Part shown: positions 1 to 64,000 of the stretch, piece by piece
Numbering within the stretch: position 1 is the first letter of the stretch
Layout of the letters: every line of letters starts with the position of its first letter
Source: Krasilnikovia cinnamomea
GTDB lineage: Bacteria; Actinomycetota; Actinomycetes; Mycobacteriales; Micromonosporaceae
NCBI RefSeq assembly: GCF_004217545.1
Contig: NZ_SHKY01000001.1
Span: 1,674,001-1,738,000, forward strand
Direction of reading: 5' to 3'
DNA length: 64,000 nucleotides
Position numbers and translations under genes: made by a program
The notes under the pieces: model-generated
What the model was told of the DNA's origin: nothing
What the model saw: the letters and a program-made list of their open reading frames with translations, nothing else
The model's database searches: none

Positions 1-633
1 GCCCCGGAATTCCGGACCGCGACGCTGCAGGCGCTCCGGCAGCCCCTGGAGAGCGGCCGGGTAGTGCTGGCCCGGGCCCGTGGCAGCACCGAGTACCCGG
101 CCCGCGTCCAGGTGGTCCTCGCCGCGAACCCGTGCCCCTGTGCCAGCCCCGCCGGCGACCAGCTCTGCGAATGCTCGCCGTCGACCCGGCGCCGCTACCT
201 CGGCCGGCTCTCCGGCCCGCTGCTCGACCGCATCGACATCCAGATCGGGTTGCGTCCCCTGAGCGCCGCGCAACTGATGAGCACGGGCGGCCCGGTAGAG
301 GACTCCGGCGCCGTCGCCGCGCGGGTCGCGGGCGCCCGCGACGCCGCGGCGGCCCGCTGGTCGGGCGACGGCTGGCGGGTCAACGCCGAGGTGCCCGGCG
401 CGCAGTTGCGGCGCCCGCCCTGGCGTCTGCCGCCCCGGGACACCCAGGCCCTGCGCACCAGCCTGGACCGCGGCGCGCTGTCCGCGCGCGGGTTCGATCG
501 GGTACTGCGGCTCGCCTGGACGATCGCCGACCTCGACGGCCGCGACCGGCCGAACGGCACAGACGTGCACGAGGCGGCCCAACTGAGGATGGGCGAGATC
601 GACATCGTGCGGTCCACGGAAGGAGTTCGATGA
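1..633 (+). CDS. comM: ComM/YifB-family Mg-chelatase-like AAA+ ATPase, C-terminal part (5' end outside window)
   Basis: The reading frame is open from the first base, so only the last ~210 codons are visible. The motifs VVLAANPCPC, a Cys-rich CECSP stretch and PLLDRIDIQI are hallmarks of the YifB/ComM family, and a helical C-terminal domain follows. In bacteria studied, ComM is a helicase that helps integrate incoming DNA during natural transformation. The TGA stop overlaps the ATG of dprA (ATGA), so the two are translationally coupled, and the AAGGAG ribosome site of dprA lies inside this gene. The family call is firm; competence function in this organism is inferred. Confidence 0.93.
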   Translation, partial: APEFRTATLQALRQPLESGRVVLARARGSTEYPARVQVVLAANPCPCASPAGDQLCECSPSTRRRYLGRLSGPLLDRIDIQIGLRPLSAAQLMSTGGPVEDSGAVAARVAGARDAAAARWSGDGWRVNAEVPGAQLRRPPWRLPPRDTQALRTSLDRGALSARGFDRVLRLAWTIADLDGRDRPNGTDVHEAAQLRMGEIDIVRSTEGVR

Positions 634-1853
634 ACGGCAACCCGCCCGACGGCCCGGCCCCGGCCGCCCGCCCACCGGGTCCCGACGAGGACAGGATGGC
701 GCGTATCGCCCTCACCTGGCTGGCCGAACCGGGCAACCGCACAGTGTGGACGATGACCCGCAACGAGGGGGCACCCGCGGCCCTCGCTCGTCTGCTCTCC
801 GGTGACATCCCCGACCCCGCCCTGCGCGCCGCGGTCCTCGCGCGTACCGCCAGTGGGGACCCGCGGCGGCTCGCCGAGGCGGCGATGCGCCGCGCCGAGC
901 GCCTGGGAGCGCGGGTGGTGGTGCCCGCCGATCCGGAGTGGCCCCGGCGGGTGGAGGAACTGGGCACTTTGGAACTCGACGGCGGGGGCCGCATCGGCCA
1001 CGACGTCCGGCCGCCGTTGTGTCTGTGGGTACGCGGCGCCCAGCCACTGGACGAGGCGTTCCACCGGTCGGTGGCGGTGGTGGGTGCCCGCGCCGCAACC
1101 GGCTACGGAGTCCACGTGACCACGGACATCGCGTACGGGCTCGCCGAGCACGGGTGGGCCGTCGTGTCGGGTGGCGCGTTCGGGATCGACGCGGCGGCGC
1201 ACCGGGCGGCGCTGGCGGCGGGTGGGCTCACCATCGCCGTGCTGGCGTGCGGGGTCGACCGGCCGTATCCGGTGGGCAACACCGCCCTCTTCGAGCGGAT
1301 AGCGGACACCGGGCTGCTGGTCAGTGAGTGGCCACCCGGAAGCGATCCGCTGCGCCACCGCTTCCTGATCCGCAACCGCGTCATCGCGGCCGCGACGGTC
1401 GGCGCCGTCGTCGTGGAGGCGGCGGCGCGCAGCGGTGCGGTGCAGACCATGGGCCGGGTGTTGTCGCTGCGGCGCAAGGCCATGGTGGTACCCGGTCCGA
1501 TCAGCTCGGCGATGTCGGTCGGCTGCCACCGGCTGTTGCGGGCTGACCCGGCGGCCCGGTTGGTCACCAACCTCCAACAGGTTCTCGAGGAGGTCGGTTC
1601 GATCGGCGAGTACTACGCGGATCCACCGCGCGGCCGGGAGCACGATCGGGACACACTGGACGAAGAGTCGGCGTTGGTGCTGGAGGCGGTGCCGCGGCGC
1701 GGCACGGCGAGTGCTGACCAGCTGGCCGCGACCGCCGGCCTCAGCCTGCGTACGGTGCTGCGCCGGTTGTCCCTACTCGAAATGACGGGGCTGGTGGTTC
1801 GCCGCGACGACGGCATAGCGCTGGCGCCCCGGCCGAGGTCCGCGGGGCGGTGA
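630..1853 (+). CDS. dprA: DNA-processing protein DprA
   Basis: A 407-residue protein of the DprA/Smf family, which loads RecA on incoming single-stranded DNA. The Rossmann-like core shows GGAFGIDAAAHR (about residues 181-192), the SEWPPG and RNRVIAA segments, VVVEAAARSGAVQT, and PGPISSAMSVG (about 289-298). A winged-helix domain follows at about 350-395 (LSLRTVLRRLSLLEMTGLV). The ATG at 630 is chosen because AAGGAG sits 5-10 bases upstream and it forms a 4-base overlap with comM. An in-frame extension upstream to 132 is only a shadow of comM. The comM-dprA order is the usual actinobacterial arrangement. Confidence 0.97.
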   Translation: MNGNPPDGPAPAARPPGPDEDRMARIALTWLAEPGNRTVWTMTRNEGAPAALARLLSGDIPDPALRAAVLARTASGDPRRLAEAAMRRAERLGARVVVPADPEWPRRVEELGTLELDGGGRIGHDVRPPLCLWVRGAQPLDEAFHRSVAVVGARAATGYGVHVTTDIAYGLAEHGWAVVSGGAFGIDAAAHRAALAAGGLTIAVLACGVDRPYPVGNTALFERIADTGLLVSEWPPGSDPLRHRFLIRNRVIAAATVGAVVVEAAARSGAVQTMGRVLSLRRKAMVVPGPISSAMSVGCHRLLRADPAARLVTNLQQVLEEVGSIGEYYADPPRGREHDRDTLDEESALVLEAVPRRGTASADQLAATAGLSLRTVLRRLSLLEMTGLVVRRDDGIALAPRPRSAGR

Positions 1854-1873
1854 CGAAGGGCGGGGAGGCTTCT

Positions 1874-2083
1874 TCACTCCTCCGCGTCGTCCAGATCGCG
1901 CCGATGAACCTTCATCCACGCTTCCACGTCCTCGGTGAGCCAGACCTTGCCCTGGGCGAGGTCTGCGACCGGTGCCGGAAAGTCGGCACGGCTGGTGATC
2001 TGGTAGGCGCGCTGCCGGCTCACCCCGCCGAGGCGAACGCGGATCTCGTGTGCGCCCATCAGTCGAATCGGCTTGACTCCCAC
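1874..2083 (-). CDS. Small AlpA/excisionase-type helix-turn-helix DNA-binding protein
   Basis: A 69-residue protein (60 residues if the internal ATG at 2059 is used). The pattern LMGAHEIRVRLGGVSRQRAY, then a DFPAPVADLAQGKVWLTEDVEAW segment, matches the AlpA/MerR-like winged HTH with its FP-x-P wing and the final DVEAW helix. Such proteins act as small regulators or recombination directionality factors. It is convergent with dprA and divergent from the gene at 2167. The 83-base gap between the two contains palindromes that are good operator candidates. Nothing nearby looks like its dedicated integrase; xerC downstream is the housekeeping type. Confidence 0.75.
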   Translation of the reverse strand: MGVKPIRLMGAHEIRVRLGGVSRQRAYQITSRADFPAPVADLAQGKVWLTEDVEAWMKVHRRDLDDAEE

Positions 2084-2101
2084 GCCTTCGACCGTAGGCG
2101 C

Positions 2102-2158
2102 AGGACTATTAGTCCTTTATTAACTTGATACAAGACGAGTAGTCTCTGAGCAACTAGT
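2102..2158. promoter_or_regulatory. Palindrome cluster between divergent genes, candidate operator
   Basis: The divergent gap holds AGGACTATTAGTCCT (2102-2116, a perfect 15-base inverted repeat with a single central T), AGAC-n5-GTCT (2133-2145) and ACTAGT (2153-2158). The stretch is noticeably AT-richer than its surroundings. All three share an ACTA/TAGT-like core. Binding by the flanking HTH protein or by the GntR protein at 3307-3765 is an inference. Confidence 0.5.
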
Positions 2159-2166
2159 CTGTCTGC

Positions 2167-2790
2167 ATGTTACGACAACACCGGGCTTCGTCCCCGGACC
2201 CGTACCAACCGCGGCATCGCCGCGACTGGCGCACGTTGTGGCGCCGGTGCATCTGCGGGCTTCCCGCTCCGTGCATCGACCGGTCCCGCTCGTCCACCGC
2301 TCCCCTCCCGCATCGCCCTGATCGCGACACACCCGATTCCGGGCGATCGAGTCGCGTCGCGATCGGCGTGGCACGGCCCCGACAGAGCCCGACGCGCCGG
2401 TCGCCACAGTGGGGGAACGGCGTGGCCAGCGCGGCGGTTCCGTCCCTCGACAACGGGGCGTTCGCCGGGCCTTCGGGCCGCGCGGTGCCGTGTCGGCGGG
2501 CCAGCCCGGCGACGGCGTTCCTCGCGGGCCGCGCCGGAATGCTCACCCCGGCACAGGAATACCGCGCGAACGGTGGTCGCCACGTCCTGAAGCCGCCCAT
2601 CCCAGCGATCCACGGGCGGGTGACGTCACTCGGAGCAGCGGCAGAGCGACCACGATGGCCGACGCATCGGCGGGCCGCGTCTCGATCATCGACTCCGGCG
2701 TCCCGTCCGTTGACCGCTGCCGCTCTGATCGAACCGTTGCGGGCATCCACCCTGGACTGGTACAGCGATCCCCGGCGTGGGCGCCGATGA
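2167..2790 (+). CDS. Hypothetical protein with CxCx5C motif, coupled to next gene
   Basis: A 207-residue protein of unknown function. Near the N-terminus it has RCICGLPAPC (a CxCx5C pattern), and near residue 120 GRAGMLTPAQEYRANGGR, a segment I associate with a recurring actinomycete family. Between them the sequence is Arg/Pro/Ser-rich and of low complexity. Its TGA overlaps the ATG of the next gene (ATGA), which has a similar CxxCx5C motif, so the two probably work together. The start is the ATG at 2167, just after the palindrome-rich gap. No membrane segment or signal peptide is seen. I do not assign a function. Confidence 0.6.
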   Translation: MLRQHRASSPDPYQPRHRRDWRTLWRRCICGLPAPCIDRSRSSTAPLPHRPDRDTPDSGRSSRVAIGVARPRQSPTRRSPQWGNGVASAAVPSLDNGAFAGPSGRAVPCRRASPATAFLAGRAGMLTPAQEYRANGGRHVLKPPIPAIHGRVTSLGAAAERPRWPTHRRAASRSSTPASRPLTAAALIEPLRASTLDWYSDPRRGRR

Positions 2791-3059
2791 CCGCGTCGAG
2801 CCCGGACGAGCACGTCGGGCAGCGACCGACGTGGCTGTGCCGCGCATGCGCACAGCCGTGGCCGTGCCCCGACGCGCGACGGGAACTGCTCCAGGAGTTC
2901 CAGGGGTTCACCTCGGTGCTGACGATCTACCTGTCCGCGCAGATGTGCGAGGCGATCCAGGACTTCGCCCTCCACCACGATGCCCCACCACCCAACCTCT
3001 ACCAGCGCTTTCTCGGATGGGTGCGATCTCCGGAATCTGGCGAGGAGCCGTCCGCGTGA
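2787..3059 (+). CDS. Small conserved Cys-motif protein (CxxCx5C)
   Basis: A 90-residue protein. It opens with HVGQRPTWLCRACAQPWPC (CxxCx5C), followed by ARRELLQEF, a hydrophobic helix (TSVLTIYLSAQMCEAI) and a C-terminal LYQRFLGWVR motif. This layout resembles a small family often found beside GntR regulators in Micromonosporaceae (from memory). The cysteines suggest a metal or redox site, but the number is low for a full zinc ribbon. The start ATG overlaps the stop of the preceding gene by four bases. Function is unknown. Confidence 0.7.
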   Translation: MTASSPDEHVGQRPTWLCRACAQPWPCPDARRELLQEFQGFTSVLTIYLSAQMCEAIQDFALHHDAPPPNLYQRFLGWVRSPESGEEPSA

Positions 3060-3291
3060 CACCCGTCGCCGCAAGCCGGAACGGCCACCCCAATCCTCAC
3101 CGGATTCGGATGGAGACCGGGTCTTCCACATGCGAGACCTAACCCCCGGGCGGCGCTGAGGCGACTCAGCGGACGTCCTTGAAGAACGGCGGCAGCCGGC
3201 GCATCTGAACCTTGTGCCTGGTCCCGACGGACTCGCCGACCGCCGCCGCCCACGCCGCGCGATCAAGCTCGGCCTTCTCAGCGCGACGCGG

Positions 3292-3324
3292 TAGTACTAT
3301 ACCAACGTGGGTCTGTATGTACAG
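3292..3324 (+). promoter_or_regulatory. GntR gene promoter with two palindromes, likely leaderless
   Basis: TACTAT (3295-3300) is a good -10 hexamer and lies within the perfect palindrome TAGTACTA (3292-3299). The GTG at 3307 follows after six bases, which would give a leaderless transcript. A second inverted repeat, CTGTA-TG-TACAG (3313-3324), lies just inside the reading frame. GT...AC-centred palindromes are typical of GntR operators, so autorepression is plausible. No clear -35 element is seen. Confidence 0.5.
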
Positions 3325-3765
3325 CCTGACGGAGCATTGTGGCCTCGTACCGTGGCCGACATGATCGATCCCTCCGCGGACCGCGCGGTGTTCCGCCAGC
3401 TTGCGGACCTGCTGCGTGACCGCATCATGTCCGGTGAGCTGGGTCCGGGTGAGCCGCTGCCGAGCGAGCTGCGCCTGGCCCAGGAGTACGGCCTCAGCCG
3501 CACCACCGTCCGCCAGGCGATCGGCCAGCTCCGCACCGAGGGACTGGTCACCGTGGACCGGCCGCGCGGGACGTTCGTCCGCGTTCCCGAGCAGACCCAG
3601 ACGATCACACTGGCACGCGGCGAACGCGTCAGCGCCCGCATGCCCACGGATGCCGAGCGCCGCAGCCACCGCCTCGGCGAGGGCATCCCCGTCCTCGTCG
3701 TGACCGGCCCGGACGGGGCGTTCACGGTCCATCCCGCGGACCGGATTCAGCTCATCCGCCCCTGA
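3307..3765 (+). CDS. GntR-family transcriptional regulator (short form)
   Basis: A winged HTH of the GntR family. AVFRQLADLLRDRIMSGELG, then PGEPLPSELRLAQEYGLS, RTTVRQAIGQLRTEGLV and PRGTFVR cover the whole DNA-binding domain. The region after it (about 55 residues) is too short for a normal UTRA/HutC ligand domain, so this is a reduced regulator. Two starts compete: the GTG at 3307, seven bases after a -10 box (leaderless, 152 aa), and the ATG at 3361 (134 aa, where family similarity begins). I give the longer form because of the promoter position. It probably controls its own promoter and perhaps the neighbouring small genes. Confidence 0.85.
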   Translation: MGLYVQPDGALWPRTVADMIDPSADRAVFRQLADLLRDRIMSGELGPGEPLPSELRLAQEYGLSRTTVRQAIGQLRTEGLVTVDRPRGTFVRVPEQTQTITLARGERVSARMPTDAERRSHRLGEGIPVLVVTGPDGAFTVHPADRIQLIRP

Positions 3766-4197
3766 CCCGGTCCCGGGCGAGCGGCACTGGGTTCACGGGC
3801 GCCGTGGCGCGCCACGCGCAAGCCGGCGCCCGAGCGCGTTCCCACCCGGGCGCCGCGCTGTCATCACGACAATCGGCAGCCAAGCCGAGGCGGGCACATC
3901 CGTATGTGCCATGTTGGTGGACCTTCCTGGTCAGAGCGGCACCGTAGGCTCCGCTGGCAAGCGGCACCCGGACCACGCAGGGCCATCGCCGCGTCAGCCT
4001 TCGTCACTTCGTGACCAGGTGACCGCGCCCATCCGCCAGACCAAGCGGCCCACGGCCGTGGACCTACGGCCAGGGACAGCGTGGCCAGGGACCGGTGGCC
4101 AAGGACAAGCGCGCCGGGACAGGCGGCGGGCGACACATGGTGCAGGCCCCGGGTGCGCACTTGACGATGGCCGTCACAAGGCCCACGGTCGAGGACG
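3766..4197. other. Non-coding stretch between gntR and xerC
   Basis: No convincing gene in 432 bases. It holds an inverted repeat GGCACAT-n4-ATGTGCC (3893-3910), a small GTCAC-TTC-GTGAC hairpin (4003-4015) and a run of near-repeats of GGCCAGGGAC type (about 4071-4110). It may contain the terminator of gntR and the promoter of xerC, but no clear promoter hexamers are seen. Confidence 0.5.
3893..3910. repeat. Inverted repeat, 7-base arms with 4-base spacer
   Basis: GGCACAT at 3893-3899 and ATGTGCC at 3904-3910, 128 bases after the gntR stop. It could be a terminator stem without a T-tract or an operator. Confidence 0.45.
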
Positions 4198-5151
4198 ATG
4201 AACACGCAAGAGATCCACGAGTCGCTGCCCACGGCGATGCGCGACGCGGTGGACGAGTTCGGACTGCACCTCGCCCGGGTGGACAACCGGTCCGCACACA
4301 CCGTCCGGGCGTACGTGGGAGACGTCGTCTCGCTGCTCGCGCACGCGGCGCGGCACGGCTGCACGGCGCCGGCGGATCTCGACGTCGTGGTGCTCCGAGG
4401 CTGGCTGGCCGGGTTGCTGGCCGCCGGCGCCGCCCGCAGTTCCCAGGCCCGCCGGGCGGCCGCCGCCCGCACGTTCACCGCGTGGGCGCACCGGGCGGGA
4501 CTGTGCCCGGCGGATGCCGGCGCCCGGCTCGCCAGCCCCCGGGGGCATCGGGACCTGCCGACCGTGCTGCGCGCCGACCAGGCCGCGGATCTGGTCGGCG
4601 CGCCCGCCCCGGCGCGACCGGCACCGCAGGCACCGGCACACGCGGGGGCCGTCGCCGCGCGCGACCGTGCCGTTCTGGAACTGCTCTACGCCACCGGGGT
4701 ACGGGTCAGCGAGCTGTGCGGACTGGACCGCGCCGACGTGGACGCCGGCCGGCGGGTCGTGCGGGTGCTCGGCAAGGGCGCCAAGGAGCGCGCGGTGCCG
4801 TACGGCGTGCCGGCCCAACGGGCCCTCGACGCCTGGCTCCGCGACGGGCGGCCCGTGCTGGCCGCCCCGGGCGGCGGTGACGCGCTGTTCGTCGGCACCC
4901 GTGGGGGGCGCCTGCAGCAGACCGTGGTGCGCCGGATCGTGGCGGGCGCCGCGCGGGCCGCCGGCCTGCCGCACACCAGCCCGCACGACCTGCGCCACTC
5001 GGCCGCCACGCACCTGCTGGACGGGGGCGCCGACCTGCGCGCGGTGCAGGATCTGCTCGGGCACTCCTCGCTGTCCAGTACGCAGATATACACCCACGTC
5101 TCCACCGAGCGGCTCAGAGCGGCCTTCGATCAGGCGCACCCCCGGGCGTGA
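4198..5151 (+). CDS. xerC: Tyrosine recombinase XerC
   Basis: A 317-residue site-specific recombinase that, with XerD, resolves chromosome dimers at dif. The N-terminal SAM-like domain has HLARVDNRSAHTVRAYVGDV (about 20-45). The catalytic set is complete: R169 (ATGVRVSELCGL), K193 (VLGKGAKER), H263 and R266 (HDLRHSAATHLLDGG), H289 (LGHSS) and nucleophile Y298 (TQIYTHV). The ATG at 4198 fits the family length. xerC after dprA is conserved in actinobacteria. The accessory genes between them make it tempting to call an element integrase, but length and sequence fit the housekeeping enzyme. Confidence 0.93.
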   Translation: MNTQEIHESLPTAMRDAVDEFGLHLARVDNRSAHTVRAYVGDVVSLLAHAARHGCTAPADLDVVVLRGWLAGLLAAGAARSSQARRAAAARTFTAWAHRAGLCPADAGARLASPRGHRDLPTVLRADQAADLVGAPAPARPAPQAPAHAGAVAARDRAVLELLYATGVRVSELCGLDRADVDAGRRVVRVLGKGAKERAVPYGVPAQRALDAWLRDGRPVLAAPGGGDALFVGTRGGRLQQTVVRRIVAGAARAAGLPHTSPHDLRHSAATHLLDGGADLRAVQDLLGHSSLSSTQIYTHVSTERLRAAFDQAHPRA

Positions 5152-5191
5152 GGGCGATTCGCAATTTTCAGCGTCAGGCGCACGGGCACCG

Positions 5192-5206
5192 TACGATCGA
5201 GGCGTG
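5192..5206 (+). promoter_or_regulatory. -10 box TACGAT directly before a GTG start (leaderless)
   Basis: TACGAT at 5192-5197 is followed by six bases and then the GTG start at 5204, so transcription would begin at or next to the start codon. There is no Shine-Dalgarno sequence. The -35 element is poor. Confidence 0.5.
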
Positions 5207-6391
5207 CCCGCCGGAGATCCACCCCCGCCCATCCCGGGAGCCCGCCTCCTGTTCTCGCTGGATCCGGCGGTGTCCTATCTCAACCACGGTTCGTTCGGCG
5301 CCGTTCCGCTCAGCGTGCAGCGGGTCCAGCAGCGGCTGCGCGACGAGGTCGAAGCCAACCCCCTGCGGTTCTACGCGCAGGGGCTGCTCGACCGCATCAT
5401 CCACACCCGACGGCACCTGGCGGCGTTCCTGGGTGCCGACCCGGACGGCAGCGCCCTGGTGCCCAACACCACGGCGGGGGTGTCGATAGCGCTGCAGTCG
5501 GTGCGGCTCGCGGCGGGCGACGAGGTTCTTCTGACCGACCACGCGTACGGCGCGGTGATGCTGGCCGCCAAGCGGCAGTGCCGGCGGGCCGGTGCCACGG
5601 CGCGGACCGTCACGTTGCCGCTGGGTGCCACGGAGGCCGAGGTGGTGTCCCGCGTCCGCGACGCCCTGCGGCCCGGGCGGACCAAGCTGCTCCTCGTCGA
5701 CCAGGTCACCTCCGGCACGGCGCAGGTCCTCCCGGTACGGCAGATCGCGGCGGCGGCCCGCGAGCACGACATCCCGGTGCTCGTGGACGGGGCGCATGTG
5801 CCCGGCATGCTGCCCGTGGAGGTCGGCGAGATCGGGGCGGACTTCTGGGTGGGCAACCTGCACAAGTGGGCGTTCGCGCCGCGCGGAACCGCGCTGCTGT
5901 CCGTGGCGCCGGGCTGGCGGCGGCGGATCGAGCCGCTGGGGGTGTCGTGGGAGCAGGACGCCGGATTCCCGCTGTCGGTCGAGTTCCAGGGCACCGTGGA
6001 CTACACGGGCTGGCTGGCCGCGCCCGCGGGGCTGTACGCGCTGCGTACCCTCGGCGTCGAGACGGTGCAGGCGCACAACGCGGCCCTCGCGGCGTACGGG
6101 CAGCGGGTGGTCGGGGAGGCGCTCGGGTTGGCCCCCGCCGACCTGCTCGACCCCGGCGGGCCGGGGTCGATGCGGATCGTGCCGCTGCCGATCGGGCTGG
6201 CCACGACCCAGGCGGAGGCGCAGGCGCTGCGCCTGCACATCGCCGAGAAGCTGTCCGCCGAGACCGCGGTGAACGCCTGGGGCGGCCGGGGCTGGCTGCG
6301 GCTGTGCGCCCAGGTCTACAACCGTCCGGAGGAGTACGACAGGCTGGCCGAGCGGCTCCCCGCGCTGCTCAGCGCGTTTCAACGGCAGTAG
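5204..6391 (+). CDS. Class V aminotransferase-fold PLP enzyme (isopenicillin-N-epimerase / EgtE-like)
   Basis: A 395-residue PLP-dependent enzyme. YLNHGSFGAVP at the N-terminus, NTTAGVSIALQS, DQVTSGTAQVLPV, VLVDGAHVPGM (the Asp that contacts the PLP ring nitrogen) and GNLHKWAFAPRG (Schiff-base Lys, about K221) define the branch containing isopenicillin N epimerase and the ergothioneine lyase EgtE. No other ergothioneine or beta-lactam gene is nearby, so the substrate is unknown. The GTG start is chosen from its position six bases after TACGAT and from the family N-terminus. It converges on the M23 gene. Confidence 0.85.
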   Translation: MPAGDPPPPIPGARLLFSLDPAVSYLNHGSFGAVPLSVQRVQQRLRDEVEANPLRFYAQGLLDRIIHTRRHLAAFLGADPDGSALVPNTTAGVSIALQSVRLAAGDEVLLTDHAYGAVMLAAKRQCRRAGATARTVTLPLGATEAEVVSRVRDALRPGRTKLLLVDQVTSGTAQVLPVRQIAAAAREHDIPVLVDGAHVPGMLPVEVGEIGADFWVGNLHKWAFAPRGTALLSVAPGWRRRIEPLGVSWEQDAGFPLSVEFQGTVDYTGWLAAPAGLYALRTLGVETVQAHNAALAAYGQRVVGEALGLAPADLLDPGGPGSMRIVPLPIGLATTQAEAQALRLHIAEKLSAETAVNAWGGRGWLRLCAQVYNRPEEYDRLAERLPALLSAFQRQ

Positions 6392-6955
6392 CCGCACCCG
6401 GCGCAGGCCCAGCAGCGCGAGAGGGTCCAGGTAGGTCTCGCCCCGGCGCGCTCCCCAGTGCAGGCAGGCGGGCTCGGGGCAGCCGGGGTGCCCGGTCCGC
6501 AGGGTGCCGATCCGTTGCCCGGCCGCGACCGTCGCACCGGCGCGCACGCCCGGGTCGACCGGCTCGTACGTGGTGCGCAGGCCGCCCGGGTGCGCCACGC
6601 TGACCACCCCGCGACCGGCCAGCACGGCGGCGAAGACCACGGTGCCCGGCCCGGCCGCACGCACCGGGACGGCCGCACGCACCGGGACGGCCGGGGGTGC
6701 GGCGAGGTCGACGCCGCGGTGGCCCGGTAGCCACGGGTGCGGTGGCGGGGCGAAGCCGCGCACGACGTGCGGCGCGTCGAGCGGCCACCGGAATCGGGCG
6801 GCCACCGCGCGACCGGGCTGGGCCGAGACCGGGTTGGCGGCAGGACTCGGATCCCGCCACGACGCGGCGGCGGGCAACGGCGGCGCGGGAGCACGTGGTG
6901 GGGCGGGACATCCGGGGCACGGAAGCAACAGCAGGCACAACAGCAGCAGGGCCAT
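6380..6955 (-). CDS. Secreted M23-family (LytM/EnvC-like) peptidase with no stop at the expected end
   Basis: The sequence begins with a hydrophobic signal (MALLLLCLLLLPCPGC, possible lipid anchor). It then has a Pro/Ala linker and an M23 fold with GHRGVDLAAP (His/Asp metal ligands), GRGVVSVAHPGGLRTTYEPV and ACLHWGARRGETYLDPLALLG. The normal HxH is CLH, so the metal site may be degenerate. The recognisable protein ends at LRRVRLLPL (about 192 codons), but this frame has no stop there. It stays open to 5174-5176, wholly antisense to the PLP enzyme. A stop in the adjacent frame lies at 6379-6381, so a one-base indel near the end is likely. The coordinates cover only the supported part. An 18-base tandem duplication is internal. 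Confidence 0.7.
6654..6692. repeat. 18-base in-frame tandem duplication within the M23 gene
   Basis: The unit ACGCACCGGGACGGCCGC occurs twice in a row and encodes a repeated VPVRAA in the loop after the metal-binding HxxxD motif. It keeps the reading frame. Confidence 0.75.
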
Positions 6956-7026
6956 GTGCGCACCCTGCCGGATGCGCCCTCAGGCGCGGGGCCGCCCTGT
7001 GGACGGGGCCGCGTTGTGGACGGCCG

Positions 7027-7350
7027 TCAGCCGCCGAAGTTGGCGTCGTCCGGCAGGGAGATGTCGGGCTTCTCCAGCTCCTCGACGTTCACGTCCTTGA
7101 ACGTCATGACCCGCACGTTCTTGACGAACCGGGCCGGGCGGTACATGTCCCAGACCCAGGCATCATGCATCTCGACCTCGAAATAGACCTCGCCGTCGGC
7201 GTTACGCACGTGCAGATCGACCTGGTTGGCCAGGTAGAACCGGCGCTCGGTCTCCACCACGTACGAGAACTGGCGGACGATGTCGCGGTACTCCCGGTAG
7301 AGCTGCAGCTCCATCTCGGTCTCGTACTTCTCGAGATCCTCTGCGCTCAT
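7027..7350 (-). CDS. DUF2469 family protein
   Basis: A 107-residue cytoplasmic protein of the actinobacterial DUF2469 family, whose function is unknown. MSAEDLEKYETEMELQLYREYRDIV and the RRFYLANQVDLHV, YFEVEMHDAWVWDMYRPARFV segments are strongly conserved in the family. The ATG overlaps the stop of rnhB by four bases, so the two are co-translated, as in most actinobacteria. Confidence 0.95.
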   Translation of the reverse strand: MSAEDLEKYETEMELQLYREYRDIVRQFSYVVETERRFYLANQVDLHVRNADGEVYFEVEMHDAWVWDMYRPARFVKNVRVMTFKDVNVEELEKPDISLPDDANFGG

Positions 7351-8177
7351 CGCTTCTCGCCCTCCATGGCCTCATCTTCCCCCACCGGCACCGGCGGCCG
7401 AGGCTGGTCGCCCGACGCCACGCCGACGGTACCCTCCGCCACCGGCCACAGCATCATCGGCTCGACCGCGTCGGGCGCGGGCCGCGGCGCGGCGTCGCGC
7501 GGGCGGCGGGCGCGCGGAGGCCGGTTGCCCCGGCCGGAGGCGGCGGCCACGTTGACGTACGAGAACCGGTGCTCGGCGCACGGGCCGAGGCGGGCGAGGG
7601 CCGTGGAGTGCTCGTCGGTGATGTACCCCTTGTGCACCGCGAAGCCGTACCCGGGGAAGCGGGTGTCCAGGTCGACCATGAGCCGGTCCCGGGTGACCTT
7701 GGCCAGGACACTCGCGGCGGCCACGCAGGCCGCCACCCGGTCGCCCTTCCACACCGCGAGGCCGGGGGCGTCCAGCCCGTCGACCGGGAAGCCGTCGGTC
7801 AGCACGTACTCGGGGCGGGCGGCCAGCGAGGCCAGCGCCCGGCGCATCGCGGCCAGGTTGCAGACGTGCAGGCCGCGGGCGTCCACCTCGGTGGCCGGGA
7901 TGACCACAACGGACCAGGTCAGGGCACGGGCCACCACCTCGTCGTACACGCGTTCGCGGGCGGCCGGGGTGAGCAGCTTGGAGTCGGCCAGTTCCTCGAT
8001 CTCGCCGCGCCGGCCCTCGGGCAGGATCGCGGCGGCGGCGACCAGCGGCCCGGCGCAGGCGCCGCGGCCGGCCTCGTCAGCGCCGGCGACGAGCCGGAAG
8101 CCGCGCCGCTGCAGGGCACGTTCGAGCGCGTACAGGCCGCCTTCGCGGCGCACCACGGTACGGGGTGGGGCCAGCAT
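7347..8177 (-). CDS. rnhB: Ribonuclease HII
   Basis: A 276-residue RNase HII, which removes ribonucleotides embedded in DNA. The catalytic motif GADEAGRGACAGPLVAAA (Asp-Glu) lies at about residues 31-48, with further acidic residues at ADSKLL and YVLTDGFPV. The C-terminal ~60 residues form a Pro/Arg/Ala-rich tail beyond the usual enzyme. The ATG at 8177 overlaps the stop of the Nudix gene by one base, and the end overlaps DUF2469 by four, giving a tight operon. Confidence 0.96.
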   Translation of the reverse strand: MLAPPRTVVRREGGLYALERALQRRGFRLVAGADEAGRGACAGPLVAAAAILPEGRRGEIEELADSKLLTPAARERVYDEVVARALTWSVVVIPATEVDARGLHVCNLAAMRRALASLAARPEYVLTDGFPVDGLDAPGLAVWKGDRVAACVAAASVLAKVTRDRLMVDLDTRFPGYGFAVHKGYITDEHSTALARLGPCAEHRFSYVNVAAASGRGNRPPRARRPRDAAPRPAPDAVEPMMLWPVAEGTVGVASGDQPRPPVPVGEDEAMEGEKR

Positions 8178-8647
8178 CAGCGTCCCCCCTGCGGCAAGCC
8201 GTCGGGCACGAGCCGCCGCAGCAGGTCGGGCAGCTCTTCCGGGTACACGTCCTCGTCGGTGGTCTCCAACTCGGCCAGCGACCACCAGCGGTGCCCGTCG
8301 ACGCTCGTCCGCTCCTCCTCCTCGAAGCCGCCCGTGTCCACCTGCCACTGCTCGACCCGCAGCAGGTAGAACTGCTGGTCCTGCCGATACCACCGGTGGC
8401 GGTAGCTGAACTCGACCACCTGATGCCAGACCGGCTCGCCCAGCTCGGCAGGGTCGACCCGCAGGCCGGTCTCCTCGAACAGCTCGCGGGCCGCGCCCTG
8501 TGCGGCGGTCTCCCCCGGGTCCAGGCCGCCGCCGGGGGTGAACCACCAGCTCCTGTCCGGCGCGACCGGGTCGCCGCCGTGGAACAGCAGGATCCGGCCG
8601 GCCGCGTCGATCAGGAGCACCCGCGCCGCCGGGCGGTTCGTCATCAC
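8177..8647 (-). CDS. Nudix hydrolase
   Basis: A 156-residue Nudix protein (155 if the ATG at 8644 is used). The Nudix box GGLDPGETAAQGAARELFEE is complete, with the Glu residues for Mg binding, inside WWFTPGGGLDPGE. Such enzymes hydrolyse nucleoside diphosphates linked to another group; the substrate cannot be read from the sequence. It is the first gene of the Nudix-rnhB-DUF2469 operon. A 42-base gap separates it from the lepB gene upstream on the same strand. Confidence 0.92.
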   Translation of the reverse strand: MMTNRPAARVLLIDAAGRILLFHGGDPVAPDRSWWFTPGGGLDPGETAAQGAARELFEETGLRVDPAELGEPVWHQVVEFSYRHRWYRQDQQFYLLRVEQWQVDTGGFEEEERTSVDGHRWWSLAELETTDEDVYPEELPDLLRRLVPDGLPQGGR

Positions 8648-8689
8648 GCCACCAAGCCTAGGGCGCGCCCGGCGGGGCGGTCAGCCCGG

Positions 8690-9346
8690 TCAGCCCGTGC
8701 GGGTCGGCTCCGGGACGGACCCGAAGGTTTCCGGCACGGACAACCAGCCGGCCCGGCTCAGCGGCCAGAAGATCGTGAACGCCCGGCCCACCACCGCGTC
8801 CTTCTCGACCGTGGCCTCGTTGACGTCCTGGGACTGCTGGTAGTGCTCCAGCGAGTCGCCCGAGGCGGAGCGGTGGTCGCCCATCACCCAGAGCCGGCCG
8901 GGCGGCACGGTGATGTCGAATTCCTCATCGGCGGCCGGGTCCTGGGTGCCGTCGGCGTCGCGGTAGATGTACGGCTCGTCCAGCGAGTGGCCGTTGACCA
9001 TCAGCCGCTTCTGCGCGTCGCAGCAGACGATACGGTCGCCGCCGACGCCGATGATGCGCTTGATGAAGTCTTCGCCTTCGGTGCCGCTCTGCCAGTCGCT
9101 CGGCGCCTTGAACACGACGATCTCGCCCCGGCGGGGGTCGCGGAAGTCGTACACGAGCTTGTTGACGAGCACCCGGTCGAGCACGTTGAGGGTGTGCTCC
9201 ATCGACGGGGAGGGGATGTAGAAGGTCTGCAGGACGAAGAAGCGGACGAGGAACGCAACGAGGATGGCGACGCCCAGCAGGATCGGTAGCTCACGCCAGA
9301 AGGAACCGCGGCGCTTGTTGGTTTGTTCGTTTTGCTCGTCAATCAC
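8690..9346 (-). CDS. lepB: Signal peptidase I (second of tandem pair)
   Basis: A 218-residue S26 signal peptidase. One N-terminal membrane helix (about 20-41) is followed by IPSPSMEHTL (nucleophile S48), a conserved DRVLVNKLVYDFRDP segment and DFIKRIIGVGGD (general-base K96), then WVMGDHRSASGDS. It cleaves signal peptides of exported proteins on the outer face of the membrane. The GTG start overlaps the end of the upstream paralogue by four bases, so the two copies are co-translated. Confidence 0.95.
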   Translation of the reverse strand: MIDEQNEQTNKRRGSFWRELPILLGVAILVAFLVRFFVLQTFYIPSPSMEHTLNVLDRVLVNKLVYDFRDPRRGEIVVFKAPSDWQSGTEGEDFIKRIIGVGGDRIVCCDAQKRLMVNGHSLDEPYIYRDADGTQDPAADEEFDITVPPGRLWVMGDHRSASGDSLEHYQQSQDVNEATVEKDAVVGRAFTIFWPLSRAGWLSVPETFGSVPEPTRTG

Positions 9347-10236
9347 GAACGGAGCCTACGTCGCCGCGTCATGGTCGGAAGACCGGAACGCGCGGATACT
9401 CCCGCGGTCAATAGGAACGGGACGATAAGGGCACCCGTAGTCGGATCCGGGTCGGAGGGGGGCACGGCGCCCGGCGGACCCGCGGCGACCGGATGGCTGG
9501 CGGCGAAGCTCTTCCAGTTGTCGGGCACGGACAGGCCGGTGAAGCGGCTGCTGGGCCAGACCACCACGAAGGCCCGGCCGATGATGTTCTTGATGGGTAC
9601 GGGCCCCTGGCAGCGCGCGTCCTGCGACACCAGCCGGTGGTCGCCCATGACGAACATCTCACCCGCGGGCACGGTCACCTCGGCGAACCGGCGGCTGGTG
9701 CACTGCTTCGGGTTCGGCGGCGCGTCCAGCGAGGAGTTCTCCTGCACGTACGGTTCGTCGATCGATTCGCCGTTGACGGTGATCCGGCCCTTGGCGTCAC
9801 AGCAGGCGACCTTGTCACCGGGCAGGCCGATCACCCGCTTGATGAAGTCGCGCTCCCCCGGGCGGCTCACCCCGACCAGGTCGCCGATGGTCCGGCCGAG
9901 TTTCGCGGCGAAGGCGTTGCTGATCGGGGTGCTCGGCTGCTCCGGGGCCCAGTTGTCCGTACCGCGGAAGACCACGATCTCCCCGCGCACCGGGTCCCGC
10001 ATGTCGTAGACGACCTTGTTGACCAGCACGCGGTCGCCGACCAGCAGGGTGTTCTCCATCGACCCGGAGGGGATGAAGAACGCCTGGACCAGGAACGTAC
10101 GGATGAGCACGGCGAGGCAGAACGCCACGACGAGCAGGAGCGGCAGCTCCTGCCACAGCGGCATCTCCTTGCGCCGGATCACGCCCCGGCGCCGCCGGGA
10201 GGCTCGATAGCCTTCCATCGGTTCCACGCTACGCAT
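9343..10236 (-). CDS. lepB: Signal peptidase I (first of tandem pair)
   Basis: A 297-residue S26 signal peptidase with one membrane helix (about 31-52), FIPSGSMENTL (S59), RDFIKRVIGLPGD (K133) and FVMGDHRLVSQDAR. It differs from its neighbour by an insertion between the Ser and Lys boxes and by a C-terminal extension of Gly/Pro and hydrophobic residues ending in a basic tail (TRRRRLRS), which may be a second membrane contact. An internal ATG at codon 7 is an alternative start. Two or more lepB copies near rplS are common in actinomycetes. Confidence 0.94.
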   Translation of the reverse strand: MRSVEPMEGYRASRRRRGVIRRKEMPLWQELPLLLVVAFCLAVLIRTFLVQAFFIPSGSMENTLLVGDRVLVNKVVYDMRDPVRGEIVVFRGTDNWAPEQPSTPISNAFAAKLGRTIGDLVGVSRPGERDFIKRVIGLPGDKVACCDAKGRITVNGESIDEPYVQENSSLDAPPNPKQCTSRRFAEVTVPAGEMFVMGDHRLVSQDARCQGPVPIKNIIGRAFVVVWPSSRFTGLSVPDNWKSFAASHPVAAGPPGAVPPSDPDPTTGALIVPFLLTAGVSARSGLPTMTRRRRLRS

Positions 10237-10272
10237 CTCCTGCCGCCGTCCCGGCCGACCGCTCCGGATACA

Positions 10273-10320
10273 GCACTACCGCCCGAGGCCCCAGCTCAGG
10301 GGCGGGTCGGGCGGTAGTGC
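10273..10320 (-). terminator. Strong hairpin after rplS
   Basis: Perfect 14-base arms, GCACTACCGCCCGA (10273-10286) and TCGGGCGGTAGTGC (10307-10320), with a 20-base loop that can itself pair partly. It lies between rplS and lepB on the transcribed strand, so it probably ends the rpsP-rplS operon. There is no T-tract. Confidence 0.75.
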
Positions 10321-10446
10321 GAATGGTCCGCCGCAGCGGCGGTTACCGCAGTGGCGCTGGTGCCCATCCGTCACTCGCGCAAGAGTAGTGCGCTCGCACG
10401 GCAAACGTCAGTCCGAGAGAACGTACGGCCCGGACCACGATGGGGT

Positions 10447-10806
10447 TCAGCTGACGGTCTGCTTCTCGCGCAGCTCCTTGATCTTGGCCTTCTTGCCGCG
10501 CAGCTCACGCAGGTAGTACAGCTTGGCGCGGCGCACGTCGCCGCGGGTGACGACCTCGATCCGGTCGATCTGCGGGCTGTTGATCGGGTACGTGCGCTCC
10601 ACGCCGACCCCGAAGCTGATCTTGCGGATCTTGAAGGTCTCGCGCAGACCACCGCCCTGGCGGCTGATCACGACGCCCTGGAAGACCTGGACGCGGGAGC
10701 GGTTACCCTCGACGACCCGGGCGTGGACCTTGAGCGTGTCACCCGCTCGGAAGGCGGGAATGTCGGTGCGCTGCGACTGGGCGTCGAGAGCGTCCAGCGT
10801 GTTCAT
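10447..10806 (-). CDS. rplS: 50S ribosomal protein L19
   Basis: A 119-residue L19, located at the 30S-50S interface. [19 protein letters not shown], then [35 protein letters not shown] and [19 protein letters not shown] are diagnostic. The ATG at 10806 is the family start; codons further upstream are an untranslated leader of 130 bases between trmD and rplS. It is the last gene of the rpsP-khpA-rimM-trmD-rplS operon. Confidence 0.97.
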
Positions 10807-10936
10807 CGCTGCATCCTCGTCGTACTCAAAGCACACCGGGAGTTCGGCGTGCGGGTGGGTGATTCTGGACCCCGGCTCGATGGTGCCCCGGAGACCCTCG
10901 CCCGCCCCCACGGCGTGGAGGCGAACGGCAACCTCC

Positions 10937-11701
10937 CTACTTTGCCACATCCGGGTGGGGGACCTGAAATCCGGCCCCGTCCAGGGCGGCCCGGTCGTGC
11001 TTGTCCAGGCGCTCCGGCGGGTACCCGGCCAGCAGGTCCGGCCGCCGGGCCGCCGTACGCAGCAGGGACTGCTCGCGACGCCACCGGGCGATCCGGCCGT
11101 GGTCGCCGGAGCGCAGCACCGCCGGGACCTCGTGCCCGCGCCACTGCGCGGGCTTGGTGTAGACCGGGGCCTCCAGCAGGCCCGCCGCGTGCGACTCCTC
11201 GGTCAGCGAGTCGGCGTTGCCCAGTACCCCGGGCAGCAGCCGGGTCACCGCCTCCATGATCACAATGACCGCGACCTCGCCACCGAACAGCACGTAGTCG
11301 CCCAGCGACACCTCGCGGACCGGCATCCGGGTCGCGGCGTCGTCCAGGACGCGCTGGTCGATGCCCTCGTACCGGCCGCAGGCGAAGACCAGATGCGGTG
11401 CGGTGGCCAGCTCGTGCGCGGCGGCCTGGGTGAACGGCGTGCCGACCGGGGACGGCACCACCAGCAGCGAATCCGGGCGGGTCACCGCGTCGAGGGCACC
11501 CGCCCACGGCTCGGGGCGCATCACCATCCCGGGCCCGCCGCCGTACGGGGTGTCGTCGACCGTGCGGTGGACGTCGGAGGTCCAGGTCCGCAGATCGTGC
11601 ACCGCGATGTCGAGCAGGCCCGAGGCCCGTGCCTTGCCGATCAGCGACAGTTCCAGCGGGGAGAAGTACTCGGGAAAGATCGAGACGATGTCGACGCGCA
11701 C
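10937..11701 (-). CDS. trmD: tRNA (guanine-N1)-methyltransferase
   Basis: A 254-residue SPOUT methyltransferase that makes m1G37 in t[46 protein letters not shown] and the knot segment [21 protein letters not shown] are all present. The C-terminal domain ends with the typical RPDLL region. Start GTG at 11701. Its place between rimM and rplS is conserved in bacteria. Confidence 0.97.
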
Positions 11702-11755
11702 GGCAGCCTCAGGCTCTACGGGTCGAGCCGCGACGGGCTCGCTCAGGGTGGCCGC

Positions 11756-12331
11756 TCAGAGATCGAGCAGGCCCTCGGGCAGGTCGACGATCACCCGGCC
11801 GGCGGCGAGATCCACCGAGGGGACGATCTGACTCACGAACGGGATCAGGGCGGTCCCGCCCCCGGCCTTGCTCAGCACGATGAGATCCGACGCTGGGGCG
11901 TGCTCGATGCGCTGCACCTCGCCGTACACCGTGCCGTCGGCGGACACCACGGCCAGGCCGATCAGCTGGTGGTCGTGGAACTCGTCCGGGTCGTCCGGCG
12001 CGGCGATGTCCCCGCTGTCGACGCAGAGCAGCACTCCCCGCAGGGCCTCGGCGACGTTGCGGTCGGGCACGCCCGCGAACTGGGCGATCACCCGCCCCTG
12101 GTGCCAGCGCAGCGACTCCAGGGTCAGCTTGTCGGGCACCTGGTAGGGCGCCCCGCCCGGCGGGGGCGGCGGCGTGGCCGGGCCGGTGCTCACCCGCCGG
12201 TCCCGGGGGACCTCGGTGGTGAACACCTGCCCGGCCACGAATCTCGCCTCAGGCTCGTCGGTACGCACCGTCACAAGCACCTCCCCACGGATGCCGTGGG
12301 GCTTGCCGATCTGGCCGACGACGAGCAGCAT
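11756..12331 (-). CDS. rimM: Ribosome maturation factor RimM
   Basis: A 191-residue RimM that assists 30S assembly around S19. The N-terminal barrel has VGQIGKPHGIRGEVLVTVRT. A Pro/Gly-rich insertion (about 55-67) precedes the second half, and the PRC-barrel domain shows DEFHDHQLIGLAVV, GEVQRIEHAPASDLIVL and LIPFVSQIVPSVDL. It lies 11 bases after khpA. Confidence 0.96.
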   Translation of the reverse strand: MLLVVGQIGKPHGIRGEVLVTVRTDEPEARFVAGQVFTTEVPRDRRVSTGPATPPPPPGGAPYQVPDKLTLESLRWHQGRVIAQFAGVPDRNVAEALRGVLLCVDSGDIAAPDDPDEFHDHQLIGLAVVSADGTVYGEVQRIEHAPASDLIVLSKAGGGTALIPFVSQIVPSVDLAAGRVIVDLPEGLLDL

Positions 12332-12342
12332 CGCGCGGTGCG

Positions 12343-12603
12343 TCAGTACGCGTCGACGATGTCGACGCGGATGCCACGGCCACCGATCGAGCCGATGACC
12401 TGGCGCAGCGCCTTGGCCGTACGCCCGCCGCGCCCGATGACCGTACCCAGGTCCTCGGGGTGCACGCGGACCTCGAGCCGCTTGCCGCGGCGCGAGTCGA
12501 CGAGCCGGACCCGGACGTCGTCCGGGTTGTCGACGATGCCCTTGACGAGGTGCTCCAGCGCGGGCCGGAGCGCCCCGTCAGCTCGCGGAGTCGGCGCCGG
12601 CAC
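12343..12603 (-). CDS. khpA: KH-domain RNA-binding protein KhpA
   Basis: An 86-residue single KH domain. [22 protein letters not shown] leads into [20 protein letters not shown] (GxxG loop IGRGG) and [15 protein letters not shown]. In other bacteria KhpA pairs with KhpB and acts on RNA. The GTG start at 12603 overlaps the 3' end of rpsP by 26 bases, so start choice is uncertain by a few codons. Confidence 0.92.
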
Positions 12604-13081
12604 CGGCGGCGTCCTCTGCCTTGGCAGCGGCCTCCTCGCGGGTCTCCGCCGGAGCCTCGTCGGCGGCCTTGGCCTCAGCCTTGGGGGCCTTCTCCGACTT
12701 GGCGGTGGCCTTCTTGGCGGTGGCCGGCTTCTCGGCGACGCCGGCGGAGGCCTTGGCCTCGGCCTCGTACACGGCCAGACGGTCGGCCTTAGGGGCCGCC
12801 ACCAGCAGCGGCGGCGGGGCCGGCAGGCCCTTGAACTGCTGCCAGTCGCCGGTCTTCTCCAGCAGGCGCTGCACGGCCTCGCTCGGCTGGGCGCCGACGG
12901 AGAGCCAGTACTGCACGCGCTCCGACTTCACCTGGATGACCGACGGGTCTTCCTTGGGGTGGTAGATGCCCACGTACTCGATAGCACGACCGTCGCGCTT
13001 GGTGCGCGAGTCGGCGACGACGATGCGGTACTGCGGGTTGCGGATCTTGCCCATCCGCAGGAGCCGGATCTTTACGGCCAC
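12578..13081 (-). CDS. rpsP: 30S ribosomal protein S16 with long Ala/Lys/Glu tail
   Basis: A 167-residue S16. The first ~85 residues are the ribosomal fold ([45 protein letters not shown]). The rest is a low-complexity Ala/Lys/Glu tail, as in other actinobacteria where S16 is about twice the E. coli length. Start is GTG at 13081 with a ribosome site AGGAG at 13094-13098. First gene of the operon. Confidence 0.96.
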
Positions 13082-13290
13082 GGTGTCTTTTACTCCTGAA
13101 TGCGTCGTGATCGAGTCGCTGGCACCACGTGGGGTTGTGGGCCGTTGCCTCGCGGACTGGCAGCGCGTCAGGAGTTAGAGGGCAGCCTCACGCACGCCGA
13201 ACCAGCCACCCATTCTGCCAGACCATCCGCGCCCGGTCCCACCGCCCTCCCCACCAGCCCACCCTTTCGGTGATCATGGGGACGGAACGC

Positions 13291-13941
13291 TCATCGGCAG
13301 GCCGGCCGGTCCCAGCCCGGCGGCAGCGCGTGGGGCACCGGCCAGGCCGGATCGGGGTGGAAGTCCGTCCAGGTGCCGTCGAACGGGAACTTGCCCGCCT
13401 CGATCAGCTCGATCACCCGGTGGCCCTCGGCCCACACCGCCGCCGCGTCGCGCACCCAGTAGTGCTCGGGGAGGGCCAGCCGCTCGGCGAACTCGTCCTC
13501 GTCCTTCCACCGCCAGCTGTGATCCGGGGCCACGACGATGTCCAGGTCCTGGTCGATCACGTCGACCCCGGCCGCCGGGCCGTCGTCCCAGCGCGCCAGG
13601 GGCTCCTCCAGGTTGACGTACCAGGCCGCGAAGCGGTCCCGGTCGTCGCGGAAGAACCAGACCGAGTAGCGGCCTTCGCGGGGCAGGAACTTCAGGATCG
13701 CGGGACCCTGCCAGGTCGCCTCCCGCAGGTGGCGGTCCAGGGTCACCCACTCGGTGAACGGCATGTCCCGCACCCTGCGCCCGTCCACGGCCACCTCGAC
13801 CGCCACCGCCGAGGCGCGCGCCAACCAGAGCAGCAGCCCGCGGTCGTCATCGCTGACCACCCGGCACGGGCGCACTCCGACGACCCGGTCCCCCGCGATG
13901 TGGCGGTACAGCACCGGCTGTCCGGGAGCGAACGGCCTCAC
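13291..13941 (-). CDS. DUF402 domain protein (FomD-like phosphohydrolase fold)
   Basis: A 216-residue protein of the DUF402 family. GRYSVWFFRDDRDRFAAWYVNLEEPL and GVDVIDQDLDIVVAPDHSWRWKDEDEF match the conserved core, with acidic metal-binding residues (DVIDQDLDIV and KDEDEF). Members include nucleoside diphosphatases such as FomD and SA1684. The substrate here is unknown. It lies 64 bases from proS on the same strand. Confidence 0.88.
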   Translation of the reverse strand: MRPFAPGQPVLYRHIAGDRVVGVRPCRVVSDDDRGLLLWLARASAVAVEVAVDGRRVRDMPFTEWVTLDRHLREATWQGPAILKFLPREGRYSVWFFRDDRDRFAAWYVNLEEPLARWDDGPAAGVDVIDQDLDIVVAPDHSWRWKDEDEFAERLALPEHYWVRDAAAVWAEGHRVIELIEAGKFPFDGTWTDFHPDPAWPVPHALPPGWDRPACR

Positions 13942-14005
13942 GGCCGACCCGCCCTCGCGGCCGGCCCCTGCCAGGGCGTCGCGGCCGGCTCCGGCCTGCG
14001 GGACA

Positions 14006-15412
14006 TCAGTAGGCGCGGGCCAGGATCGCGACCAGGTCCGGCTCGTCGTCCGCGTCGGGCACGGTGCCGTCGGGACGGATCAGGCAGCGTACGGTGACCG
14101 CCTTGCCGTTGGCCTCGGCCTCGCCCTCCACGCCGACCGCCGACCACGGCACCCGCGCCCAGCCGGTCTGCGCCGCCTCGAGCGCGTCGCCGAGCGTCTT
14201 CACGTCCACGGTGCGTTCCTCGCGCAGCGCCAGCGCGTCGTCGAAGAGCTGCTGCTGGTCGGCCTTGAGCGCGGCGGTGACCGCGGCGACGACCTCGCCG
14301 AGCGGCACCGGCGCCTTCGCCCCGGTGATCCGCCGGACCAGCACCGCGTTGCCCGCGGCCAGGTCGCGCGGGCCCACCTCGATACGCACCGGGATGCCCT
14401 TGAGCTCGGCGTCCACCGCCCGGCGGCCGAACGGCACGTCGGCGCGGTCGTCCAGGGTCACCCGTACGCCTGCGGCGGCCAGCTCGTCGCGCAACTTGGC
14501 GGCGGCCTCGGCCACCCCCTCGCCCGCCTTGACCACCATGATGTTGGCCTGGACCGGGGCGAGCCGGGGCGGGATGCGCAGGCCGCTGTCGTCGCCGTGC
14601 ACCATGATCAGTCCGCCGATCATGCGGGTGGTGCTGCCCCACGAGGTGGTCCAGCAGTGCTCCAGGCTCCCGGCCTGCGACGAGTACGTGATGTCGAACG
14701 CCTTGGCGAAGTTCTGCCCCAGCTCGTGCGACGTGCCCATCTGCAGCGCCTTGCCGTCGCCCATCATGGCCTCGAGGGTCATGGTGTTCGTGGCGCCCGC
14801 GAACCGCTCCCCGACGGTCTTGCGGCCCGGTACGACCGGGATGGCCAGCAGGTTGACCATGAAGTCCTCGTACACGTGGTGCAGGATGCGGCGCGCGTAG
14901 GCCGCCGCGTCCGCCTCGGTGGCGTGCGCGGTGTGGCCCTCCTGCCAGAGGAACTCGGTGGTCCGCAGGAAGGTGCGCGGGCGCAGTTCCCACCGCACCA
15001 CGTTGGCCCACTGGTTCAGCAGCAGCGGCAGGTCCCGGTACGAGTCGACCCACTTGGCCATGAACTCGCCGAAGATCGTCTCGCTGGTGGGGCGCACCAC
15101 GATCGGCTCGGCCAGCTCCTTGCCGCCCGCGTGGGTGACCACGGCCAGCTCGGGCGAGAAGCCCTCCACGTGCTGGGCCTCGCGGCGCAGGTAGCTCTCC
15201 GGGATGAACAGCGGGAAGTACGCGTTCTCCGCGCCCGCCGCCTTGATCCGGGCGTCCATCTCGCCCTGCATGCGCTCCCACAGCGCGTAGCCGGTCGGCC
15301 GGATCACCATCGTGCCGCGCACCGGGCCGTTGTCGGCGAGCTGCGCCTTGGCGATGAGGTCCTGATACCAGCGGGGGAAGTCCTCCGCACGGGGAGTGAG
15401 CACGCGAGCCAT
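14006..15412 (-). CDS. proS: Prolyl-tRNA synthetase, short (archaeal/eukaryotic-like) type
   Basis: A 468-residue class II synthetase that charges tRNA-Pro. Motif 2 and 3 regions are visible (RWELRPRTFLRTTEFLWQEG; GLIMVHGDDSGLRIPPRLAP), with VRPTSETIFGEFMAKW before them, an anticodon-binding domain (PVQANIMVVKAGEG) and the C-terminal domain ending LARAY. It lacks the editing insertion of the E. coli-type enzyme. The start is the ATG at 15412 (MARVLTPRAEDFPRWYQDL); an upstream in-frame GTG-like extension is not supported. Confidence 0.96.
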   Translation of the reverse strand: MARVLTPRAEDFPRWYQDLIAKAQLADNGPVRGTMVIRPTGYALWERMQGEMDARIKAAGAENAYFPLFIPESYLRREAQHVEGFSPELAVVTHAGGKELAEPIVVRPTSETIFGEFMAKWVDSYRDLPLLLNQWANVVRWELRPRTFLRTTEFLWQEGHTAHATEADAAAYARRILHHVYEDFMVNLLAIPVVPGRKTVGERFAGATNTMTLEAMMGDGKALQMGTSHELGQNFAKAFDITYSSQAGSLEHCWTTSWGSTTRMIGGLIMVHGDDSGLRIPPRLAPVQANIMVVKAGEGVAEAAAKLRDELAAAGVRVTLDDRADVPFGRRAVDAELKGIPVRIEVGPRDLAAGNAVLVRRITGAKAPVPLGEVVAAVTAALKADQQQLFDDALALREERTVDVKTLGDALEAAQTGWARVPWSAVGVEGEAEANGKAVTVRCLIRPDGTVPDADDEPDLVAILARAY

Positions 15413-15498
15413 GAGGCAGCATCCTAGCGAGGCCCAGCGGATCACCCGTCCCCGGAGCCCAGCGGATCACCGCCGCCACAGGCGCGAGTCACCCTCGT

Positions 15499-16581
15499 TC
15501 AGCGGATCACCTGTCCCCGCAGGACGATCCGCCGGGGTGCCCGCACCACGGTCAGGTCGCGGCGCGGGTCCTCGGGGTAGACGACCAGGTCGGCGCGGCC
15601 GCCCTCGACCAGTCCGGGGAAGCCCAGCCAGGCCCGGGCCCGCCAGGACGCGGCGGCCAGCACGTCGAGCGCCGGGATGCCCGCCTCGTGCAGCAGCAGC
15701 ATCTCCTCGGCGGCCTGGCCGTGCCGGATGCCGCCGCCCGCGTCGGTGCCCACGTAGATCGGCACCCCGGCCTCGTGAGCGGCGCGGACCACGGACGGGA
15801 AGCGGTCGCGCAGGGCGACCATGTGGTCGGCGTACCCGGCGAACTTCGCCCGGGCCCGGTCCGCGATCCCCCCGAACGTCTGAATGTTGATCATTGTGGG
15901 CACCAGCGCGGTGCCGCGCCGGGCCATCTCGTCGATGAGGTCGAACGACAGCCCGGTGCCGTGCTCGACCGAGTCCACTCCGGCCCGGACCATCTGCGCC
16001 ACCCCCTCCTCCGAGAAGGTGTGCACGGCCGCCCGGGCGCCCGCCGCATGCGCGGCCGCGACGGCGGCGGCCATGGTCTGCGGATCCCAGGACGGGGCGA
16101 GATCGCCGACGGACCGGTCGATCCAGTCGCCGACCAGCTTCACCCAGCCCGTCCCCGCCCGGGCCTGTTCGGTGACGGCCGCGGCGACGTCGGCGCCGTC
16201 GACCTCCACCCCGATGTCGCGCAGATACCGCTTGGGGGCCGCGACGTGCCGCCCGGCGCGGGCCAGGCGCGGCATGCCGGGCTCGTCGTCCAGCTCCGGA
16301 TACGGGTACGGCGATCCGGCGTCCCGAATGGCCAGCACCCCGGCGTCGCGGTCCGTGGTGGCCAGTTCCCGCGCCTGATCGAGGTGCTCGATCGGGCGGC
16401 CGCCGTACTGGATGCCGAGGTGGCAGTGGGCGTCGACGAGGCCGGGCAGGACGTACCCGGAGTCGCTGATCGTCTCGGCGTCCGCGACCGGCTCGAAGGT
16501 GACCCGGTCGCCGACCAGCCACAGGTCGCGTACCTCGTCGTCGGGGAGCAGGACACCGCGCACATGCAAGGCCATGTCCAC
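15499..16581 (-). CDS. Metal-dependent amidohydrolase
   Basis: A 360-residue member of the amidohydrolase superfamily. LPGLVDAHCHLG carries the HxH metal pair. GWVKLVGDWIDR holds the bridging Lys, AAVHTFSEEG and SVEHGTGL the two further His, and IYVGTDAGGG the catalytic Asp. These fit an imidazolonepropionase/prolidase-like amidohydrolase, but the substrate is unknown. Start is GTG at 16581 or ATG at 16575. It stands between proS and the Uma2 gene on the same strand. Confidence 0.9.
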   Translation of the reverse strand: MDMALHVRGVLLPDDEVRDLWLVGDRVTFEPVADAETISDSGYVLPGLVDAHCHLGIQYGGRPIEHLDQARELATTDRDAGVLAIRDAGSPYPYPELDDEPGMPRLARAGRHVAAPKRYLRDIGVEVDGADVAAAVTEQARAGTGWVKLVGDWIDRSVGDLAPSWDPQTMAAAVAAAHAAGARAAVHTFSEEGVAQMVRAGVDSVEHGTGLSFDLIDEMARRGTALVPTMINIQTFGGIADRARAKFAGYADHMVALRDRFPSVVRAAHEAGVPIYVGTDAGGGIRHGQAAEEMLLLHEAGIPALDVLAAASWRARAWLGFPGLVEGGRADLVVYPEDPRRDLTVVRAPRRIVLRGQVIR

Positions 16582-16601
16582 AGTCCTACCTGATCACCCG
16601 T

Positions 16602-17189
16602 TCAGTCGTGCGGCCGGGCACGCTCCAGCAGGGCGCGGCGGCGCTCGGTCAGCGCGGGCAGGTCGATGGTCACCGGGAATGGCGACTCCGTCGTGAAGAC
16701 CTTGTTGGTGCTGGCGGCGATCTCGTACTCGCCGGTGTCGCCGGGCTGGAACGCGGTGAGCACGATGCCGTCGTCGAACAGCGGGTCGATGACCCAGTAG
16801 TGCGCGACCCGGGCGGCGGCGTAGACCTTGGCCTTGGCGTACATGTCCCGGAAGTGGGAACCGGGCGAGATGACCTCCACGGCCAGCACGGCGTCGTCCA
16901 CCGGCACCGGGCTGACGTTGGCGTGGTCGGGGCGGATGACGACGACGTCGGGCCGTGGCTCGTTGCGGTAATTCACCGCGAGCGACAAATCGACGACGGG
17001 CATGAGGTCTGGCGGACATCCGGCCCGCAGGGCGAGCAGGATCTCAACGCCGATGTCCTGGTGGATGGCGGTGGGGGACGGCAAGATCAGCCTTCCGTCG
17101 ATCAACTCGTAGCGAAGATCCTTCGGAAGGCTCGCCAGGTCGTCGACGGTCCAGTCCTGCTTGTCGGGCAGGTTCAGCGCGGCGGTCAA
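16602..17189 (-). CDS. Uma2-family (DUF820) putative restriction-endonuclease-fold protein
   Basis: A 195-residue protein with the PD-(D/E)xK-like DUF820 fold. YELIDGRLILPSPTAIHQDI, EPRPDVVVIRPDH (catalytic Asp), DAVLAVEVISPGSHFRD (Glu-x-Ile-Ser-Pro) and MYAKAKVYAAARVAHYWVIDP follow the family pattern. Biological roles are not established. The start appears to be TTG at 17189, because GAGGAGG lies six bases upstream of it. Confidence 0.92.
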   Translation of the reverse strand: MTAALNLPDKQDWTVDDLASLPKDLRYELIDGRLILPSPTAIHQDIGVEILLALRAGCPPDLMPVVDLSLAVNYRNEPRPDVVVIRPDHANVSPVPVDDAVLAVEVISPGSHFRDMYAKAKVYAAARVAHYWVIDPLFDDGIVLTAFQPGDTGEYEIAASTNKVFTTESPFPVTIDLPALTERRRALLERARPHD

Positions 17190-17318
17190 TGGGCCTCCTC
17201 GGGCAAGGACACCGTCACCCTAGGGACGTCAGGCTACCGGGCGGGGGCCGTGATCGTGGGCTGTGGATAACCGAGGCGGTGATGCGGGCGGCCGGAAACC
17301 CCGTGACCTCGGAACAGT

Positions 17319-17353
17319 GATGAGTTCGGGTCAGGAGCTGACCGGAACTCATC
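17319..17353 (-). terminator. 16-base-arm hairpin after ffh
   Basis: GATGAGTTCGGGTCAG (17319-17334) and CTGACCGGAACTCATC (17338-17353) pair with one mismatch around a GAG loop. It begins 17 bases past the ffh stop on the transcribed strand and probably terminates ffh. There is no T-tract. Confidence 0.75.
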
Positions 17354-17369
17354 AAGATCCGAAAAGCGG

Positions 17370-18932
<1,563 letters not shown>

Positions 18933-18996
18933 GGCGCAACTTCCCGTTGGTCAGCGATGAGGGAACGCCCGCAAGCCTAGCCGCCCCGCCGAATCC

Positions 18997-19136
18997 TCAC
19001 CGCTGGCGCATCCGAGTCTGCCGGTCCGCGCTTCGCGCGGACACCGGATGCGCCTGCCCCAGCGGTGAGAACCCGCAGTCGCTCCGGTCGCTGCGCTCCC
19101 TGCGCTTGGTGCGGCTTCTCACCGCTGGCGCATCCG
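18997..19136. repeat. 18-base direct repeat with an inverted partial copy and hairpin
   Basis: TCACCGCTGGCGCATCCG occurs at 18997-19014 and again at 19119-19136, where it is the 3' end of the small membrane gene (coding MRQR-stop). Between them is an inverted copy interrupted by six bases (about 19044-19067) and a hairpin GTCCGCGC-TTC-GCGCGGAC. The whole can fold as a large stem. It may terminate the membrane gene or mark duplication of its 3' end. Confidence 0.7.
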
Positions 19137-19358
19137 GTAGGTCTTGGTGGCGGCCTCGATGCGGCGCTGGGTGCGGGTGCCGGGGGCCAGCGAGCGCCTG
19201 GCCTTGCCGTACAGGTAGAGGCCGCCGCCGACCACCACGGCGCCGACGATCAGGTACGCCAGCGCTCCGGCCAGCACGTGCAGGACGCTCACGGCGATCC
19301 AGCCCACCACGATCACCCCGGCGATCATGGCCACCAGGTACGCGATTGCCTTGCCCAT
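19119..19358 (-). CDS. Small two-helix membrane protein
   Basis: A 79-residue protein with two hydrophobic helices (AIAYLVAMIAGVIVVGWIAV and the following LAGALAYLIVGAVVVGGGLY). A basic tail follows (KARRSLAPGTRTQRRIEAATKTYRMRQR). ATG at 19358 is chosen over longer in-frame starts because hydrophobic coding begins there. Function unknown; it lies upstream of ffh on the same strand. Confidence 0.7.
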   Translation of the reverse strand: MGKAIAYLVAMIAGVIVVGWIAVSVLHVLAGALAYLIVGAVVVGGGLYLYGKARRSLAPGTRTQRRIEAATKTYRMRQR

Positions 19359-19678
19359 TTCCGCCTCCCCTCGGCCGCCGACCGGCCGACTTCCACCATG
19401 CGCCCGCCGCGCAACCCGCGCATCGGCGGGATCCCCGGAGCGCACCCGTAGGGGTTGCCCCGGCGCATTCACCCACGCCCCACCGGCAAATCGAATATAC
19501 CGGGGATAACGGGCGTCACTTTCGTAGCTTCGACCACACCTGTGACGGCTTGGCACAGATGTCCGATAAGCCGATATCGACCGCAACCTTCCGCCGAATC
19601 CCGCCGTTGAGGGTCAGGAACCGTGCGGCGAGGCGCTCGCTCATCGGTACGACGGACACCCGGCGGAAGGAACGAGCC
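19359..19678. other. Intergenic region before the Stealth gene
   Basis: About 320 bases between divergent genes. It includes an AT-richer patch near 19490-19510 (AATATACC) that could hold promoters for either side. An in-frame ATG at 19559 exists but lacks a ribosome site. No gene is supported. Confidence 0.5.
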
Positions 19679-21523
19679 GTGCCCCTGCGGCGCATCCTGC
19701 GCCTGGCCCCCTGGCGGGTCCGGAAGCGCATCTTCACCTCGGTGCAGGATCGACTGCTGCCCCGGGTCGCGGCACACCGGCGGCTACACGTGGCGCGGCG
19801 CATCGTGCCGCTGTCGCCGCCGCCCCGGCTGCCCACCATGCGGGTCACCCCGGACACCCCGTCCATGCGGGTGCGCACCGGGCAGGGCTGGATCACCGCC
19901 CGGCGCGAGCGGGCGGCCAGCCCGGCCTCCGTCCGGCGCGACAACCTCACCCGGGTCACCGCCGCCCTGACCGGCGCGGACGTCGACTGGTTCCGGGTAC
20001 CCACCCGCGACGTGCGGCGCACCGCGGTGGCCGTACCCGCGGCCGAGCGGGACCGGGTCGTGGCCCTGCTGGAAGGCCTCACCGCGACCGGCGACGGCCT
20101 GCTGGAGGTCGTCGCGCCCGCACGGCGCGCCGAGCGCCGGCCGCACAGCGGCGAGCGCCGGCGGCGCGGCGCCGACGTGCTGCGGGTGTGCTGGCCGGTC
20201 ACCGACCCGACCGGCAGCCTGCTGCTCGGTACGGACCTCGGCTGCGAGATCGAATTCTGGCGGGAAAGCGACGGGCACCTGACCGGCCCGCGCGACAACC
20301 CCATCGCCGACGTGATCAAGGTCGACGAGCCGGTGACCACCGCCCCCGAAGCCGCCTTCGGCCCGTTCAGCGCTGCGTCCGACCACACCCGGTACCGCAC
20401 CCGGGAGGTGTTCACGCTCGCCGACCCCGACCGGATCAGCTTCCCGATCGACGTGGTCTACACCTGGGTCGACGGCGACGACCCCGCCTGGCGGGCCCGC
20501 AAGGCCGAGGCGCTGCGCGGCAACCCCTGGGTCACCGACGTCAACGGGCAGACCGCCAACGACTCGCGGTACGCCTGCCGCGACGAGCTGCGCTACTCAC
20601 TGCGCGCCCTGCACTGCTTCGCCCCCTGGGTACGGCACGTCTTCATCGTCACGGACGACCAGGTGCCGTCCTGGCTGGACATGGATCACCCGGGAATCAC
20701 CGTGGTCGACCACCGGGAGATCTTCGGCGACACGGGACGGCTGCCGACCTTCAACTCGCAGGCCATCGAGTCGCGGCTGCACCGCATCCCGGGGCTGTCG
20801 GAGCACTTCCTGTATCTCAACGACGACGTGTTCCTCGGCCGCCCGGTCACCCCGGACCTGTTCTTCACCCCGGGCGGGCTGACCCGCTTCTTCCCGTCGA
20901 GCGCCCAGGTCGACTCCGGCCCGCGCAGTTCCGCGGACGCGCCGGTCAACTCGGCCGGCAAGAACAACCGGCGGCTCATCCGGGAGGCGTTCGGGCGGGT
21001 GCTGACCCGCAAGATGCTGCACACCCCGCACCCGTCGCGGCTCAGTGTCCTCACCGAGATCGAGCAGCGCTTCGCCGAGTACGTGACGGCGACCGCCGAG
21101 CACCAGTTCCGGCACCCCGAGGACATCGCGCTGCTCTCCTCGCTGCAGCAGTACTACGCGTACCTGACCGGGCGGGCGGTGCCGGGCGAGGTCCGCTACC
21201 GGTACGCCGACCTGGCCGATCCGGCCACGCCGTTCAAGCTGGCGTCGCTGCTGCGGCACCGCCACCTCGACGCGTTCTGCCTCAACGACACCGACTCGGA
21301 CCCCGAGGTCGCGGCGGAGCAGGCCGGGCTGGTCGCCGACTTCCTGCCCGCGTACCTGCCGTTCGTCTCGCCGTACGAGCTGGCCGAGCCGCGGCCCGCG
21401 ACGGTCTCGCTCAGCCGCCTGCACCCGGCCCCGCCCGTGGTGGCGCGGCAGGCCACCCGCGCGGTGGCCGGTACCGGTGGCCCGCGCCCGGCCGGCGACG
21501 TACCCCTGCCGTCCTCCCCGTGA
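19679..21523 (+). CDS. Stealth-family capsular polysaccharide phosphotransferase
   Basis: A 614-residue protein. The conserved Stealth regions are visible in order: CR1 IDVVYTWVDGDDPAW (about 258), CR2 CRDELRYSLRALHCFAPWVR with HVFIVTDDQVPSWL, CR3 NSQAIESRLHRIPGLSEHFL with YLNDDVFLGRP, and CR4 near the C-terminus. Stealth enzymes transfer hexose-1-phosphate groups to build phosphodiester-linked surface glycans. The GTG at 19679 is chosen because GGAAGG lies eight bases upstream. The ~250-residue N-terminal extension is Arg-rich. First of three co-directional genes leading into the dehydrogenase and acyltransferase. Confidence 0.93.
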   Translation: MPLRRILRLAPWRVRKRIFTSVQDRLLPRVAAHRRLHVARRIVPLSPPPRLPTMRVTPDTPSMRVRTGQGWITARRERAASPASVRRDNLTRVTAALTGADVDWFRVPTRDVRRTAVAVPAAERDRVVALLEGLTATGDGLLEVVAPARRAERRPHSGERRRRGADVLRVCWPVTDPTGSLLLGTDLGCEIEFWRESDGHLTGPRDNPIADVIKVDEPVTTAPEAAFGPFSAASDHTRYRTREVFTLADPDRISFPIDVVYTWVDGDDPAWRARKAEALRGNPWVTDVNGQTANDSRYACRDELRYSLRALHCFAPWVRHVFIVTDDQVPSWLDMDHPGITVVDHREIFGDTGRLPTFNSQAIESRLHRIPGLSEHFLYLNDDVFLGRPVTPDLFFTPGGLTRFFPSSAQVDSGPRSSADAPVNSAGKNNRRLIREAFGRVLTRKMLHTPHPSRLSVLTEIEQRFAEYVTATAEHQFRHPEDIALLSSLQQYYAYLTGRAVPGEVRYRYADLADPATPFKLASLLRHRHLDAFCLNDTDSDPEVAAEQAGLVADFLPAYLPFVSPYELAEPRPATVSLSRLHPAPPVVARQATRAVAGTGGPRPAGDVPLPSSP

Positions 21524-21558
21524 GGCCCTTCCTGCCGTCTTCCCGTGAGGAGTGAATC

Positions 21559-22821
21559 GTGAGCTACGACGTCGTGATCCTCGGCCTGGGCTACGTCGGC
21601 CTGCCGCTGGCGCACCAGGCCACCCGCGTCGGCATGCGAGTGCTCGGCTTCGACGTTTCCGCGCGGGTGGTGTCGGGGCTGGCCGCCGGGCGCTCGCACG
21701 TCGACGACCTCAGCGACACCGACGTGGCCCAGATGGTCGCGGACGGCTTCACGCCGACCACCGACGAGTCGCTGATCGCGACCGCGTCCACCGCGGTCAT
21801 CTGCGTGCCCACCCCGCTGGCCGAGGGGGACGGTCCGGACCTGTCGGCGGTGATCGGCGCGACCGAGGCGGTGGGCCGCAATCTCAAGCCCGGCATGCTG
21901 GTGGTGCTGGAATCCACCACGTACCCGGGTACCACGGACGACGTGGTCCGGCCGCTGCTGGAACGGCTGTCCGGGCTCACCGCCGGGCTGGACTTCCACC
22001 TGGCGTTCTCCCCGGAACGCATCGACCCGGGCAACGAGCGGTACGGCGCGCACAACACCCCCAAGGTCGTCGGCGGGCACACCCCGGCCTGCACCGACGC
22101 CGTGGCCGCGTTCTACGGGCGGCTGGTGGAGACGGTCGTACGGACCCGGGGCACCCGGGAGGCGGAGACCGCGAAGCTGCTGGAGAACACGTACCGGCAT
22201 GTGAACATCGCGCTGGTCAACGAGATGGCCCGGTTCTGCCACGAGCTCGACATCGACCTGTGGGACGTCATCCACGCCGCGTCGACCAAGCCGTTCGGCT
22301 TCCAGGCGTTCTACCCGGGGCCGGGGGTCGGCGGGCACTGCATCCCGATCGACCCGAACTACCTGAGCCACAACGTGCGCAGCAAGCTGGGCTACCCGTT
22401 CCGGTTCGTGGAGCTGGCGCAGGAGATCAACGCGACCATGCCCGCGTACGTGGCCCGGCGGGCGCAGAACCTGCTCAACGCGGACGGGCAGGCGGTGCAC
22501 GGGGCCACGGTGCTGCTGCTGGGGGTCACGTACAAGGCGAACATCGCGGACCGGCGCGAGTCACCGGCCACCCCGCTGGCCCGGCACCTGATGTCGCTGG
22601 GCGCGAAGCTGGCCTACCACGACCCGTACGTGCCGTCGTGGCGGGTGGGCGACCTGGTGGTGCCGCGTACCGAGGACCTGGAGGGTGCGGCCGCGGCCGC
22701 CGACCTGACCATCCTCGTGCAGCACCACCGCGGGTACGACGCGGACCACCTCGCGGGCATCGCGAAGCGCTTCTTCGACACCCGGGGTGTCACCACGAGC
22801 GCGGAGGCACACCGCCTGTGA
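21559..22821 (+). CDS. UDP-sugar 6-dehydrogenase (WecC/WbpA-like)
   Basis: A 420-residue nucleotide-sugar dehydrogenase. It has an N-terminal NAD-binding GLGYVGLPLA and VICVPTPL. The middle segment is FHLAFSPERIDPGN, and the catalytic Cys is in GPGVGGHCIPIDPNYL (about C261). A C-terminal UDP-binding domain contains LLLGVTYKANIADRRESP. Two successive oxidations convert C6 to a uronic acid. With the WecB gene at 30072 it would plausibly make UDP-ManNAcA, though UDP-GlcNAc or UDP-Glc as substrate is possible. GTG start with GAGGAG at 21547-21552. Confidence 0.93.
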   Translation: MSYDVVILGLGYVGLPLAHQATRVGMRVLGFDVSARVVSGLAAGRSHVDDLSDTDVAQMVADGFTPTTDESLIATASTAVICVPTPLAEGDGPDLSAVIGATEAVGRNLKPGMLVVLESTTYPGTTDDVVRPLLERLSGLTAGLDFHLAFSPERIDPGNERYGAHNTPKVVGGHTPACTDAVAAFYGRLVETVVRTRGTREAETAKLLENTYRHVNIALVNEMARFCHELDIDLWDVIHAASTKPFGFQAFYPGPGVGGHCIPIDPNYLSHNVRSKLGYPFRFVELAQEINATMPAYVARRAQNLLNADGQAVHGATVLLLGVTYKANIADRRESPATPLARHLMSLGAKLAYHDPYVPSWRVGDLVVPRTEDLEGAAAAADLTILVQHHRGYDADHLAGIAKRFFDTRGVTTSAEAHRL

Positions 22822-24983
22822 CCGGGCTCGGTACCGGCACGTCCGGGTCGGCCAGCGCACCGGTCCGGACCGCGCCGGTCACCGCACCCGCCCCGCGCCG
22901 CCGGGGCACGCCGGTCGCCGAGCGGCCCGCGCCCCGGGCGGCCCGCCCGTCCCGGCATCGCCGCGACATCCAGGGGTTGCGCGCGGTCGCGGTGCTGCTC
23001 GTGGTGGCGTACCACTGCGGACTGCCGCTGGTCGGGGGCGGCTACGTCGGGGTGGACGTCTTCTTCGTCATCTCCGGGTTCCTGATCACGGGGCTGCTGC
23101 TGCGCGAGGTGCGCGAGACGGGCCGGATCTCCGTGCCGGGGTTCTACGCGCGCCGGGCGCTGCGGCTGCTGCCCGCCGCGACCGTGGTCGTCGTGGCGAC
23201 GGTGGCGATGTCGGTGTGGTGGCTGCCGCCGCTGCGGCTGCCGGACATCCTCGCCGACGCGCTGTACACCACCGGGTACGCGATGAACTACCGGCTGGCC
23301 GTGATCGGCACGGACTACCTGAGCGCGGAGACGGACCCGTCGCCGTTGCAGCATTTCTGGTCGCTGGCCGTGGAGGAGCAGTTCTACCTGGTGTGGCCGC
23401 TGCTGCTCCTGCTGGTCGTCGTGCACGCCCAGCGGTCCGCCGCGGCGGGGCGCAAGCCCGGCGCGCGCGGCGATCTCTCCAGGATCGCCCTCCTGCTCAT
23501 GGGACTGACGGCCGCCTCGTTCGCCGTCAGCGTCTGGCAGACCCGGCACAACGCGGCCTGGGCGTACTTCGGGGCGCACACCCGGGCGTGGGAGCTCGGC
23601 GTCGGCGCGCTGCTGGCCCTCGGCGCGGGCGCGGCCGCCCGGCTCGGCCGCCGCGCCGCCCTCGCCCTGGCCACCGCCGGGCTGCTCGCGATCGCGGCCG
23701 CCGCGGTGACGTACACCGAGGCCACCCCGTTCCCCGGGTACGCGGCCCTGCTGCCCGTGCTCGGGGCCGCCGCCGTGATCGCGGGCGGATGTGCGTGTCC
23801 CGCCCCGCCGCTGGGTCACCCGGCCCTGCAGGCGATCGGGCGCCTGTCGTACTCCTGGTACCTGTGGCACTGGCCGCTGCTGGCGGTCGCGCCGTACCTG
23901 TTGGGTCATCCGCCGGCCTGGTGGCAGAGCATCCTCGCGGCGCTGGCCGCGCTCGTCCTGGCCGCCCTGACGTACGCGCTGGTGGAGAACCCGTTCCGGC
24001 GCCTGCCCGTGCTGCGCCGCCGCCCGTGGCGCGGCCTGGCGGCGGGCCTGGTGATGTCCGCCGCCTCGGTGGCGCTGTGCGTCACCCTGACCGCCGAGAA
24101 CGGCACGGCCGTCTCCGGCTACCGCGCCGCGCCGCTGGCCCCGCAGTCCAACGTGACCGCGCTGCAGCAGCGCATCGCCGACAGCGTGCACCTGCCCGCC
24201 GTCCCCGTGGACCTCACCCCGAAGCTGTCCCGGGCCGCCCGGGACAAGCCGCAGCTCTACAAGGACCTGTGCTCCCCCGAGTTCACCGAGTGGTTGATCA
24301 AGGACTGCGCGTACGGGGATCCGAACTCGCCCACCACCGTGGTCCTGTTCGGCGACTCGCACGCCGGGCACTGGTTCCCCGCCCTGGAGGCGGTCGCCCG
24401 GCAGCGGCACTGGAAGCTCGTGCCCCTGGTCAAGAGCGCCTGCTCGGCCGCGAACGTGTACATCTACCAGGACTCGCTGAAGCGGCCGTTCACCGAATGC
24501 GTCAAGTGGCGGCGGGCGGCGTACCAGAAGATCCGGGAGCTGCGTCCGGCGATGGTGGTGCTGGCGTCCGTGTCACCGGGCGGCGCGCTGCTGGGCGTCA
24601 CGGGGGGTCTCGACACCACGTGGATGCGGGCGTGGCAGTACACCTTCACGCAGGTCTCCGCGCCGGGGACCAAGGTGTACTTCGTCAACGACACGCCGTG
24701 GCACAACCTCGTCCCGGACTGCCTGTCGCAGCACATGAGCGACCCGGCGGCCTGCGCCCACCCGCGCGCCGTGGCGGTCCGCGCACCGGAGCTGCGCGCC
24801 CGGGTGATGGACCTCGCCCGCGGCCAGGGGGTCTCGGTCATCGACCCGCTGCCCTGGTTCTGCACCGCCACCGACTGCCCGGTGATCATCGGCAACGTCC
24901 TGGTCTACAAGGACCGCCACCACATCACCACGGTCTACAGCCGGCTGCTGGCGCCGCTGCTCTCGGCCGAACTGGTGCCCTGA
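22818..24983 (+). CDS. Membrane acyltransferase (AT3) fused to SGNH hydrolase-like domain
   Basis: A 721-residue OafA/YrhL-type protein. After ~50 flexible residues, the AT3 domain starts at RHRRDIQGLRAVAVLLVVAYH and VDVFFVISGFLITGLLLREV, with about ten membrane helices (to ~415) including FWSLAVEEQFYLVWP and YSWYLWHWPLL. The C-terminal extracytoplasmic SGNH domain shows LFGDSHAGHW (about 510) and a late DRHHIT motif. It would O-acetylate or otherwise acylate a surface glycan. GTG overlaps the dehydrogenase stop (GTGA). Its 3' end overlaps the convergent GtrA gene by 49 bases. Confidence 0.94.
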   Translation: MTGLGTGTSGSASAPVRTAPVTAPAPRRRGTPVAERPAPRAARPSRHRRDIQGLRAVAVLLVVAYHCGLPLVGGGYVGVDVFFVISGFLITGLLLREVRETGRISVPGFYARRALRLLPAATVVVVATVAMSVWWLPPLRLPDILADALYTTGYAMNYRLAVIGTDYLSAETDPSPLQHFWSLAVEEQFYLVWPLLLLLVVVHAQRSAAAGRKPGARGDLSRIALLLMGLTAASFAVSVWQTRHNAAWAYFGAHTRAWELGVGALLALGAGAAARLGRRAALALATAGLLAIAAAAVTYTEATPFPGYAALLPVLGAAAVIAGGCACPAPPLGHPALQAIGRLSYSWYLWHWPLLAVAPYLLGHPPAWWQSILAALAALVLAALTYALVENPFRRLPVLRRRPWRGLAAGLVMSAASVALCVTLTAENGTAVSGYRAAPLAPQSNVTALQQRIADSVHLPAVPVDLTPKLSRAARDKPQLYKDLCSPEFTEWLIKDCAYGDPNSPTTVVLFGDSHAGHWFPALEAVARQRHWKLVPLVKSACSAANVYIYQDSLKRPFTECVKWRRAAYQKIRELRPAMVVLASVSPGGALLGVTGGLDTTWMRAWQYTFTQVSAPGTKVYFVNDTPWHNLVPDCLSQHMSDPAACAHPRAVAVRAPELRARVMDLARGQGVSVIDPLPWFCTATDCPVIIGNVLVYKDRHHITTVYSRLLAPLLSAELVP

Positions 24984-25396
24984 GCCGGGGGGCGCGGCAG
25001 CCCGGCGCGCCGCCGGTCGCGGAAGGTCCACCGTGAGTTGATCGTGTAGTTGACCAGCGGGATCAACACCAGCGCCACCGCCTGCACCAGCCGGTAGGGC
25101 GCCCCCAGCAGGGCCGTTCCGGCCCAGACCACGGCGGTGTTGCAGGCCAGGGCCACGGCCGTCACCGCCAGGAAGCGGGCGCCGCCGACGGCGTGCCGGG
25201 TCCTCGCGCGGAACACCCAGTTGCGCTGCAGCACGTACGAGACCACGATGCTGGCCCCGAAGCCCACCGTGGACGCCGGGACCGGGGGCATGCCGGGCCC
25301 CTCCACCAGCACCAGCGCGGTGCCGAAGTGGGTGGCGGCGCTGGCCGCGCCGCTGCATCCGTACCGGAGGAGGCGGCCGAACTCAGCGCGGCGCAC
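24935..25396 (-). CDS. GtrA-family membrane protein
   Basis: A 153-residue GtrA-like protein with four membrane helices (about 8-28, 37-57, 70-92, 98-118) and the family motif NYTINSRWTFRDRR after the last one. GtrA proteins are proposed to flip lipid-linked sugars. It partners the GtrB-type transferase directly upstream, with a 14-base overlap. The C-terminal ~25 residues are a polar tail overlapping the acyltransferase 3' end on the other strand. Confidence 0.9.
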   Translation of the reverse strand: MRRAEFGRLLRYGCSGAASAATHFGTALVLVEGPGMPPVPASTVGFGASIVVSYVLQRNWVFRARTRHAVGGARFLAVTAVALACNTAVVWAGTALLGAPYRLVQAVALVLIPLVNYTINSRWTFRDRRRAGLPRPPAQGTSSAESSGASSRL

Positions 25397-26378
25397 GGTC
25401 CGACCGCTGGCCGGGCACCGCGGCCGGCTCGCCGGCGGCCGGGCCCGAATCGGCGCGGTCCTGGACCAGGTAGCGCGGGCGGCCGCGGACCTCCTCGTGG
25501 ATCCGGGCCAGATACTCGCCGATCACGCCGAGGCCCAACAGGATGAACGTGCCCATCACCAGCAGCAGCAGGATGACCGTGGGGAACCCGGCCACCGAGC
25601 CGCCGCGCAGCCAGCGCACCAGCGTCTGGATCCCGAGTACCGCCGCGAACCCGGCGAAGCCCACCCCGACGACCGTGACCAGGTGCAGCGGCGCCGAGGT
25701 GAACGAGGTGAGCCCGTTGACCGCGAGGCGGCACAGCGCCCGGAACGTCCACCGTGAGGCGCCACCCTCCCGGTGGTCGATGTCCACCCCGACGGTGTCG
25801 CGCGAGTAGCCGATCCAGCTGCTGGTGCCCCGGAAGAACGACGAGTGCTCCGGCAGCCGCAGCAGCGCCTCCAGGGCGGGGCGGCTGAGCAGCCGGAAGT
25901 CGGTGGCGTTGACCAGCTCCACGGTGGTCAGCCGGGTGAAGCCCGCGTTGAACAGCCGGGCCGCCAGGCGGCTGGGCACGGACTGGCCGGGCCGGTTGCG
26001 CTTGACCGCCTCGACCACGTGCGCGCCCGCGCGCCAGCGGCGCAGCATCTCCGGGATCGCGGCCGGTGGGTGCTGCAGGTCGGCGTCGATGACGATCACG
26101 GCGTCGCCGCGGGCGTGCTCCAGCCCGGCCAGCATCGCCGCCTCCTTGCCGAAGTTGCGGGACAGCCGGATGCCGCGCACCCGGGGGTCCCGCTCGGCCT
26201 GGCGTACCACCCGGGGCCAGGAGTCGTCGCGGGAGCCGTCGTCGATGAGGATCAGTTCGTGCCGTTGCCCCGGTACGGCCAGGACCTCCGTGAGGCGGTG
26301 CACGAAGCGGTCCACCCCCTCGCCCTCGTTGTAGACGGGGGCGATCACGGAGATCAGCGGTTCCGGGTCGGGGCTCAT
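25383..26378 (-). CDS. GtrB/DPM1-like polyprenyl-phosphate glycosyltransferase
   Basis: A 331-residue GT2 enzyme. LISVIAPVYNEGEGVDRFV, LILIDDGSRDDSW, GIRLSRNFGKEAAMLAGL and VIVIDADLQHPP (DxD-like metal site) identify the polyprenyl-phosphate sugar transferase type. Two C-terminal membrane helices (about 228-250 and 262-288) anchor it. It would load a sugar onto undecaprenyl-phosphate. The ATG overlaps the upstream gene by four bases (ATGA); GtrA follows. Confidence 0.93.
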   Translation of the reverse strand: MSPDPEPLISVIAPVYNEGEGVDRFVHRLTEVLAVPGQRHELILIDDGSRDDSWPRVVRQAERDPRVRGIRLSRNFGKEAAMLAGLEHARGDAVIVIDADLQHPPAAIPEMLRRWRAGAHVVEAVKRNRPGQSVPSRLAARLFNAGFTRLTTVELVNATDFRLLSRPALEALLRLPEHSSFFRGTSSWIGYSRDTVGVDIDHREGGASRWTFRALCRLAVNGLTSFTSAPLHLVTVVGVGFAGFAAVLGIQTLVRWLRGGSVAGFPTVILLLLVMGTFILLGLGVIGEYLARIHEEVRGRPRYLVQDRADSGPAAGEPAAVPGQRSDRAPR

Positions 26379-28006
26379 CCGGCGCTCCGGCAGAACGGGA
26401 GCCCGGCGGTGTCCCGCGCGCCGACGTCGAGGGACTCGGCGTACCGGGTGCGGGTGTGCTCGTTGTCGGCGAAGCGGGTGAACGCCTCGCGCAGCAGCGC
26501 GCACCGGCGCTCGTTGCCCGCGGGCGTGCGGTCGAATCCGGCCATCTCCAGCGCGATCCGGTTGTCCAGCAGCGACAGCTGGCGGCGCGCCACCCGGTCC
26601 GCATAGGTCTGGTTGGCGGCCACGGTCCCGGCACCGACCACCGCCAGCACCACCAGCACCCAGGTCAGGGCCCGGTACGGGCGGCGCCGCCGGCCGGTCA
26701 GCGCGACGGCACCGAGCGCCAGCAGCAGCCCACCGGCGGCCGCGGTGACCCCGGAGTCACGCCAGCCCTGCCCCCACCGCCCGAGTCCGGCGAAACGCTG
26801 GACGTCGGCGTTGAGGCTGGCCAGCGCGGCGCCCAGGAGCAGCAGGCTGACCGCGACGGCGCCGGCCCCGAGCAGTTGCCCCCGGTCGAGCGGAGCCAGC
26901 CGGGGCAGGTCCCGGGTGGCGTGCCACACCAGCAGGCCGAGCGCGGCGAGCGCCAGCAGCGGCAGCACCCCCACCGGCCAGGCCGCGCCCGCGCCGTCCG
27001 CCGCGCGGGCCCAGCCCAGCGGCGGCAGCCAGGCCCCCAGCCGCAGCGGGAACGCCGCGAGCGCGCCGGGGCCCAGGGCCACATCGGAGCCCTTGTAGCA
27101 GTCGCCCGCCCGGCAGTAGCCCGCGATGATCACGCGGATGGTCAGGAAGATGGGCAGGAACCCCAGCCAGCACGCGGCGACGGCGCGGGCGGCGGGACCG
27201 GTGCAGGCCCGCCGCCAGTCCAGCCCCGACACCCAGCGGGCGCGGGCCAGCACGGTGACGGTCAGCAGCGGGAGGGCGAGCGCGGCCAGCTCGTTGAAGC
27301 AGGCGATCGCGGCACCGGCCAGCGCGGCGGCCGCGGCCCGGCGCCAGCCGAGCCGGAAGTCTCCGGTACGCACCAGCCGGGCGAACGCCGCGGCGAGCCC
27401 GAGCACCAGCGCCGACGTGGTCAGGTACAACGCGCCGAAGAGGATGAACACCGTGGTGTCGCCCGCCGCGACGCAGCAGCCGCCCACCGCGAACGGCAGC
27501 ACCGCGGACAGCCGCGACGGCGCGGTGCCGAACACCCGCCCGCGCGCGACGACGCATTCGGCGAAGACCACGGCGGCGACCGACAGCAGTACGGCCGCCG
27601 CGCAGGTGACCAGCCGCAACGCGATGTTCGCGGGCAGGTGCAGCAGGTCGGTGAGCAGGTAGACGCCGAGGTCGATGATCGCCTCGACCATCCGCCCCAG
27701 CGGCCGGAAGTTGCCCAGCCGCAGGTACGTGGGAAGCACGTCGATGGTGCCCGTGACGATGCCCAGCGGGTCGGTGCGGTACCGCCCGCCGTGCCAGTAG
27801 ATGTTGAACCGGTGGTCTCCCGACGGCGCCAGCGTGGTCAGCGGCACCAGCACGATCAGCGGGATCAGCGCGGCGCGCAGCACCGCCCGGCGCCACAGCC
27901 GGCGGACCGGCACGGCGTCCGGTGGCCCGGCGGCGGGCGCGGCGGGCGCGGGCGGGGTCCCGGGCCGCGGCACCTTGCTCACCACATCGACGGTCACACG
28001 GGGCAA
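26375..28006 (-). CDS. Polytopic membrane protein, candidate sugar transferase of a Gtr module
   Basis: A 543-residue protein with about eleven hydrophobic helices. The first loop after helix 1 has HRFNIYWHGGRYRTDPLG. Large extracytoplasmic loops and the order polytopic protein-GtrB-GtrA, with short overlaps, match the three-component glucosylation modules where the third member moves the sugar from lipid to polymer. I do not recognise a catalytic motif with confidence. The start is TTG at 28006 or GTG at 27997. Confidence 0.75.
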   Translation of the reverse strand: MPRVTVDVVSKVPRPGTPPAPAAPAAGPPDAVPVRRLWRRAVLRAALIPLIVLVPLTTLAPSGDHRFNIYWHGGRYRTDPLGIVTGTIDVLPTYLRLGNFRPLGRMVEAIIDLGVYLLTDLLHLPANIALRLVTCAAAVLLSVAAVVFAECVVARGRVFGTAPSRLSAVLPFAVGGCCVAAGDTTVFILFGALYLTTSALVLGLAAAFARLVRTGDFRLGWRRAAAAALAGAAIACFNELAALALPLLTVTVLARARWVSGLDWRRACTGPAARAVAACWLGFLPIFLTIRVIIAGYCRAGDCYKGSDVALGPGALAAFPLRLGAWLPPLGWARAADGAGAAWPVGVLPLLALAALGLLVWHATRDLPRLAPLDRGQLLGAGAVAVSLLLLGAALASLNADVQRFAGLGRWGQGWRDSGVTAAAGGLLLALGAVALTGRRRRPYRALTWVLVVLAVVGAGTVAANQTYADRVARRQLSLLDNRIALEMAGFDRTPAGNERRCALLREAFTRFADNEHTRTRYAESLDVGARDTAGLPFCRSAG

Positions 28007-28040
28007 AACGACCCCGGCCGGTTTCCGTTGCGCGTCCCCG

Positions 28041-29918
28041 TCAGCTGACCACGGCGTCGCTGCGTTCGGGGCGGCGCTGGCCGGGCACCCCGCTGGTCAG
28101 CTCCTCGTAGAGGCGGGCGTAGAGGCGGGCGTTGGCGGACCACGTACGCTCCTGGCGCACCCAGGCCGCACCGGCCTCGGCCAGCTCACGGCGGCGGTCG
28201 GGGTCGGCCAGCAGGCGGCGCAGCACCGTGACGAGCGAGCCCGGATCGCCCGCCGTGAACAGCTCGGCGGCGCCGCTCTCCCGGGCGATGCCGGCCAGCG
28301 CGCGCACGTCGGACAGCACCACCGCGCGGCCGGTGGCGAACGCCTCGAACGGCTTCAGCGGAGTGACCAGGTGGCAGACCTCGGTGGGGCGGCGCGGCAC
28401 CACGAAGACGTCGATCAGGCTGTAGTAGCGCAGCACCTGATCGTGCGGCACCTGCCCGGTGAAGTGCACACCGGACGCGCCGAGGTCCGCGGCGAGCTGC
28501 TGGAGGTTCTCGCGTTCCACGCCGTCACCGACGATCAGCAGGGCGACCCGGCCGTCGAGCCGCGCGTACGCGCGCAGGAGCGTGTCGATGCCCTCGTACT
28601 CGGCCAGGGAGGAGATGTAGCCGACGACCGTGGTGTCGGCCGGGATGCCCAGCCGCTGCGCCAGGTCCGCGTCCCGGGACAGAACGGGGAACCGGTCGGT
28701 GTCCACGGCGTTGGGCACCACGTGGATCCGGTCACGGGGCACCCCGCCCAGGACGATCCGGTCGGCCATGACGTCGGCGAGCGTGACGACCCGGTCGGCC
28801 TCGCGGCGGCACCGGTCCTCCAGGTCCCGGCGCATGCGGTAGATGTCGGGCTCGCCGTACTTCGCCACCACCTCGGGGTAGTCCCAGCCCGCGCGCTGGA
28901 TCTGGCGGGACAGCCAGGTCTCCTCCCAGAAGCCGCGCGTCTCGTAGACGACCGGGATGCCGTACGCCTTGCCGATCGCCAGCGCGGTGAGGGCGTTGAG
29001 GTAGTTCGAGGCGGGGTGCAGTACGGCCGGGCGCAGTTGGCGGACCAGTTCGGCGGTGCGTTCGACGTGCTGGCTCAGCCACTGGTCCAGCGGCAGGGTG
29101 CCCTGGGCCGGACCTTGGACGCGGTGGTAGGTGATGCCGTCGACGACCGCGTCGGTATCGGCGCCGAAGCCGAGTTCCGTGGCGACGTGCGGGTCCAGGC
29201 CGGCGGCCTGCTGGGCGGTGGCGATGAAGTGGGTCCGCAGGGTGTAGCCCGCCTGCGCCTCGGGCAGGGACTTGCCGACCAGGTGCAGCACCCGGTTGGG
29301 CACGGGCTTGCCCGGGTCTCGGGGGGCCACGGACGGCACGAAGTCGCCCGAGAGCACCGCGTGTTCGCCGCGCAGGTGGATGACGGCGCGCCGGTCGTCG
29401 GGTTTGCCGCGTTCGGCGCAGTGCCGGGCCATCGCCTCGGCGCGCGCGAGGTAGCCGCTGCGGTGCAGGTCGCGCCGGAGGCGGCGGAACGTGGGCACGG
29501 CGATGGCGTCGGCGGCGCTGCGCTCGGCCAGCGCGAAGGCGGGCAGCACGTCGCCGCGTTCGGCCAGCGCGTCGAGCACCAGGGGGCCGAGGGCGGCGGG
29601 GAACTCCCGGCCGGCCGCGCGGTTCTGGTCGTACAGCTCCAGGGCGAGGTGGGCCTGGACCCGGTCGGAGTCGCGGACGCGTTCGGTGGTGGCGCGCAGC
29701 CGTTTGGCCTGCCGGCCCAGCGCCATGCGCAGCTGGCGCTGCTCCCACAGGGCGCTGCCGAGGATCGCGGCCACCACGAACAGCTCGACGATCAGCACGA
29801 GCCAGGAGCGGGTCGCTGCGGCGGTGGCCAGACCGGCGACCAGGACGCAGCCGAGCGCCCCGTAGCGCACCCGCCGCGGCACGCGGCGGGCCAGGTCTTT
29901 GACACGGCGGGCGGGCAT
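28041..29918 (-). CDS. Membrane-anchored GT4 glycosyltransferase
   Basis: A 625-residue protein. Two closely spaced N-terminal helices (about 20-50) are followed by a helical, probably coiled-coil region (60-190). A GT4 fold spans about 205-610: HLVGKSLPEAQAGYTLRTHF, YETRGFWEETWLSRQ, VVPNAVDTDRFPV, VGYISSLAEYEGIDTLL and the E-x7-E type EVCHLVTPLKPFEAFATG. It transfers a sugar from a nucleotide donor. The ATG at 29918 has AGGAG at 29923-29927. An in-frame extension beyond it is not coding. Divergent from wecB. Confidence 0.92.
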   Translation of the reverse strand: MPARRVKDLARRVPRRVRYGALGCVLVAGLATAAATRSWLVLIVELFVVAAILGSALWEQRQLRMALGRQAKRLRATTERVRDSDRVQAHLALELYDQNRAAGREFPAALGPLVLDALAERGDVLPAFALAERSAADAIAVPTFRRLRRDLHRSGYLARAEAMARHCAERGKPDDRRAVIHLRGEHAVLSGDFVPSVAPRDPGKPVPNRVLHLVGKSLPEAQAGYTLRTHFIATAQQAAGLDPHVATELGFGADTDAVVDGITYHRVQGPAQGTLPLDQWLSQHVERTAELVRQLRPAVLHPASNYLNALTALAIGKAYGIPVVYETRGFWEETWLSRQIQRAGWDYPEVVAKYGEPDIYRMRRDLEDRCRREADRVVTLADVMADRIVLGGVPRDRIHVVPNAVDTDRFPVLSRDADLAQRLGIPADTTVVGYISSLAEYEGIDTLLRAYARLDGRVALLIVGDGVERENLQQLAADLGASGVHFTGQVPHDQVLRYYSLIDVFVVPRRPTEVCHLVTPLKPFEAFATGRAVVLSDVRALAGIARESGAAELFTAGDPGSLVTVLRRLLADPDRRRELAEAGAAWVRQERTWSANARLYARLYEELTSGVPGQRRPERSDAVVS

Positions 29919-30071
29919 GCGAACTCCTAGTGCGTGCGGATCGGCCGACGCGGACGCGCCGCCCTTCGATGAACGAGGCGAAGCGGTGGGTTGTCGCGCT
30001 TTGTCCCGAATCCCTGCAGTATGCCCGGCGTTGTACAGCACGTTCCCCCGACGCACCGACGGAGGTTGTTC

Positions 30072-31148
30072 ATGCCCGGCCCCGTACTGCACGTCACCGG
30101 AGCGCGGCCCAACTTCCCCAAGGCCGCGCCGGTGTACCGGGCCCTCGCCGAGCGGGGGGTTTCGCAACAGCTCGTACACACCGGACAGCACTACGGGCAG
30201 CAGATGTTCGACGTGTTCCTGCGCCAGCTCGACCTGCCCCGCCCGGACGTCGACCTCGGCGTCGGATCGGGCAGCCACGCGGCCCAGACCGCGGCCGTGC
30301 TCACCGCCGTGGAGGACCTGCTCCTCGAACGCCGGCCCGCCCTGCTGGTCGTCTACGGCGACGTCAACTCGACCGTCGCCGCCGCCCTGGCCGCCGCGAA
30401 GCTCGGGATCCGCGTCGCGCACGTCGAGGCGGGGCTGCGCAGCTTCGACCGCACCATGCCCGAGGAAATCAACCGCGTGGTCACCGACCGCATCGCGGAC
30501 ACCCTTTTCGCCACCAGCCCCGACGCGGTCGCTCACCTGGGCAACGAGGGGATCGCGGCGGACCGCATCCACCTGGTCGGCAACCCGATGATCGACACGC
30601 TGCTGGCCCACCTGGACCGCTTCGACGCGGCGAAGGCCCGCGCCGAACACGGCCTCGACGGCCCGTACGTGGTGGCCACCCTGCACCGCCCGGCCAACGT
30701 GGACCACCCCGCCGACGCCGCCGAACTCGTCCACGCCGTGCACGCCGTCGCCGACCAGGCCGACGTCGTCCTGCCGCTGCACCCGCGCGGGCGGGAGCGG
30801 CTGCGGTCCGTGGGCCTGTTCACCCACCCCCGGGTCCGCGTGCTCGAACCCCTCGGGTACGTGGAGTTCCTCGGCCTGGTCCGGGGCGCCGAAGCCGTCG
30901 TCACCGACTCGGGTGGCGTGCAGGAGGAGACCACCGTCCTGGGCGTACCGTGCCTGACCATCCGCCCCAACACCGAACGGCCGGTCACCATCACGCACGG
31001 CACCAACCGCCTCGTCACCCGGGCCACGCTCGCCGCCGAGGTGGAGCAGCGGCTGCGCGCCGGGCGGCCACGGACGTGGCCGACCCCGCCCCTGTGGGAC
31101 GGCCACGCCGGGCAGCGGATCGCCGACGTCATCGTGCGCGAGATCTGA
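30072..31148 (+). CDS. wecB: UDP-N-acetylglucosamine 2-epimerase (non-hydrolysing)
   Basis: A 358-residue WecB/MnaA enzyme that interconverts UDP-GlcNAc and UDP-ManNAc. GARPNFPKAAPVYRAL, HTGQHYGQQMFDVFL, VYGDVNSTVAAALAAAKLG, HVEAGLRSFDRTMPEEINR, LHRPANVD and VTDSGGVQEETTVLG are diagnostic. ATG at 30072 has GGAGG at 30061-30065, six bases upstream. It is convergent with the methyltransferase gene, with only four bases between the stops. Confidence 0.96.
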   Translation: MPGPVLHVTGARPNFPKAAPVYRALAERGVSQQLVHTGQHYGQQMFDVFLRQLDLPRPDVDLGVGSGSHAAQTAAVLTAVEDLLLERRPALLVVYGDVNSTVAAALAAAKLGIRVAHVEAGLRSFDRTMPEEINRVVTDRIADTLFATSPDAVAHLGNEGIAADRIHLVGNPMIDTLLAHLDRFDAAKARAEHGLDGPYVVATLHRPANVDHPADAAELVHAVHAVADQADVVLPLHPRGRERLRSVGLFTHPRVRVLEPLGYVEFLGLVRGAEAVVTDSGGVQEETTVLGVPCLTIRPNTERPVTITHGTNRLVTRATLAAEVEQRLRAGRPRTWPTPPLWDGHAGQRIADVIVREI

Positions 31149-31152
31149 CCAC

Positions 31153-32184
31153 TCAGGACGGTACGGCCGACATCGTGGCGGCCGGGGGCGGCACGTACGC
31201 GAGCGCCGTGAACCGGCCGACCCCCGGGAACTCCGGCAGCGACGCCCCGAGCGCGGTGCTCGCCGCCCGGGCGCCCGGCCCGTCGTCCACCACCACCACC
31301 GCGTCACCGGTCAGCCGAGGGCCGAACACCCGCAGCGCGGCGCCGACCCGCCGGGCCGTGGCCATCCCCGCCGGCCCGTCCACCACCAGCAGGTCCACGT
31401 CGCGCACGTCCGTCAGGGCGGTCCACTCGTACCAGCCCGCGGTGTCGCTGCCCGGCCGGGCGTCCGACAGCGGCGCGTGGACGACCTCGGCGACCTGGGT
31501 CAGGCCGTGCGCGGCCGCCAGCGCCCGGATCCGCTCGGCGGCGTCCCGGTCGTGCTCCACCGCGACGAGGCGGCCACCGGCGGCCTCCACCGCGTACGCC
31601 AGCCACACCGCGGCCGAGCCCGCGCCGAGGGTGACCGCCACGGCGGGCCGCCGGGCGCGCACCAGGTGCAGCAGGCCGAGCAGGTCGGCGGCGCCGCACC
31701 CCGCGTCGGCCGAGAAGGGCATCGGGGCGCGCGGCGTCACCAGCCGGTACACCTGCAGCGCCGCCTCCGCCTCGCTGCTCTGCTCGCGCAGCAGCAGCCG
31801 GGTGACCTCCTGGGCGTCCCGGTCGTCGCGGGCCAGCCGCGCGGTCAGGTCCCGGTGCCGGGTGGCCGCCGCGACGCGTTCGGTCTCACCCGTGGCCACC
31901 AGCCGGCGCTGCGTCTCCTCCAGCAGCACCCGCAGGTCCCGCAGCGAGGCCCGCTGGGCGCGGATCAGCCCGCCGAGGCGCCGGGACAGTTGCAGGAGGC
32001 CGACGAGGGCCGCACCGAGGAGACCGGCCAGCAGCGTCATCGCGACGGCGCCCTGCCCGGCCGCCGAGGCTCCGGCCACGCCGAGGCACAGCACGACGAT
32101 CGTGATCAGGGCCATCCCCTGCCGCGACGTGAGGCTGTGCAGCCGCGCGATCTGGCCGCGGGCGAACCGCACCAGCGTGTTCAT
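31153..32184 (-). CDS. Membrane-anchored class I SAM methyltransferase-like protein
   Basis: A 343-residue protein. Two helices (about 22-60), then an Arg/Glu-rich coiled-coil region (65-140), then a Rossmann-type methyltransferase domain (160-330) with VAVTLGAGSAAVWLAYAVEA (SAM loop, GxGxxx-like), RLVAVEHDRDAAERI and VDLLVVDGPAG. The same helices-plus-coil layout occurs in the GT4 gene at 28041. It may methylate a glycan intermediate at the membrane. Promoter and ribosome site GGAGG precede the ATG at 32184. Confidence 0.82.
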   Translation of the reverse strand: MNTLVRFARGQIARLHSLTSRQGMALITIVVLCLGVAGASAAGQGAVAMTLLAGLLGAALVGLLQLSRRLGGLIRAQRASLRDLRVLLEETQRRLVATGETERVAAATRHRDLTARLARDDRDAQEVTRLLLREQSSEAEAALQVYRLVTPRAPMPFSADAGCGAADLLGLLHLVRARRPAVAVTLGAGSAAVWLAYAVEAAGGRLVAVEHDRDAAERIRALAAAHGLTQVAEVVHAPLSDARPGSDTAGWYEWTALTDVRDVDLLVVDGPAGMATARRVGAALRVFGPRLTGDAVVVVDDGPGARAASTALGASLPEFPGVGRFTALAYVPPPAATMSAVPS

Positions 32185-32219
32185 CCGTTCCCTCCGGTGC
32201 TGGTTGAGTGGACGTTTCG

Positions 32220-32247
32220 GTAACGCGCGCCGTCGGCGCCGCGTTAC
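32220..32247 (-). terminator. Hairpin between GT2 fusion gene and methyltransferase gene
   Basis: GTAACGCG (32220-32227) pairs perfectly with CGCGTTAC (32240-32247), and the 12 bases between can pair further. It starts 12 bases past the stop of the gene at 32259 and lies before the methyltransferase start. Confidence 0.65.
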
Positions 32248-32258
32248 GTCGGCGTTGG

Positions 32259-34781
32259 CTAGCGGGCCGGGGCCAGCGCGCCGCGCGGCACCGGCAGGGC
32301 GGCGCCGGGGCGGGCCAGCAGGTCACCGATGCGGGCCACGAAACGACCCGGGTGGTAGGCCGCGGCGGCGAGCTCGTACGCCTGCCGGCTGCGCGCGGCG
32401 TAGCGCCCGGGGTCGGCGGCGTACCGGGCCAGCGCGGTGGCCACGCCGTCCGGCTCGGCGTACACCGCGACGTCGCCGTACTGCGGGGCCAGCCGCTCGG
32501 GCAGCAGCACCACGCAGCCCGCCGCCGCGGCCTCCAGCACCGGCTGCGACCAGCGGCCCACCTCGTGCGGGTGCGGATAGTGCAGGTAGAAGTCGAGCTG
32601 GTGCAGGAAGGGACCGGGCTCCAGGTCGGACGCCTCGAAGCAGAGCCAGGACACCGGCGCCTCCGCGACCGGGCGCAGCCGGTCGGGCATCCGTACCCGG
32701 ATGTCCGCGTCGCGGCAGCGCCGCAGCACCGACAGGACCTCGGCTCGCTCGCCCGGCAGGCCGCCGGAGTCGCACAGGTCGACGCCGACCGTCGGGCGGC
32801 GCCCGGCGAGTCCGGCGCGCGGCCCCGCGCCGTCGGCGGGCGTGACGACGAACGGCAGGTCGTCGGGGAGCACCGGCACGCTGGGGTCCGCCTCCCGCAG
32901 CGCCCGCCGGATCGCCGGATCCTGCGGCCACCACACCGGATCGGCGCCGAACAGCTCCCGCGCGGCGGCGGCGCAGGCGGCCGTCGTGTACCGGTGGTCC
33001 GTGCCGTCGCCCCGCACCGGCGCCCGGTCGGCCACCACGACCACCCGCTGCGCCTGGATCCGTCCCGGGCGCCCACCGGCGAACTGCAGCACCGCCGCGT
33101 GCCGGACCAGCACCAGATCCGCGTCCGTACGCTGCCCGATCTCGACATGGTCGATCGCCCCGTCGTTCACCAGCTGCTGGATCTCCGCGATCGGCGAGAG
33201 GCGCCGCTGCCGGACGTACCGGTAGGTCTCCAGGTGGGCGACCGCGACCCGGCGGCCCGCCTGGACCAGGGCGCGCAGCTCCGCGACCGCGGCCCGCTGC
33301 GGGCTCTGCCAGAACCGCCAGTCGGCGACCATCACCACGTCGTAGTGGCGGGGCGAGGCGTTGTCGCCGGGGCGGCGGGTGAGGTGCTCCGGGGCCCGGA
33401 ACGGCCGCTCCACCGCGTCCCGCGGCCGGTACGGGTCCGCCTCACCGGCCGCGATCCGCTCGTGCCACCGCAGGTACGCCGAGCTGTACGCGACCCGGGC
33501 CGGATGCATCCAGTACGCCCGGATCTCGGCCCGCGACAGTGAGTGTTCCGACAGCCGGATCAGCGCCAGCGGCTCCATCTCCAGGTGGCGGATGGCGTCG
33601 ACGCCGAACGTCGCACCGATCCGTCCGATGTACTCGGAGTCCCCCGCCTTGCGTACCTCGTCGAAGTAGCCGATGCGCCGCACCACCTCGTCGCGCCGGA
33701 ACACCAGCGACGACGGGTTGAACCGCCCGCTGCGCACCCCCGGCCGGTTGATCAGCAGTTGGTCGGTGACCGACAGCCCGTCGGAGGTGGTGGCGACCAG
33801 CCGGGGCGCCGCCAGCAGCGGCCGCACCTGCGACTCCAGGCGGCGCGGATGCGACCAGTCGTCGGCGTCCTGGAACGCGACGAAGTCGCCGCCGCACGCC
33901 GCGAGTCCCGCGTTGCGGGCCGCGTACGTGCCCGCGTTGACCGCCAGCTTGACCAGCCGCACCCGGGAGTCGAGGGCCACCACGGCGGCCAGCTCGGCGT
34001 CGTACTCCGGCGGGGAGCCGTCGTCGACGAGGACGACTTCCAGGTTTTGCCACGTCTGCGCGAGGATCGACCGGACCGCCGTGTGCAGGCTGCGGTCCGG
34101 CCGGTACGCGGGCACCACCACGGACACCTGGTGCGGGGCCGGCACCGGCTCGACCGCGGCCGTGCCGAGCCGGTCGAACGGGGTGGGTGCGTCCGGGTCG
34201 AGCAGCACCGGCGCGGGTTCGGGCAGCAGTGCCTGGAACCGCTCGAGCCACGGCTGCGGCTCGCGTCCCGCGACGGCGAAGGGGTTCGCCAGGTCGAGCA
34301 GGATCCCCACCCGGGTGGTCCGCTTCATGTCGGGGTACGCGGCCAGCAGCTCGGGCACCCGGTCGGGTCCCTGCTCGGCCAGCACCAACTGGGCGTGCAG
34401 CCCCTGGTGCACGGCCGACAGCGCGGACGGCCCGTACACCGCGTGCACGAGGTCGAGCAGGCCGAGCGCGTCCCGGCGGTCGTCGGGCCGCAGGTCCTGG
34501 AACGCCAGCAGTTGCGCGAGCGCGGCCAGCGCCCCGGGGTCGGCGGCGTCCTGCCGCCCGGTCAGCCAGGCCTGGTCCCCGGCGCGGGCGGCGCTCAGCA
34601 GCTCCGCCAGCGTCCCGGCGTCACCGAGGGCCGCCCGGGCCAGCAGGAGCCGGGCGTCCTGGGACCTGTTCCGGATGGCGGTGACGGGCAGCGCGGAGCG
34701 CAGGGCGGGCCCGATGACCGCGATGTGATCGTCCAGCAGGGCCGTGGGATGGGTCGCCGACGCCGGCTGACGTTCTGGCAT
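32259..34781 (-). CDS. Large GT2 glycosyltransferase with C-terminal GT1-like domain
   Basis: An 840-residue protein in three parts. Residues 1-200 are helical and of unknown role. Residues ~217-420 are a GT2 GT-A fold (SVVVPAYRPDRSLHTAVRSI, LEVVLVDDGSPPEYD, GDFVAFQDADDWSHPRR with the DxDD metal motif). Residues ~485-830 resemble a GT-B fold ending in PHPHEVGRWSQPVLEAAAAG, the usual acidic-Glu glycine-rich donor site. Two catalytic domains in one chain would allow two sugar additions. Start ATG at 34781. It is transcribed away from no clear neighbour promoter; glnD ends 90 bases upstream. Confidence 0.88.
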   Translation of the reverse strand: MPERQPASATHPTALLDDHIAVIGPALRSALPVTAIRNRSQDARLLLARAALGDAGTLAELLSAARAGDQAWLTGRQDAADPGALAALAQLLAFQDLRPDDRRDALGLLDLVHAVYGPSALSAVHQGLHAQLVLAEQGPDRVPELLAAYPDMKRTTRVGILLDLANPFAVAGREPQPWLERFQALLPEPAPVLLDPDAPTPFDRLGTAAVEPVPAPHQVSVVVPAYRPDRSLHTAVRSILAQTWQNLEVVLVDDGSPPEYDAELAAVVALDSRVRLVKLAVNAGTYAARNAGLAACGGDFVAFQDADDWSHPRRLESQVRPLLAAPRLVATTSDGLSVTDQLLINRPGVRSGRFNPSSLVFRRDEVVRRIGYFDEVRKAGDSEYIGRIGATFGVDAIRHLEMEPLALIRLSEHSLSRAEIRAYWMHPARVAYSSAYLRWHERIAAGEADPYRPRDAVERPFRAPEHLTRRPGDNASPRHYDVVMVADWRFWQSPQRAAVAELRALVQAGRRVAVAHLETYRYVRQRRLSPIAEIQQLVNDGAIDHVEIGQRTDADLVLVRHAAVLQFAGGRPGRIQAQRVVVVADRAPVRGDGTDHRYTTAACAAAARELFGADPVWWPQDPAIRRALREADPSVPVLPDDLPFVVTPADGAGPRAGLAGRRPTVGVDLCDSGGLPGERAEVLSVLRRCRDADIRVRMPDRLRPVAEAPVSWLCFEASDLEPGPFLHQLDFYLHYPHPHEVGRWSQPVLEAAAAGCVVLLPERLAPQYGDVAVYAEPDGVATALARYAADPGRYAARSRQAYELAAAAYHPGRFVARIGDLLARPGAALPVPRGALAPAR

Positions 34782-34804
34782 GCTGCGCGCGCACCTCTTC
34801 GATC

Positions 34805-34825
34805 CGTCGGCGCCGGCCGCCGACG
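34805..34825 (-). terminator. GC-rich hairpin after glnD
   Basis: CGTCGGCG (34805-34812) and CGCCGACG (34818-34825) with a five-base loop, 47 bases past the glnD stop and before the GT2 gene. No T-tract. Confidence 0.5.
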
Positions 34826-34871
34826 CCCTCCCACTGCCAACGGCCCCGCCGCGCCGAGGTGACGCGCCGGA

Positions 34872-37181
34872 TCAGACCGCGGCCAGGACGGCGGCGGCGA
34901 TCCGTTCCCGTTGCGCGGGGTCGGCCGCCGCGCCGACGAGGTAGAACGCGTCGACCACGTCGCCGCCGAGGGTGGAGATCCGGGCGGCGCGGACCTCGGC
35001 GCCGATCTCGTCGAGCGCGGAGGCGACCCGGAACAGCAGTCCGGGCGAGTCGGCCGCGCGCAGTTCGAGGATGACCGCGTCGGTGGCGGCCCCGCCCTGC
35101 CACACGACCCGGGGCGCGGCGCCGCCGCGGGCACTCATGGCCCGCGCGCGGACCCGCTGGGTGACCGAGACGTCGCCCGCGGCGACCCGGCGCAGGTCGG
35201 CGGCGAGGGCGACGGGGTCGGCGGGTGAGCCGTACCGGGGCTGGGTCCAGAATTCGACGATGGCGCGGCCGTCCACCGCGGACGCGTCGGCCGAGAGCAC
35301 GTCCAGGCGGTGCAGAGCCAGGCACGCGGTGACCTGGGCCAGCAGGCCGCGCCGGTCGGCCGCCGCGACGGCGACCCGGTCGCCGTCGAGGTGTACGGCG
35401 GGCAGATCACCGCGCAGCAACGCCGGGTCGGCGGCGGGCGGGTCGGGCAGTTTCCCGGTGTCCAGCGCGGTGTGCACCCGGCGGACCAGGTCGGCCAGCA
35501 GCCGGCCCTTCCAGTCGGACCAGGCAGCGGGCCCGGTGGCGTGCGAGTCGGCGCGGGCGAGCGCGTGCAGCAGGTCCAGGGTGGCGGCGTCGCCGACGGC
35601 CTTGGCGACGGTGGAGATGGTGACGGGGTCGGCGAGGTCGCGCCGGGTGGCCACGTCGGGCAGCAGCAGGTGCAGTCGGACCAGCTTCTCGATCGTGGCG
35701 ACGTCGGCGACCGGCAGCCCGATCCGGGTGGCGATGTGCGCGGCGACGGGCGCCCCCGCCTCGCTGTGGTCACCGGGCAGGCCCTTGCCGACGTCGTGCA
35801 GGAACGCGCCGAGCAGCAGCAGGTCGGGCCGGTCCACCTCGCGGGTGTACGCGCTGGCCTCGTACGCGGCCTGGACGAGGTGCCGGTCCAGCGTGAAGCG
35901 GTGCACCGGGTGGTGCTGCGGCAGGCTGCGCATGCGGGCCCACTCGGGCAGCCAGGCGTCGATGAGGCCGTACCGGTCGCAGGTCTCCCAGGCGGGCAGC
36001 AGGCCGGGGCCGGAGCCGAGCAGCGAGACCAGCGCGGCGCGGGCGGTGCCGGGCCAGGGGTTGGGCAGCGGCGGGCAGAACGCGGCCAGCCACTCGCAGG
36101 TGGCCCGGGCGATGGGCAGCCGGTGGGCGGCGGCCGCGGCGGCCACCCGCAGCGACAGGCTGGGGTCGGGCACGGGCCCGATCGCGGTGCGCGCCAGCAC
36201 CAGCTCGCCGTCCTGTTCGACGACGTCGCGGGCGACCGGGCGGCGCGGCGGCCCACCGGTGGGCAGTCCACGGCGGCGCCCGTTGCGCAGCCGGTCCGCG
36301 GCCCGCCAGGCGTCGTCGAGGGCGTGCGCGACGGTACGGGCGTCACTGGCGACCCGGCGCAGCAGGGCGTCGCCGTGGCTGACCGACTCGGTGGGTCCGT
36401 GCGCCGCGTCCGGCGTGGGCAGTGGCAGGTCGAGCAGTTCGGCGACGACGCCGCGTTCCTGGGCGACGAGCCGGTCGACGCGCCGCCCCACCGCGAGGTG
36501 CAGCGCGTCGCGGGTGTCGAGCAGGCGCACGTGGGCGGCGCGGGCGGCGGGCCGCATGGTGTCGGCGACCCCGGTGCGGCCGATGGCCCGCAGCAGGGTG
36601 ACGTCGCGCAGCCCGCCCGCGGCCTCCTTCAGGTCGCCTTCGAGCAGGAACGCCAGCTCGCCGTGGGTGGCCCAGCGGGCCAGGGTGATCTCCTTGAGCT
36701 GCGGCATCAACCGTACGGCAGTGCGCCGCCACTGGTCGGCCACGGCGGTGATGAGTTCCGTGGAGAGCAGCTCGTCGCCCGCGACGTGCCGCGCGTCGAG
36801 CAGGCCCAAGGCGACCTTGACGTCGTCGTGCGCGACGGACAGCGCCTGCGGCACGGTACGCACGGAGTGGTCGAGCCCGAGCTTGGCGTCCCAGATCGGA
36901 TACCACAGCGCCGACGCGATCCGGTCGATCCCGGCGGTGCCCCGGTGCAGCAGCACGAGGTCGAGGTCGCTGAACGGGGCGCACTCGCGCCGCCCGAGCC
37001 CGCCGACCGCCAGCAGGCTGACCCCCGGCACGTGGGCCGGGAAGAGGCTGGCCAGCCAGGAGTCGAGCGCCGCCGCCCGCGCGGTACGGGCGGCGGCACC
37101 GAGCTGTTCGCGCAGGGTGTGCAGCGAGTCGCCGGGCGCCCGTGTGGGCGGCACCGGCGACTCACTGACCACGTGTGACAT
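34872..37181 (-). CDS. glnD: PII uridylyl/adenylyltransferase GlnD
   Basis: A 769-residue nitrogen sensor. The N-terminal nucleotidyltransferase has GGLGRRECAPFSDLDLVLLH (about 60-79, metal Asp pair 72/74). The HD domain has FLHDVGKGLPGDHSE (about 458-472), and two ACT domains lie near the C-terminus (about 600-670 and 700-769). In actinobacteria GlnD adenylylates PII at Tyr51. It starts 10 bases after glnB, in the amtB-glnB-glnD operon. Confidence 0.95.
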   Translation of the reverse strand: MSHVVSESPVPPTRAPGDSLHTLREQLGAAARTARAAALDSWLASLFPAHVPGVSLLAVGGLGRRECAPFSDLDLVLLHRGTAGIDRIASALWYPIWDAKLGLDHSVRTVPQALSVAHDDVKVALGLLDARHVAGDELLSTELITAVADQWRRTAVRLMPQLKEITLARWATHGELAFLLEGDLKEAAGGLRDVTLLRAIGRTGVADTMRPAARAAHVRLLDTRDALHLAVGRRVDRLVAQERGVVAELLDLPLPTPDAAHGPTESVSHGDALLRRVASDARTVAHALDDAWRAADRLRNGRRRGLPTGGPPRRPVARDVVEQDGELVLARTAIGPVPDPSLSLRVAAAAAAHRLPIARATCEWLAAFCPPLPNPWPGTARAALVSLLGSGPGLLPAWETCDRYGLIDAWLPEWARMRSLPQHHPVHRFTLDRHLVQAAYEASAYTREVDRPDLLLLGAFLHDVGKGLPGDHSEAGAPVAAHIATRIGLPVADVATIEKLVRLHLLLPDVATRRDLADPVTISTVAKAVGDAATLDLLHALARADSHATGPAAWSDWKGRLLADLVRRVHTALDTGKLPDPPAADPALLRGDLPAVHLDGDRVAVAAADRRGLLAQVTACLALHRLDVLSADASAVDGRAIVEFWTQPRYGSPADPVALAADLRRVAAGDVSVTQRVRARAMSARGGAAPRVVWQGGAATDAVILELRAADSPGLLFRVASALDEIGAEVRAARISTLGGDVVDAFYLVGAAADPAQRERIAAAVLAAV

Positions 37182-37191
37182 GCGGCCCGCT

Positions 37192-37566
<375 letters not shown>

Positions 37567-38955
37567 CTAACCGGCGACCTTCTCGCTGACCGCGGCCTTG
37601 CCGTCAGCGTCGGGCGTGGTGGACGGGCCGATCCCGGCCATGGTGAACGCGCCACCGCCACCCGAGCCCGCGGCCGGGGTGAACTCGTACGCGCTCTCGC
37701 CGTGGTCGGCGATGTCGATGCCGCCGCGCTCGGCTTCCTCGCTGATCCGCAGGCCCTTGAAGGCCTTGATGGCCAGCGCGATGACCGCCGCGATCACGAA
37801 CGAGTAGATCGTCACCACCAGGCTGCCGGCGAACTGGCGGCCCAGCTGGGTCAGGCCCCCGCCGTAGAACAGGCCCTCGCTCGCGTTCAGGATCGCCGAG
37901 TCGGTGATCCCCGCGTTGACCTGGGTGGTGGCGAAGAAGCCGAGGCTCAGCGAGCCAATCCAGCCGCCGACGAAGTGGACACCGACGACGTCGAGCGAGT
38001 CGTCGAAGCCAAAGCGGTACTTCAGGCCGACGGCCAGGGCGCAGACGGTACCGGCCACCAGGCCGATGATGATCGCCGGAACAGGGGCGACGAAGCCGCA
38101 GGCCGGGGTGATGGCGACCAGACCGGCGACGGCGCCGGACGAGGCGCCCACCATGGTCGGCTTGCCGTCGCGCAGCCACTCCACGACGATCCAGCCGACC
38201 AGCGCGGCGGCCGTGGCGACCTGGGTGTTGAGGAACGCGAAGACGGTGGTGCCGTCGACGGTCAGCTCGGAACCGGCGTTGAAGCCGAACCAGCCGAACC
38301 ACAGCAGACCCGCGCCGAGCGCGACGAACGGCACGTTGTGCGGGCGCATGTTCTCCCGCGGCCAGCCGACCCGCCTACCGAGGATCAGGCAGAGCGCCAG
38401 CGCGGCCGCACCGGCGTTGATGTGCACCGCGGTACCACCGGCGAAGTCCAGCGCGCGGATCTTGGCGCCGATGAAGCCGCCACCCCAGACCCAGTGCGCG
38501 ACCGGGACGTAGACCAGCGTGAACCAGGCGATCGCGAAGATGACCCAGCCGCCGAACTTCATGCGGTCCGAGACCGCACCGCTGATCAGCGCCACGGTGA
38601 TGATGGCGAACATCATCTGGAACGCCATGAAGGCGTAGGTCGGGATGCCGGTGTTGGCGCCGAAGAACAGCCACTCCTCGGTGATGCCGCTGGTGCCCGT
38701 GCCGAGGTACTGGGTGAAGCTGCCGATGACGTTGTTCAGGCCCGCGTTGCCGTTGGTGCCGAAGGCCAGCGTGAAGCCGTAGATGGTCCACAGGATGCTG
38801 ACGAGCCCGATACACGAGAAGCTCATCATCATCATGTTCAGTACGCCCTTGGACCGGTTGAGGCCACCGTAGAACAGCGCCAGGCCGGGGGTCATGAGCA
38901 AAACGAGCGCAGACGACAGGAGCAACCAGGCGGTATTGCCGGTGTTGATCTCCAC
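37567..38955 (-). CDS. amtB: Ammonium transporter AmtB
   Basis: A 462-residue Amt/MEP/Rh channel with eleven membrane helices. MEINTGNTAWLLLSSALVLL, LFYGGLNRSKGVLNMMMMSF, YVPVAHWVWGGGFIG and GGTAVHINAGAAALAL (twin-His pore region) and a second His in GVHFVGGWIG are family marks. The C-terminal cytoplasmic tail is long and Gly/Ala rich. Binds PII at low ammonium. A GlnR-like box lies upstream. Confidence 0.96.
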   Translation of the reverse strand: MEINTGNTAWLLLSSALVLLMTPGLALFYGGLNRSKGVLNMMMMSFSCIGLVSILWTIYGFTLAFGTNGNAGLNNVIGSFTQYLGTGTSGITEEWLFFGANTGIPTYAFMAFQMMFAIITVALISGAVSDRMKFGGWVIFAIAWFTLVYVPVAHWVWGGGFIGAKIRALDFAGGTAVHINAGAAALALCLILGRRVGWPRENMRPHNVPFVALGAGLLWFGWFGFNAGSELTVDGTTVFAFLNTQVATAAALVGWIVVEWLRDGKPTMVGASSGAVAGLVAITPACGFVAPVPAIIIGLVAGTVCALAVGLKYRFGFDDSLDVVGVHFVGGWIGSLSLGFFATTQVNAGITDSAILNASEGLFYGGGLTQLGRQFAGSLVVTIYSFVIAAVIALAIKAFKGLRISEEAERGGIDIADHGESAYEFTPAAGSGGGGAFTMAGIGPSTTPDADGKAAVSEKVAG

Positions 38956-39073
38956 GCTGCCTCCTCTCGGATTAGGTGTCCTCGCACACGACCCACTTCA
39001 GCAGCGTCGCCAGTCGGCCGGTTTTCGTGGCGGAAGCCTCCCCGGCCGCTGTTTCACGCACGGTCTACGCGCG

Positions 39074-39110
39074 ATTTCTGGCGCGTGACGGCTTGTTTCG
39101 TACGTGTGAA
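39074..39110 (-). promoter_or_regulatory. GlnR-like box upstream of amtB
   Basis: Read on the amtB strand: TTCAC-n6-GAAAC-n5-GTCAC-n6-GAAAT, close to the actinomycete GlnR consensus gTnAC-n6-GaAAC repeated twice. Its near edge is 119 bases before the amtB ATG. One spacer is five rather than six bases. Confidence 0.55.
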
Positions 39111-39177
39111 GAAACTCTCACAGGCGCCAGCGCGAGGAGGCTGAACCGCCGCAATGCGCCCACCGGCCGCCCGATGA

Positions 39178-39975
39178 TCAGCGGAGCGCGTACTCCAGGG
39201 TGTGCCGCTCGTAATCGAGCAGCCGCAGGTCGCGCATCGGACGGCGCAGATGCCCCTTGTGCACGATGCGGACGAACGCCGGATCCCCGGCCGCCGCCAT
39301 CCGGCGGATCCCCTCGACGTGATCCACGATCCGCTTGCGGATGGTGCGCACCAGCCGGTGCCGGTCGCGCGGGATCAGCCCGTACGCGTCCGCGAACAGC
39401 CGCAGCCGCCGCGGCCGGTTCGGCCGCTTCCAGCCCAGCGTGTACGAGTCCCGGTCGCTGAACAGCGGTACCCACGTCCACGCCGCGTACGCCACGTCGT
39501 AGATCCGGGCGCCGGGCGAGGCCAGGTCGAAGTCGATCAGCGCGAGGGTGCCGTCCGGCCGCCAGACCACGTTGTGCGGGGCGGCGTCGTGGTGGCAGAT
39601 CACCTCGGTGTCCGGCGGCGGCGGCCCGAACGAGCGCCACACCGCCCCCGGGGGGTTCACGAACCCGTACTGCGCGTCGTGGAACATGCGCAGCATCGTG
39701 GCGACCGTGACCAGCGCCTCCTCGGTCACCCAGTGCGGGGCCAGCGGGTACTCGCCGCACTCGCCGTCGAGGTACGACAGCACCTCGCGGCCCTTCTCGT
39801 CCATCCCCAGCGCGTGCGGCGAGCCGGTGAAGCCGACCCGCTGCAGGTGGTTGAGCAGGGCGTGCACGGACGGCGTCCAGGGACCGGCGTTACGCCGGAC
39901 CGTGTCGCCGATCCTGGAGACCGTGCTGACGTTGCCCCCGTGCAGCGGGATCTCCCGGACGGGTTCCTGCGTCAC
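39178..39975 (-). CDS. Aminoglycoside-phosphotransferase-fold kinase
   Basis: A 265-residue APH-fold protein. The catalytic loop is VICHHDAAPHNVVW (HxD...N), followed by LALIDFDLASPG (DFD metal motif). The N-terminal lobe is short, without a clear P-loop Lys motif. Members phosphorylate small molecules or sugars; an antibiotic target cannot be claimed. The GTG start at 39975. It lies between ftsY and amtB. Confidence 0.85.
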   Translation of the reverse strand: MTQEPVREIPLHGGNVSTVSRIGDTVRRNAGPWTPSVHALLNHLQRVGFTGSPHALGMDEKGREVLSYLDGECGEYPLAPHWVTEEALVTVATMLRMFHDAQYGFVNPPGAVWRSFGPPPPDTEVICHHDAAPHNVVWRPDGTLALIDFDLASPGARIYDVAYAAWTWVPLFSDRDSYTLGWKRPNRPRRLRLFADAYGLIPRDRHRLVRTIRKRIVDHVEGIRRMAAAGDPAFVRIVHKGHLRRPMRDLRLLDYERHTLEYALR

Positions 39976-40011
39976 CCACGACCTCCCGTACCTGTATGCG
40001 CGGCCCCGAGC

Positions 40012-41181
40012 CTAACCGTCGCTGCCAAGCAGCGCCTCGACGAAGGCCTTCGGCTCGAACGGGGCGAGATCGTCCGGGCCCTCCCCCAGACCGACCAGCT
40101 TCACGGGAATCCCCAGCTTGCGCTGCACGGCGATGACGATTCCGCCCTTCGCGGTGCCGTCCAGCTTCGTCAGCACCACGCCGGTAACGTCCACCACTTC
40201 GGTGAACACCCGGGCCTGCTCCAGACCGTTCTGTCCGGTGGTGGCGTCGAGGATCAGCAGCGCCTCGTCGACCGGGCCGTGCTTCTCCACGACCCGCTTG
40301 ACCTTGCCCAGCTCGTCCATGAGCCCCACCTTGTTCTGCAGCCGCCCGGCCGTGTCGATCAGCACGGTGTGCACGCCCGTGTCGATACCCCGCTTGACCG
40401 CGTCGAACGCCACGCTGGCCGGGTCGCCGCCCTCGGGACCGCGCACGGTCTCCGCGCCCACCCGCTCACCCCAGGTGGCGAGCTGCTCGCTGGCCGCGGC
40501 CCGGAACGTGTCCGCCGCCCCGAGCACCACGGTGTGACCGTCGGCCACCAGCACCCGGGCGATCTTGCCGCAGGTGGTGGTCTTGCCCGCGCCGTTCACG
40601 CCGACCACCAGCACCACCGCGGGCCGTCCCTCGAACGGCCCCGCCTTCAGGGTGCGGTCCAGGCCCGGCTCCAGCGCCTCGATCAGCTCCTCGGCGAGCT
40701 GCTGGCGTACCTCCGCCACGGTCCGGGTGCCCAGCACCCGGACCCGCTCGCGCAGCCGCTCCACGATCACCTGGGTGGCCTCGACCCCGACGTCCGCCGT
40801 GATCAGGCTGTCCTCGATCTCCTCCCACGCCTCGTCGTCGAGGTGGTCGCGGGAGAGCACCGCCAGCAGGCCACGGCCCAGCACGCTCTGCGAGCGGGCC
40901 AGCCGGGCCCGCAGCCGGACCAGCCGCCCGGCGGTGGGTTCCGGCTGCTCGATGAGGTACGGCGCCTCCTCGACCGGGGCGGGCGCCGCCTCCGGCTCGA
41001 CGACCGGCGGGGCCACCACCTCGGTGGGCACTGGCGGCGCCGCCGGGGGCCGCTCCAGCGTGGTGGTCCCCCCGCCGGGCGGCGGCGGCAGCTCGCGGCG
41101 GCGCATCCGGGGCACCACCAGCACGGCGGCCCCGACCAGCAGCGCGATCAGCAGAATGACGGAGACGACCACGTATTCCAT
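40012..41181 (-). CDS. ftsY: Signal recognition particle receptor FtsY
   Basis: A 389-residue SRP receptor. An N-terminal membrane helix (about 5-25) is followed by a Pro-rich acidic linker (to ~90) and the NG GTPase: VGVNGAGKTTTCGKIARVL (P-loop), GAADTFRAAASEQL, LIDTAGRLQNK and VVLTKLDGTAKGG. It docks Ffh-ribosome complexes to SecYEG. The transmembrane N-terminus is typical of actinobacterial FtsY. Confidence 0.97.
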   Translation of the reverse strand: MEYVVVSVILLIALLVGAAVLVVPRMRRRELPPPPGGGTTTLERPPAAPPVPTEVVAPPVVEPEAAPAPVEEAPYLIEQPEPTAGRLVRLRARLARSQSVLGRGLLAVLSRDHLDDEAWEEIEDSLITADVGVEATQVIVERLRERVRVLGTRTVAEVRQQLAEELIEALEPGLDRTLKAGPFEGRPAVVLVVGVNGAGKTTTCGKIARVLVADGHTVVLGAADTFRAAASEQLATWGERVGAETVRGPEGGDPASVAFDAVKRGIDTGVHTVLIDTAGRLQNKVGLMDELGKVKRVVEKHGPVDEALLILDATTGQNGLEQARVFTEVVDVTGVVLTKLDGTAKGGIVIAVQRKLGIPVKLVGLGEGPDDLAPFEPKAFVEALLGSDG

Positions 41182-41341
41182 GCCGAAATCCTGACAGATG
41201 CGCCCGCCGGGTGCGGTGTCGCCCGGCCATGTCCGCCGTCACCCCCGGGCGCCGGATGGATGTGGCGCGCGGCGGGCCGGATGTGGAGGATGGAGATCCC
41301 CATCCGCACGGAGGTTCCATGCCGCACCACCCGGGCCAACG

Positions 41342-43141
41342 GTGACCGCACAGCTGCGCATCGGGCCGCTGCTGCGCCGCGTCGTCGGCGACCGCGCCAC
41401 GGTGTGGGTGGAGACCTCCGCGCCGGCGCTCGTGCGGATCGAGGCCGACGGCGGCGCCGCCGGCTCCGCACCCACCTTCTGCGCGTACGGGCACCACTAC
41501 GCGCTGGTCGTCGTCGAGGGGCTGGCCCCGGACAGCGCGACCGCGTACCGGGTGCTGCTGGACGACCGTCAGGTGTGGCCCGAGGCGGACTCGCCGTACC
41601 CGCCGCCGGTGATCAGCACCCGGGCCGCCGACGACCGCGACCAGCCGGTACGGATGGTCTTCGGCTCATGCCGGGAAGCGACCCCGGACTCCACCCGCCG
41701 CACCCTGCCGCCCGACGCGCTGGACGCGTACGCACGCCGGCTGATGGACGAGCCGGCGTCGCGACCGGACCTGCTGGTGCTGCTCGGCGACCAGGTCTAC
41801 GCGGACGAGACCTCGCAAGGGGTACGCCGGGTCCTGCGCCGCCGCCGGGCAGCCGGGCATGACGGCCCCACCGACCAGGTGGTCGCGTACGAGGAGTACA
41901 CCGCCCTCTACCTGGAGTCGTGGCGGGACCCGGAGGTGCGCTGGCTGCTGGCCACCGTGCCCAGCGTCATGATCTTCGACGACCACGAGATCATCGACGA
42001 CTGGAACACCTCGGCGGCCTGGCGGCGGGACATGTCCGCACAACCGTGGTGGCGCGAGCGGATCACCGCGGGCCTCGCCTCGTACTGGGTCTACCAGCAC
42101 CTGGGCAACCTCGCCCCGGACGAGCTGGCCACGGACCCGCTGTTCGCGCGGGTCACCGCCGCCGGGGACGCCACCGAACTGCTGCGCGAGTTCGGCCGGA
42201 CGGTCGACGATCCGGGTGCCGCGTCGCCGCCCGGTCCCGCCGGGCGGGAGCCGAGCGCCGACCTGCCGGATCGGGGCGGTCGTGTCCCGGCCGTGGGCGG
42301 CGGCGCGCTGGAGCCGGGCGGCGGCGCGCCGGTGCCGGGCGACGAGGTGCCACGGGCGTACCGGTGGAGTTTCGCGCTGGATCTCGGTCGTACCCGGCTG
42401 GTGGTGCTGGACAACCGGTGCAGCCGGGTGCTGACCCCGGGGCGGCGGGCCATGCTGCCCGCCGACGAGTGGAGCTGGTTCGTCGACCAGGCCCACGGCG
42501 ACTACGACCACCTCGTCGTCGGGTCGTCGCTGCCGTGGCTCATGCCGCCCGCCATCCACCACGCCGAGGCGTGGAGCGAGAAGGTGGCGGACTCCCGGGG
42601 TGCGCGCCGGGCGGCGTTGGGCGAACGGGTCCGCCGGGTGTTCGACCTGGAGCACTGGGCGGCGTTCGGGCGCTCGTTCGACGCGCTCGCCGAGCTGTTC
42701 CGCCGCCTGGGCGAGGGCGGCCCGCAGGCGCCCGGCCACCGCAGGGGCGCGGGTGACGCGTACGCCGCCCCGGCCTCGATCAGCGTGCTCTCCGGCGACG
42801 TGCACCACTCGTACGTCGCGCGGGCCGAACTGGGACCGGCCATGCGCACGCCGGTGCACCAGCTGACCTGCTCACCGATCCACAACGAGGTGCCCGCGCC
42901 GCTGCGGCCGCTGATGCGGCTCGGCTGGTCCCGGGCGGCGGCGCGGGCGGTACGCGGGCTGGCGAAGGCCGCCGGGGTGCCCCGCCCGCCGCTGCGGTGG
43001 ACGCGGGTGCGAGGGCCGTACTTCGGCAACGCGGTCGCCACGCTGCGGCACACGGGCGCCCAGGCGACCGTGGTCATCGAGGGCACGACCAAGGACGGCC
43101 AGCTCATCGACGTGGCGCAGGTCAGCTTGACCAACGACTAG
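41342..43141 (+). CDS. PhoD-like alkaline phosphatase family protein
   Basis: A 599-residue metallophosphatase-type protein. LVLLGDQVYADE and MIFDDHEIIDDWN carry the metal-binding residues, SVLSGDVHHSYVA and GPYFGNAVATL the later ones. No export signal is seen at the start chosen (GTG 41342), so it may be cytoplasmic, unlike Tat-exported PhoD. A Pro/Gly-rich insert lies at about 290-330. Divergent from ftsY; the 160-base gap has repeated GGATG elements. Confidence 0.9.
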   Translation: MTAQLRIGPLLRRVVGDRATVWVETSAPALVRIEADGGAAGSAPTFCAYGHHYALVVVEGLAPDSATAYRVLLDDRQVWPEADSPYPPPVISTRAADDRDQPVRMVFGSCREATPDSTRRTLPPDALDAYARRLMDEPASRPDLLVLLGDQVYADETSQGVRRVLRRRRAAGHDGPTDQVVAYEEYTALYLESWRDPEVRWLLATVPSVMIFDDHEIIDDWNTSAAWRRDMSAQPWWRERITAGLASYWVYQHLGNLAPDELATDPLFARVTAAGDATELLREFGRTVDDPGAASPPGPAGREPSADLPDRGGRVPAVGGGALEPGGGAPVPGDEVPRAYRWSFALDLGRTRLVVLDNRCSRVLTPGRRAMLPADEWSWFVDQAHGDYDHLVVGSSLPWLMPPAIHHAEAWSEKVADSRGARRAALGERVRRVFDLEHWAAFGRSFDALAELFRRLGEGGPQAPGHRRGAGDAYAAPASISVLSGDVHHSYVARAELGPAMRTPVHQLTCSPIHNEVPAPLRPLMRLGWSRAAARAVRGLAKAAGVPRPPLRWTRVRGPYFGNAVATLRHTGAQATVVIEGTTKDGQLIDVAQVSLTND

Positions 43142-43218
43142 ACGCCGCTGGGCCGTTGGTAGTATTGTCCCTACAGGACGACAGGGCCCCGCCGTTCACT
43201 CGTTGGTGTCACCGCACA

Positions 43219-43251
43219 TTGGTACACCTGTGCCAATCCCACCGGTACGAT
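43219..43251 (+). promoter_or_regulatory. Antitoxin promoter with overlapping palindrome
   Basis: TACGAT (-10, 43246-43251) stands seven bases before the ATG at 43259, so the transcript is leaderless. The imperfect palindrome TTGGTACACCTGTGCCAA (43219-43236) covers the -35 area, as expected for autorepression by a toxin-antitoxin complex. Confidence 0.55.
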
Positions 43252-43258
43252 TCGAAGC

Positions 43259-43534
43259 ATGACGAGGCGGATCACTGTGAGTCTTCCCGACGACGTAGCC
43301 GAGTACCTCGACAGTCACCCCCACGCGACGGACATCGTCACCCAGGCGGTCCGCGCCCGGATGGAGCGCGTGGCCGAGACCCGCAAGGCGCTGGAGGCCG
43401 TCGGCTTCCGCTCCACACCGGAGGGCCGAGCCTGGGCCCGCGCCGCCCTGCGCCCCCTCACCGAGGAGCAACGCGCCAAGGCCCGCCGGTACGCCGAGGC
43501 CATCCAGGCCGGACGCCTCCCGGAGCCGGAATGA
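43259..43534 (+). CDS. Ribbon-helix-helix antitoxin
   Basis: A 91-residue protein. RRITVSLPDDVAEYLDSH at the N-terminus is a ribbon-helix-helix DNA-binding strand and helix of the CopG/MazE type. The C-terminal half is a charged helix (RAKARRYAEAIQAGRL) for toxin binding. Its stop overlaps the next ATG (ATGA), the standard order antitoxin-toxin. Confidence 0.85.
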   Translation: MTRRITVSLPDDVAEYLDSHPHATDIVTQAVRARMERVAETRKALEAVGFRSTPEGRAWARAALRPLTEEQRAKARRYAEAIQAGRLPEPE

Positions 43535-43962
43535 CCGACGAATCCGGTGCCACCCCCGAGATCCGGGCAATCCTCGACCGCTCCGCCCTCCAGTCCTACG
43601 CGAGGGGCCATGTCCACGTCGGCGAGGTGCTGGGTGAGGTGACCGCCGAAAGGGACACCGTCATCGGTATCCCCGCCGCGGCACTGAGCGCGGCCCACGC
43701 GGCTCACCTCGACGACAAGGACGCGCGGGCACTGCTACGCCTCGTGGCCAGCCTCCCGAGCACAACGGTGCTGGACCTGGATCGGCAGGCCGCCGAAGAC
43801 ATGGCGGGCGCGTTGGTCGTGACCGACGGCGACCTCTCCCTCGCGCACGGCGTGTGGGCCGCCAACGACCTCGGCGTCCTGTATCTCACCGCGGACCCGG
43901 GCGCGGTCAGCGCCCTGGTCCCGGCCGACAACATCCTCACCATTCCCCGCGACGACGCGTAA
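43531..43962 (+). CDS. PIN-like toxin of a VapBC-type pair
   Basis: A 143-residue protein. ILDRSALQSYARG starts like a PIN nuclease, with further acidic residues at GEVLGEVTAE, AEDMAGALVVTDGDLSLAH and YLTADPG. The spacing fits a VapC-like Mg-dependent RNase, but the family is divergent (RSAL in place of TSAL). Co-translated with the antitoxin upstream. Confidence 0.75.
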   Translation: MTDESGATPEIRAILDRSALQSYARGHVHVGEVLGEVTAERDTVIGIPAAALSAAHAAHLDDKDARALLRLVASLPSTTVLDLDRQAAEDMAGALVVTDGDLSLAHGVWAANDLGVLYLTADPGAVSALVPADNILTIPRDDA

Positions 43963-44002
43963 ACCGGCTGTACCTGAGCGAAGCGCGGTCCAGGATGTCT
44001 CA

Positions 44003-44524
44003 ATGACCTCCTGGACCGCACCACAAGCTCAGCGCGACTCCGAACCCTTCACCGGCGACGAACGACCCATGCTCGAAGGCTGGCTCGACTGGCACCGCCA
44101 GACCCTGCTCTCCAAGGCCGCCGGTCTCACCGCCGAACAGCTCAAGACCGCCGCCGTGGAGCCGTCCAACCTGTCCCTGCTCGGCCTGATCCGGCACATG
44201 ACCGAGGTGGAACGCATCTGGTTCCGCCGCCGCGCCGCCGGGCAGAACGTCCAGGCCGCCTACTGCGCCCCGGACAACGTTGACGGCGACTTCGACGACG
44301 TCGCCAACGCGGACGCCGCGGCCGACCACGCCGCCTACCTCGCCGAGATCACGCTGGCCCGCACGGCCGTGGCGGACCTGCCCCTGGATCACGAGTTCGC
44401 CACGCCCCGCCAGCCCGCGATCAGCCTGCGCTGGGTCTACCTGCACATGATCGAGGAGTACGCCCGGCACAACGGCCACGCCGACCTGATCCGCGAACGG
44501 ATCGACGGCGCGACCGGCGACTGA
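44003..44524 (+). CDS. DinB/DUF664-family protein
   Basis: A 173-residue four-helix protein. LSLLGLIRHMTEVERIWFR and ISLRWVYLHMIEEYARHNGH carry the three metal-binding His residues typical of the DinB/YfiT superfamily (thiol-dependent S-transferases in some cases). Function is unknown. Convergent with cbiZ, 18 bases apart. Confidence 0.9.
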   Translation: MTSWTAPQAQRDSEPFTGDERPMLEGWLDWHRQTLLSKAAGLTAEQLKTAAVEPSNLSLLGLIRHMTEVERIWFRRRAAGQNVQAAYCAPDNVDGDFDDVANADAAADHAAYLAEITLARTAVADLPLDHEFATPRQPAISLRWVYLHMIEEYARHNGHADLIRERIDGATGD

Positions 44525-44542
44525 GGCGAGCCCGCCGCACCC

Positions 44543-45214
44543 TCACCCCGGGCCCTGCCGGTCCGACCACGACGGGGGCCCGGCCAGGTTGGCCGCGCCG
44601 CCGTCGAGGATCGCCCGGTACGCCGCATCGGCCAGCCGCCGACCCCACGGCGCGCGTGGCCCGGCATAGCTCGCCACCGGACCGGCCGGTGGACACAGGA
44701 CCGCGACCGCGTCGGTCGCCGTCCCGGTGGCGGCCAGGCCCAACTCGCGGATCGCCTGCGTCTTGGCCTCCGTGACGGTGGCGACCGCGTTGACCAGGGC
44801 GCCGTCGCTGAGCCGCTGCGGCACCCACGCCACGACGTTGACCGTCCCGGCGTGCGGCCCCGGCTCCCTCCCGGGCGCGGCGGCCTGGATGGGGGAGCTG
44901 AGGCCGACCGTGGCCCACAGCCGTACCTCCCCGTCGTCGGCGGCCACCACGTCGGCGACGTCGACGCCGGTGAGCAGCCCCACGCCGGGTCCGGTCAGGC
45001 CCTGTCCGGCGGCGATCTCGCGCAGGTGCGCGGCCGGGTCGTCGCGGTCGTACGACATCGGTACGGTCGCGTTGACGATCCACCCGCACGGTCCGATCCC
45101 GCCGCCCAGCACCGCCGAGGAGATCGCGAGTGCGGGCTCGGCCAACCGCCACACCAGCAGCGGAATGTCGCGGCCCTGCTCGGCTCGGGAGCCCGGCACC
45201 GGTTCGGCGATCAT
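44543..45214 (-). CDS. cbiZ: Adenosylcobinamide amidohydrolase
   Basis: A 223-residue CbiZ-family protein. ISSAVLGGGIGPCGWIVNAT, DDPAAHLREIA, GVGLLTGVDVADV, GTVNVVAWVPQRL and ATGTATDAVAVLCPPA match the family, which converts salvaged adenosylcobinamide to adenosylcobyric acid for B12 synthesis. No other cobamide gene is in the window, so salvage would use genes elsewhere. Confidence 0.85.
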   Translation of the reverse strand: MIAEPVPGSRAEQGRDIPLLVWRLAEPALAISSAVLGGGIGPCGWIVNATVPMSYDRDDPAAHLREIAAGQGLTGPGVGLLTGVDVADVVAADDGEVRLWATVGLSSPIQAAAPGREPGPHAGTVNVVAWVPQRLSDGALVNAVATVTEAKTQAIRELGLAATGTATDAVAVLCPPAGPVASYAGPRAPWGRRLADAAYRAILDGGAANLAGPPSWSDRQGPG

Positions 45215-45249
45215 GGCTGGACCCTAACGCGTGCCCGCCGTCGACCGCG

Positions 45250-45993
45250 TCAGTCCAGCGCGGGCAAGCTCGCGGGACCCCGGTCGGGCAGCAGGAACGG
45301 CGTGTCGATGTCCGGCGTACCCTCCCCGATCCGTACGGCGGCCACGCCGGTGCCACCCGGCAGCAGCTCGCCCTGCTCGTCGCGGACCAGGAACGTGTTC
45401 GCGCCCGTGTAGATGGTGTACGTGGGCTTGCCCTCGGCCGCCCCGGTGCGGCGGAAGCGGAACTGCTGACCCGGCGCCGACGCGTCACAGGCCGCGGTCA
45501 CCACCGGCGCCGGGCCCTCGCCATTACCCCGCACCGCCACACAGGAGGCCTCCCCGCCGACCCGGATCTTCGCCGTCTGGATCAGGTACCGGTCCCCCCC
45601 GATGGGGGTGAGCACGAACAACGCCCGGTCGCCGGAACCGTCGGTCAGCCCGATCCGGCCTGAGGCGTCCACGACCACGATGCCCTCGCTGCCCACCGGC
45701 ACGAGGAACACCTGCCGCCGCCCGGAGAACACCCCGGCGGCGGTCGACTTGGCCGGTTCCGACGAGCGCGCCGCGCCGGGACGCGCCGACGCCGGGGCGG
45801 AGTGCGCCGGCGCCGGGGCGGAGACCGTCGGCGCCGGAGCGGAGAGCGTCGGCGCGGCAGCGGGGCCACTGGACCGGCCGCCCAGTCCGCTGGCGGCCGC
45901 CGGTTCGCCCTGGTTCGCGGCACAGGCCACCGAGCCGAGCAGCAGGGTGGCGGCGACGGCGCCGAGGGCGGAGGCCCGAAGGTACGCGTGCAT
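45250..45993 (-). CDS. Lipoprotein sharing its domain with the sigma partner protein
   Basis: A 247-residue exported protein. The signal peptide ends in a lipobox (LLLGSVACA). A Pro/Ala/Ser linker (25-85) leads to a ~155-residue domain that is clearly paralogous to the C-terminal domain of the next gene upstream. Shared landmarks in order: GxRQVFL, GRxGxT, GDRALFV, GGExxC, VRGNG, VVTAACD, QxFxF and DRGxAxLP. The AACD and QxF spacing recalls a ricin-like beta-trefoil, which is only a guess. Ribosome site AAGGAG is present. Third gene of the ECF operon. Confidence 0.8.
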   Translation of the reverse strand: MHAYLRASALGAVAATLLLGSVACAANQGEPAAASGLGGRSSGPAAAPTLSAPAPTVSAPAPAHSAPASARPGAARSSEPAKSTAAGVFSGRRQVFLVPVGSEGIVVVDASGRIGLTDGSGDRALFVLTPIGGDRYLIQTAKIRVGGEASCVAVRGNGEGPAPVVTAACDASAPGQQFRFRRTGAAEGKPTYTIYTGANTFLVRDEQGELLPGGTGVAAVRIGEGTPDIDTPFLLPDRGPASLPALD

Positions 45994-46041
45994 GAGGAAC
46001 TCTCCTTCGTCGAGAGGGGTCGAGAGGTGTGCGGGAGGACG

Positions 46042-46863
46042 TCAGAACGGGAGGGTGGCGGCACCCCGGTCGATGAGGACGAACGTCGTGTCGAGGTTCC
46101 CGTCGCCGAGCTCCTCGGCGATGAGTCCGGACGTGCCGGTGGGATTCCACTGCAGGTACGCGTCGCCGTTGCGGATCGCGTACGTCATGCGCCCCTGGTT
46201 GTCCCGGCCGTGCTCGGCGAACGTGAACCGCTGGGCGGGATCGCGCGTGTCGCAGGCCGCCGTGACCACGGTGAGCGGGTCGCTGCCGTTGCCCCGCACC
46301 CGCAGGCAGTACGGCTCGCCACCGGCGGTGAGCTTGCCGGTCTTGATGAGGTGTTCGGAGCTGCTGGGTGCCGTGGGCACGGGGACGAACAGGGCGCGGT
46401 CGCCGTAGTCGGCGGTGACCCCGACGCGCCCGGACGAGGTCACGGCGACCACCGACTCGGGCACCTCCTCGCCCTTGTGCAGCACGAACAGGAACACCTG
46501 CCGTTTGCCCGCGAGAACAGCGGGGTCCTGCCTGGACGGCTTACCCGACGTCGGCGGCGTGGCGGTGCGCGACGTCGATTCCGAAGGAGCCGGGGAGGAA
46601 GGCGTCGGGATAGCAGAGCGGGACGGCGACGCCGGGGCGGCGGGCGGGGCCGGGGCGGGACCCGCCCCGTGGGGTTGGGCGGCGGCGATGCCGACGCCGA
46701 GCGCCACCGCGGTGACGGCGCCGAGGGCGCCGGTGGCGGCGTACCGGCGCTTGCGGCGGCGATCCGCCCGGGCCCGCAGGTCGGCGGCGGGAGCCAGCCG
46801 CCCGTTGTGCCCGGCGTGCCGGGCGAGCGCGGCGAGGCCGCGGTCCAGGTCGTGCTCAGGCAT
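46042..46863 (-). CDS. Putative membrane anti-sigma partner with extracytoplasmic domain
   Basis: A 273-residue protein. A 38-residue cytoplasmic N-terminus rich in Arg/Ala, one membrane helix (about 41-62), a Pro/Ser/Thr linker, then a ~165-residue outside domain shared with the lipoprotein downstream. The position directly after an ECF sigma gene, with an 8-base overlap, suggests an anti-sigma or sensor role. No classical zinc anti-sigma HxxxCxxC motif is seen. Confidence 0.78.
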   Translation of the reverse strand: MPEHDLDRGLAALARHAGHNGRLAPAADLRARADRRRKRRYAATGALGAVTAVALGVGIAAAQPHGAGPAPAPPAAPASPSRSAIPTPSSPAPSESTSRTATPPTSGKPSRQDPAVLAGKRQVFLFVLHKGEEVPESVVAVTSSGRVGVTADYGDRALFVPVPTAPSSSEHLIKTGKLTAGGEPYCLRVRGNGSDPLTVVTAACDTRDPAQRFTFAEHGRDNQGRMTYAIRNGDAYLQWNPTGTSGLIAEELGDGNLDTTFVLIDRGAATLPF

Positions 46864-47368
46864 CGTGGCTCACCCTTCCGGTGGCGGGGCCGTCGGAGTC
46901 GGTCAGGTGTTCGGCCATGGCGCGGCGGCCGCGGGCCAGCCGCGCCTTGACCGTGCCGGTGGGCGCGCCGACCTCCTGCGCGATCTCGGCGACGTTCAGG
47001 CCGACGAGGTGGTGCAGGACGATGACGCGGCGCTGGTCGGCGGGGATCTGCCGCAGCGCGTGCACCAGGGCGACATGGTCGGGGCTGAGGCCCTCGACCT
47101 CCTCGCCGACCGCGTCGCGGTGGTGGGCGCGCAGCCGGTTCACGGCCTTGCGGAAGGCGCTGACCGCGTTGCGGGAGGCGACGCGGCGCACCCACGCCTC
47201 GGGGCTGTCGCAGTCCCGCACCGTGGCCCACCGGTCCCACGCCTTCAGGTACGCCTCCGCCACGGCGTCCTCGGCCTCGGCCCGGTTGCCGGTCATGGCG
47301 TACACCTGACCCAGTACCCGCCGCGACGACGCCGCGTAGAAGGCGTCGAACTCGTCGGCATCCCGCAT
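46856..47368 (-). CDS. ECF RNA polymerase sigma factor
   Basis: A 170-residue group 4 sigma factor. Region 2 is DEFDAFYAASSRRVLGQVYA with NRAEAEDAVAEAYLKAW; region 4 is LRQIPADQRRVIVLHHLVGL with AEIAQEVGAPTGTVKARLAR. The ATG at 47368 follows AGGAGAGG. Two identical promoter-like boxes lie upstream, consistent with autoregulation. Operon: sigma, membrane partner, lipoprotein. Confidence 0.93.
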   Translation of the reverse strand: MRDADEFDAFYAASSRRVLGQVYAMTGNRAEAEDAVAEAYLKAWDRWATVRDCDSPEAWVRRVASRNAVSAFRKAVNRLRAHHRDAVGEEVEGLSPDHVALVHALRQIPADQRRVIVLHHLVGLNVAEIAQEVGAPTGTVKARLARGRRAMAEHLTDSDGPATGRVSHDA

Positions 47369-47428
47369 CGATCGCCTCTCCTGCTCTGACCCGTCCGCCC
47401 GGTGTTGCTCTCCCGGCATCGAGTACGT

Positions 47429-47454
47429 GACGCCCGGGCCCGGAGGACGGTTGC
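47429..47454 (-). promoter_or_regulatory. ECF-type promoter box, proximal copy
   Basis: On the sigma strand, GCAACCG-n15-CGTC. The downstream edge is 61 bases before the sigma ATG. GCAACC and CGTC resemble -35 and -10 elements of ECF promoters. Confidence 0.6.
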
Positions 47455-47460
47455 ATCAGG

Positions 47461-47470
47461 AAAGATCTTT
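47461..47470. repeat. AAAGATCTTT palindrome between the promoter boxes
   Basis: A perfect ten-base palindrome, extended by CAGG/CCTG-like flanks (about 47457-47477). It lies between the two promoter boxes and could be an operator or a hairpin. Confidence 0.4.
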
Positions 47471-47489
47471 TTCCCTGCCATGCCCTCTT

Positions 47490-47515
47490 GACGCCTGAGC
47501 GGGCATACCGGTTGC
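47490..47515 (-). promoter_or_regulatory. ECF-type promoter box, distal copy
   Basis: Second GCAACCG-n15-CGTC in the same orientation, exactly 61 bases upstream of the proximal copy. The spacing inside the box is identical. Confidence 0.55.
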
Positions 47516-47601
47516 GTCGGCTACCGGAGTGCGGGGCAGTGCTTCGGCCTTGTGGCCGGGGGTGAAGGCCTGCGCTGGGAGAGCCGCCAGGGCCGAGCGG
47601 T

Positions 47602-47615
47602 GCCCTATCCAGGGC
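47602..47615. repeat. Left-end stem-loop of the IS element
   Basis: GCCC-TATCCA-GGGC, overlapping the original tnpA stop codon (47605-47607). Assigned from position; the stem is only four base pairs. Confidence 0.45.
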
Positions 47616-47969
47616 GGTTCTGTTGCTCAATGTACTAGTTGATGACGGTCAGGAGTGCGCCGCCGACGGAGCCTGCGAAGTACGAGCCGACCAGAGTTTT
47701 GTACGCCGGTAGTAGTGGCGCACCAGGTCGGGGAACTCCTGCCGCAGCCGCCGCAAAGATACCCCCTTGAGGCAGTTGACCAGCCGGGCCACGGCCACCT
47801 TAGGCGGGAAGTTGACCAGCAGGTGCACGTGGTTGTTCTCGCCGTTGAACTCGACCAGCTCGGCCTCGAAGTCGGCGCAGATGTCACGCATGATCGCCTC
47901 CATGCCGGTCAAGTGCCGATCGGCGAACACCTGGTGCCTGCCTGTGCAGATGCGTTGAACCTCAGCCAT
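47605..47969 (-). pseudogene. tnpA: Y1 (TnpA) transposase remnant
   Basis: The HUH motif NHVHLLV and ADFEAELVEFNGE, KVAVARLVNCLKGVS, RRLRQEFPDLVRHYYR are well preserved. Three lesions are seen: the N-terminal ~30 residues are missing (only MAEVQRICTGRHQVF precedes the conserved part), a one-base deletion near 47687 shifts the frame after KLWS, and in the restored frame a Gln codon has become TAG (47635-47637) just before the catalytic Tyr of INQYIEQQ. It cannot encode an active transposase. Confidence 0.85.
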
Positions 47970-47996
47970 AGACTCAACAATGAGACATTGAGGATC

Positions 47997-49229
47997 GTGC
48001 AGCTCCGTTACCGCTACCGGGTTTACCCGGACGCCGCCCAGCGCACCGCGCTGGCGCAGGCGTTCGGGTGTGCCCGGGTGGTTTTCAACGACGGGCTGCG
48101 GCTGCGTCAGCAGGCCCGCGAGGCGGGCGAGAAGTACATCTCCGACGGCGACCTGTCGAAGCGGGTCATCACGCAGGCCAAGGACACCGAGGAACGGGCC
48201 TGGCTCTGCGAGGTGTCAGCCGTGGTGTTGCAGCAGGCCCTGGCAGACTTGAACACGGCGTACCGCAACTACTTCGCCTCGGTCACCGGCAAGCGCAAGG
48301 GCCGCAAGGTCGCCCCGCCCCGGTACCGGTCCCGCAAGGACAACCGGCAGGCCATCCGGTTCACCAGGAATTCCCGGTTCAAGGTTCTCGACAACGGCCG
48401 CCTGCGACTGCCGAAGATCGGCGACGTGCCGGTCCGCTGGTCGCGTGACCTGCCGTCCGAGGCCACCTCAGTCACCGTGATCAAGGACGCGGCCGATCGA
48501 TATTTCGCCTCGTTCGTCGTCACCACGACCGAGAACGAGACACTGCCGCCGGTCGAGTCCGAGGTCGGCATCGATCTGGGCCTGATGCACTTTGCGGTCA
48601 TGTCCGACGGCGCAACGGTGACTGCGCCGAAGTTCCTGCGCCGCGCGGCCCGCAAACTCAAGCGGTTGCAGCAGGACCTGTCTCGCAAGGAGAAGGGCAG
48701 CAACCGTCGCAGGAAAGCCGTCATGAAGGTCGCCAGGGCACACGCCCGAGTGGCCGACACCCGGCGGGACTGGCAGCACAAGCTCTCCACGGCGATCATC
48801 CGCGACAACCAAGCGGTGTACGTCGAGGACCTTGCCGTAGCCGGACTCGGCCGGACCCGGCTCGCCAAGAGCGTCCACGACGCCGGGTGGGCCAGCTTCA
48901 CCACCATGCTGCAGTACAAAGCTCAGCGGTACGGGCGCACGTTCGCCCGGGTGGACCGGTACTTCCCGTCCACCCGGATGTGTTCCGACTGCGGCCGGAT
49001 CAACGAGAAAATGCCACTCGACGTCCGGGCGTGGCACTGCCCGTGCGGCAGTCATCAAGACCGGGACCTCAACGCCGCCATCAACATCAAGGCCGCCGGA
49101 CAGGCGGACTTCAACGACCGTCGAGCGCAGGTAAGACCAGGACTTGTACCGGCACCGCGCAGTGAAGCGGTAACCCACCAGAACGCCGCGCGTGCCACGC
49201 GCAGCGTGGCTGGAATCGCCGTCCCTTAG
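47997..49229 (+). CDS. tnpB: TnpB RNA-guided nuclease-like protein of IS605 family
   Basis: A 410-residue TnpB. The N-terminal HTH_OrfB region begins MQLRYRYRVYPDAAQRTAL. RuvC residues are complete: D193 (GIDLGLMHF), E277 (VYVEDLAVAGL) and D357 (HQDRDLNAAINI). The zinc knuckle has CSDCG and HCPCG (second pair spaced CxC). TnpB proteins are omega-RNA-guided nucleases that favour element retention. GTG at 47997 gives the family N-terminus; TTG at 47988 is an alternative. The stop lies within the right-end stem-loop. Confidence 0.92.
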   Translation: MQLRYRYRVYPDAAQRTALAQAFGCARVVFNDGLRLRQQAREAGEKYISDGDLSKRVITQAKDTEERAWLCEVSAVVLQQALADLNTAYRNYFASVTGKRKGRKVAPPRYRSRKDNRQAIRFTRNSRFKVLDNGRLRLPKIGDVPVRWSRDLPSEATSVTVIKDAADRYFASFVVTTTENETLPPVESEVGIDLGLMHFAVMSDGATVTAPKFLRRAARKLKRLQQDLSRKEKGSNRRRKAVMKVARAHARVADTRRDWQHKLSTAIIRDNQAVYVEDLAVAGLGRTRLAKSVHDAGWASFTTMLQYKAQRYGRTFARVDRYFPSTRMCSDCGRINEKMPLDVRAWHCPCGSHQDRDLNAAINIKAAGQADFNDRRAQVRPGLVPAPRSEAVTHQNAARATRSVAGIAVP

Positions 49230-49246
49230 GGCGGCGAGGATGTCAA
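49100..49246 (+). ncRNA. Candidate omega (reRNA) guide RNA scaffold
   Basis: In IS605 elements the omega RNA covers the tnpB 3' end and the right end, with its guide read from flanking DNA. Here it would end at TCAA (49243-49246), with the guide beginning at 49247. The stem-loop 49217-49236 would be part of the scaffold. The upstream boundary is a guess. Confidence 0.4.
49217..49236. repeat. Right-end stem-loop of the IS element
   Basis: CGCCGTCCC-TTA-GGGCGGCG pairs with one bulged T, and contains the tnpB stop codon (49227-49229). It precedes the GGATGTCAA end. Confidence 0.6.
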
Positions 49247-49857
49247 GGCAGTCCGAGCGCCCCACGCAGGTACGGCAGCCCGTCCGGCCCGGACCACCGG
49301 TACGCCAGCAGCTTCGCCGCCCGGGCGCCACGGATCGTCCGGTCGTCGTCGTCCACGAACAGGATCCACTGCGGCTCGAGCCCGACGGCGGCGGCCGCGC
49401 GGGCGAAGTACTCCGGGGCGGGCTTGTGGATGCGTAGTTCCCAGGAGCTCACGACCAGATCCACCTCGTCGGCGAGACCGAGCGCGGCCAGGTCGTCGCG
49501 GAGCCGGTCGGTGGCGTTGGTGGCGATGCCCACCGGCCGCCCGGCGGCCCGCGCCTCCCGGACGAACGCCAGCACCTCGGGGTCGACCGTGCCCCGGTGC
49601 GTCTGCCACTCGGCGACCGCGGCGCGCGCGTCCTGGGCGCTCAGCGGCAGCCGGTCGGCCACGAGGCTCATCCACTCCGCGTCGGTCAGTTCCCCGGCCA
49701 CCGCGGGGCGCAGCAGGTCCCAGGTGAACGCGGTGCTCATCAGCGCGCCGGAGCTCAGGCCGTACTTCTGCTCCACCGCGGCCGGCACGGCCGGGTCCCA
49801 GCGGCGCAGCACACCGTCGAGGTCGATGAGCAGGGCCTTGGCGGGTTGGCGACGCAT
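49243..49857 (-). CDS. HAD-superfamily hydrolase
   Basis: A 204-residue HAD phosphatase-like protein. Motif I is LLIDLDGVLRRW (DxD), motif II IATNATD, motif III RIHKPAPEYF (Lys) and motif IV ILFVDDDDRTIRGA. The cap helices lie between I and II. Its stop codon (49243-49245) is formed by the TCAA right end of the IS element, so the native C-terminus may be altered. Substrate unknown. Confidence 0.9.
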   Translation of the reverse strand: MRRQPAKALLIDLDGVLRRWDPAVPAAVEQKYGLSSGALMSTAFTWDLLRPAVAGELTDAEWMSLVADRLPLSAQDARAAVAEWQTHRGTVDPEVLAFVREARAAGRPVGIATNATDRLRDDLAALGLADEVDLVVSSWELRIHKPAPEYFARAAAAVGLEPQWILFVDDDDRTIRGARAAKLLAYRWSGPDGLPYLRGALGLP

Positions 49858-49914
49858 GATCGTCAGCCTATCGAGGGCCCGGGACGGCCGGCGCGGCCGG
49901 GGAGCCGCGCGGCC

Positions 49915-52900
49915 TCAGTCCTCGGCCGGGTGGTTGAGCCGCTGGCTGATTACCTGGGTCACCCCGGCGCGCATGGTGACGCCGTACAGGGCGTCGGCGA
50001 CCTCCATGGTGCGTTTCTGGTGGGTGATGATGAGCAGTTGGCTCTTCTCCCGCAGCTGGTGGAAGAGGGTGATCAGGCGGCCCAGGTTGACGTCGTCGAG
50101 GGCCGCCTCGACCTCGTCCATGATGTAGAAGGGGCTGGGCCGGGCCCGGAAGATGGCACAGAGCATGGCCACGGCGGTCAGCGAGCGTTCGCCGCCGGAC
50201 AGCAGCGACAGCCGCTTGATCTTCTTGCCAGGCGGGCGGGCCTCGACCTCGACGCCGGTGGTGAGCATGTCCTCCGGGTCGGTGAGCACGAGGCGCCCCT
50301 CGCCGCCGGGGAACAGCACCTGGAAGACCGTCTGAAACTCCCGGGCGGTGTCCTCGAACGCGGAGGTGAACACCTCCAGGATCCGGTCGTCGACGTCCTT
50401 GACGACCGTGAGCAGGTCCTTGCGGGTTTCCTTGAGGTCCTCGAGCTGGTCGGAGAGGAACTTGAAGCGCTCCTCCAGCGCCGCGAACTCCTCCAGGGCC
50501 AGCGGGTTCACCTTGCCGAGCAGGGCCAGGTCGCGTTCGGCCTTGTTGGCGCGCTTCTCCTGGGTCGGCCGGTGGTACGGCACCGGCGAGGGCTCCGGCT
50601 CCCCGGCCGCCTCGGCGGCGGTCACCTCGGCCTGGGTGGGCGGCACCCACTGGTCGGGGCCGTACTCGCCGATCAAAGTGTCGACGTCGAGGGAGAAGTC
50701 CTCGGCGGCCTTCGCCTCCAGCTGCTCGATGCGCAGCCGCTGTTCGGCGCGGGCGACCTCGTCGCGGTGCACCTCGTTGGTGAGCCGCTCCAGCTCCGCC
50801 AGCAGGCGCTTCGCGGTGGCGCGTACCTCCTGCAGCTCCGCCTCGCGGGCGGTGCGGGCGCGGGCCAGCTCGTCGCGGGTCTCCACGGCGGCGGCCAGGG
50901 ACACCGCGACGCGTTGCAGGGCCTCGGCGGCGCCCATGGCGACCGCGCGGGCGATCTGGGCGCCACGGGCCCGGGCGGCGCGGCGGGCGGCAGCGCGTTC
51001 CCGGGCCTGGCGTTCGGCGGTGGCCTGGCGCAGCAGCGAGTCGGCGCGGCCCGCGATGGAGGCGACCCGCTCCTCGGCGGTACGCACGGCCAGGCGTACC
51101 TCCATCTCGTTCTGCCGGGCCTGGGGCACCAGGGCGGCGAGCTGGTCGCGGTCCTCGGTGGAGGGTTCCTCGTCGATCGGGGTCGCCTCGGCCAGCCTCA
51201 GCCGCTCCTCCAGCTCGGCGAGGCGGGTCAGGTCCCCGTCGCGGGCGGCCTCGGCCTTGCTCCGGGCGGCGCCGAGCCGTTCCGTCTCGGCCTGCGCGGA
51301 GCGGGCGGCGGCGCCCAGCTCGGCGAGGCGGCGGGCGGCGGCGTTGCGCTCGCCCTCGGCGGCGCGCTTGGCGGCGGCCGCGACATCGACCGCCTGCTTG
51401 CGCTCCGCTACTTCGGCGCGGGCCTCGGCGAGGCGTTCGGCCAGCTCACCGATGGCCTGCTCGGCGACTTCCCGGCTGGCCCGGGCCTCGTCGACGGCGG
51501 CCTGCACCTCCAGGTAGCTGGTCTGCTTGCCGGAGCCACCGGCCGCGGCGTAGGCGCCGAGGACGTCGCCGTCTGGGGTGACCGCGCGGAACTCGGCGTT
51601 GCCGGCGACCAGGGCCGTCGCGGCGGCGAGGTCCGGCACGAGAACGACGTCGCGCAGCGCCCGGTGCAGCGCGGGCCGGATCGCGTCGGGGCAGCCGATC
51701 ACGTCGGGGGCCCAGACCGCGCCGTCCGGCAGCGCGGGCCGCAGCGCGTCCAGAGAACCCTGCATCCCGGGCGCGGCGGGCCCGGCGACCACGAGCGAGG
51801 CCCGGCCCGCGTCGGCGATTTTGAGCGTACGCATGGCCTCGACGGCCTCGTCGATGCCGGTGAGGGCGACCGCGTCGGCGAGCCCGCCCAGCGCGGCGGC
51901 CAGCGCGGCCTCGTGGCCGGGGGCGACGGTCAGCATGGACGCCAGGCTGCCGAGCAGGCCGGGCACCTCGGCGGCCTTGCCGAGCAGCGCCCCGGCGCCG
52001 TCCTTGCGCTGCAGGCCGAGGGCGAGCGCCTCCTCCCGGGCCTTCCAGCTGGCGGCGTCCTTCTCGGCGGCGCGCTCGGCGTCGGACAGCTCCTTGGCCA
52101 CGGCGGCGGCCCGGTCGTGCGCGGCGACGGCCTCGGCGTGCCGGGCGTCGAGGTCGGCGTTGTCGCGGTCCGCCTCGGTGGACTCGGCCGCGACCGCGTC
52201 GACCTCCGCCTGGGCGGCCTGCGCCCGGCCGAAGGCGTCGGTGTGCGCGGCGGCGAGGCGTTCGATCTCCTCGGCCGCGCCCTCGGTGCGGGCCCGGGCC
52301 GCGTTGACCTGGCCGGTGAGTTTGGCCAGCCCTTCGCGCCGGTCCGCGATGGCCTTGGCGGCGGTACGCAGCGCGCCCTCGGCGGCGTGCAGCTGCCGCT
52401 CCAGCTCCTGGCGGTGCTCGATAGCCTCGGCCAGCCGCATCTGGTCCTCGGTCAGCGCGTCGCGCAGCTCCTGCTCCTGCTCGCGGACCCGCTCCGCCTC
52501 GGCGACGAGCTGCTCCGGGTCGCGGCCGGGCCGTTCCTCGTCGGCGGTGGCGCTGAGGTGACGCATCCGCTCGCTGGCCAGCTGCTCGGTGGAGCGGAAC
52601 CGCTCCTGCAGGGCGGACAGCTTGTACCAGGTGTCCTGGGCGGCGGCCAGCAGCGGGGCGTCCTCGGCGTGCGCGGCCTCCAGGTCGGCCAGCCAGCGCT
52701 GCACCTCGTGGTTCTCGTCCTCGACCTGCTGGCGGCGCTCGCGCATCGCCGACTCGTCCGCGATCTCCTTGTCCAGGGTGGTCCGCAGCGTGTGCAGGTC
52801 GTCGGCCAGCAGCCGCAGCCGGGCGTCGCGCAGGTCGGACTGGATGCCGGCGGCACGCCGGGCCACCTCGGCCTGCCGGCCCAGCGGCTTGAGCTGGCGG

Positions 52901-53496
52901 CGCAGCTCGGCGGTGAGGTCGGTGAGCCGGTTCAGGTTGGTCTGCATCGCGTCGAGCTTGCGCAGCGCCTTCTCTTTGCGCTTGCGGTGCTTGAGGACCC
53001 CGGCCGCCTCCTCGATGAAGGCGCGGCGGTCCTCCGGCTTGGCGTGCAGCATCGCGTCGAGGCGGCCCTGGCCGACGATGATGTGCATCTCCCGGCCGAT
53101 GCCGGAGTCGCTGAGCAGCTCCTGGATGTCGAGCAGCCGGCACTGGCTGCCGTTGATCTCGTACTCGCTCTCGCCGGAGCGGAACATCCGGCGGGTGATC
53201 GACACCTCGGTGTAGTCGATGGGCAGGGCGCCGTCGCCGTTGTCGATCGTGAGGGTCACCTCGGCCCGGCCGAGCGGGGCGCGCCCGGCGGTACCGGCGA
53301 AGATGACGTCCTCCATCTTGCCGCCGCGCAGTGCCTTGGCGCCCTGCTCGCCGAGGACCCAGGCGATGGCGTCGACGACGTTGGACTTGCCGGAGCCGTT
53401 GGGGCCCACCACGCAGGTGATGCCCGGCTCCAGCCGCAACGTCGTCGCGGAGGCGAAGGACTTGAAGCCCTTGACCGTCAGGCTCTTGAGGTGCAC
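49915..53496 (-). CDS. smc: Chromosome segregation ATPase SMC
   Basis: A 1193-residue SMC protein. Head: GPNGSGKSN (about 31-39), with the signature LLSGGERSLTAVAM (about 1098) and Walker B YIMDEVEAALDD (about 1122). Two long coiled coils flank a hinge at about 500-660 (VIGCPDAIRPALHRAL region). GTG at 53496 (first codons HLKSLTVKGFKSF). It condenses and separates the origin regions with ScpAB. An antisense frame of similar length is not a gene. Confidence 0.97.
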   Translation of the reverse strand: MHLKSLTVKGFKSFASATTLRLEPGITCVVGPNGSGKSNVVDAIAWVLGEQGAKALRGGKMEDVIFAGTAGRAPLGRAEVTLTIDNGDGALPIDYTEVSITRRMFRSGESEYEINGSQCRLLDIQELLSDSGIGREMHIIVGQGRLDAMLHAKPEDRRAFIEEAAGVLKHRKRKEKALRKLDAMQTNLNRLTDLTAELRRQLKPLGRQAEVARRAAGIQSDLRDARLRLLADDLHTLRTTLDKEIADESAMRERRQQVEDENHEVQRWLADLEAAHAEDAPLLAAAQDTWYKLSALQERFRSTEQLASERMRHLSATADEERPGRDPEQLVAEAERVREQEQELRDALTEDQMRLAEAIEHRQELERQLHAAEGALRTAAKAIADRREGLAKLTGQVNAARARTEGAAEEIERLAAAHTDAFGRAQAAQAEVDAVAAESTEADRDNADLDARHAEAVAAHDRAAAVAKELSDAERAAEKDAASWKAREEALALGLQRKDGAGALLGKAAEVPGLLGSLASMLTVAPGHEAALAAALGGLADAVALTGIDEAVEAMRTLKIADAGRASLVVAGPAAPGMQGSLDALRPALPDGAVWAPDVIGCPDAIRPALHRALRDVVLVPDLAAATALVAGNAEFRAVTPDGDVLGAYAAAGGSGKQTSYLEVQAAVDEARASREVAEQAIGELAERLAEARAEVAERKQAVDVAAAAKRAAEGERNAAARRLAELGAAARSAQAETERLGAARSKAEAARDGDLTRLAELEERLRLAEATPIDEEPSTEDRDQLAALVPQARQNEMEVRLAVRTAEERVASIAGRADSLLRQATAERQARERAAARRAARARGAQIARAVAMGAAEALQRVAVSLAAAVETRDELARARTAREAELQEVRATAKRLLAELERLTNEVHRDEVARAEQRLRIEQLEAKAAEDFSLDVDTLIGEYGPDQWVPPTQAEVTAAEAAGEPEPSPVPYHRPTQEKRANKAERDLALLGKVNPLALEEFAALEERFKFLSDQLEDLKETRKDLLTVVKDVDDRILEVFTSAFEDTAREFQTVFQVLFPGGEGRLVLTDPEDMLTTGVEVEARPPGKKIKRLSLLSGGERSLTAVAMLCAIFRARPSPFYIMDEVEAALDDVNLGRLITLFHQLREKSQLLIITHQKRTMEVADALYGVTMRAGVTQVISQRLNHPAED

Positions 53497-53670
53497 GGAT
53501 CTCCGAGGGTCGGCGGTGCAGGCTGCTCCGCTGCAGGGTACCCGGCGTGGCAGGTGGGTACGCATTCGCCGCGCTCAGCGCCCGGGAGCCGGGCGAAAAC
53601 CGGAGGAGAACACGGCATGAACCCCGGCGCACCGGGCATCAAGCGGGTGCACCGGGCGGCGTGGCACCCG

Positions 53671-53706
53671 AAAAAGAATGCGCGCCGCCACGGGGTGGAG
53701 GCGCGC
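53671..53706 (-). terminator. Intrinsic terminator with T-tract
   Basis: GCGCGCC (53680-53686) pairs with GGCGCGC (53700-53706), and CCAC/GTGG inside extend the stem. On the transcribed strand a T-tract (complement of AAAAA, 53671-53675) follows. It ends the small coiled-coil gene, 67 bases past its stop. Confidence 0.8.
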
Positions 53707-53772
53707 TGCTGCGATATGCGTTTGTAGTGCGAGGGGATGTGAAGCGCCGGTTCGCGGCGCCCGGGGTGAAGC

Positions 53773-53967
53773 TCAGGTCAGCGCCGGCTCGGTCAGCCGC
53801 AGAATGTCGTCCGCCTCGGCGGCTGCCGCCGCGAGCCGGTCATTCTCCGCCCGGAGGCGGGTGACCTCGAACTCCAGAGCCTGCACCCTGGAACGCAGTC
53901 GGGTGACCTCGTCGAGCAGGCGCCGGTCGGGCGCCGCACCTACGTGGCCGTAGAGGGCCTTCGCCAT
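53773..53967 (-). CDS. Small coiled-coil protein
   Basis: A 64-residue protein. MAKALYGHVGAAPDRRLLDE, then a heptad-like helix (VTRLRSRVQALEFEVTRLRA). Similar short proteins are common in actinobacteria (from memory) and lack a known function. Ribosome site AGGAG precedes ATG 53967, and a perfect 15-base palindrome lies just upstream. Confidence 0.75.
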   Translation of the reverse strand: MAKALYGHVGAAPDRRLLDEVTRLRSRVQALEFEVTRLRAENDRLAAAAAEADDILRLTEPALT

Positions 53968-53981
53968 GTTGGACTCCTAGT

Positions 53982-53996
53982 GAGACGCTGCGTCTC
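53982..53996. promoter_or_regulatory. Perfect 15-base palindrome GAGACGCTGCGTCTC
   Basis: Seven-base arms around a single T, beginning 14 bases upstream of the ATG at 53967, immediately before its AGGAG. It could be an operator or hide/expose the ribosome site as an mRNA hairpin. Confidence 0.55.
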
Positions 53997-54081
53997 TATT
54001 CAAGCGCTGCCGGAAAGCCGGCCATACGCGCGCCCAGCGAAAAACGCACCTACACTCACGGGCACGCGTGAGCGCAGTATC

Positions 54082-54113
54082 CTGCACCTCATTGAACTTG
54101 CTGTAAGGTGCAG
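54082..54113. repeat. Inverted repeat CTGCACCT ... AGGTGCAG
   Basis: Perfect eight-base arms (54082-54089, 54106-54113) around a 16-base spacer containing TTGAAC. May be a regulatory site for either divergent gene. Confidence 0.45.
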
Positions 54114-54337
54114 ATCCCTCACGCCCAGTACACAACTGGGCACAAGCGGGCGCGACTGGCGACAGGTCCTATAGTCCGCCGATCCCCACGCTGCGTCAAG
54201 CCGTGGGCTGCGTGGCACCGCACATGAACAGAGTGAATCACGCCACGCCGGCCACCCATTAGCGGGACTTAAAACCTTTCTTAGGCGGTTTGCCGCTCGG
54301 CGCCCCGATTGCTTACCGTCACCGGGGTCGAAGTGTT

Positions 54338-54355
54338 TCGATCTTCGAGGATCGA
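54338..54355. repeat. Inverted repeat TCGATC ... GATCGA
   Basis: Six-base arms around TTCGAG. Probably an RNA hairpin in the leader of the gene at 54624. Confidence 0.4.
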
Positions 54356-54411
54356 GGCCACCGCGACCCCCCGGGCGGGTGCGGCCCCCGATGGCCGTTG
54401 CCGCCTCCAGC

Positions 54412-54439
54412 GCCGGGTGCCAGTGGCGGGGCACCCGGC
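54412..54439. repeat. Ten-base-arm hairpin in the leader region
   Basis: GCCGGGTGCC (54412-54421) and GGCACCCGGC (54430-54439), perfect, with an eight-base loop. A CCCGGC/GCCGGG stem follows at once (about 54457-54476). They lie 185 bases upstream of the glycosyltransferase start. Confidence 0.55.
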
Positions 54440-54623
54440 TTCTGACTCCCCGGCATCCGCTCAGCGCCGGGCAGGGTGGCATTCCTAGGACGGAATCGTC
54501 CCAAAACGCACAAAGAGTCCGCAATCTGGTCGTCTTAGCGACAAAGTCCCGTTACTTTTCGGCGCTGTGTCGTTCTGTCCTTCGTGATATCGCCCCCGTC
54601 GCGCCCACGGTGCTGAGCCGGGC

Positions 54624-56120
54624 ATGCGCATCTGTCTGCTCACCGGGGGCGGGTACCCGTACCGGCGTGACGCGCTCGGCGGATGGTGCCGCGGCCTCGT
54701 CGAGGGCCTGAGCCAGCGCACCTTCGAGCTGCTGACGATCACCGACCGGGAGCCGCCGGGAGCACCCGCGTACCCGCTGCCCGGCAACGTGGCCTCCGCC
54801 CGCGCCGTCGTCCTCGGCCGGGGCGAACCCCGCCGCGGTGACGGCGACGGCGTCGCGGCCGTGCTGCTCTGCCGCGGCCTGATGGGCGAACCCGGCCACG
54901 CCGACCCCCTCTTCGCCGACGGGCTGCGCCGCCTGGTCCGGCACGTCGACGCCGACCCCGAGGGCCCCGCCGACGACCCGCTCGGCGGGGTGTCCCTGGC
55001 CGAGGCCCTGCTCGACGCGTGGAAGGCCGAACGCTCCGGCCCGCCCGGCACGGACCGGCTCCCGTTGCCCCGCCTCAGCCTGCGCGACGCCCGTACCGCC
55101 GCGACGCTGCTGCGGCACGCCGCCCGCCCCCTCGGGGTGGCGGCGCCCGAGGTCGACCTCGTGCACTGCGTCGGCGGCACCACCCCGCTGCTGGCCGCGC
55201 TCGCCGCGCGCTGGCGCACCGGCACCCCGATGCTGCTCACCGAGGCGCGGGCGGTGATGGGACGGCTGCGGCCCACCGAGGAACGGCTCTCCCCCACGGT
55301 CCGCACCGTGCTGCGCCGGTTCCGCCACGCCGTGGCCCGCACCGGGTACGCCGAGGCGGGGCTCATCGCGCCGCTGAGCGCGTACCACCACGGGTGGGCG
55401 TTGCGGCACGGGGCCAGCCCCACCCGGCTCGTACCCGTCCCGGCGGGGGTGGACCCCATGGACTTCCCGGCCGCCCCGGAGCCGGACACCGAACCCGCGC
55501 TGGTCTGGGCCGGGACGGGCGGTCCGGACAGCGGGATCGTCCCGCTGCTCGACGGGTACGCCGCGGTGGTGGCCGCGGTGCCCGGCACGGTGCTGCACCT
55601 GGTCGGGGTGACCGGCGCGCACGAGGACCACTGCGCCGAACGGATCGAACGCAGCGGGCTCGGCCGCGCCGTACGCCTGCACCCGCTGCCCGCCGACCCG
55701 CGCGACCGGTACGCGGCGGGTCACGTCGTCGTGCACCTGCCCGGCCCGGCCGACCCGCCGTACACGTTGATCGAGGCCATGATGTCCGGCCGCGCCGTGG
55801 TCGGCGTCGACGTCGGACCCGTCGCCGAGACGCTCGGCGACGCGGGCGTCCTCGTGCCCGCCGACGACCCGGCGGCGCTGGCCGAGGCCTGCGTCGCGCT
55901 GCTGCGCGAACCGGCGCGGCGCCGGGCGCTCGGGGACGCCGCCCGGCGCCGCGCGCTGGCCTGCTTCACCACCGACCGCGTGGTGCGGGCCTACGACGCG
56001 CTCTACACCGACCTGGCGGCGCCGCCACCCGCCCCCGTCTTCGAGCTGGCCCTCGCGGTGCCCGCCCCGCGTACCGCCCGGCCCGCCACGCTGCGCTGGC
56101 TGGCCCGCGAACAGCGGTGA
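54624..56120 (+). CDS. PelF-like GT4 glycosyltransferase (DUF3492)
   Basis: A 498-residue protein. MRICLLTGGGYPYRRDALGGWC opens like PelF/DUF3492 enzymes, which act in Pel-type polysaccharide synthesis. The central acceptor domain has HCVGGTTPLLAALAARW, the C-terminal donor domain VPAGVDPMDF, VWAGTGGPDSGIVPLL, VHLPGPADPPYTLIEAMMSG (ExxxxxxxE-like). It overlaps the next frame by a GTGA. No other pel gene is nearby. Confidence 0.88.
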   Translation: MRICLLTGGGYPYRRDALGGWCRGLVEGLSQRTFELLTITDREPPGAPAYPLPGNVASARAVVLGRGEPRRGDGDGVAAVLLCRGLMGEPGHADPLFADGLRRLVRHVDADPEGPADDPLGGVSLAEALLDAWKAERSGPPGTDRLPLPRLSLRDARTAATLLRHAARPLGVAAPEVDLVHCVGGTTPLLAALAARWRTGTPMLLTEARAVMGRLRPTEERLSPTVRTVLRRFRHAVARTGYAEAGLIAPLSAYHHGWALRHGASPTRLVPVPAGVDPMDFPAAPEPDTEPALVWAGTGGPDSGIVPLLDGYAAVVAAVPGTVLHLVGVTGAHEDHCAERIERSGLGRAVRLHPLPADPRDRYAAGHVVVHLPGPADPPYTLIEAMMSGRAVVGVDVGPVAETLGDAGVLVPADDPAALAEACVALLREPARRRALGDAARRRALACFTTDRVVRAYDALYTDLAAPPPAPVFELALAVPAPRTARPATLRWLAREQR

Positions 56121-56191
56121 CCGAGTTTCACCAGCACAACCCAGCCCCGGACCGCCAATCCGGACCGCCGCCCGAGAACCGGAGGATGCCC

Positions 56192-56779
56192 GTGAAGACC
56201 CTCTTCCCCCCGTACGCGCACCCGTCGCCCGAGCTCGAACTGGACGCCGAGACCTGGCTCGTGCAGGAACGGCCCGGCGAACGGGGCACCGCCCACCAGG
56301 TGCTGGGCCGCATCGACCTGGACTGGGGCAGCCGGTCGCTGGCCGACGTGCTGGCCGCGGTGGACGCCTGGCGCGGCGACGGGGTCGAGGGGCTGTTCCT
56401 GGACCGGGCCCCGGCCGGGCCGGGCGGGGTCGGCCCGGTCGCGCTGACCATCCGGCTGGCCGCCCGGCGCGGGCTGCACCGGGTGGTGCTCAATCCGGGC
56501 GTGCCCACCCACCCGCTCTACCGCGACCTGGGCGTACGCATCTGCACCTTCGACGGGTCGTGGACGGCGTACCAGGGGTGGGCCGGGGACGGGGCCCGGC
56601 CCGGCGACGGCCACCTCGTGCACGGCGTGCCGCCGCAACTGCTCACCGCGGCGCGGCGGCTCATGGGTCGCCGGGGTGCCGGATTCGGGCTGGCCACGGA
56701 CGCCAGCCCGCCGGTCACCGAGGAGTCCGCCGAGGACGAGGCTGACAGCGCGGACAGCTGTACGACGAGCGGTTCATGA
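56192..56779 (+). CDS. Small protein resembling spherulin-4-like barrel domains
   Basis: A 195-residue protein without a signal peptide. [44 protein letters not shown] and [15 protein letters not shown] recall the spherulin-4/GH-like fold, a weak match. The GTG at 56192 has GGAGG six bases upstream; a coupled GTG at 56117 is also possible. It follows the PelF-like gene, so a glycan-related role is inferred. Its end overlaps mutM by 65 bases. Confidence 0.6.
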
Positions 56780-57569
56780 ACTGCTCCCGGCGGATCGCCG
56801 TGCCGCACCGGTGGCACGGCAACCCCTCCCGCCCGTACGCGTCGAGCGAGCGGTCGAAGTAGCCGCTCTCGCCGTTGACGTTGACGTAGAGCGCGTCGAA
56901 GCTGGTGCCGCCCGCCACGATCGCCTCGCGCAGCACGTCCCGGACGTGCCCGAGCAGCCGGCGGGCGGCCGGGCCGGTCAGCGCGTCCGCCGCCCGGGCG
57001 CCGTGCAGCCGGGCACGCCACAACGCCTCGTCGGCGTAGATGTTGCCCACCCCCGAGAGCAGCGTCTGATCCAGCAGCGCGCGTTTGACCTCGGTGCGCT
57101 TGCGGCGCAGCGCCGCCACGAAGTCCTCGTCGGAGAAGAGCGGGTCCAGCGGGTCGCGGGCGATGTGCGCGATCTCGCCGGGCAGCACCGCACCGCCCTC
57201 GGACACGGCCAGCCCGCCGAACGTGCGCTGGTCCACGAAGCGCAGCTGCGCGCCGCCGTCGGTGAACGTGAACCGGACCCGCAGGTGGGTCTCGTCCGGG
57301 GCGTCGGCGGGCTGCAGCAGCAGCTGCCCGCTCATGCCGAGGTGGCCGACGATCGCGTCGCCGGAGTCCAGCGGCAGCCACAGGTACTTGCCGCGCCGCG
57401 ACACCCCGGTCACCGTCCGGCCGGTCAGCACCGCCGCGAAATGGGCGTCGCCGGGCAGGTGGCGGCGGATCGCGCGTGGGTGGCGCACCTCCACCGAGGC
57501 GATGGTCCGGCCGGTCACCCAGGTGTCGAGTCCCTGCCGGACGGTCTCGACCTCGGGCAGCTCCGGCAC
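56715..57569 (-). CDS. mutM: Formamidopyrimidine-DNA glycosylase
   Basis: A 284-residue Fpg. [10 protein letters not shown] provides the catalytic Pro2 and Glu3. [10 protein letters not shown], the helix-two-turn-helix around [20 protein letters not shown], and the zinc finger [12 protein letters not shown] with CPRC are intact. It removes 8-oxoguanine and ring-opened purines. GTG start at 57569. The order rnc-(membrane gene)-mutM is typical of actinobacteria. Confidence 0.97.
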
Positions 57570-57586
57570 GTGCGCCCCTTCCGCGG

Positions 57587-58798
57587 CTAGAGGGTGTAGG
57601 GCCAGACGACGACCAGGTAGGCGCCGTACCACAGCCCGAAGGCGGCCCAGGCCGTGATCGCCAGCACCGCGACCCGGGGCCGGGCGCGGGCCGCCGCGAC
57701 CACCGCGGGCAGCAGCGTCAAGAGTACGGGCAGCAGCAGCCGTGGCTTGGAGTGGTAGAAGCCCGCCTGGCCGTAGACGAGCACCATCGCCACGACCCCG
57801 TACACGGCCAGCGGCAGCCAGGGCCGACCGGCCAGGCCCATCGCGGCCGCGCCGAGCGCCACCAGCAGCAGCAGTGCCACGCTCACGGGGATCCAGCCGT
57901 CGCCGCTGCTGAGCGTGCGGCCGACGAACGCGACCGTGCTCTCGCCGTAGTCGAAGGACGTGCCCCAGCCCGCGGTCTGGATCCGGAACCACGCGGAGGC
58001 GTCACCCACCCGCAGACCCACCCAGCCGAGGTACGCGGGCACCCCCGCCAGCGCCAGCAGGGCGGCACCGACCGGCATCCACCACCGCCGCCGGGCGTCC
58101 GCGCGGCGCAGTTCCAGCAGCGCCGCCACCGCCAGCGCCAGCGCCGCCGCGGCGCCGGTCGGGCGGGTCAGCGCGGCGCCGAGCCCCAGCAGGCCGGCCA
58201 CCCACCACACCCGGCGGTGCGCGGCCACCAGCATCCCCGCCACCAGCGCCAGGAACAGGCTTTCCGAGTACGCCATGGACAGCACGACGGACACCGGGGC
58301 GGAGCAGCAGATCGCGACAAGTGCCCAGCCGGCGCGGCGGCCGTACAGGCTGGTGCCGAGCAGGTGCAGCGCGACCGCCGCACCCACCGACGCGACCCAG
58401 CTCACCGCGATCGCCGCGGTGGGGGCTTCGAGGCCGAGGGCGGCCAGGCCCCGGATCAGCATCGGGTACAGCGGGAAGAACGCCAGTTCGTTGCCCTGGA
58501 GCTGGCCGTCGTCGCCGTACGTGTAGCCGTGCGGGTAACCGCGCACCGCGACCCGCAGGAACCAGCCGGCGTCCCAGACCAGCAGGCGGCCGCGCAGGCC
58601 GACCCCGTCGTCGGCGGCCGCGCCGAGCCACAGCAGCATGACCAGCTGGCCGACGCGGGTCAGCGCGAGGATGCCCACCGCGACGCCGACCCCCCGCCAG
58701 CGGCCGGCCCTGGCCCACAGGCCCGGCGCCGGTTCGGTGGCGGTGGTGTCGCTGGGCGGCGCGGTCCCGCCGGTCGTTTCGTCGGCCACCACGCTCAC
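57587..58798 (-). CDS. Polytopic mannosyltransferase-like membrane protein (PIG-V/GT-C type)
   Basis: A 403-residue protein with about nine membrane helices. [20 protein letters not shown] in the first loop and [20 protein letters not shown] fit the PIG-V family of mannosyltransferases. The GTG at 58798 overlaps rnc by four bases (GTGA). It would use polyprenyl-phosphate mannose outside the membrane. Confidence 0.85.
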
Positions 58799-59706
58799 CG
58801 TTGCGCGCCGTCTCCGGCCGTCGTCCCGCCCGCAGCCGTCGCGTCGGCGCGGGCGCTCGGCTGGTCGCCGTTCCCGTCTGCCCGGGAGGCCGACCGGTCG
58901 CCGGTTCCGTCGGCGCGGGCCGCTGATGCGGCCTCGGTGTGGGCCGGGGACGCGTGGCCGCCGCCGGCCACGGCGGGTGGCGGGGGCTGCGCCTCGGCCC
59001 GCTCGGTCAGCGTGCGCCACGCCGCGGCGGCCGCGCGCTGCTCGGCCTGCTTCTTGCTGCGCCCGTCGGAGCCGCCGTACCGCTCGCCTGCCACCACGAC
59101 CCAGGCGGTGAACGTCTTGGCGTGGTCCGGACCGGAGTCGTCGATGAGGTAGTCCGGCACGCCCAGGCCGAGCGCGGCCGTCAGCTCCTGCAGGCTGGTC
59201 TTCCAATCCAGGGCCGCGCCCCGCCCCGCCGACTCGGCCATCAGCGGATCGAACAGCCGGTGGATCACCTCGGCGGCGGCGTCCAGCCCGTGCTCCAGGT
59301 AGATCGCCCCGAGCAGCGCCTCCAGGGTGTCCGCCAGGATGCTGGCCTTGTCCCGGCCGCCGGTGGTCTCCTCACCCTTGCCGAGCAGCAGGTGCGGGCC
59401 CAGTCCCTGCGGGCCCAGCGACCGGGCGACGTCGGCCAGCGCGTGCATGTTGACCACGCTGGCACGCAGCTTGGCGAGCTGCCCCTCGGGCAGGTCGGGG
59501 TGGTTGTGGAACAGCGCCGAGGTGATCACCACGCCGAGCACCGAGTCGCCGAGGAACTCCAGGCGCTCGTTGGTGGGCAGCCCCCCGTTCTCGTACGCGT
59601 ACGAGCGGTGGGTCAGGGCACGCCCCAGGAGTTCGGGGTCGAGAGTCACCCCGAATGCCTCCTCCAGTGGCGCGGTGGACGGCCGGCGACGCTTCTCATT
59701 TGTCAT
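58795..59706 (-). CDS. rnc: Ribonuclease III with repetitive C-terminal tail
   Basis: A 303-residue RNase III. RNase domain with [20 protein letters not shown] (catalytic signature) and [15 protein letters not shown]; dsRNA-binding domain at about 170-240 with [14 protein letters not shown] and [13 protein letters not shown]. Beyond ~240 a tail of about 60 residues holds three loose repeats of ARADGTGD type. The overlap with plsX is 11 bases. Confidence 0.95.
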
Positions 59707-60796
59707 GTGTCACCTCGCTGAGCGGGATCATTGCGGCGATGGCCGCCACGGCGGCACGGCGATGCAGGGTGGCCGCCAGGGCGATGCCCGCGGCCAGGTC
59801 GTCGGGGCCGGCGGCACCGTGGCACACCACGACGGTGCCCGCGACGCCGAGCAGGACCGCGGCCCGGGGCGGCGGGTCGTCGGCGGCCGACGCGGTGGTG
59901 GGCGGGCCCGCCAGCGCGTACGCGGTCTCCAGCCCCTTGAGCAGGATGTTCCCGGTGAAGCCGTCCGTCACCACGACGTCGGCGCCCGCGCCGTGCACCA
60001 CGTCGTTGCCCTCGACCAGACCGACGTAGCGGGCCCCGGCGGGCAGGCTCAGTCCGGCCAGCACGGCGGGGGCGTCGCGGCGCAGCCGGTCGCCCTTGCC
60101 GCGTTCGGTGCCGATGGTGAGCAGCCCGACCCGGGGCCGGTCGGCGCCGTGCACGCTGGCCGCGTACGCGGCGCCGAGCTGGGCGTGCATGCCGAGGGTC
60201 TGCTCGTCCGGGTCGACCGAGGCGCCCACGTCGAGCAGCACCAGCCGCCCCGCGACCGTGGGCAGGACGGCGGCCAGGGCGGGCCGGCGTACCCCCGGCC
60301 AGCGGCCCAGACCGAGCGCCGCTGAGGTGACCGTGGCACCGGTGTTGCCCGCCGACACGATCGCGTCGGCCTGGCCCTGCGCAACCGCGAGGACGGCCGC
60401 GCGCACCCCGGACTCGACCCAGCTCTCGGCGGGTGCGGCGGGACCCGATCGGGCGCCGGAACCTCTCCGGCGGGCCAGGTCGGGGCGGTCGCCCGGGGTG
60501 AGGGTGCGTACCCGGGCACGGTCGGCCGGTGGCAACGCGGCAGTCGCCTCGCCGGCCGCATCGAGCGGGCCGACGAGCAGAAGCTGGAGGGCCGGGTCGG
60601 CCTGACAGGCGCGCAGAGCGCCGTCAACCACGACGGCGGGAGCATGGTCCCCGCCGAGGAGGTCGACGGCGATCCGCGCGGTGCCCGTCTCCGGGGCAGC
60701 GTCGGCGGGGGTTCCCCCACCGACGTGCCCGGGATCCGGGGCACCGGGCGATCGCCGTCGCTCAGGCGCGACCCGCCCGGTGTCCGGGCGTGTCAC
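59696..60796 (-). CDS. plsX: Phosphate acyltransferase PlsX
   Basis: A 366-residue PlsX that makes acyl-phosphate from acyl-ACP for phospholipid synthesis. After a ~40-residue extension, [20 protein letters not shown] starts the core, with [40 protein letters not shown] and [12 protein letters not shown]. Start GTG/ATG at 60796. It follows rpmF by 10 bases. Confidence 0.95.
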
Positions 60797-60806
60797 TCCT
60801 GGCGAC

Positions 60807-60980
60807 TCAGACCTCGAGGACCTGACGGCCGTTGTAGGTGCCGCAGACCGAGCAGGCGGCGTGCGGCAGCTTCGGCGACTTGCACTGGGGGCAGGCCACG
60901 GTCGAGACCGCGGTCGCCTTCCAGTTCGCCCGGCGCGAACGGGTGTTGCTGCGCGACATCTTGCGCTTGGGGACGGCCAC
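60807..60980 (-). CDS. rpmF: 50S ribosomal protein L32
   Basis: A 57-residue L32, found by direct translation. It begins [20 protein letters not shown] and has a zinc ribbon CPQC ... CSVC, so it is the zinc-binding (C+) type. GTG at 60980 has AGGAG at 60989-60993. It lies between the DUF177 gene and plsX, the common bacterial order. Confidence 0.96.
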
Positions 60981-60985
60981 GGTTC

Positions 60986-61579
60986 CTACTCCTCGATCCG
61001 GTGTTGCTGGTGTTGCGGCGAAGCCGCCTCTGGCAAATTACGCAAAGCGGCCCAGCGGGGGTCCACGTCCTCGTGGCCGTGACCGGCCGGGAGGTCGTCG
61101 AGATGCACCCCGCACTCGGGGCACAACCCTGGGCAGTCCGGCCGGCAGACCGGGTTCGTCGGCAGCATGAGCACCACCGCGTCCCGTACCGCCGGCTCCA
61201 GGTCGATCAGATCACCCTGCATCCGGCCGACCTCGTCGGAGTCCGTCGTCTCCTCCGTGGTGCTGTCCTCGTACGCGTACAGCTCCGCGATGGGTACGTC
61301 GAAGGTCTCGGTGATCGGGTTCAGGCAGCGCCCGCACTCGCCGGCCAGCGAGCCGCGCACGGCGCCGCTGACGTAGACCCCCTCGGAGACTGAGGTCAGC
61401 GTCAGGTCGAGTTCGAGGTCGGAGCCCTCGGGCACCTGGATCAGCTCCAGCCCGAGATCCACCGGGGCCGCGACCACCCGCTGAAGGGTACGCGTCGCAC
61501 CAGGCTGGCGCGGGAGTTTCGTCGTGTCGACGACCAGCGGCTGCCTGGGATCGAGGTGGTTCTGCGGATGCTTGGGCAT
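60986..61579 (-). CDS. DUF177 (YceD-like) protein
   Basis: A 197-residue YceD-family protein, implicated in 23S rRNA/ribosome metabolism and translationally linked to rpm[58 protein letters not shown] and [20 protein letters not shown] (Cys-rich) are typical. ATG at 61579. Longer in-frame starts are not supported. Confidence 0.94.
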
Positions 61580-61670
61580 GGTGGGGTGCTGGGCTGTCTT
61601 CAACCTGGGTGGTTTCGGCGGCTTGTTTCGGGCGTGCTGAAACTCCGGCCCGGGTGCAGGCCGACACGAA

Positions 61671-61701
61671 AGATTACCTGAGCAGCCGGCCGGACGTCGA
61701 A
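61671..61701 (-). promoter_or_regulatory. Candidate promoter for DUF177-rpmF-plsX
   Basis: On the gene strand: TTCGAC, 19 bases, TAATCT, 91 bases before the ATG at 61579. The -10 is good and the spacer is long. Confidence 0.35.
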
Positions 61702-61706
61702 CCGGG

Positions 61707-62204
61707 TCAGAACGGGAGGGGACGCTCGGCGTCCTCGCCCTGGAAGGTGCCGATCTCGCGCAGCGCGTGCATCTTGTCCCGGCCGCGCTCGATCGAGGCC
61801 AGGGCACGGGTGAGGAACTGCTCGAAATTGGCCAGGGCGGTGTCGACGTAGTCGTCGACCTCCTCGCGCAGCCGCTGCGCCTCGGAGCGCGCCTCGGCGA
61901 TGATCCGGGCCGCCTCGTGCTCGGCGGACACCGTGATCTCGTTGACGGAGACGAGCCGGGCGTGCTCGGTCTCCCCCTCGCTGATGATCCGGTCGGCCTC
62001 GCGCTTGCCCGCATCGATGATCTTGTCGCGCTCCTCCAGCAGCGCCACGGCCCGGCGGATGTCCCCCGGCAGTTCGGCGCGCAGCTCGTCGAGCAGGGCG
62101 ATCATCTCGGCGCGGTCGAACAGGAAATTGGTCCGCGACATGGGCACGGAGCGCGCGGCCTCCACCATGGCGATGATCTCGTCGATGCGGTCCAGCGGAT
62201 CCAC
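61707..62204 (-). CDS. SepIVA/DivIVA-like coiled-coil cell-division protein
   Basis: A 165-residue coiled-coil protein. MDPLDRIDEIIAMVEAARSV and PMSRTNFLFDRAEMIALLDE, then a long helix ending FLTRALASIERGRDKMHALR, match the SepIVA family beside DUF177-rnc in mycobacteria. The GTG at 62204 is chosen (AGGAG nine bases upstream); an in-frame GTG at 62231 gives nine more residues but lacks a ribosome site. Confidence 0.85.
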   Translation of the reverse strand: MDPLDRIDEIIAMVEAARSVPMSRTNFLFDRAEMIALLDELRAELPGDIRRAVALLEERDKIIDAGKREADRIISEGETEHARLVSVNEITVSAEHEAARIIAEARSEAQRLREEVDDYVDTALANFEQFLTRALASIERGRDKMHALREIGTFQGEDAERPLPF

Positions 62205-62252
62205 CGGCGCCTCACTCCTGTCGTCTCGCACCCACGGTGCGTGGTGTGGACA

Positions 62253-62266
62253 CGTTACTGCCGTTA
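62253..62266 (-). promoter_or_regulatory. Direct TAACG repeat resembling an MtrA site
   Basis: CGTTA-n4-CGTTA on the + strand (TAACG-n4-TAACG on the gene strand), 49 bases before the sepIVA-like start. MtrA sites are pairs of GTAAC-like repeats; the match is partial. Confidence 0.35.
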
Positions 62267-62321
62267 ATGATGAGGCGGGGAGGGGCTCGCCGCTCGATCA
62301 CCGTCGGCGCGTCGGGCGCGC

Positions 62322-62801
62322 TCAGCCCTGGCGCAGCCGCGCCGCCAGCCGCTCGCCGATGACGTCCGGCAGGTACGCCGACGCGTCACCGCCCCACTTC
62401 ACGACGTCCTTGACCAGGCTGGACGAGAGGAATGAATACAGCGGGTTGGTCGGCATGAACAACGTCTCGACACCGGAGAGGCCGATGTTCATCTGCGCCA
62501 TCTGCAGTTCGTAGTCGAAGTCGCTGACCGCGCGCAGCCCCTTGACCACGACCGCCGCGTGCTGGGAGCGGCAGAAGTCGACCAGCAGGCCGTGGAACGA
62601 CTCGACCCGTACGTTGCCGTACTTCGCGGTCACCTCGCGCAGCATGTCCAGGCGTTCCTCGACCGTGAACAGGCCGCTCTTCGACTGGTTGATGAGTACA
62701 CCGACGATGACCTCGTCGAAGAGCCGGCTCGCCCGGCCGATGATGTCCAGATGCCCGTTGGTCACCGGGTCGAAGGAGCCGGGACAGACCGCACGTCTCA
62801 T
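62322..62801 (-). CDS. coaD: Phosphopantetheine adenylyltransferase
   Basis: A 159-residue CoaD (coenzyme A synthesis). RRAVCPGSFDPVTNGHLDII has the T/HxGH motif. VLINQSKSGLFTVEERL, FCRSQHAAVVVKGLRAVSDF, and SSLVKDVVKWGGD follow. ATG at 62801 overlaps the stop of rsmD by four bases, the usual rsmD-coaD pair. Confidence 0.97.
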   Translation of the reverse strand: MRRAVCPGSFDPVTNGHLDIIGRASRLFDEVIVGVLINQSKSGLFTVEERLDMLREVTAKYGNVRVESFHGLLVDFCRSQHAAVVVKGLRAVSDFDYELQMAQMNIGLSGVETLFMPTNPLYSFLSSSLVKDVVKWGGDASAYLPDVIGERLAARLRQG

Positions 62802-63373
62802 GATCGGCGACCGTACCAAAGAGTGGTCTCGCCGTAGCGGCGGCTGCGCTCCGCGGCGATCCCGTCCACCCAGGCCAGTGGCTCCCCGCGCACCGCGGTA
62901 CGGGTGGATCGCTCGATCGCCACCACCGCGCCGGTCGCCAGCCAGCCGTTCTCCACCAGCGCCCGCTGCATGTCGGCCACCTCCTCGTCGCCCAGCGCGT
63001 ACGGCGGGTCGGCGAAGACCACGTCGTACGGGCCGCCCTCGGGCGGGGCCGCGAGTACCTGGGCGACCTTGCCCGTGACCAGCCGCGCGGCCGTGCCGAC
63101 ACGCAGCGCCACGACGTTGTCACGGATGATCCGGGCCGCCCGGCCGTCGGCCTCGACCAGCAGCGCGAAGGCCGCTCCCCGGGAGAGTGCCTCCAGGCCG
63201 ACCGCACCCGATCCGGCGTACAGGTCGGCGAAGCGGGCGCCCTCGAGGTCCGTCAGGGCCTCCACGGAGCTGAAGAACGCTTCCCGGACGCGGTCGGACG
63301 TCGGCCGGGTCTGCGCGCCGGCCGGTGCGGCCAGCCGGCGACCGCCGTGGGCGCCGGCGATGATCCTGGTCAT
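62798..63373 (-). CDS. rsmD: 16S rRNA (guanine-N2) methyltransferase RsmD
   Basis: A 191-residue RsmD that methylates G966 of 16S rRNA. MTRIIAGAHGGRRLAAPAG, SDRVREAFFSSVEAL, FADLYAGSGAVGLEALSRGA (SAM loop) and VVFADPPYALG (DPPY catalytic motif) are clear. Four-base overlap with coaD. Confidence 0.97.
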   Translation of the reverse strand: MTRIIAGAHGGRRLAAPAGAQTRPTSDRVREAFFSSVEALTDLEGARFADLYAGSGAVGLEALSRGAAFALLVEADGRAARIIRDNVVALRVGTAARLVTGKVAQVLAAPPEGGPYDVVFADPPYALGDEEVADMQRALVENGWLATGAVVAIERSTRTAVRGEPLAWVDGIAAERSRRYGETTLWYGRRS

Positions 63374-63547
63374 GGCCCCTCTCGCGGGTGTGCGACTACC
63401 AGTCTGACGCTACTGCACCGGCCCGCCCCGAAGTGCGGCGCCGGCCCGGGCCCCCGGACGGACATGCCGGTCTCGACCCGATCGAGGTCGGAAAGATCCG
63501 CAATGGAGGGCCAGATCCACCTTCCCGGGCGGATTCGCGCAAGGGGA

Positions 63548-63564
63548 GGTTCCCCGCCGGAACC
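63548..63564. repeat. Inverted repeat GGTTCC-n5-GGAACC
   Basis: Perfect six-base arms. It lies 334 bases before the exported protein start; role unknown. Confidence 0.4.
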
Positions 63565-63592
63565 CCCACATAGCCGGACGAGTCATGTCGAC

Positions 63593-63632
63593 CGCATTTA
63601 CGGCGGAGCGCCCGTATTCGTCCGTAAATGCG
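63593..63632. promoter_or_regulatory. 11-base inverted repeat CGCATTTACGG ... CCGTAAATGCG
   Basis: Perfect arms (63593-63603, 63622-63632) around an 18-base spacer. AT-rich arms and wide spacing suggest two operator half-sites for a dimeric regulator rather than a terminator. Confidence 0.55.
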
Positions 63633-63897
63633 CGGCCGAAAGAGGGGTCGTCATCGATACGCACCGCATTGGCGACACTGCACTCGGTGGAGAAAAGATC
63701 TCAGGCACGCATCAACAGCCTTAAGCCTCGCTGAGAGGTTCCACAGTGGCACAGCAATGGTTATGGTCATGCCCCTGTGGCGCCGAAACGCCGGCGACAC
63801 GACGACGTGGGGAGGCGTCGTCCGCGGGACCGTCCATCCGCGACATCGCCGCCCTCCGCGACCCGTACCCCTTCTCCTCCTTCCTCCAGGAGTACGC

Positions 63898-64000
63898 GTG
63901 AAGCTGTTCAAGTCGCCGCTGCGCCGCAGCACGGCCGCGCTGGCCGGCACGTTCCTCGGACTTGCCGGGGTCGTGGTCTTCGCCGCCCCCGCCAGTGCCC
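63898..64000 (+). CDS. Exported protein, N-terminus only (runs off window)
   Basis: GTG at 63898 with AGGAG six bases upstream. The 34 visible residues (MKLFKSPLRRSTAALAG, then FLGLAGVVVFAAPASA) form a signal peptide with a likely cleavage after ASA. Nothing can be said about the mature protein. Confidence 0.8.
   Translation, partial: MKLFKSPLRRSTAALAGTFLGLAGVVVFAAPASA

Follow-up and report, generated by a model that had tools for sequence, protein, structure and literature searches.

A stretch of 64,000 nucleotides of Krasilnikovia cinnamomea DNA (the window) carries three genes that lie head to tail on the minus strand: S (46856..47368), encoding an ECF sigma factor; M (46042..46863), encoding a type II membrane protein of 273 amino acids that is predicted to be an anti-sigma factor and sensor, with fold and topology likewise predicted; and L (45250..45993), a lipoprotein-like gene whose 247-residue product has Cys24 after a signal-like stretch, as read from the sequence. 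S and M overlap by 8 bases and a gap of 48 bases separates M from L; from this overlap and spacing we infer that the three genes are cotranscribed. An earlier sequence-only reading of this DNA had given the coordinates and strand of all three genes and the 8-base overlap, which were correct on recheck. S has a longer open reading frame reaching to 47419, but its likely start is better placed at 47368 (MRDADEFDAFY, 170 aa), since close orthologues begin at MRDAxEFDAFY. Two promoter-like boxes of the form GCAACC-N14-GGCGTCA precede S on the minus strand: P2 at 47428..47454, with 59 bases from the end of the box to the sigma ATG, and P1 at 47489..47515. Both are intact despite a neighboring IS200/IS605-type element (Y1 transposase, TnpB/OrfB) at 47649-49229, which lies between a HAD gene and the boxes; at loci L098, L035, L156, and L218 the HAD-sigma distance is about 60 to 170 bases. 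At the other end, cbiZ (44543-45214, same strand), encoding the adenosylcobinamide amidohydrolase CbiZ, begins about 36 bases past the stop of L and might be cotranscribed with it; a tblastn search found cbiZ absent from 29 of 29 sigma-locus stretches.

S matches the Pfam families Sigma70_r4_2 (2.2e-14) and Sigma70_r2 (2.7e-11), both over the cut-off, and passes the TIGR02937 model for ECF sigma factors (69.7 bits; cut-off, 42.9), while its score against the SigE family model TIGR02983 falls narrowly below the cut-off (137.5 versus 141.55 bits). Relatives of S were found at E 1e-40 in 34 of 67 genomes of the genus, and 29 loci with matches above 200 bits, the window included, made up our set of S loci. 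An M-type N-terminus is encoded next downstream of S in every one of them (28 of 28 relatives and the window).

M consists of a basic N-terminal helix, one hydrophobic span, a Pro/Ser linker, and an exported domain. In the predicted model a helix at residues 3 to 19 is followed by a second at residues 23 to 54 that continues into the membrane span, so that the cytoplasmic part, of some 40 residues, has two predicted helices. Residues 1 to 40 (46744..46863, minus strand) form a basic segment that is predicted to bind the sigma factor, on the basis of the model helices and of the conservation of this N-terminal family. The zinc anti-sigma (ZAS) motif HxxxCxxC is lacking, as the sequence-only reading had held, the first cysteine of M being C186, and no Pfam match of the RsgI N-terminal domain to M was obtained at E values up to 1. 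With these two predicted helices and its short cytoplasmic part, M may be comparable to the CnrY-type class II anti-sigma factors, a group defined by a cytoplasmic part of <50 residues whose two helices wrap the sigma factor; the accessible text of PMC7406223 describes a pair of helices and a very short anti-sigma region.

The exported parts of M and L are paralogous. M and L share 99 of 251 aligned residues (BLASTP, E 1e-36), and the C-terminal domains share 72 of 148 aligned residues, with a local score of 285, whereas none of 2000 shuffles scored above 59. As initially observed, GxRQVFL, GDRALFV, GGExxC, VRGNG, VVTAACD, and DRGxAxLP recur in this order over the last ~155 residues of both proteins. 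No other copy of the domain was found in the same genome at E 1e-6. Structure prediction, which the sequence-only reading had suggested, returned models of both domains whose top matches are beta-trefoils. The exported domain of M (residues 114 to 272; 46048..46524, minus strand) is assigned here to type A and that of L (residues 90 to 245; 45259..45726, minus strand) to type B, the latter being delimited by its identity to M, by trefoil matches, and by a model pLDDT of about 94. Pfam Ricin_B_lectin scores of 13.6 and 13.9 bits stay below the gathering score of 29. In R-type lectins the sugar-binding Asp stands after CL in the repeat; this residue was seen in none of the 127 readable sequences among 129 relatives, and the position of the Q-x-W motif in the same 127 reads Q-x-F in 117, Q-x-W in 6, and Q-x-I in 4. 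The sub-threshold Pfam scores and the lacking key Asp led us to reject an ordinary R-type lectin, and in view of the missing Asp the ligand may be something other than a sugar. The window-type trefoil profile matched M in 6 of the 29 S loci; a related fold is likely for the exported parts of the remaining M proteins, because a C-C-Q-x-W/F-like pattern occurs in M of all 28 relatives.

The lipobox of L is atypical, reading S-V-A-C in the window, and falls outside the classic form, which has L, V, or I at -3. Among non-M homologues, fragments included, 84 of 99 have a Cys within residues 14 to 60, and 16 of these 84 Cys-bearing relatives have a classic residue at -3. Lipidation and a surface location of L are predicted from these sequence features.

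GCAACC-N14-GGCGTCA has two exact matches in the 7.6 Mb of the K. cinnamomea genome, P2 and P1, both before S. The box occurs in all six loci of the close clade (the window, G056, G055, G018, G077, and G011), whose sigma factors are 82 to 87% identical to that of the window, and the upstream boxes mentioned at the outset are thus conserved in the close orthologues. Over the 29 S loci it is found in nine, these six and three more distant ones, and is lacking in 20; it is doubled in three loci with L downstream (the window at 47428-47515, G056, and G055; loci L098 and L099) and single in six S-M loci. Since the box stands in all six close-clade loci and has only two copies in the genome, we infer, with good support, that S likely drives its own operon, L included. 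A second box, GAAATC-N15-GCGTGT, precedes L in loci in which L lies upstream of S: it is exact in 11 of the 14 such loci, has one change in L222, and was found nowhere else among the 272 loci examined, and the first box was not seen before the L genes of these 14 loci. The AAC and CGTC cores are in keeping with an ECF promoter. Both box types keep the same spacing, and box and sigma factor therefore seem to have changed together. In many of the loci with L upstream of S (L219 to L235, by eye) a GTTATC...CGTTAC-like element, perhaps the site of a second regulator, stands just upstream of the second box.

Box matches elsewhere call for caution. One-mismatch forms of the first box number 44 in the K. 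cinnamomea genome versus 21 in a reversed control; 28 of the 44 were recovered as loci, and 27 of these 28 lie inside open reading frames of at least 200 aa, a count to be read with the fact that chance open reading frames are common at this GC content and that both true boxes also fall in one. A wide regulon was considered, and with 27 of 28 boxes within open reading frames we claim no further target. Exact matches summed over the 67 genomes come to 144 versus 26 in the reversed control, 13 of them before these sigma genes; because exact boxes are widespread in the genus (55 of 67 genomes) and many are the same few strings across several genomes, an exact box does not by itself prove a promoter.

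The shared domain itself ranges well beyond the sigma operons. Searched at E 1e-6, the window-type domain is present in at least 59 of the 67 genomes. We examined 60 domain loci (58 of 60 retrieved stretches, mostly the best scoring, together with the window and locus L035 of G018). A close sigma gene with M was found at four of them (the window, G056, G055, and G018), and 56 had no close sigma gene, weak sigma-like open reading frames being present in two (L135 and L145). A domain specific to sigma operons is ruled out by the 56 loci that stand alone. A comparison of the genes around the lone copies was dominated by antisense open reading frames, and we draw nothing from it. The interpretation given in the sequence-only reading is partly supported: L recurs beside S-M, as described below, and the window-type domain stands mostly away from sigma genes. 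The many L relatives without a close sigma gene are what would be expected if L were an effector alone, a surface binding protein or adhesin with no signaling role, the shared domain merely matching sensor to product; such a match is on record in Clostridium thermocellum, where the GH10 domain of RsgI6 resembles the secreted product Xyn10D and is reported to be 57% identical to it (accessible text of PMC4711584). However, L lies inside the switch's own operon, where its dose would follow the switch, and the lone domain copies have no exact first box in the stretches examined; we regard a purely effector role as unlikely.

When the last 150 residues of each locus's own M were compared with its stretch (BLASTP, E 1e-4), a paralogue of the exported part of M was found to flank S-M in 17 of the 29 S loci (16 of 28 relatives and the window), in two gene orders; the arrangement first noticed in the window is therefore a recurring one. 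L lies downstream (S-M-L) in the window, G056, which has two L genes, and G055. In 14 of the other 26 loci, which are more distant, L lies directly upstream of S (L-S-M) and is 42 to 55% identical to the exported part of M. Most of these 14 lipoproteins start with what resembles a signal sequence that ends in Cys, the L-S gap is 3 to 43 bases in the 10 loci whose sigma start could be set, and their type of domain is too distant for the window-type domain profile to detect. In the tree of the L-S-M loci they make up a single clade (support, 98/93) separate from the M proteins, with no mixing of M and L, and by this phylogeny L-S-M is an old L/M pair kept together. Of 129 relatives in the protein database, 30 are window-type M proteins, and equal-sized longest contigs suggest that 11 of the 30 share a contig with an L; this evidence is indirect, and many of the other M proteins lie on contigs too short to judge. 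The 11 include pairs from two other Krasilnikovia genomes and one from Actinoplanes whose locus tags are consecutive.

In the remaining 12 S loci, G018 included, no paralogue of the exported part of M was found in the stretch searched (some stretches are short on one side), and the core switch can thus manage without L. This pattern bears on whether L could be a co-sensor, in contact with M through their domains or through a ligand bridging them, on which the triggering or blocking of sigma release depends. The CseA lipoprotein offers a precedent (PMC8999054), L flanks S-M in 17 of 29 loci, and in 14 L-S-M genomes L and M are old separate lineages kept together, as partners would be; but the 12 loci without L, and the origin of the M and L domains of the window in different clades, count against it, and we consider a co-sensor role unlikely. 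The same 12 loci, with the commonness of lone copies in the genus, which would make capture easy, could be taken to mean that L beside S-M is a tandem duplicate or captured lone gene kept by chance with no shared role. That is very improbable: the pairing is found in both gene orders and with two domain types that have diverged, and a single L lineage has persisted in 14 genomes, preceded by a conserved box of its own.

The domains have a more mobile history in the window's own clade. The order SMC-HAD-sigma-M is syntenic in the window, G056, G018, G011, and G077, with sigma factors 80 to 92% identical, while in G055 the operon lies elsewhere. In G002 the place is decayed: the operon orthologue there (L028/L243) has an internally deleted sigma gene and a shortened M, and its box is still exact. 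At this syntenic place M has a type A trefoil in the window and G018 and a type B trefoil in G056; the form in G011 and G077 falls outside the profile. Type B is also found in the window L, whose domain groups with M domains from other strains. The domains of M and L in the window, 47 to 48% identical, fall in different clades, which rules out one recent M/L duplication in this strain. A single clade for all M domains was rejected (p-AU 1.6e-7); we rely on this all-M test because a topology test of five M domains was set up after the first tree had been seen and includes the nonsyntenic G055. The first tree was built from 88 of 136 domain rows, omitting kinases, fragments, and a good many lone copies; 70 selected rows went into the second tree and 31 rows of 17 loci into the third; L036 and L037, the same places as L101 and L102, were counted once. 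The M/L label changes nine times in the second tree, where at least seven changes are forced by starred branches, and at least four times in the first. Three supported clades (100/95, 97/89, and 98/87) unite the M and L rows of paired loci, a pattern that a co-sensor would also be expected to leave; two of the three depend on pairing deduced from equal-sized contigs. Two M proteins retain the anchor and differ in the trefoil: P0072 M and the window M are 76% identical over the first 64 residues but 42% in the trefoil, and the P0072 trefoil is 66% identical to the window L; for G056 M the corresponding values are 67%, 43%, and 63%. The simplest reading of these comparisons is an exchange of domains between M-type and L-type genes at the linker, which on present sequences is confined to the window's clade, with none in the L-S-M loci. 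Such exchange favors a shared ligand class, and the different types of M and L in the window argue against strict ligand identity in this strain.

Our preferred reading, to which we give an even chance of being right, is that the operon is a self-amplifying ECF sigma/anti-sigma switch and that L is its output, a surface binding protein that also damps the switch by competing with M for ligand. M would hold S at the membrane through its short cytoplasmic segment, and its exported trefoil-like domain would bind a ligand outside the cell; release of S would need proteolysis or a change of shape. Freed S would transcribe its own operon from P1 and P2 and thereby make L, which would display the sensor-type module at the surface and take the same class of ligand as M. 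A matched M/L pair beside a sigma factor in many relatives makes it likely that L binds the same kind of molecule as M, and competition for that molecule would damp the switch, so that we favor an effector role combined with titration. A broader proposal is possible rather than probable: the surface copy of the sensor domain is the output of the switch, L absorbs the ligand of M so that the operon sets its own sensitivity, such a sensor/decoy pair arose on at least two occasions beside a single sigma lineage (as S-M-L and as L-S-M), and one branch retunes the pair by exchanging trefoils between the sensor and decoy genes while sigma factor, anchor, and promoter remain constant.

Parts of this switch have counterparts in known systems. 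In the SigI/RsgI systems of C. thermocellum a membrane anti-sigma factor has an exported binding domain and the sigma factor acts on its own promoter (PMC4711584, accessible text), and the operon resembles them in the exported binding domain of the membrane partner and in a sensor domain that resembles an exported product. They differ in belonging to another sigma family, in an RsgI N-terminus of about 165 residues, in CBM3, PA14, or GH10 sensors, and in that the product genes named there are separate ones, whereas M has some 40 residues in the cytoplasm and a sensor of beta-trefoil-like form, and the operon itself encodes the product. In ECF52 (SCO4117 of Streptomyces coelicolor) an actinobacterial ECF sigma factor is likewise linked to a membrane span, a proline-rich stretch, and an exported module, which there is a carbohydrate-binding one (PMC5826349, accessible text). 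ECF52 is, however, one fused protein with a zinc finger; the operon has separate S and M genes, no zinc motif, another module, and the additional L, and so falls outside that group. CseA, a lipoprotein that takes part in the ECF sigma pathway of S. coelicolor SigE, offers a comparison for the predicted lipoprotein L; it differs in working with the CseBC two-component system, and the accessible text of PMC8999054 reports no domain shared between CseA and an anti-sigma factor. The view that the arrangement is undescribed accordingly holds in part. Sigma-linked exported binding modules are known from RsgI and ECF52, whereas our literature search, which most subscription journals lay outside, turned up neither an anti-sigma partner with a beta-trefoil nor a lipoprotein that copies an anti-sigma sensor.

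The locus offers a compact, testable case of an ECF system whose sensor and lipoprotein share an exported module and are encoded side by side in either of two gene orders. Its exported domain can vary with sigma factor, anchor, and promoter box unchanged. Its promoter boxes and likely shared ligand class provide handles on the operon. The partner protein may belong to a wider class. TIGR02983 has 46 matches listed in the K. cinnamomea genome, other ECF factors included, and each of the best 9 of these 46 (at least 137 bits, window S included) is followed by a small-anchor membrane protein; by eye, the nine partners (loci L038 to L046) combine a short, basic N-terminal segment and a single hydrophobic span with an exported part that differs. 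This class, with its short zinc-less anchor and varied exported part, seems little described: a full-text search for the family's two names, with most subscription journals outside its range, listed a single paper. A Pfam scan of 10 open reading frames assigned no family to seven and identified the other three as Ser/Thr kinases in which the domain follows a hydrophobic span; these membrane kinases (L149, L150, and L152) carry, as their exported part, a distant relative of the M/L domain.
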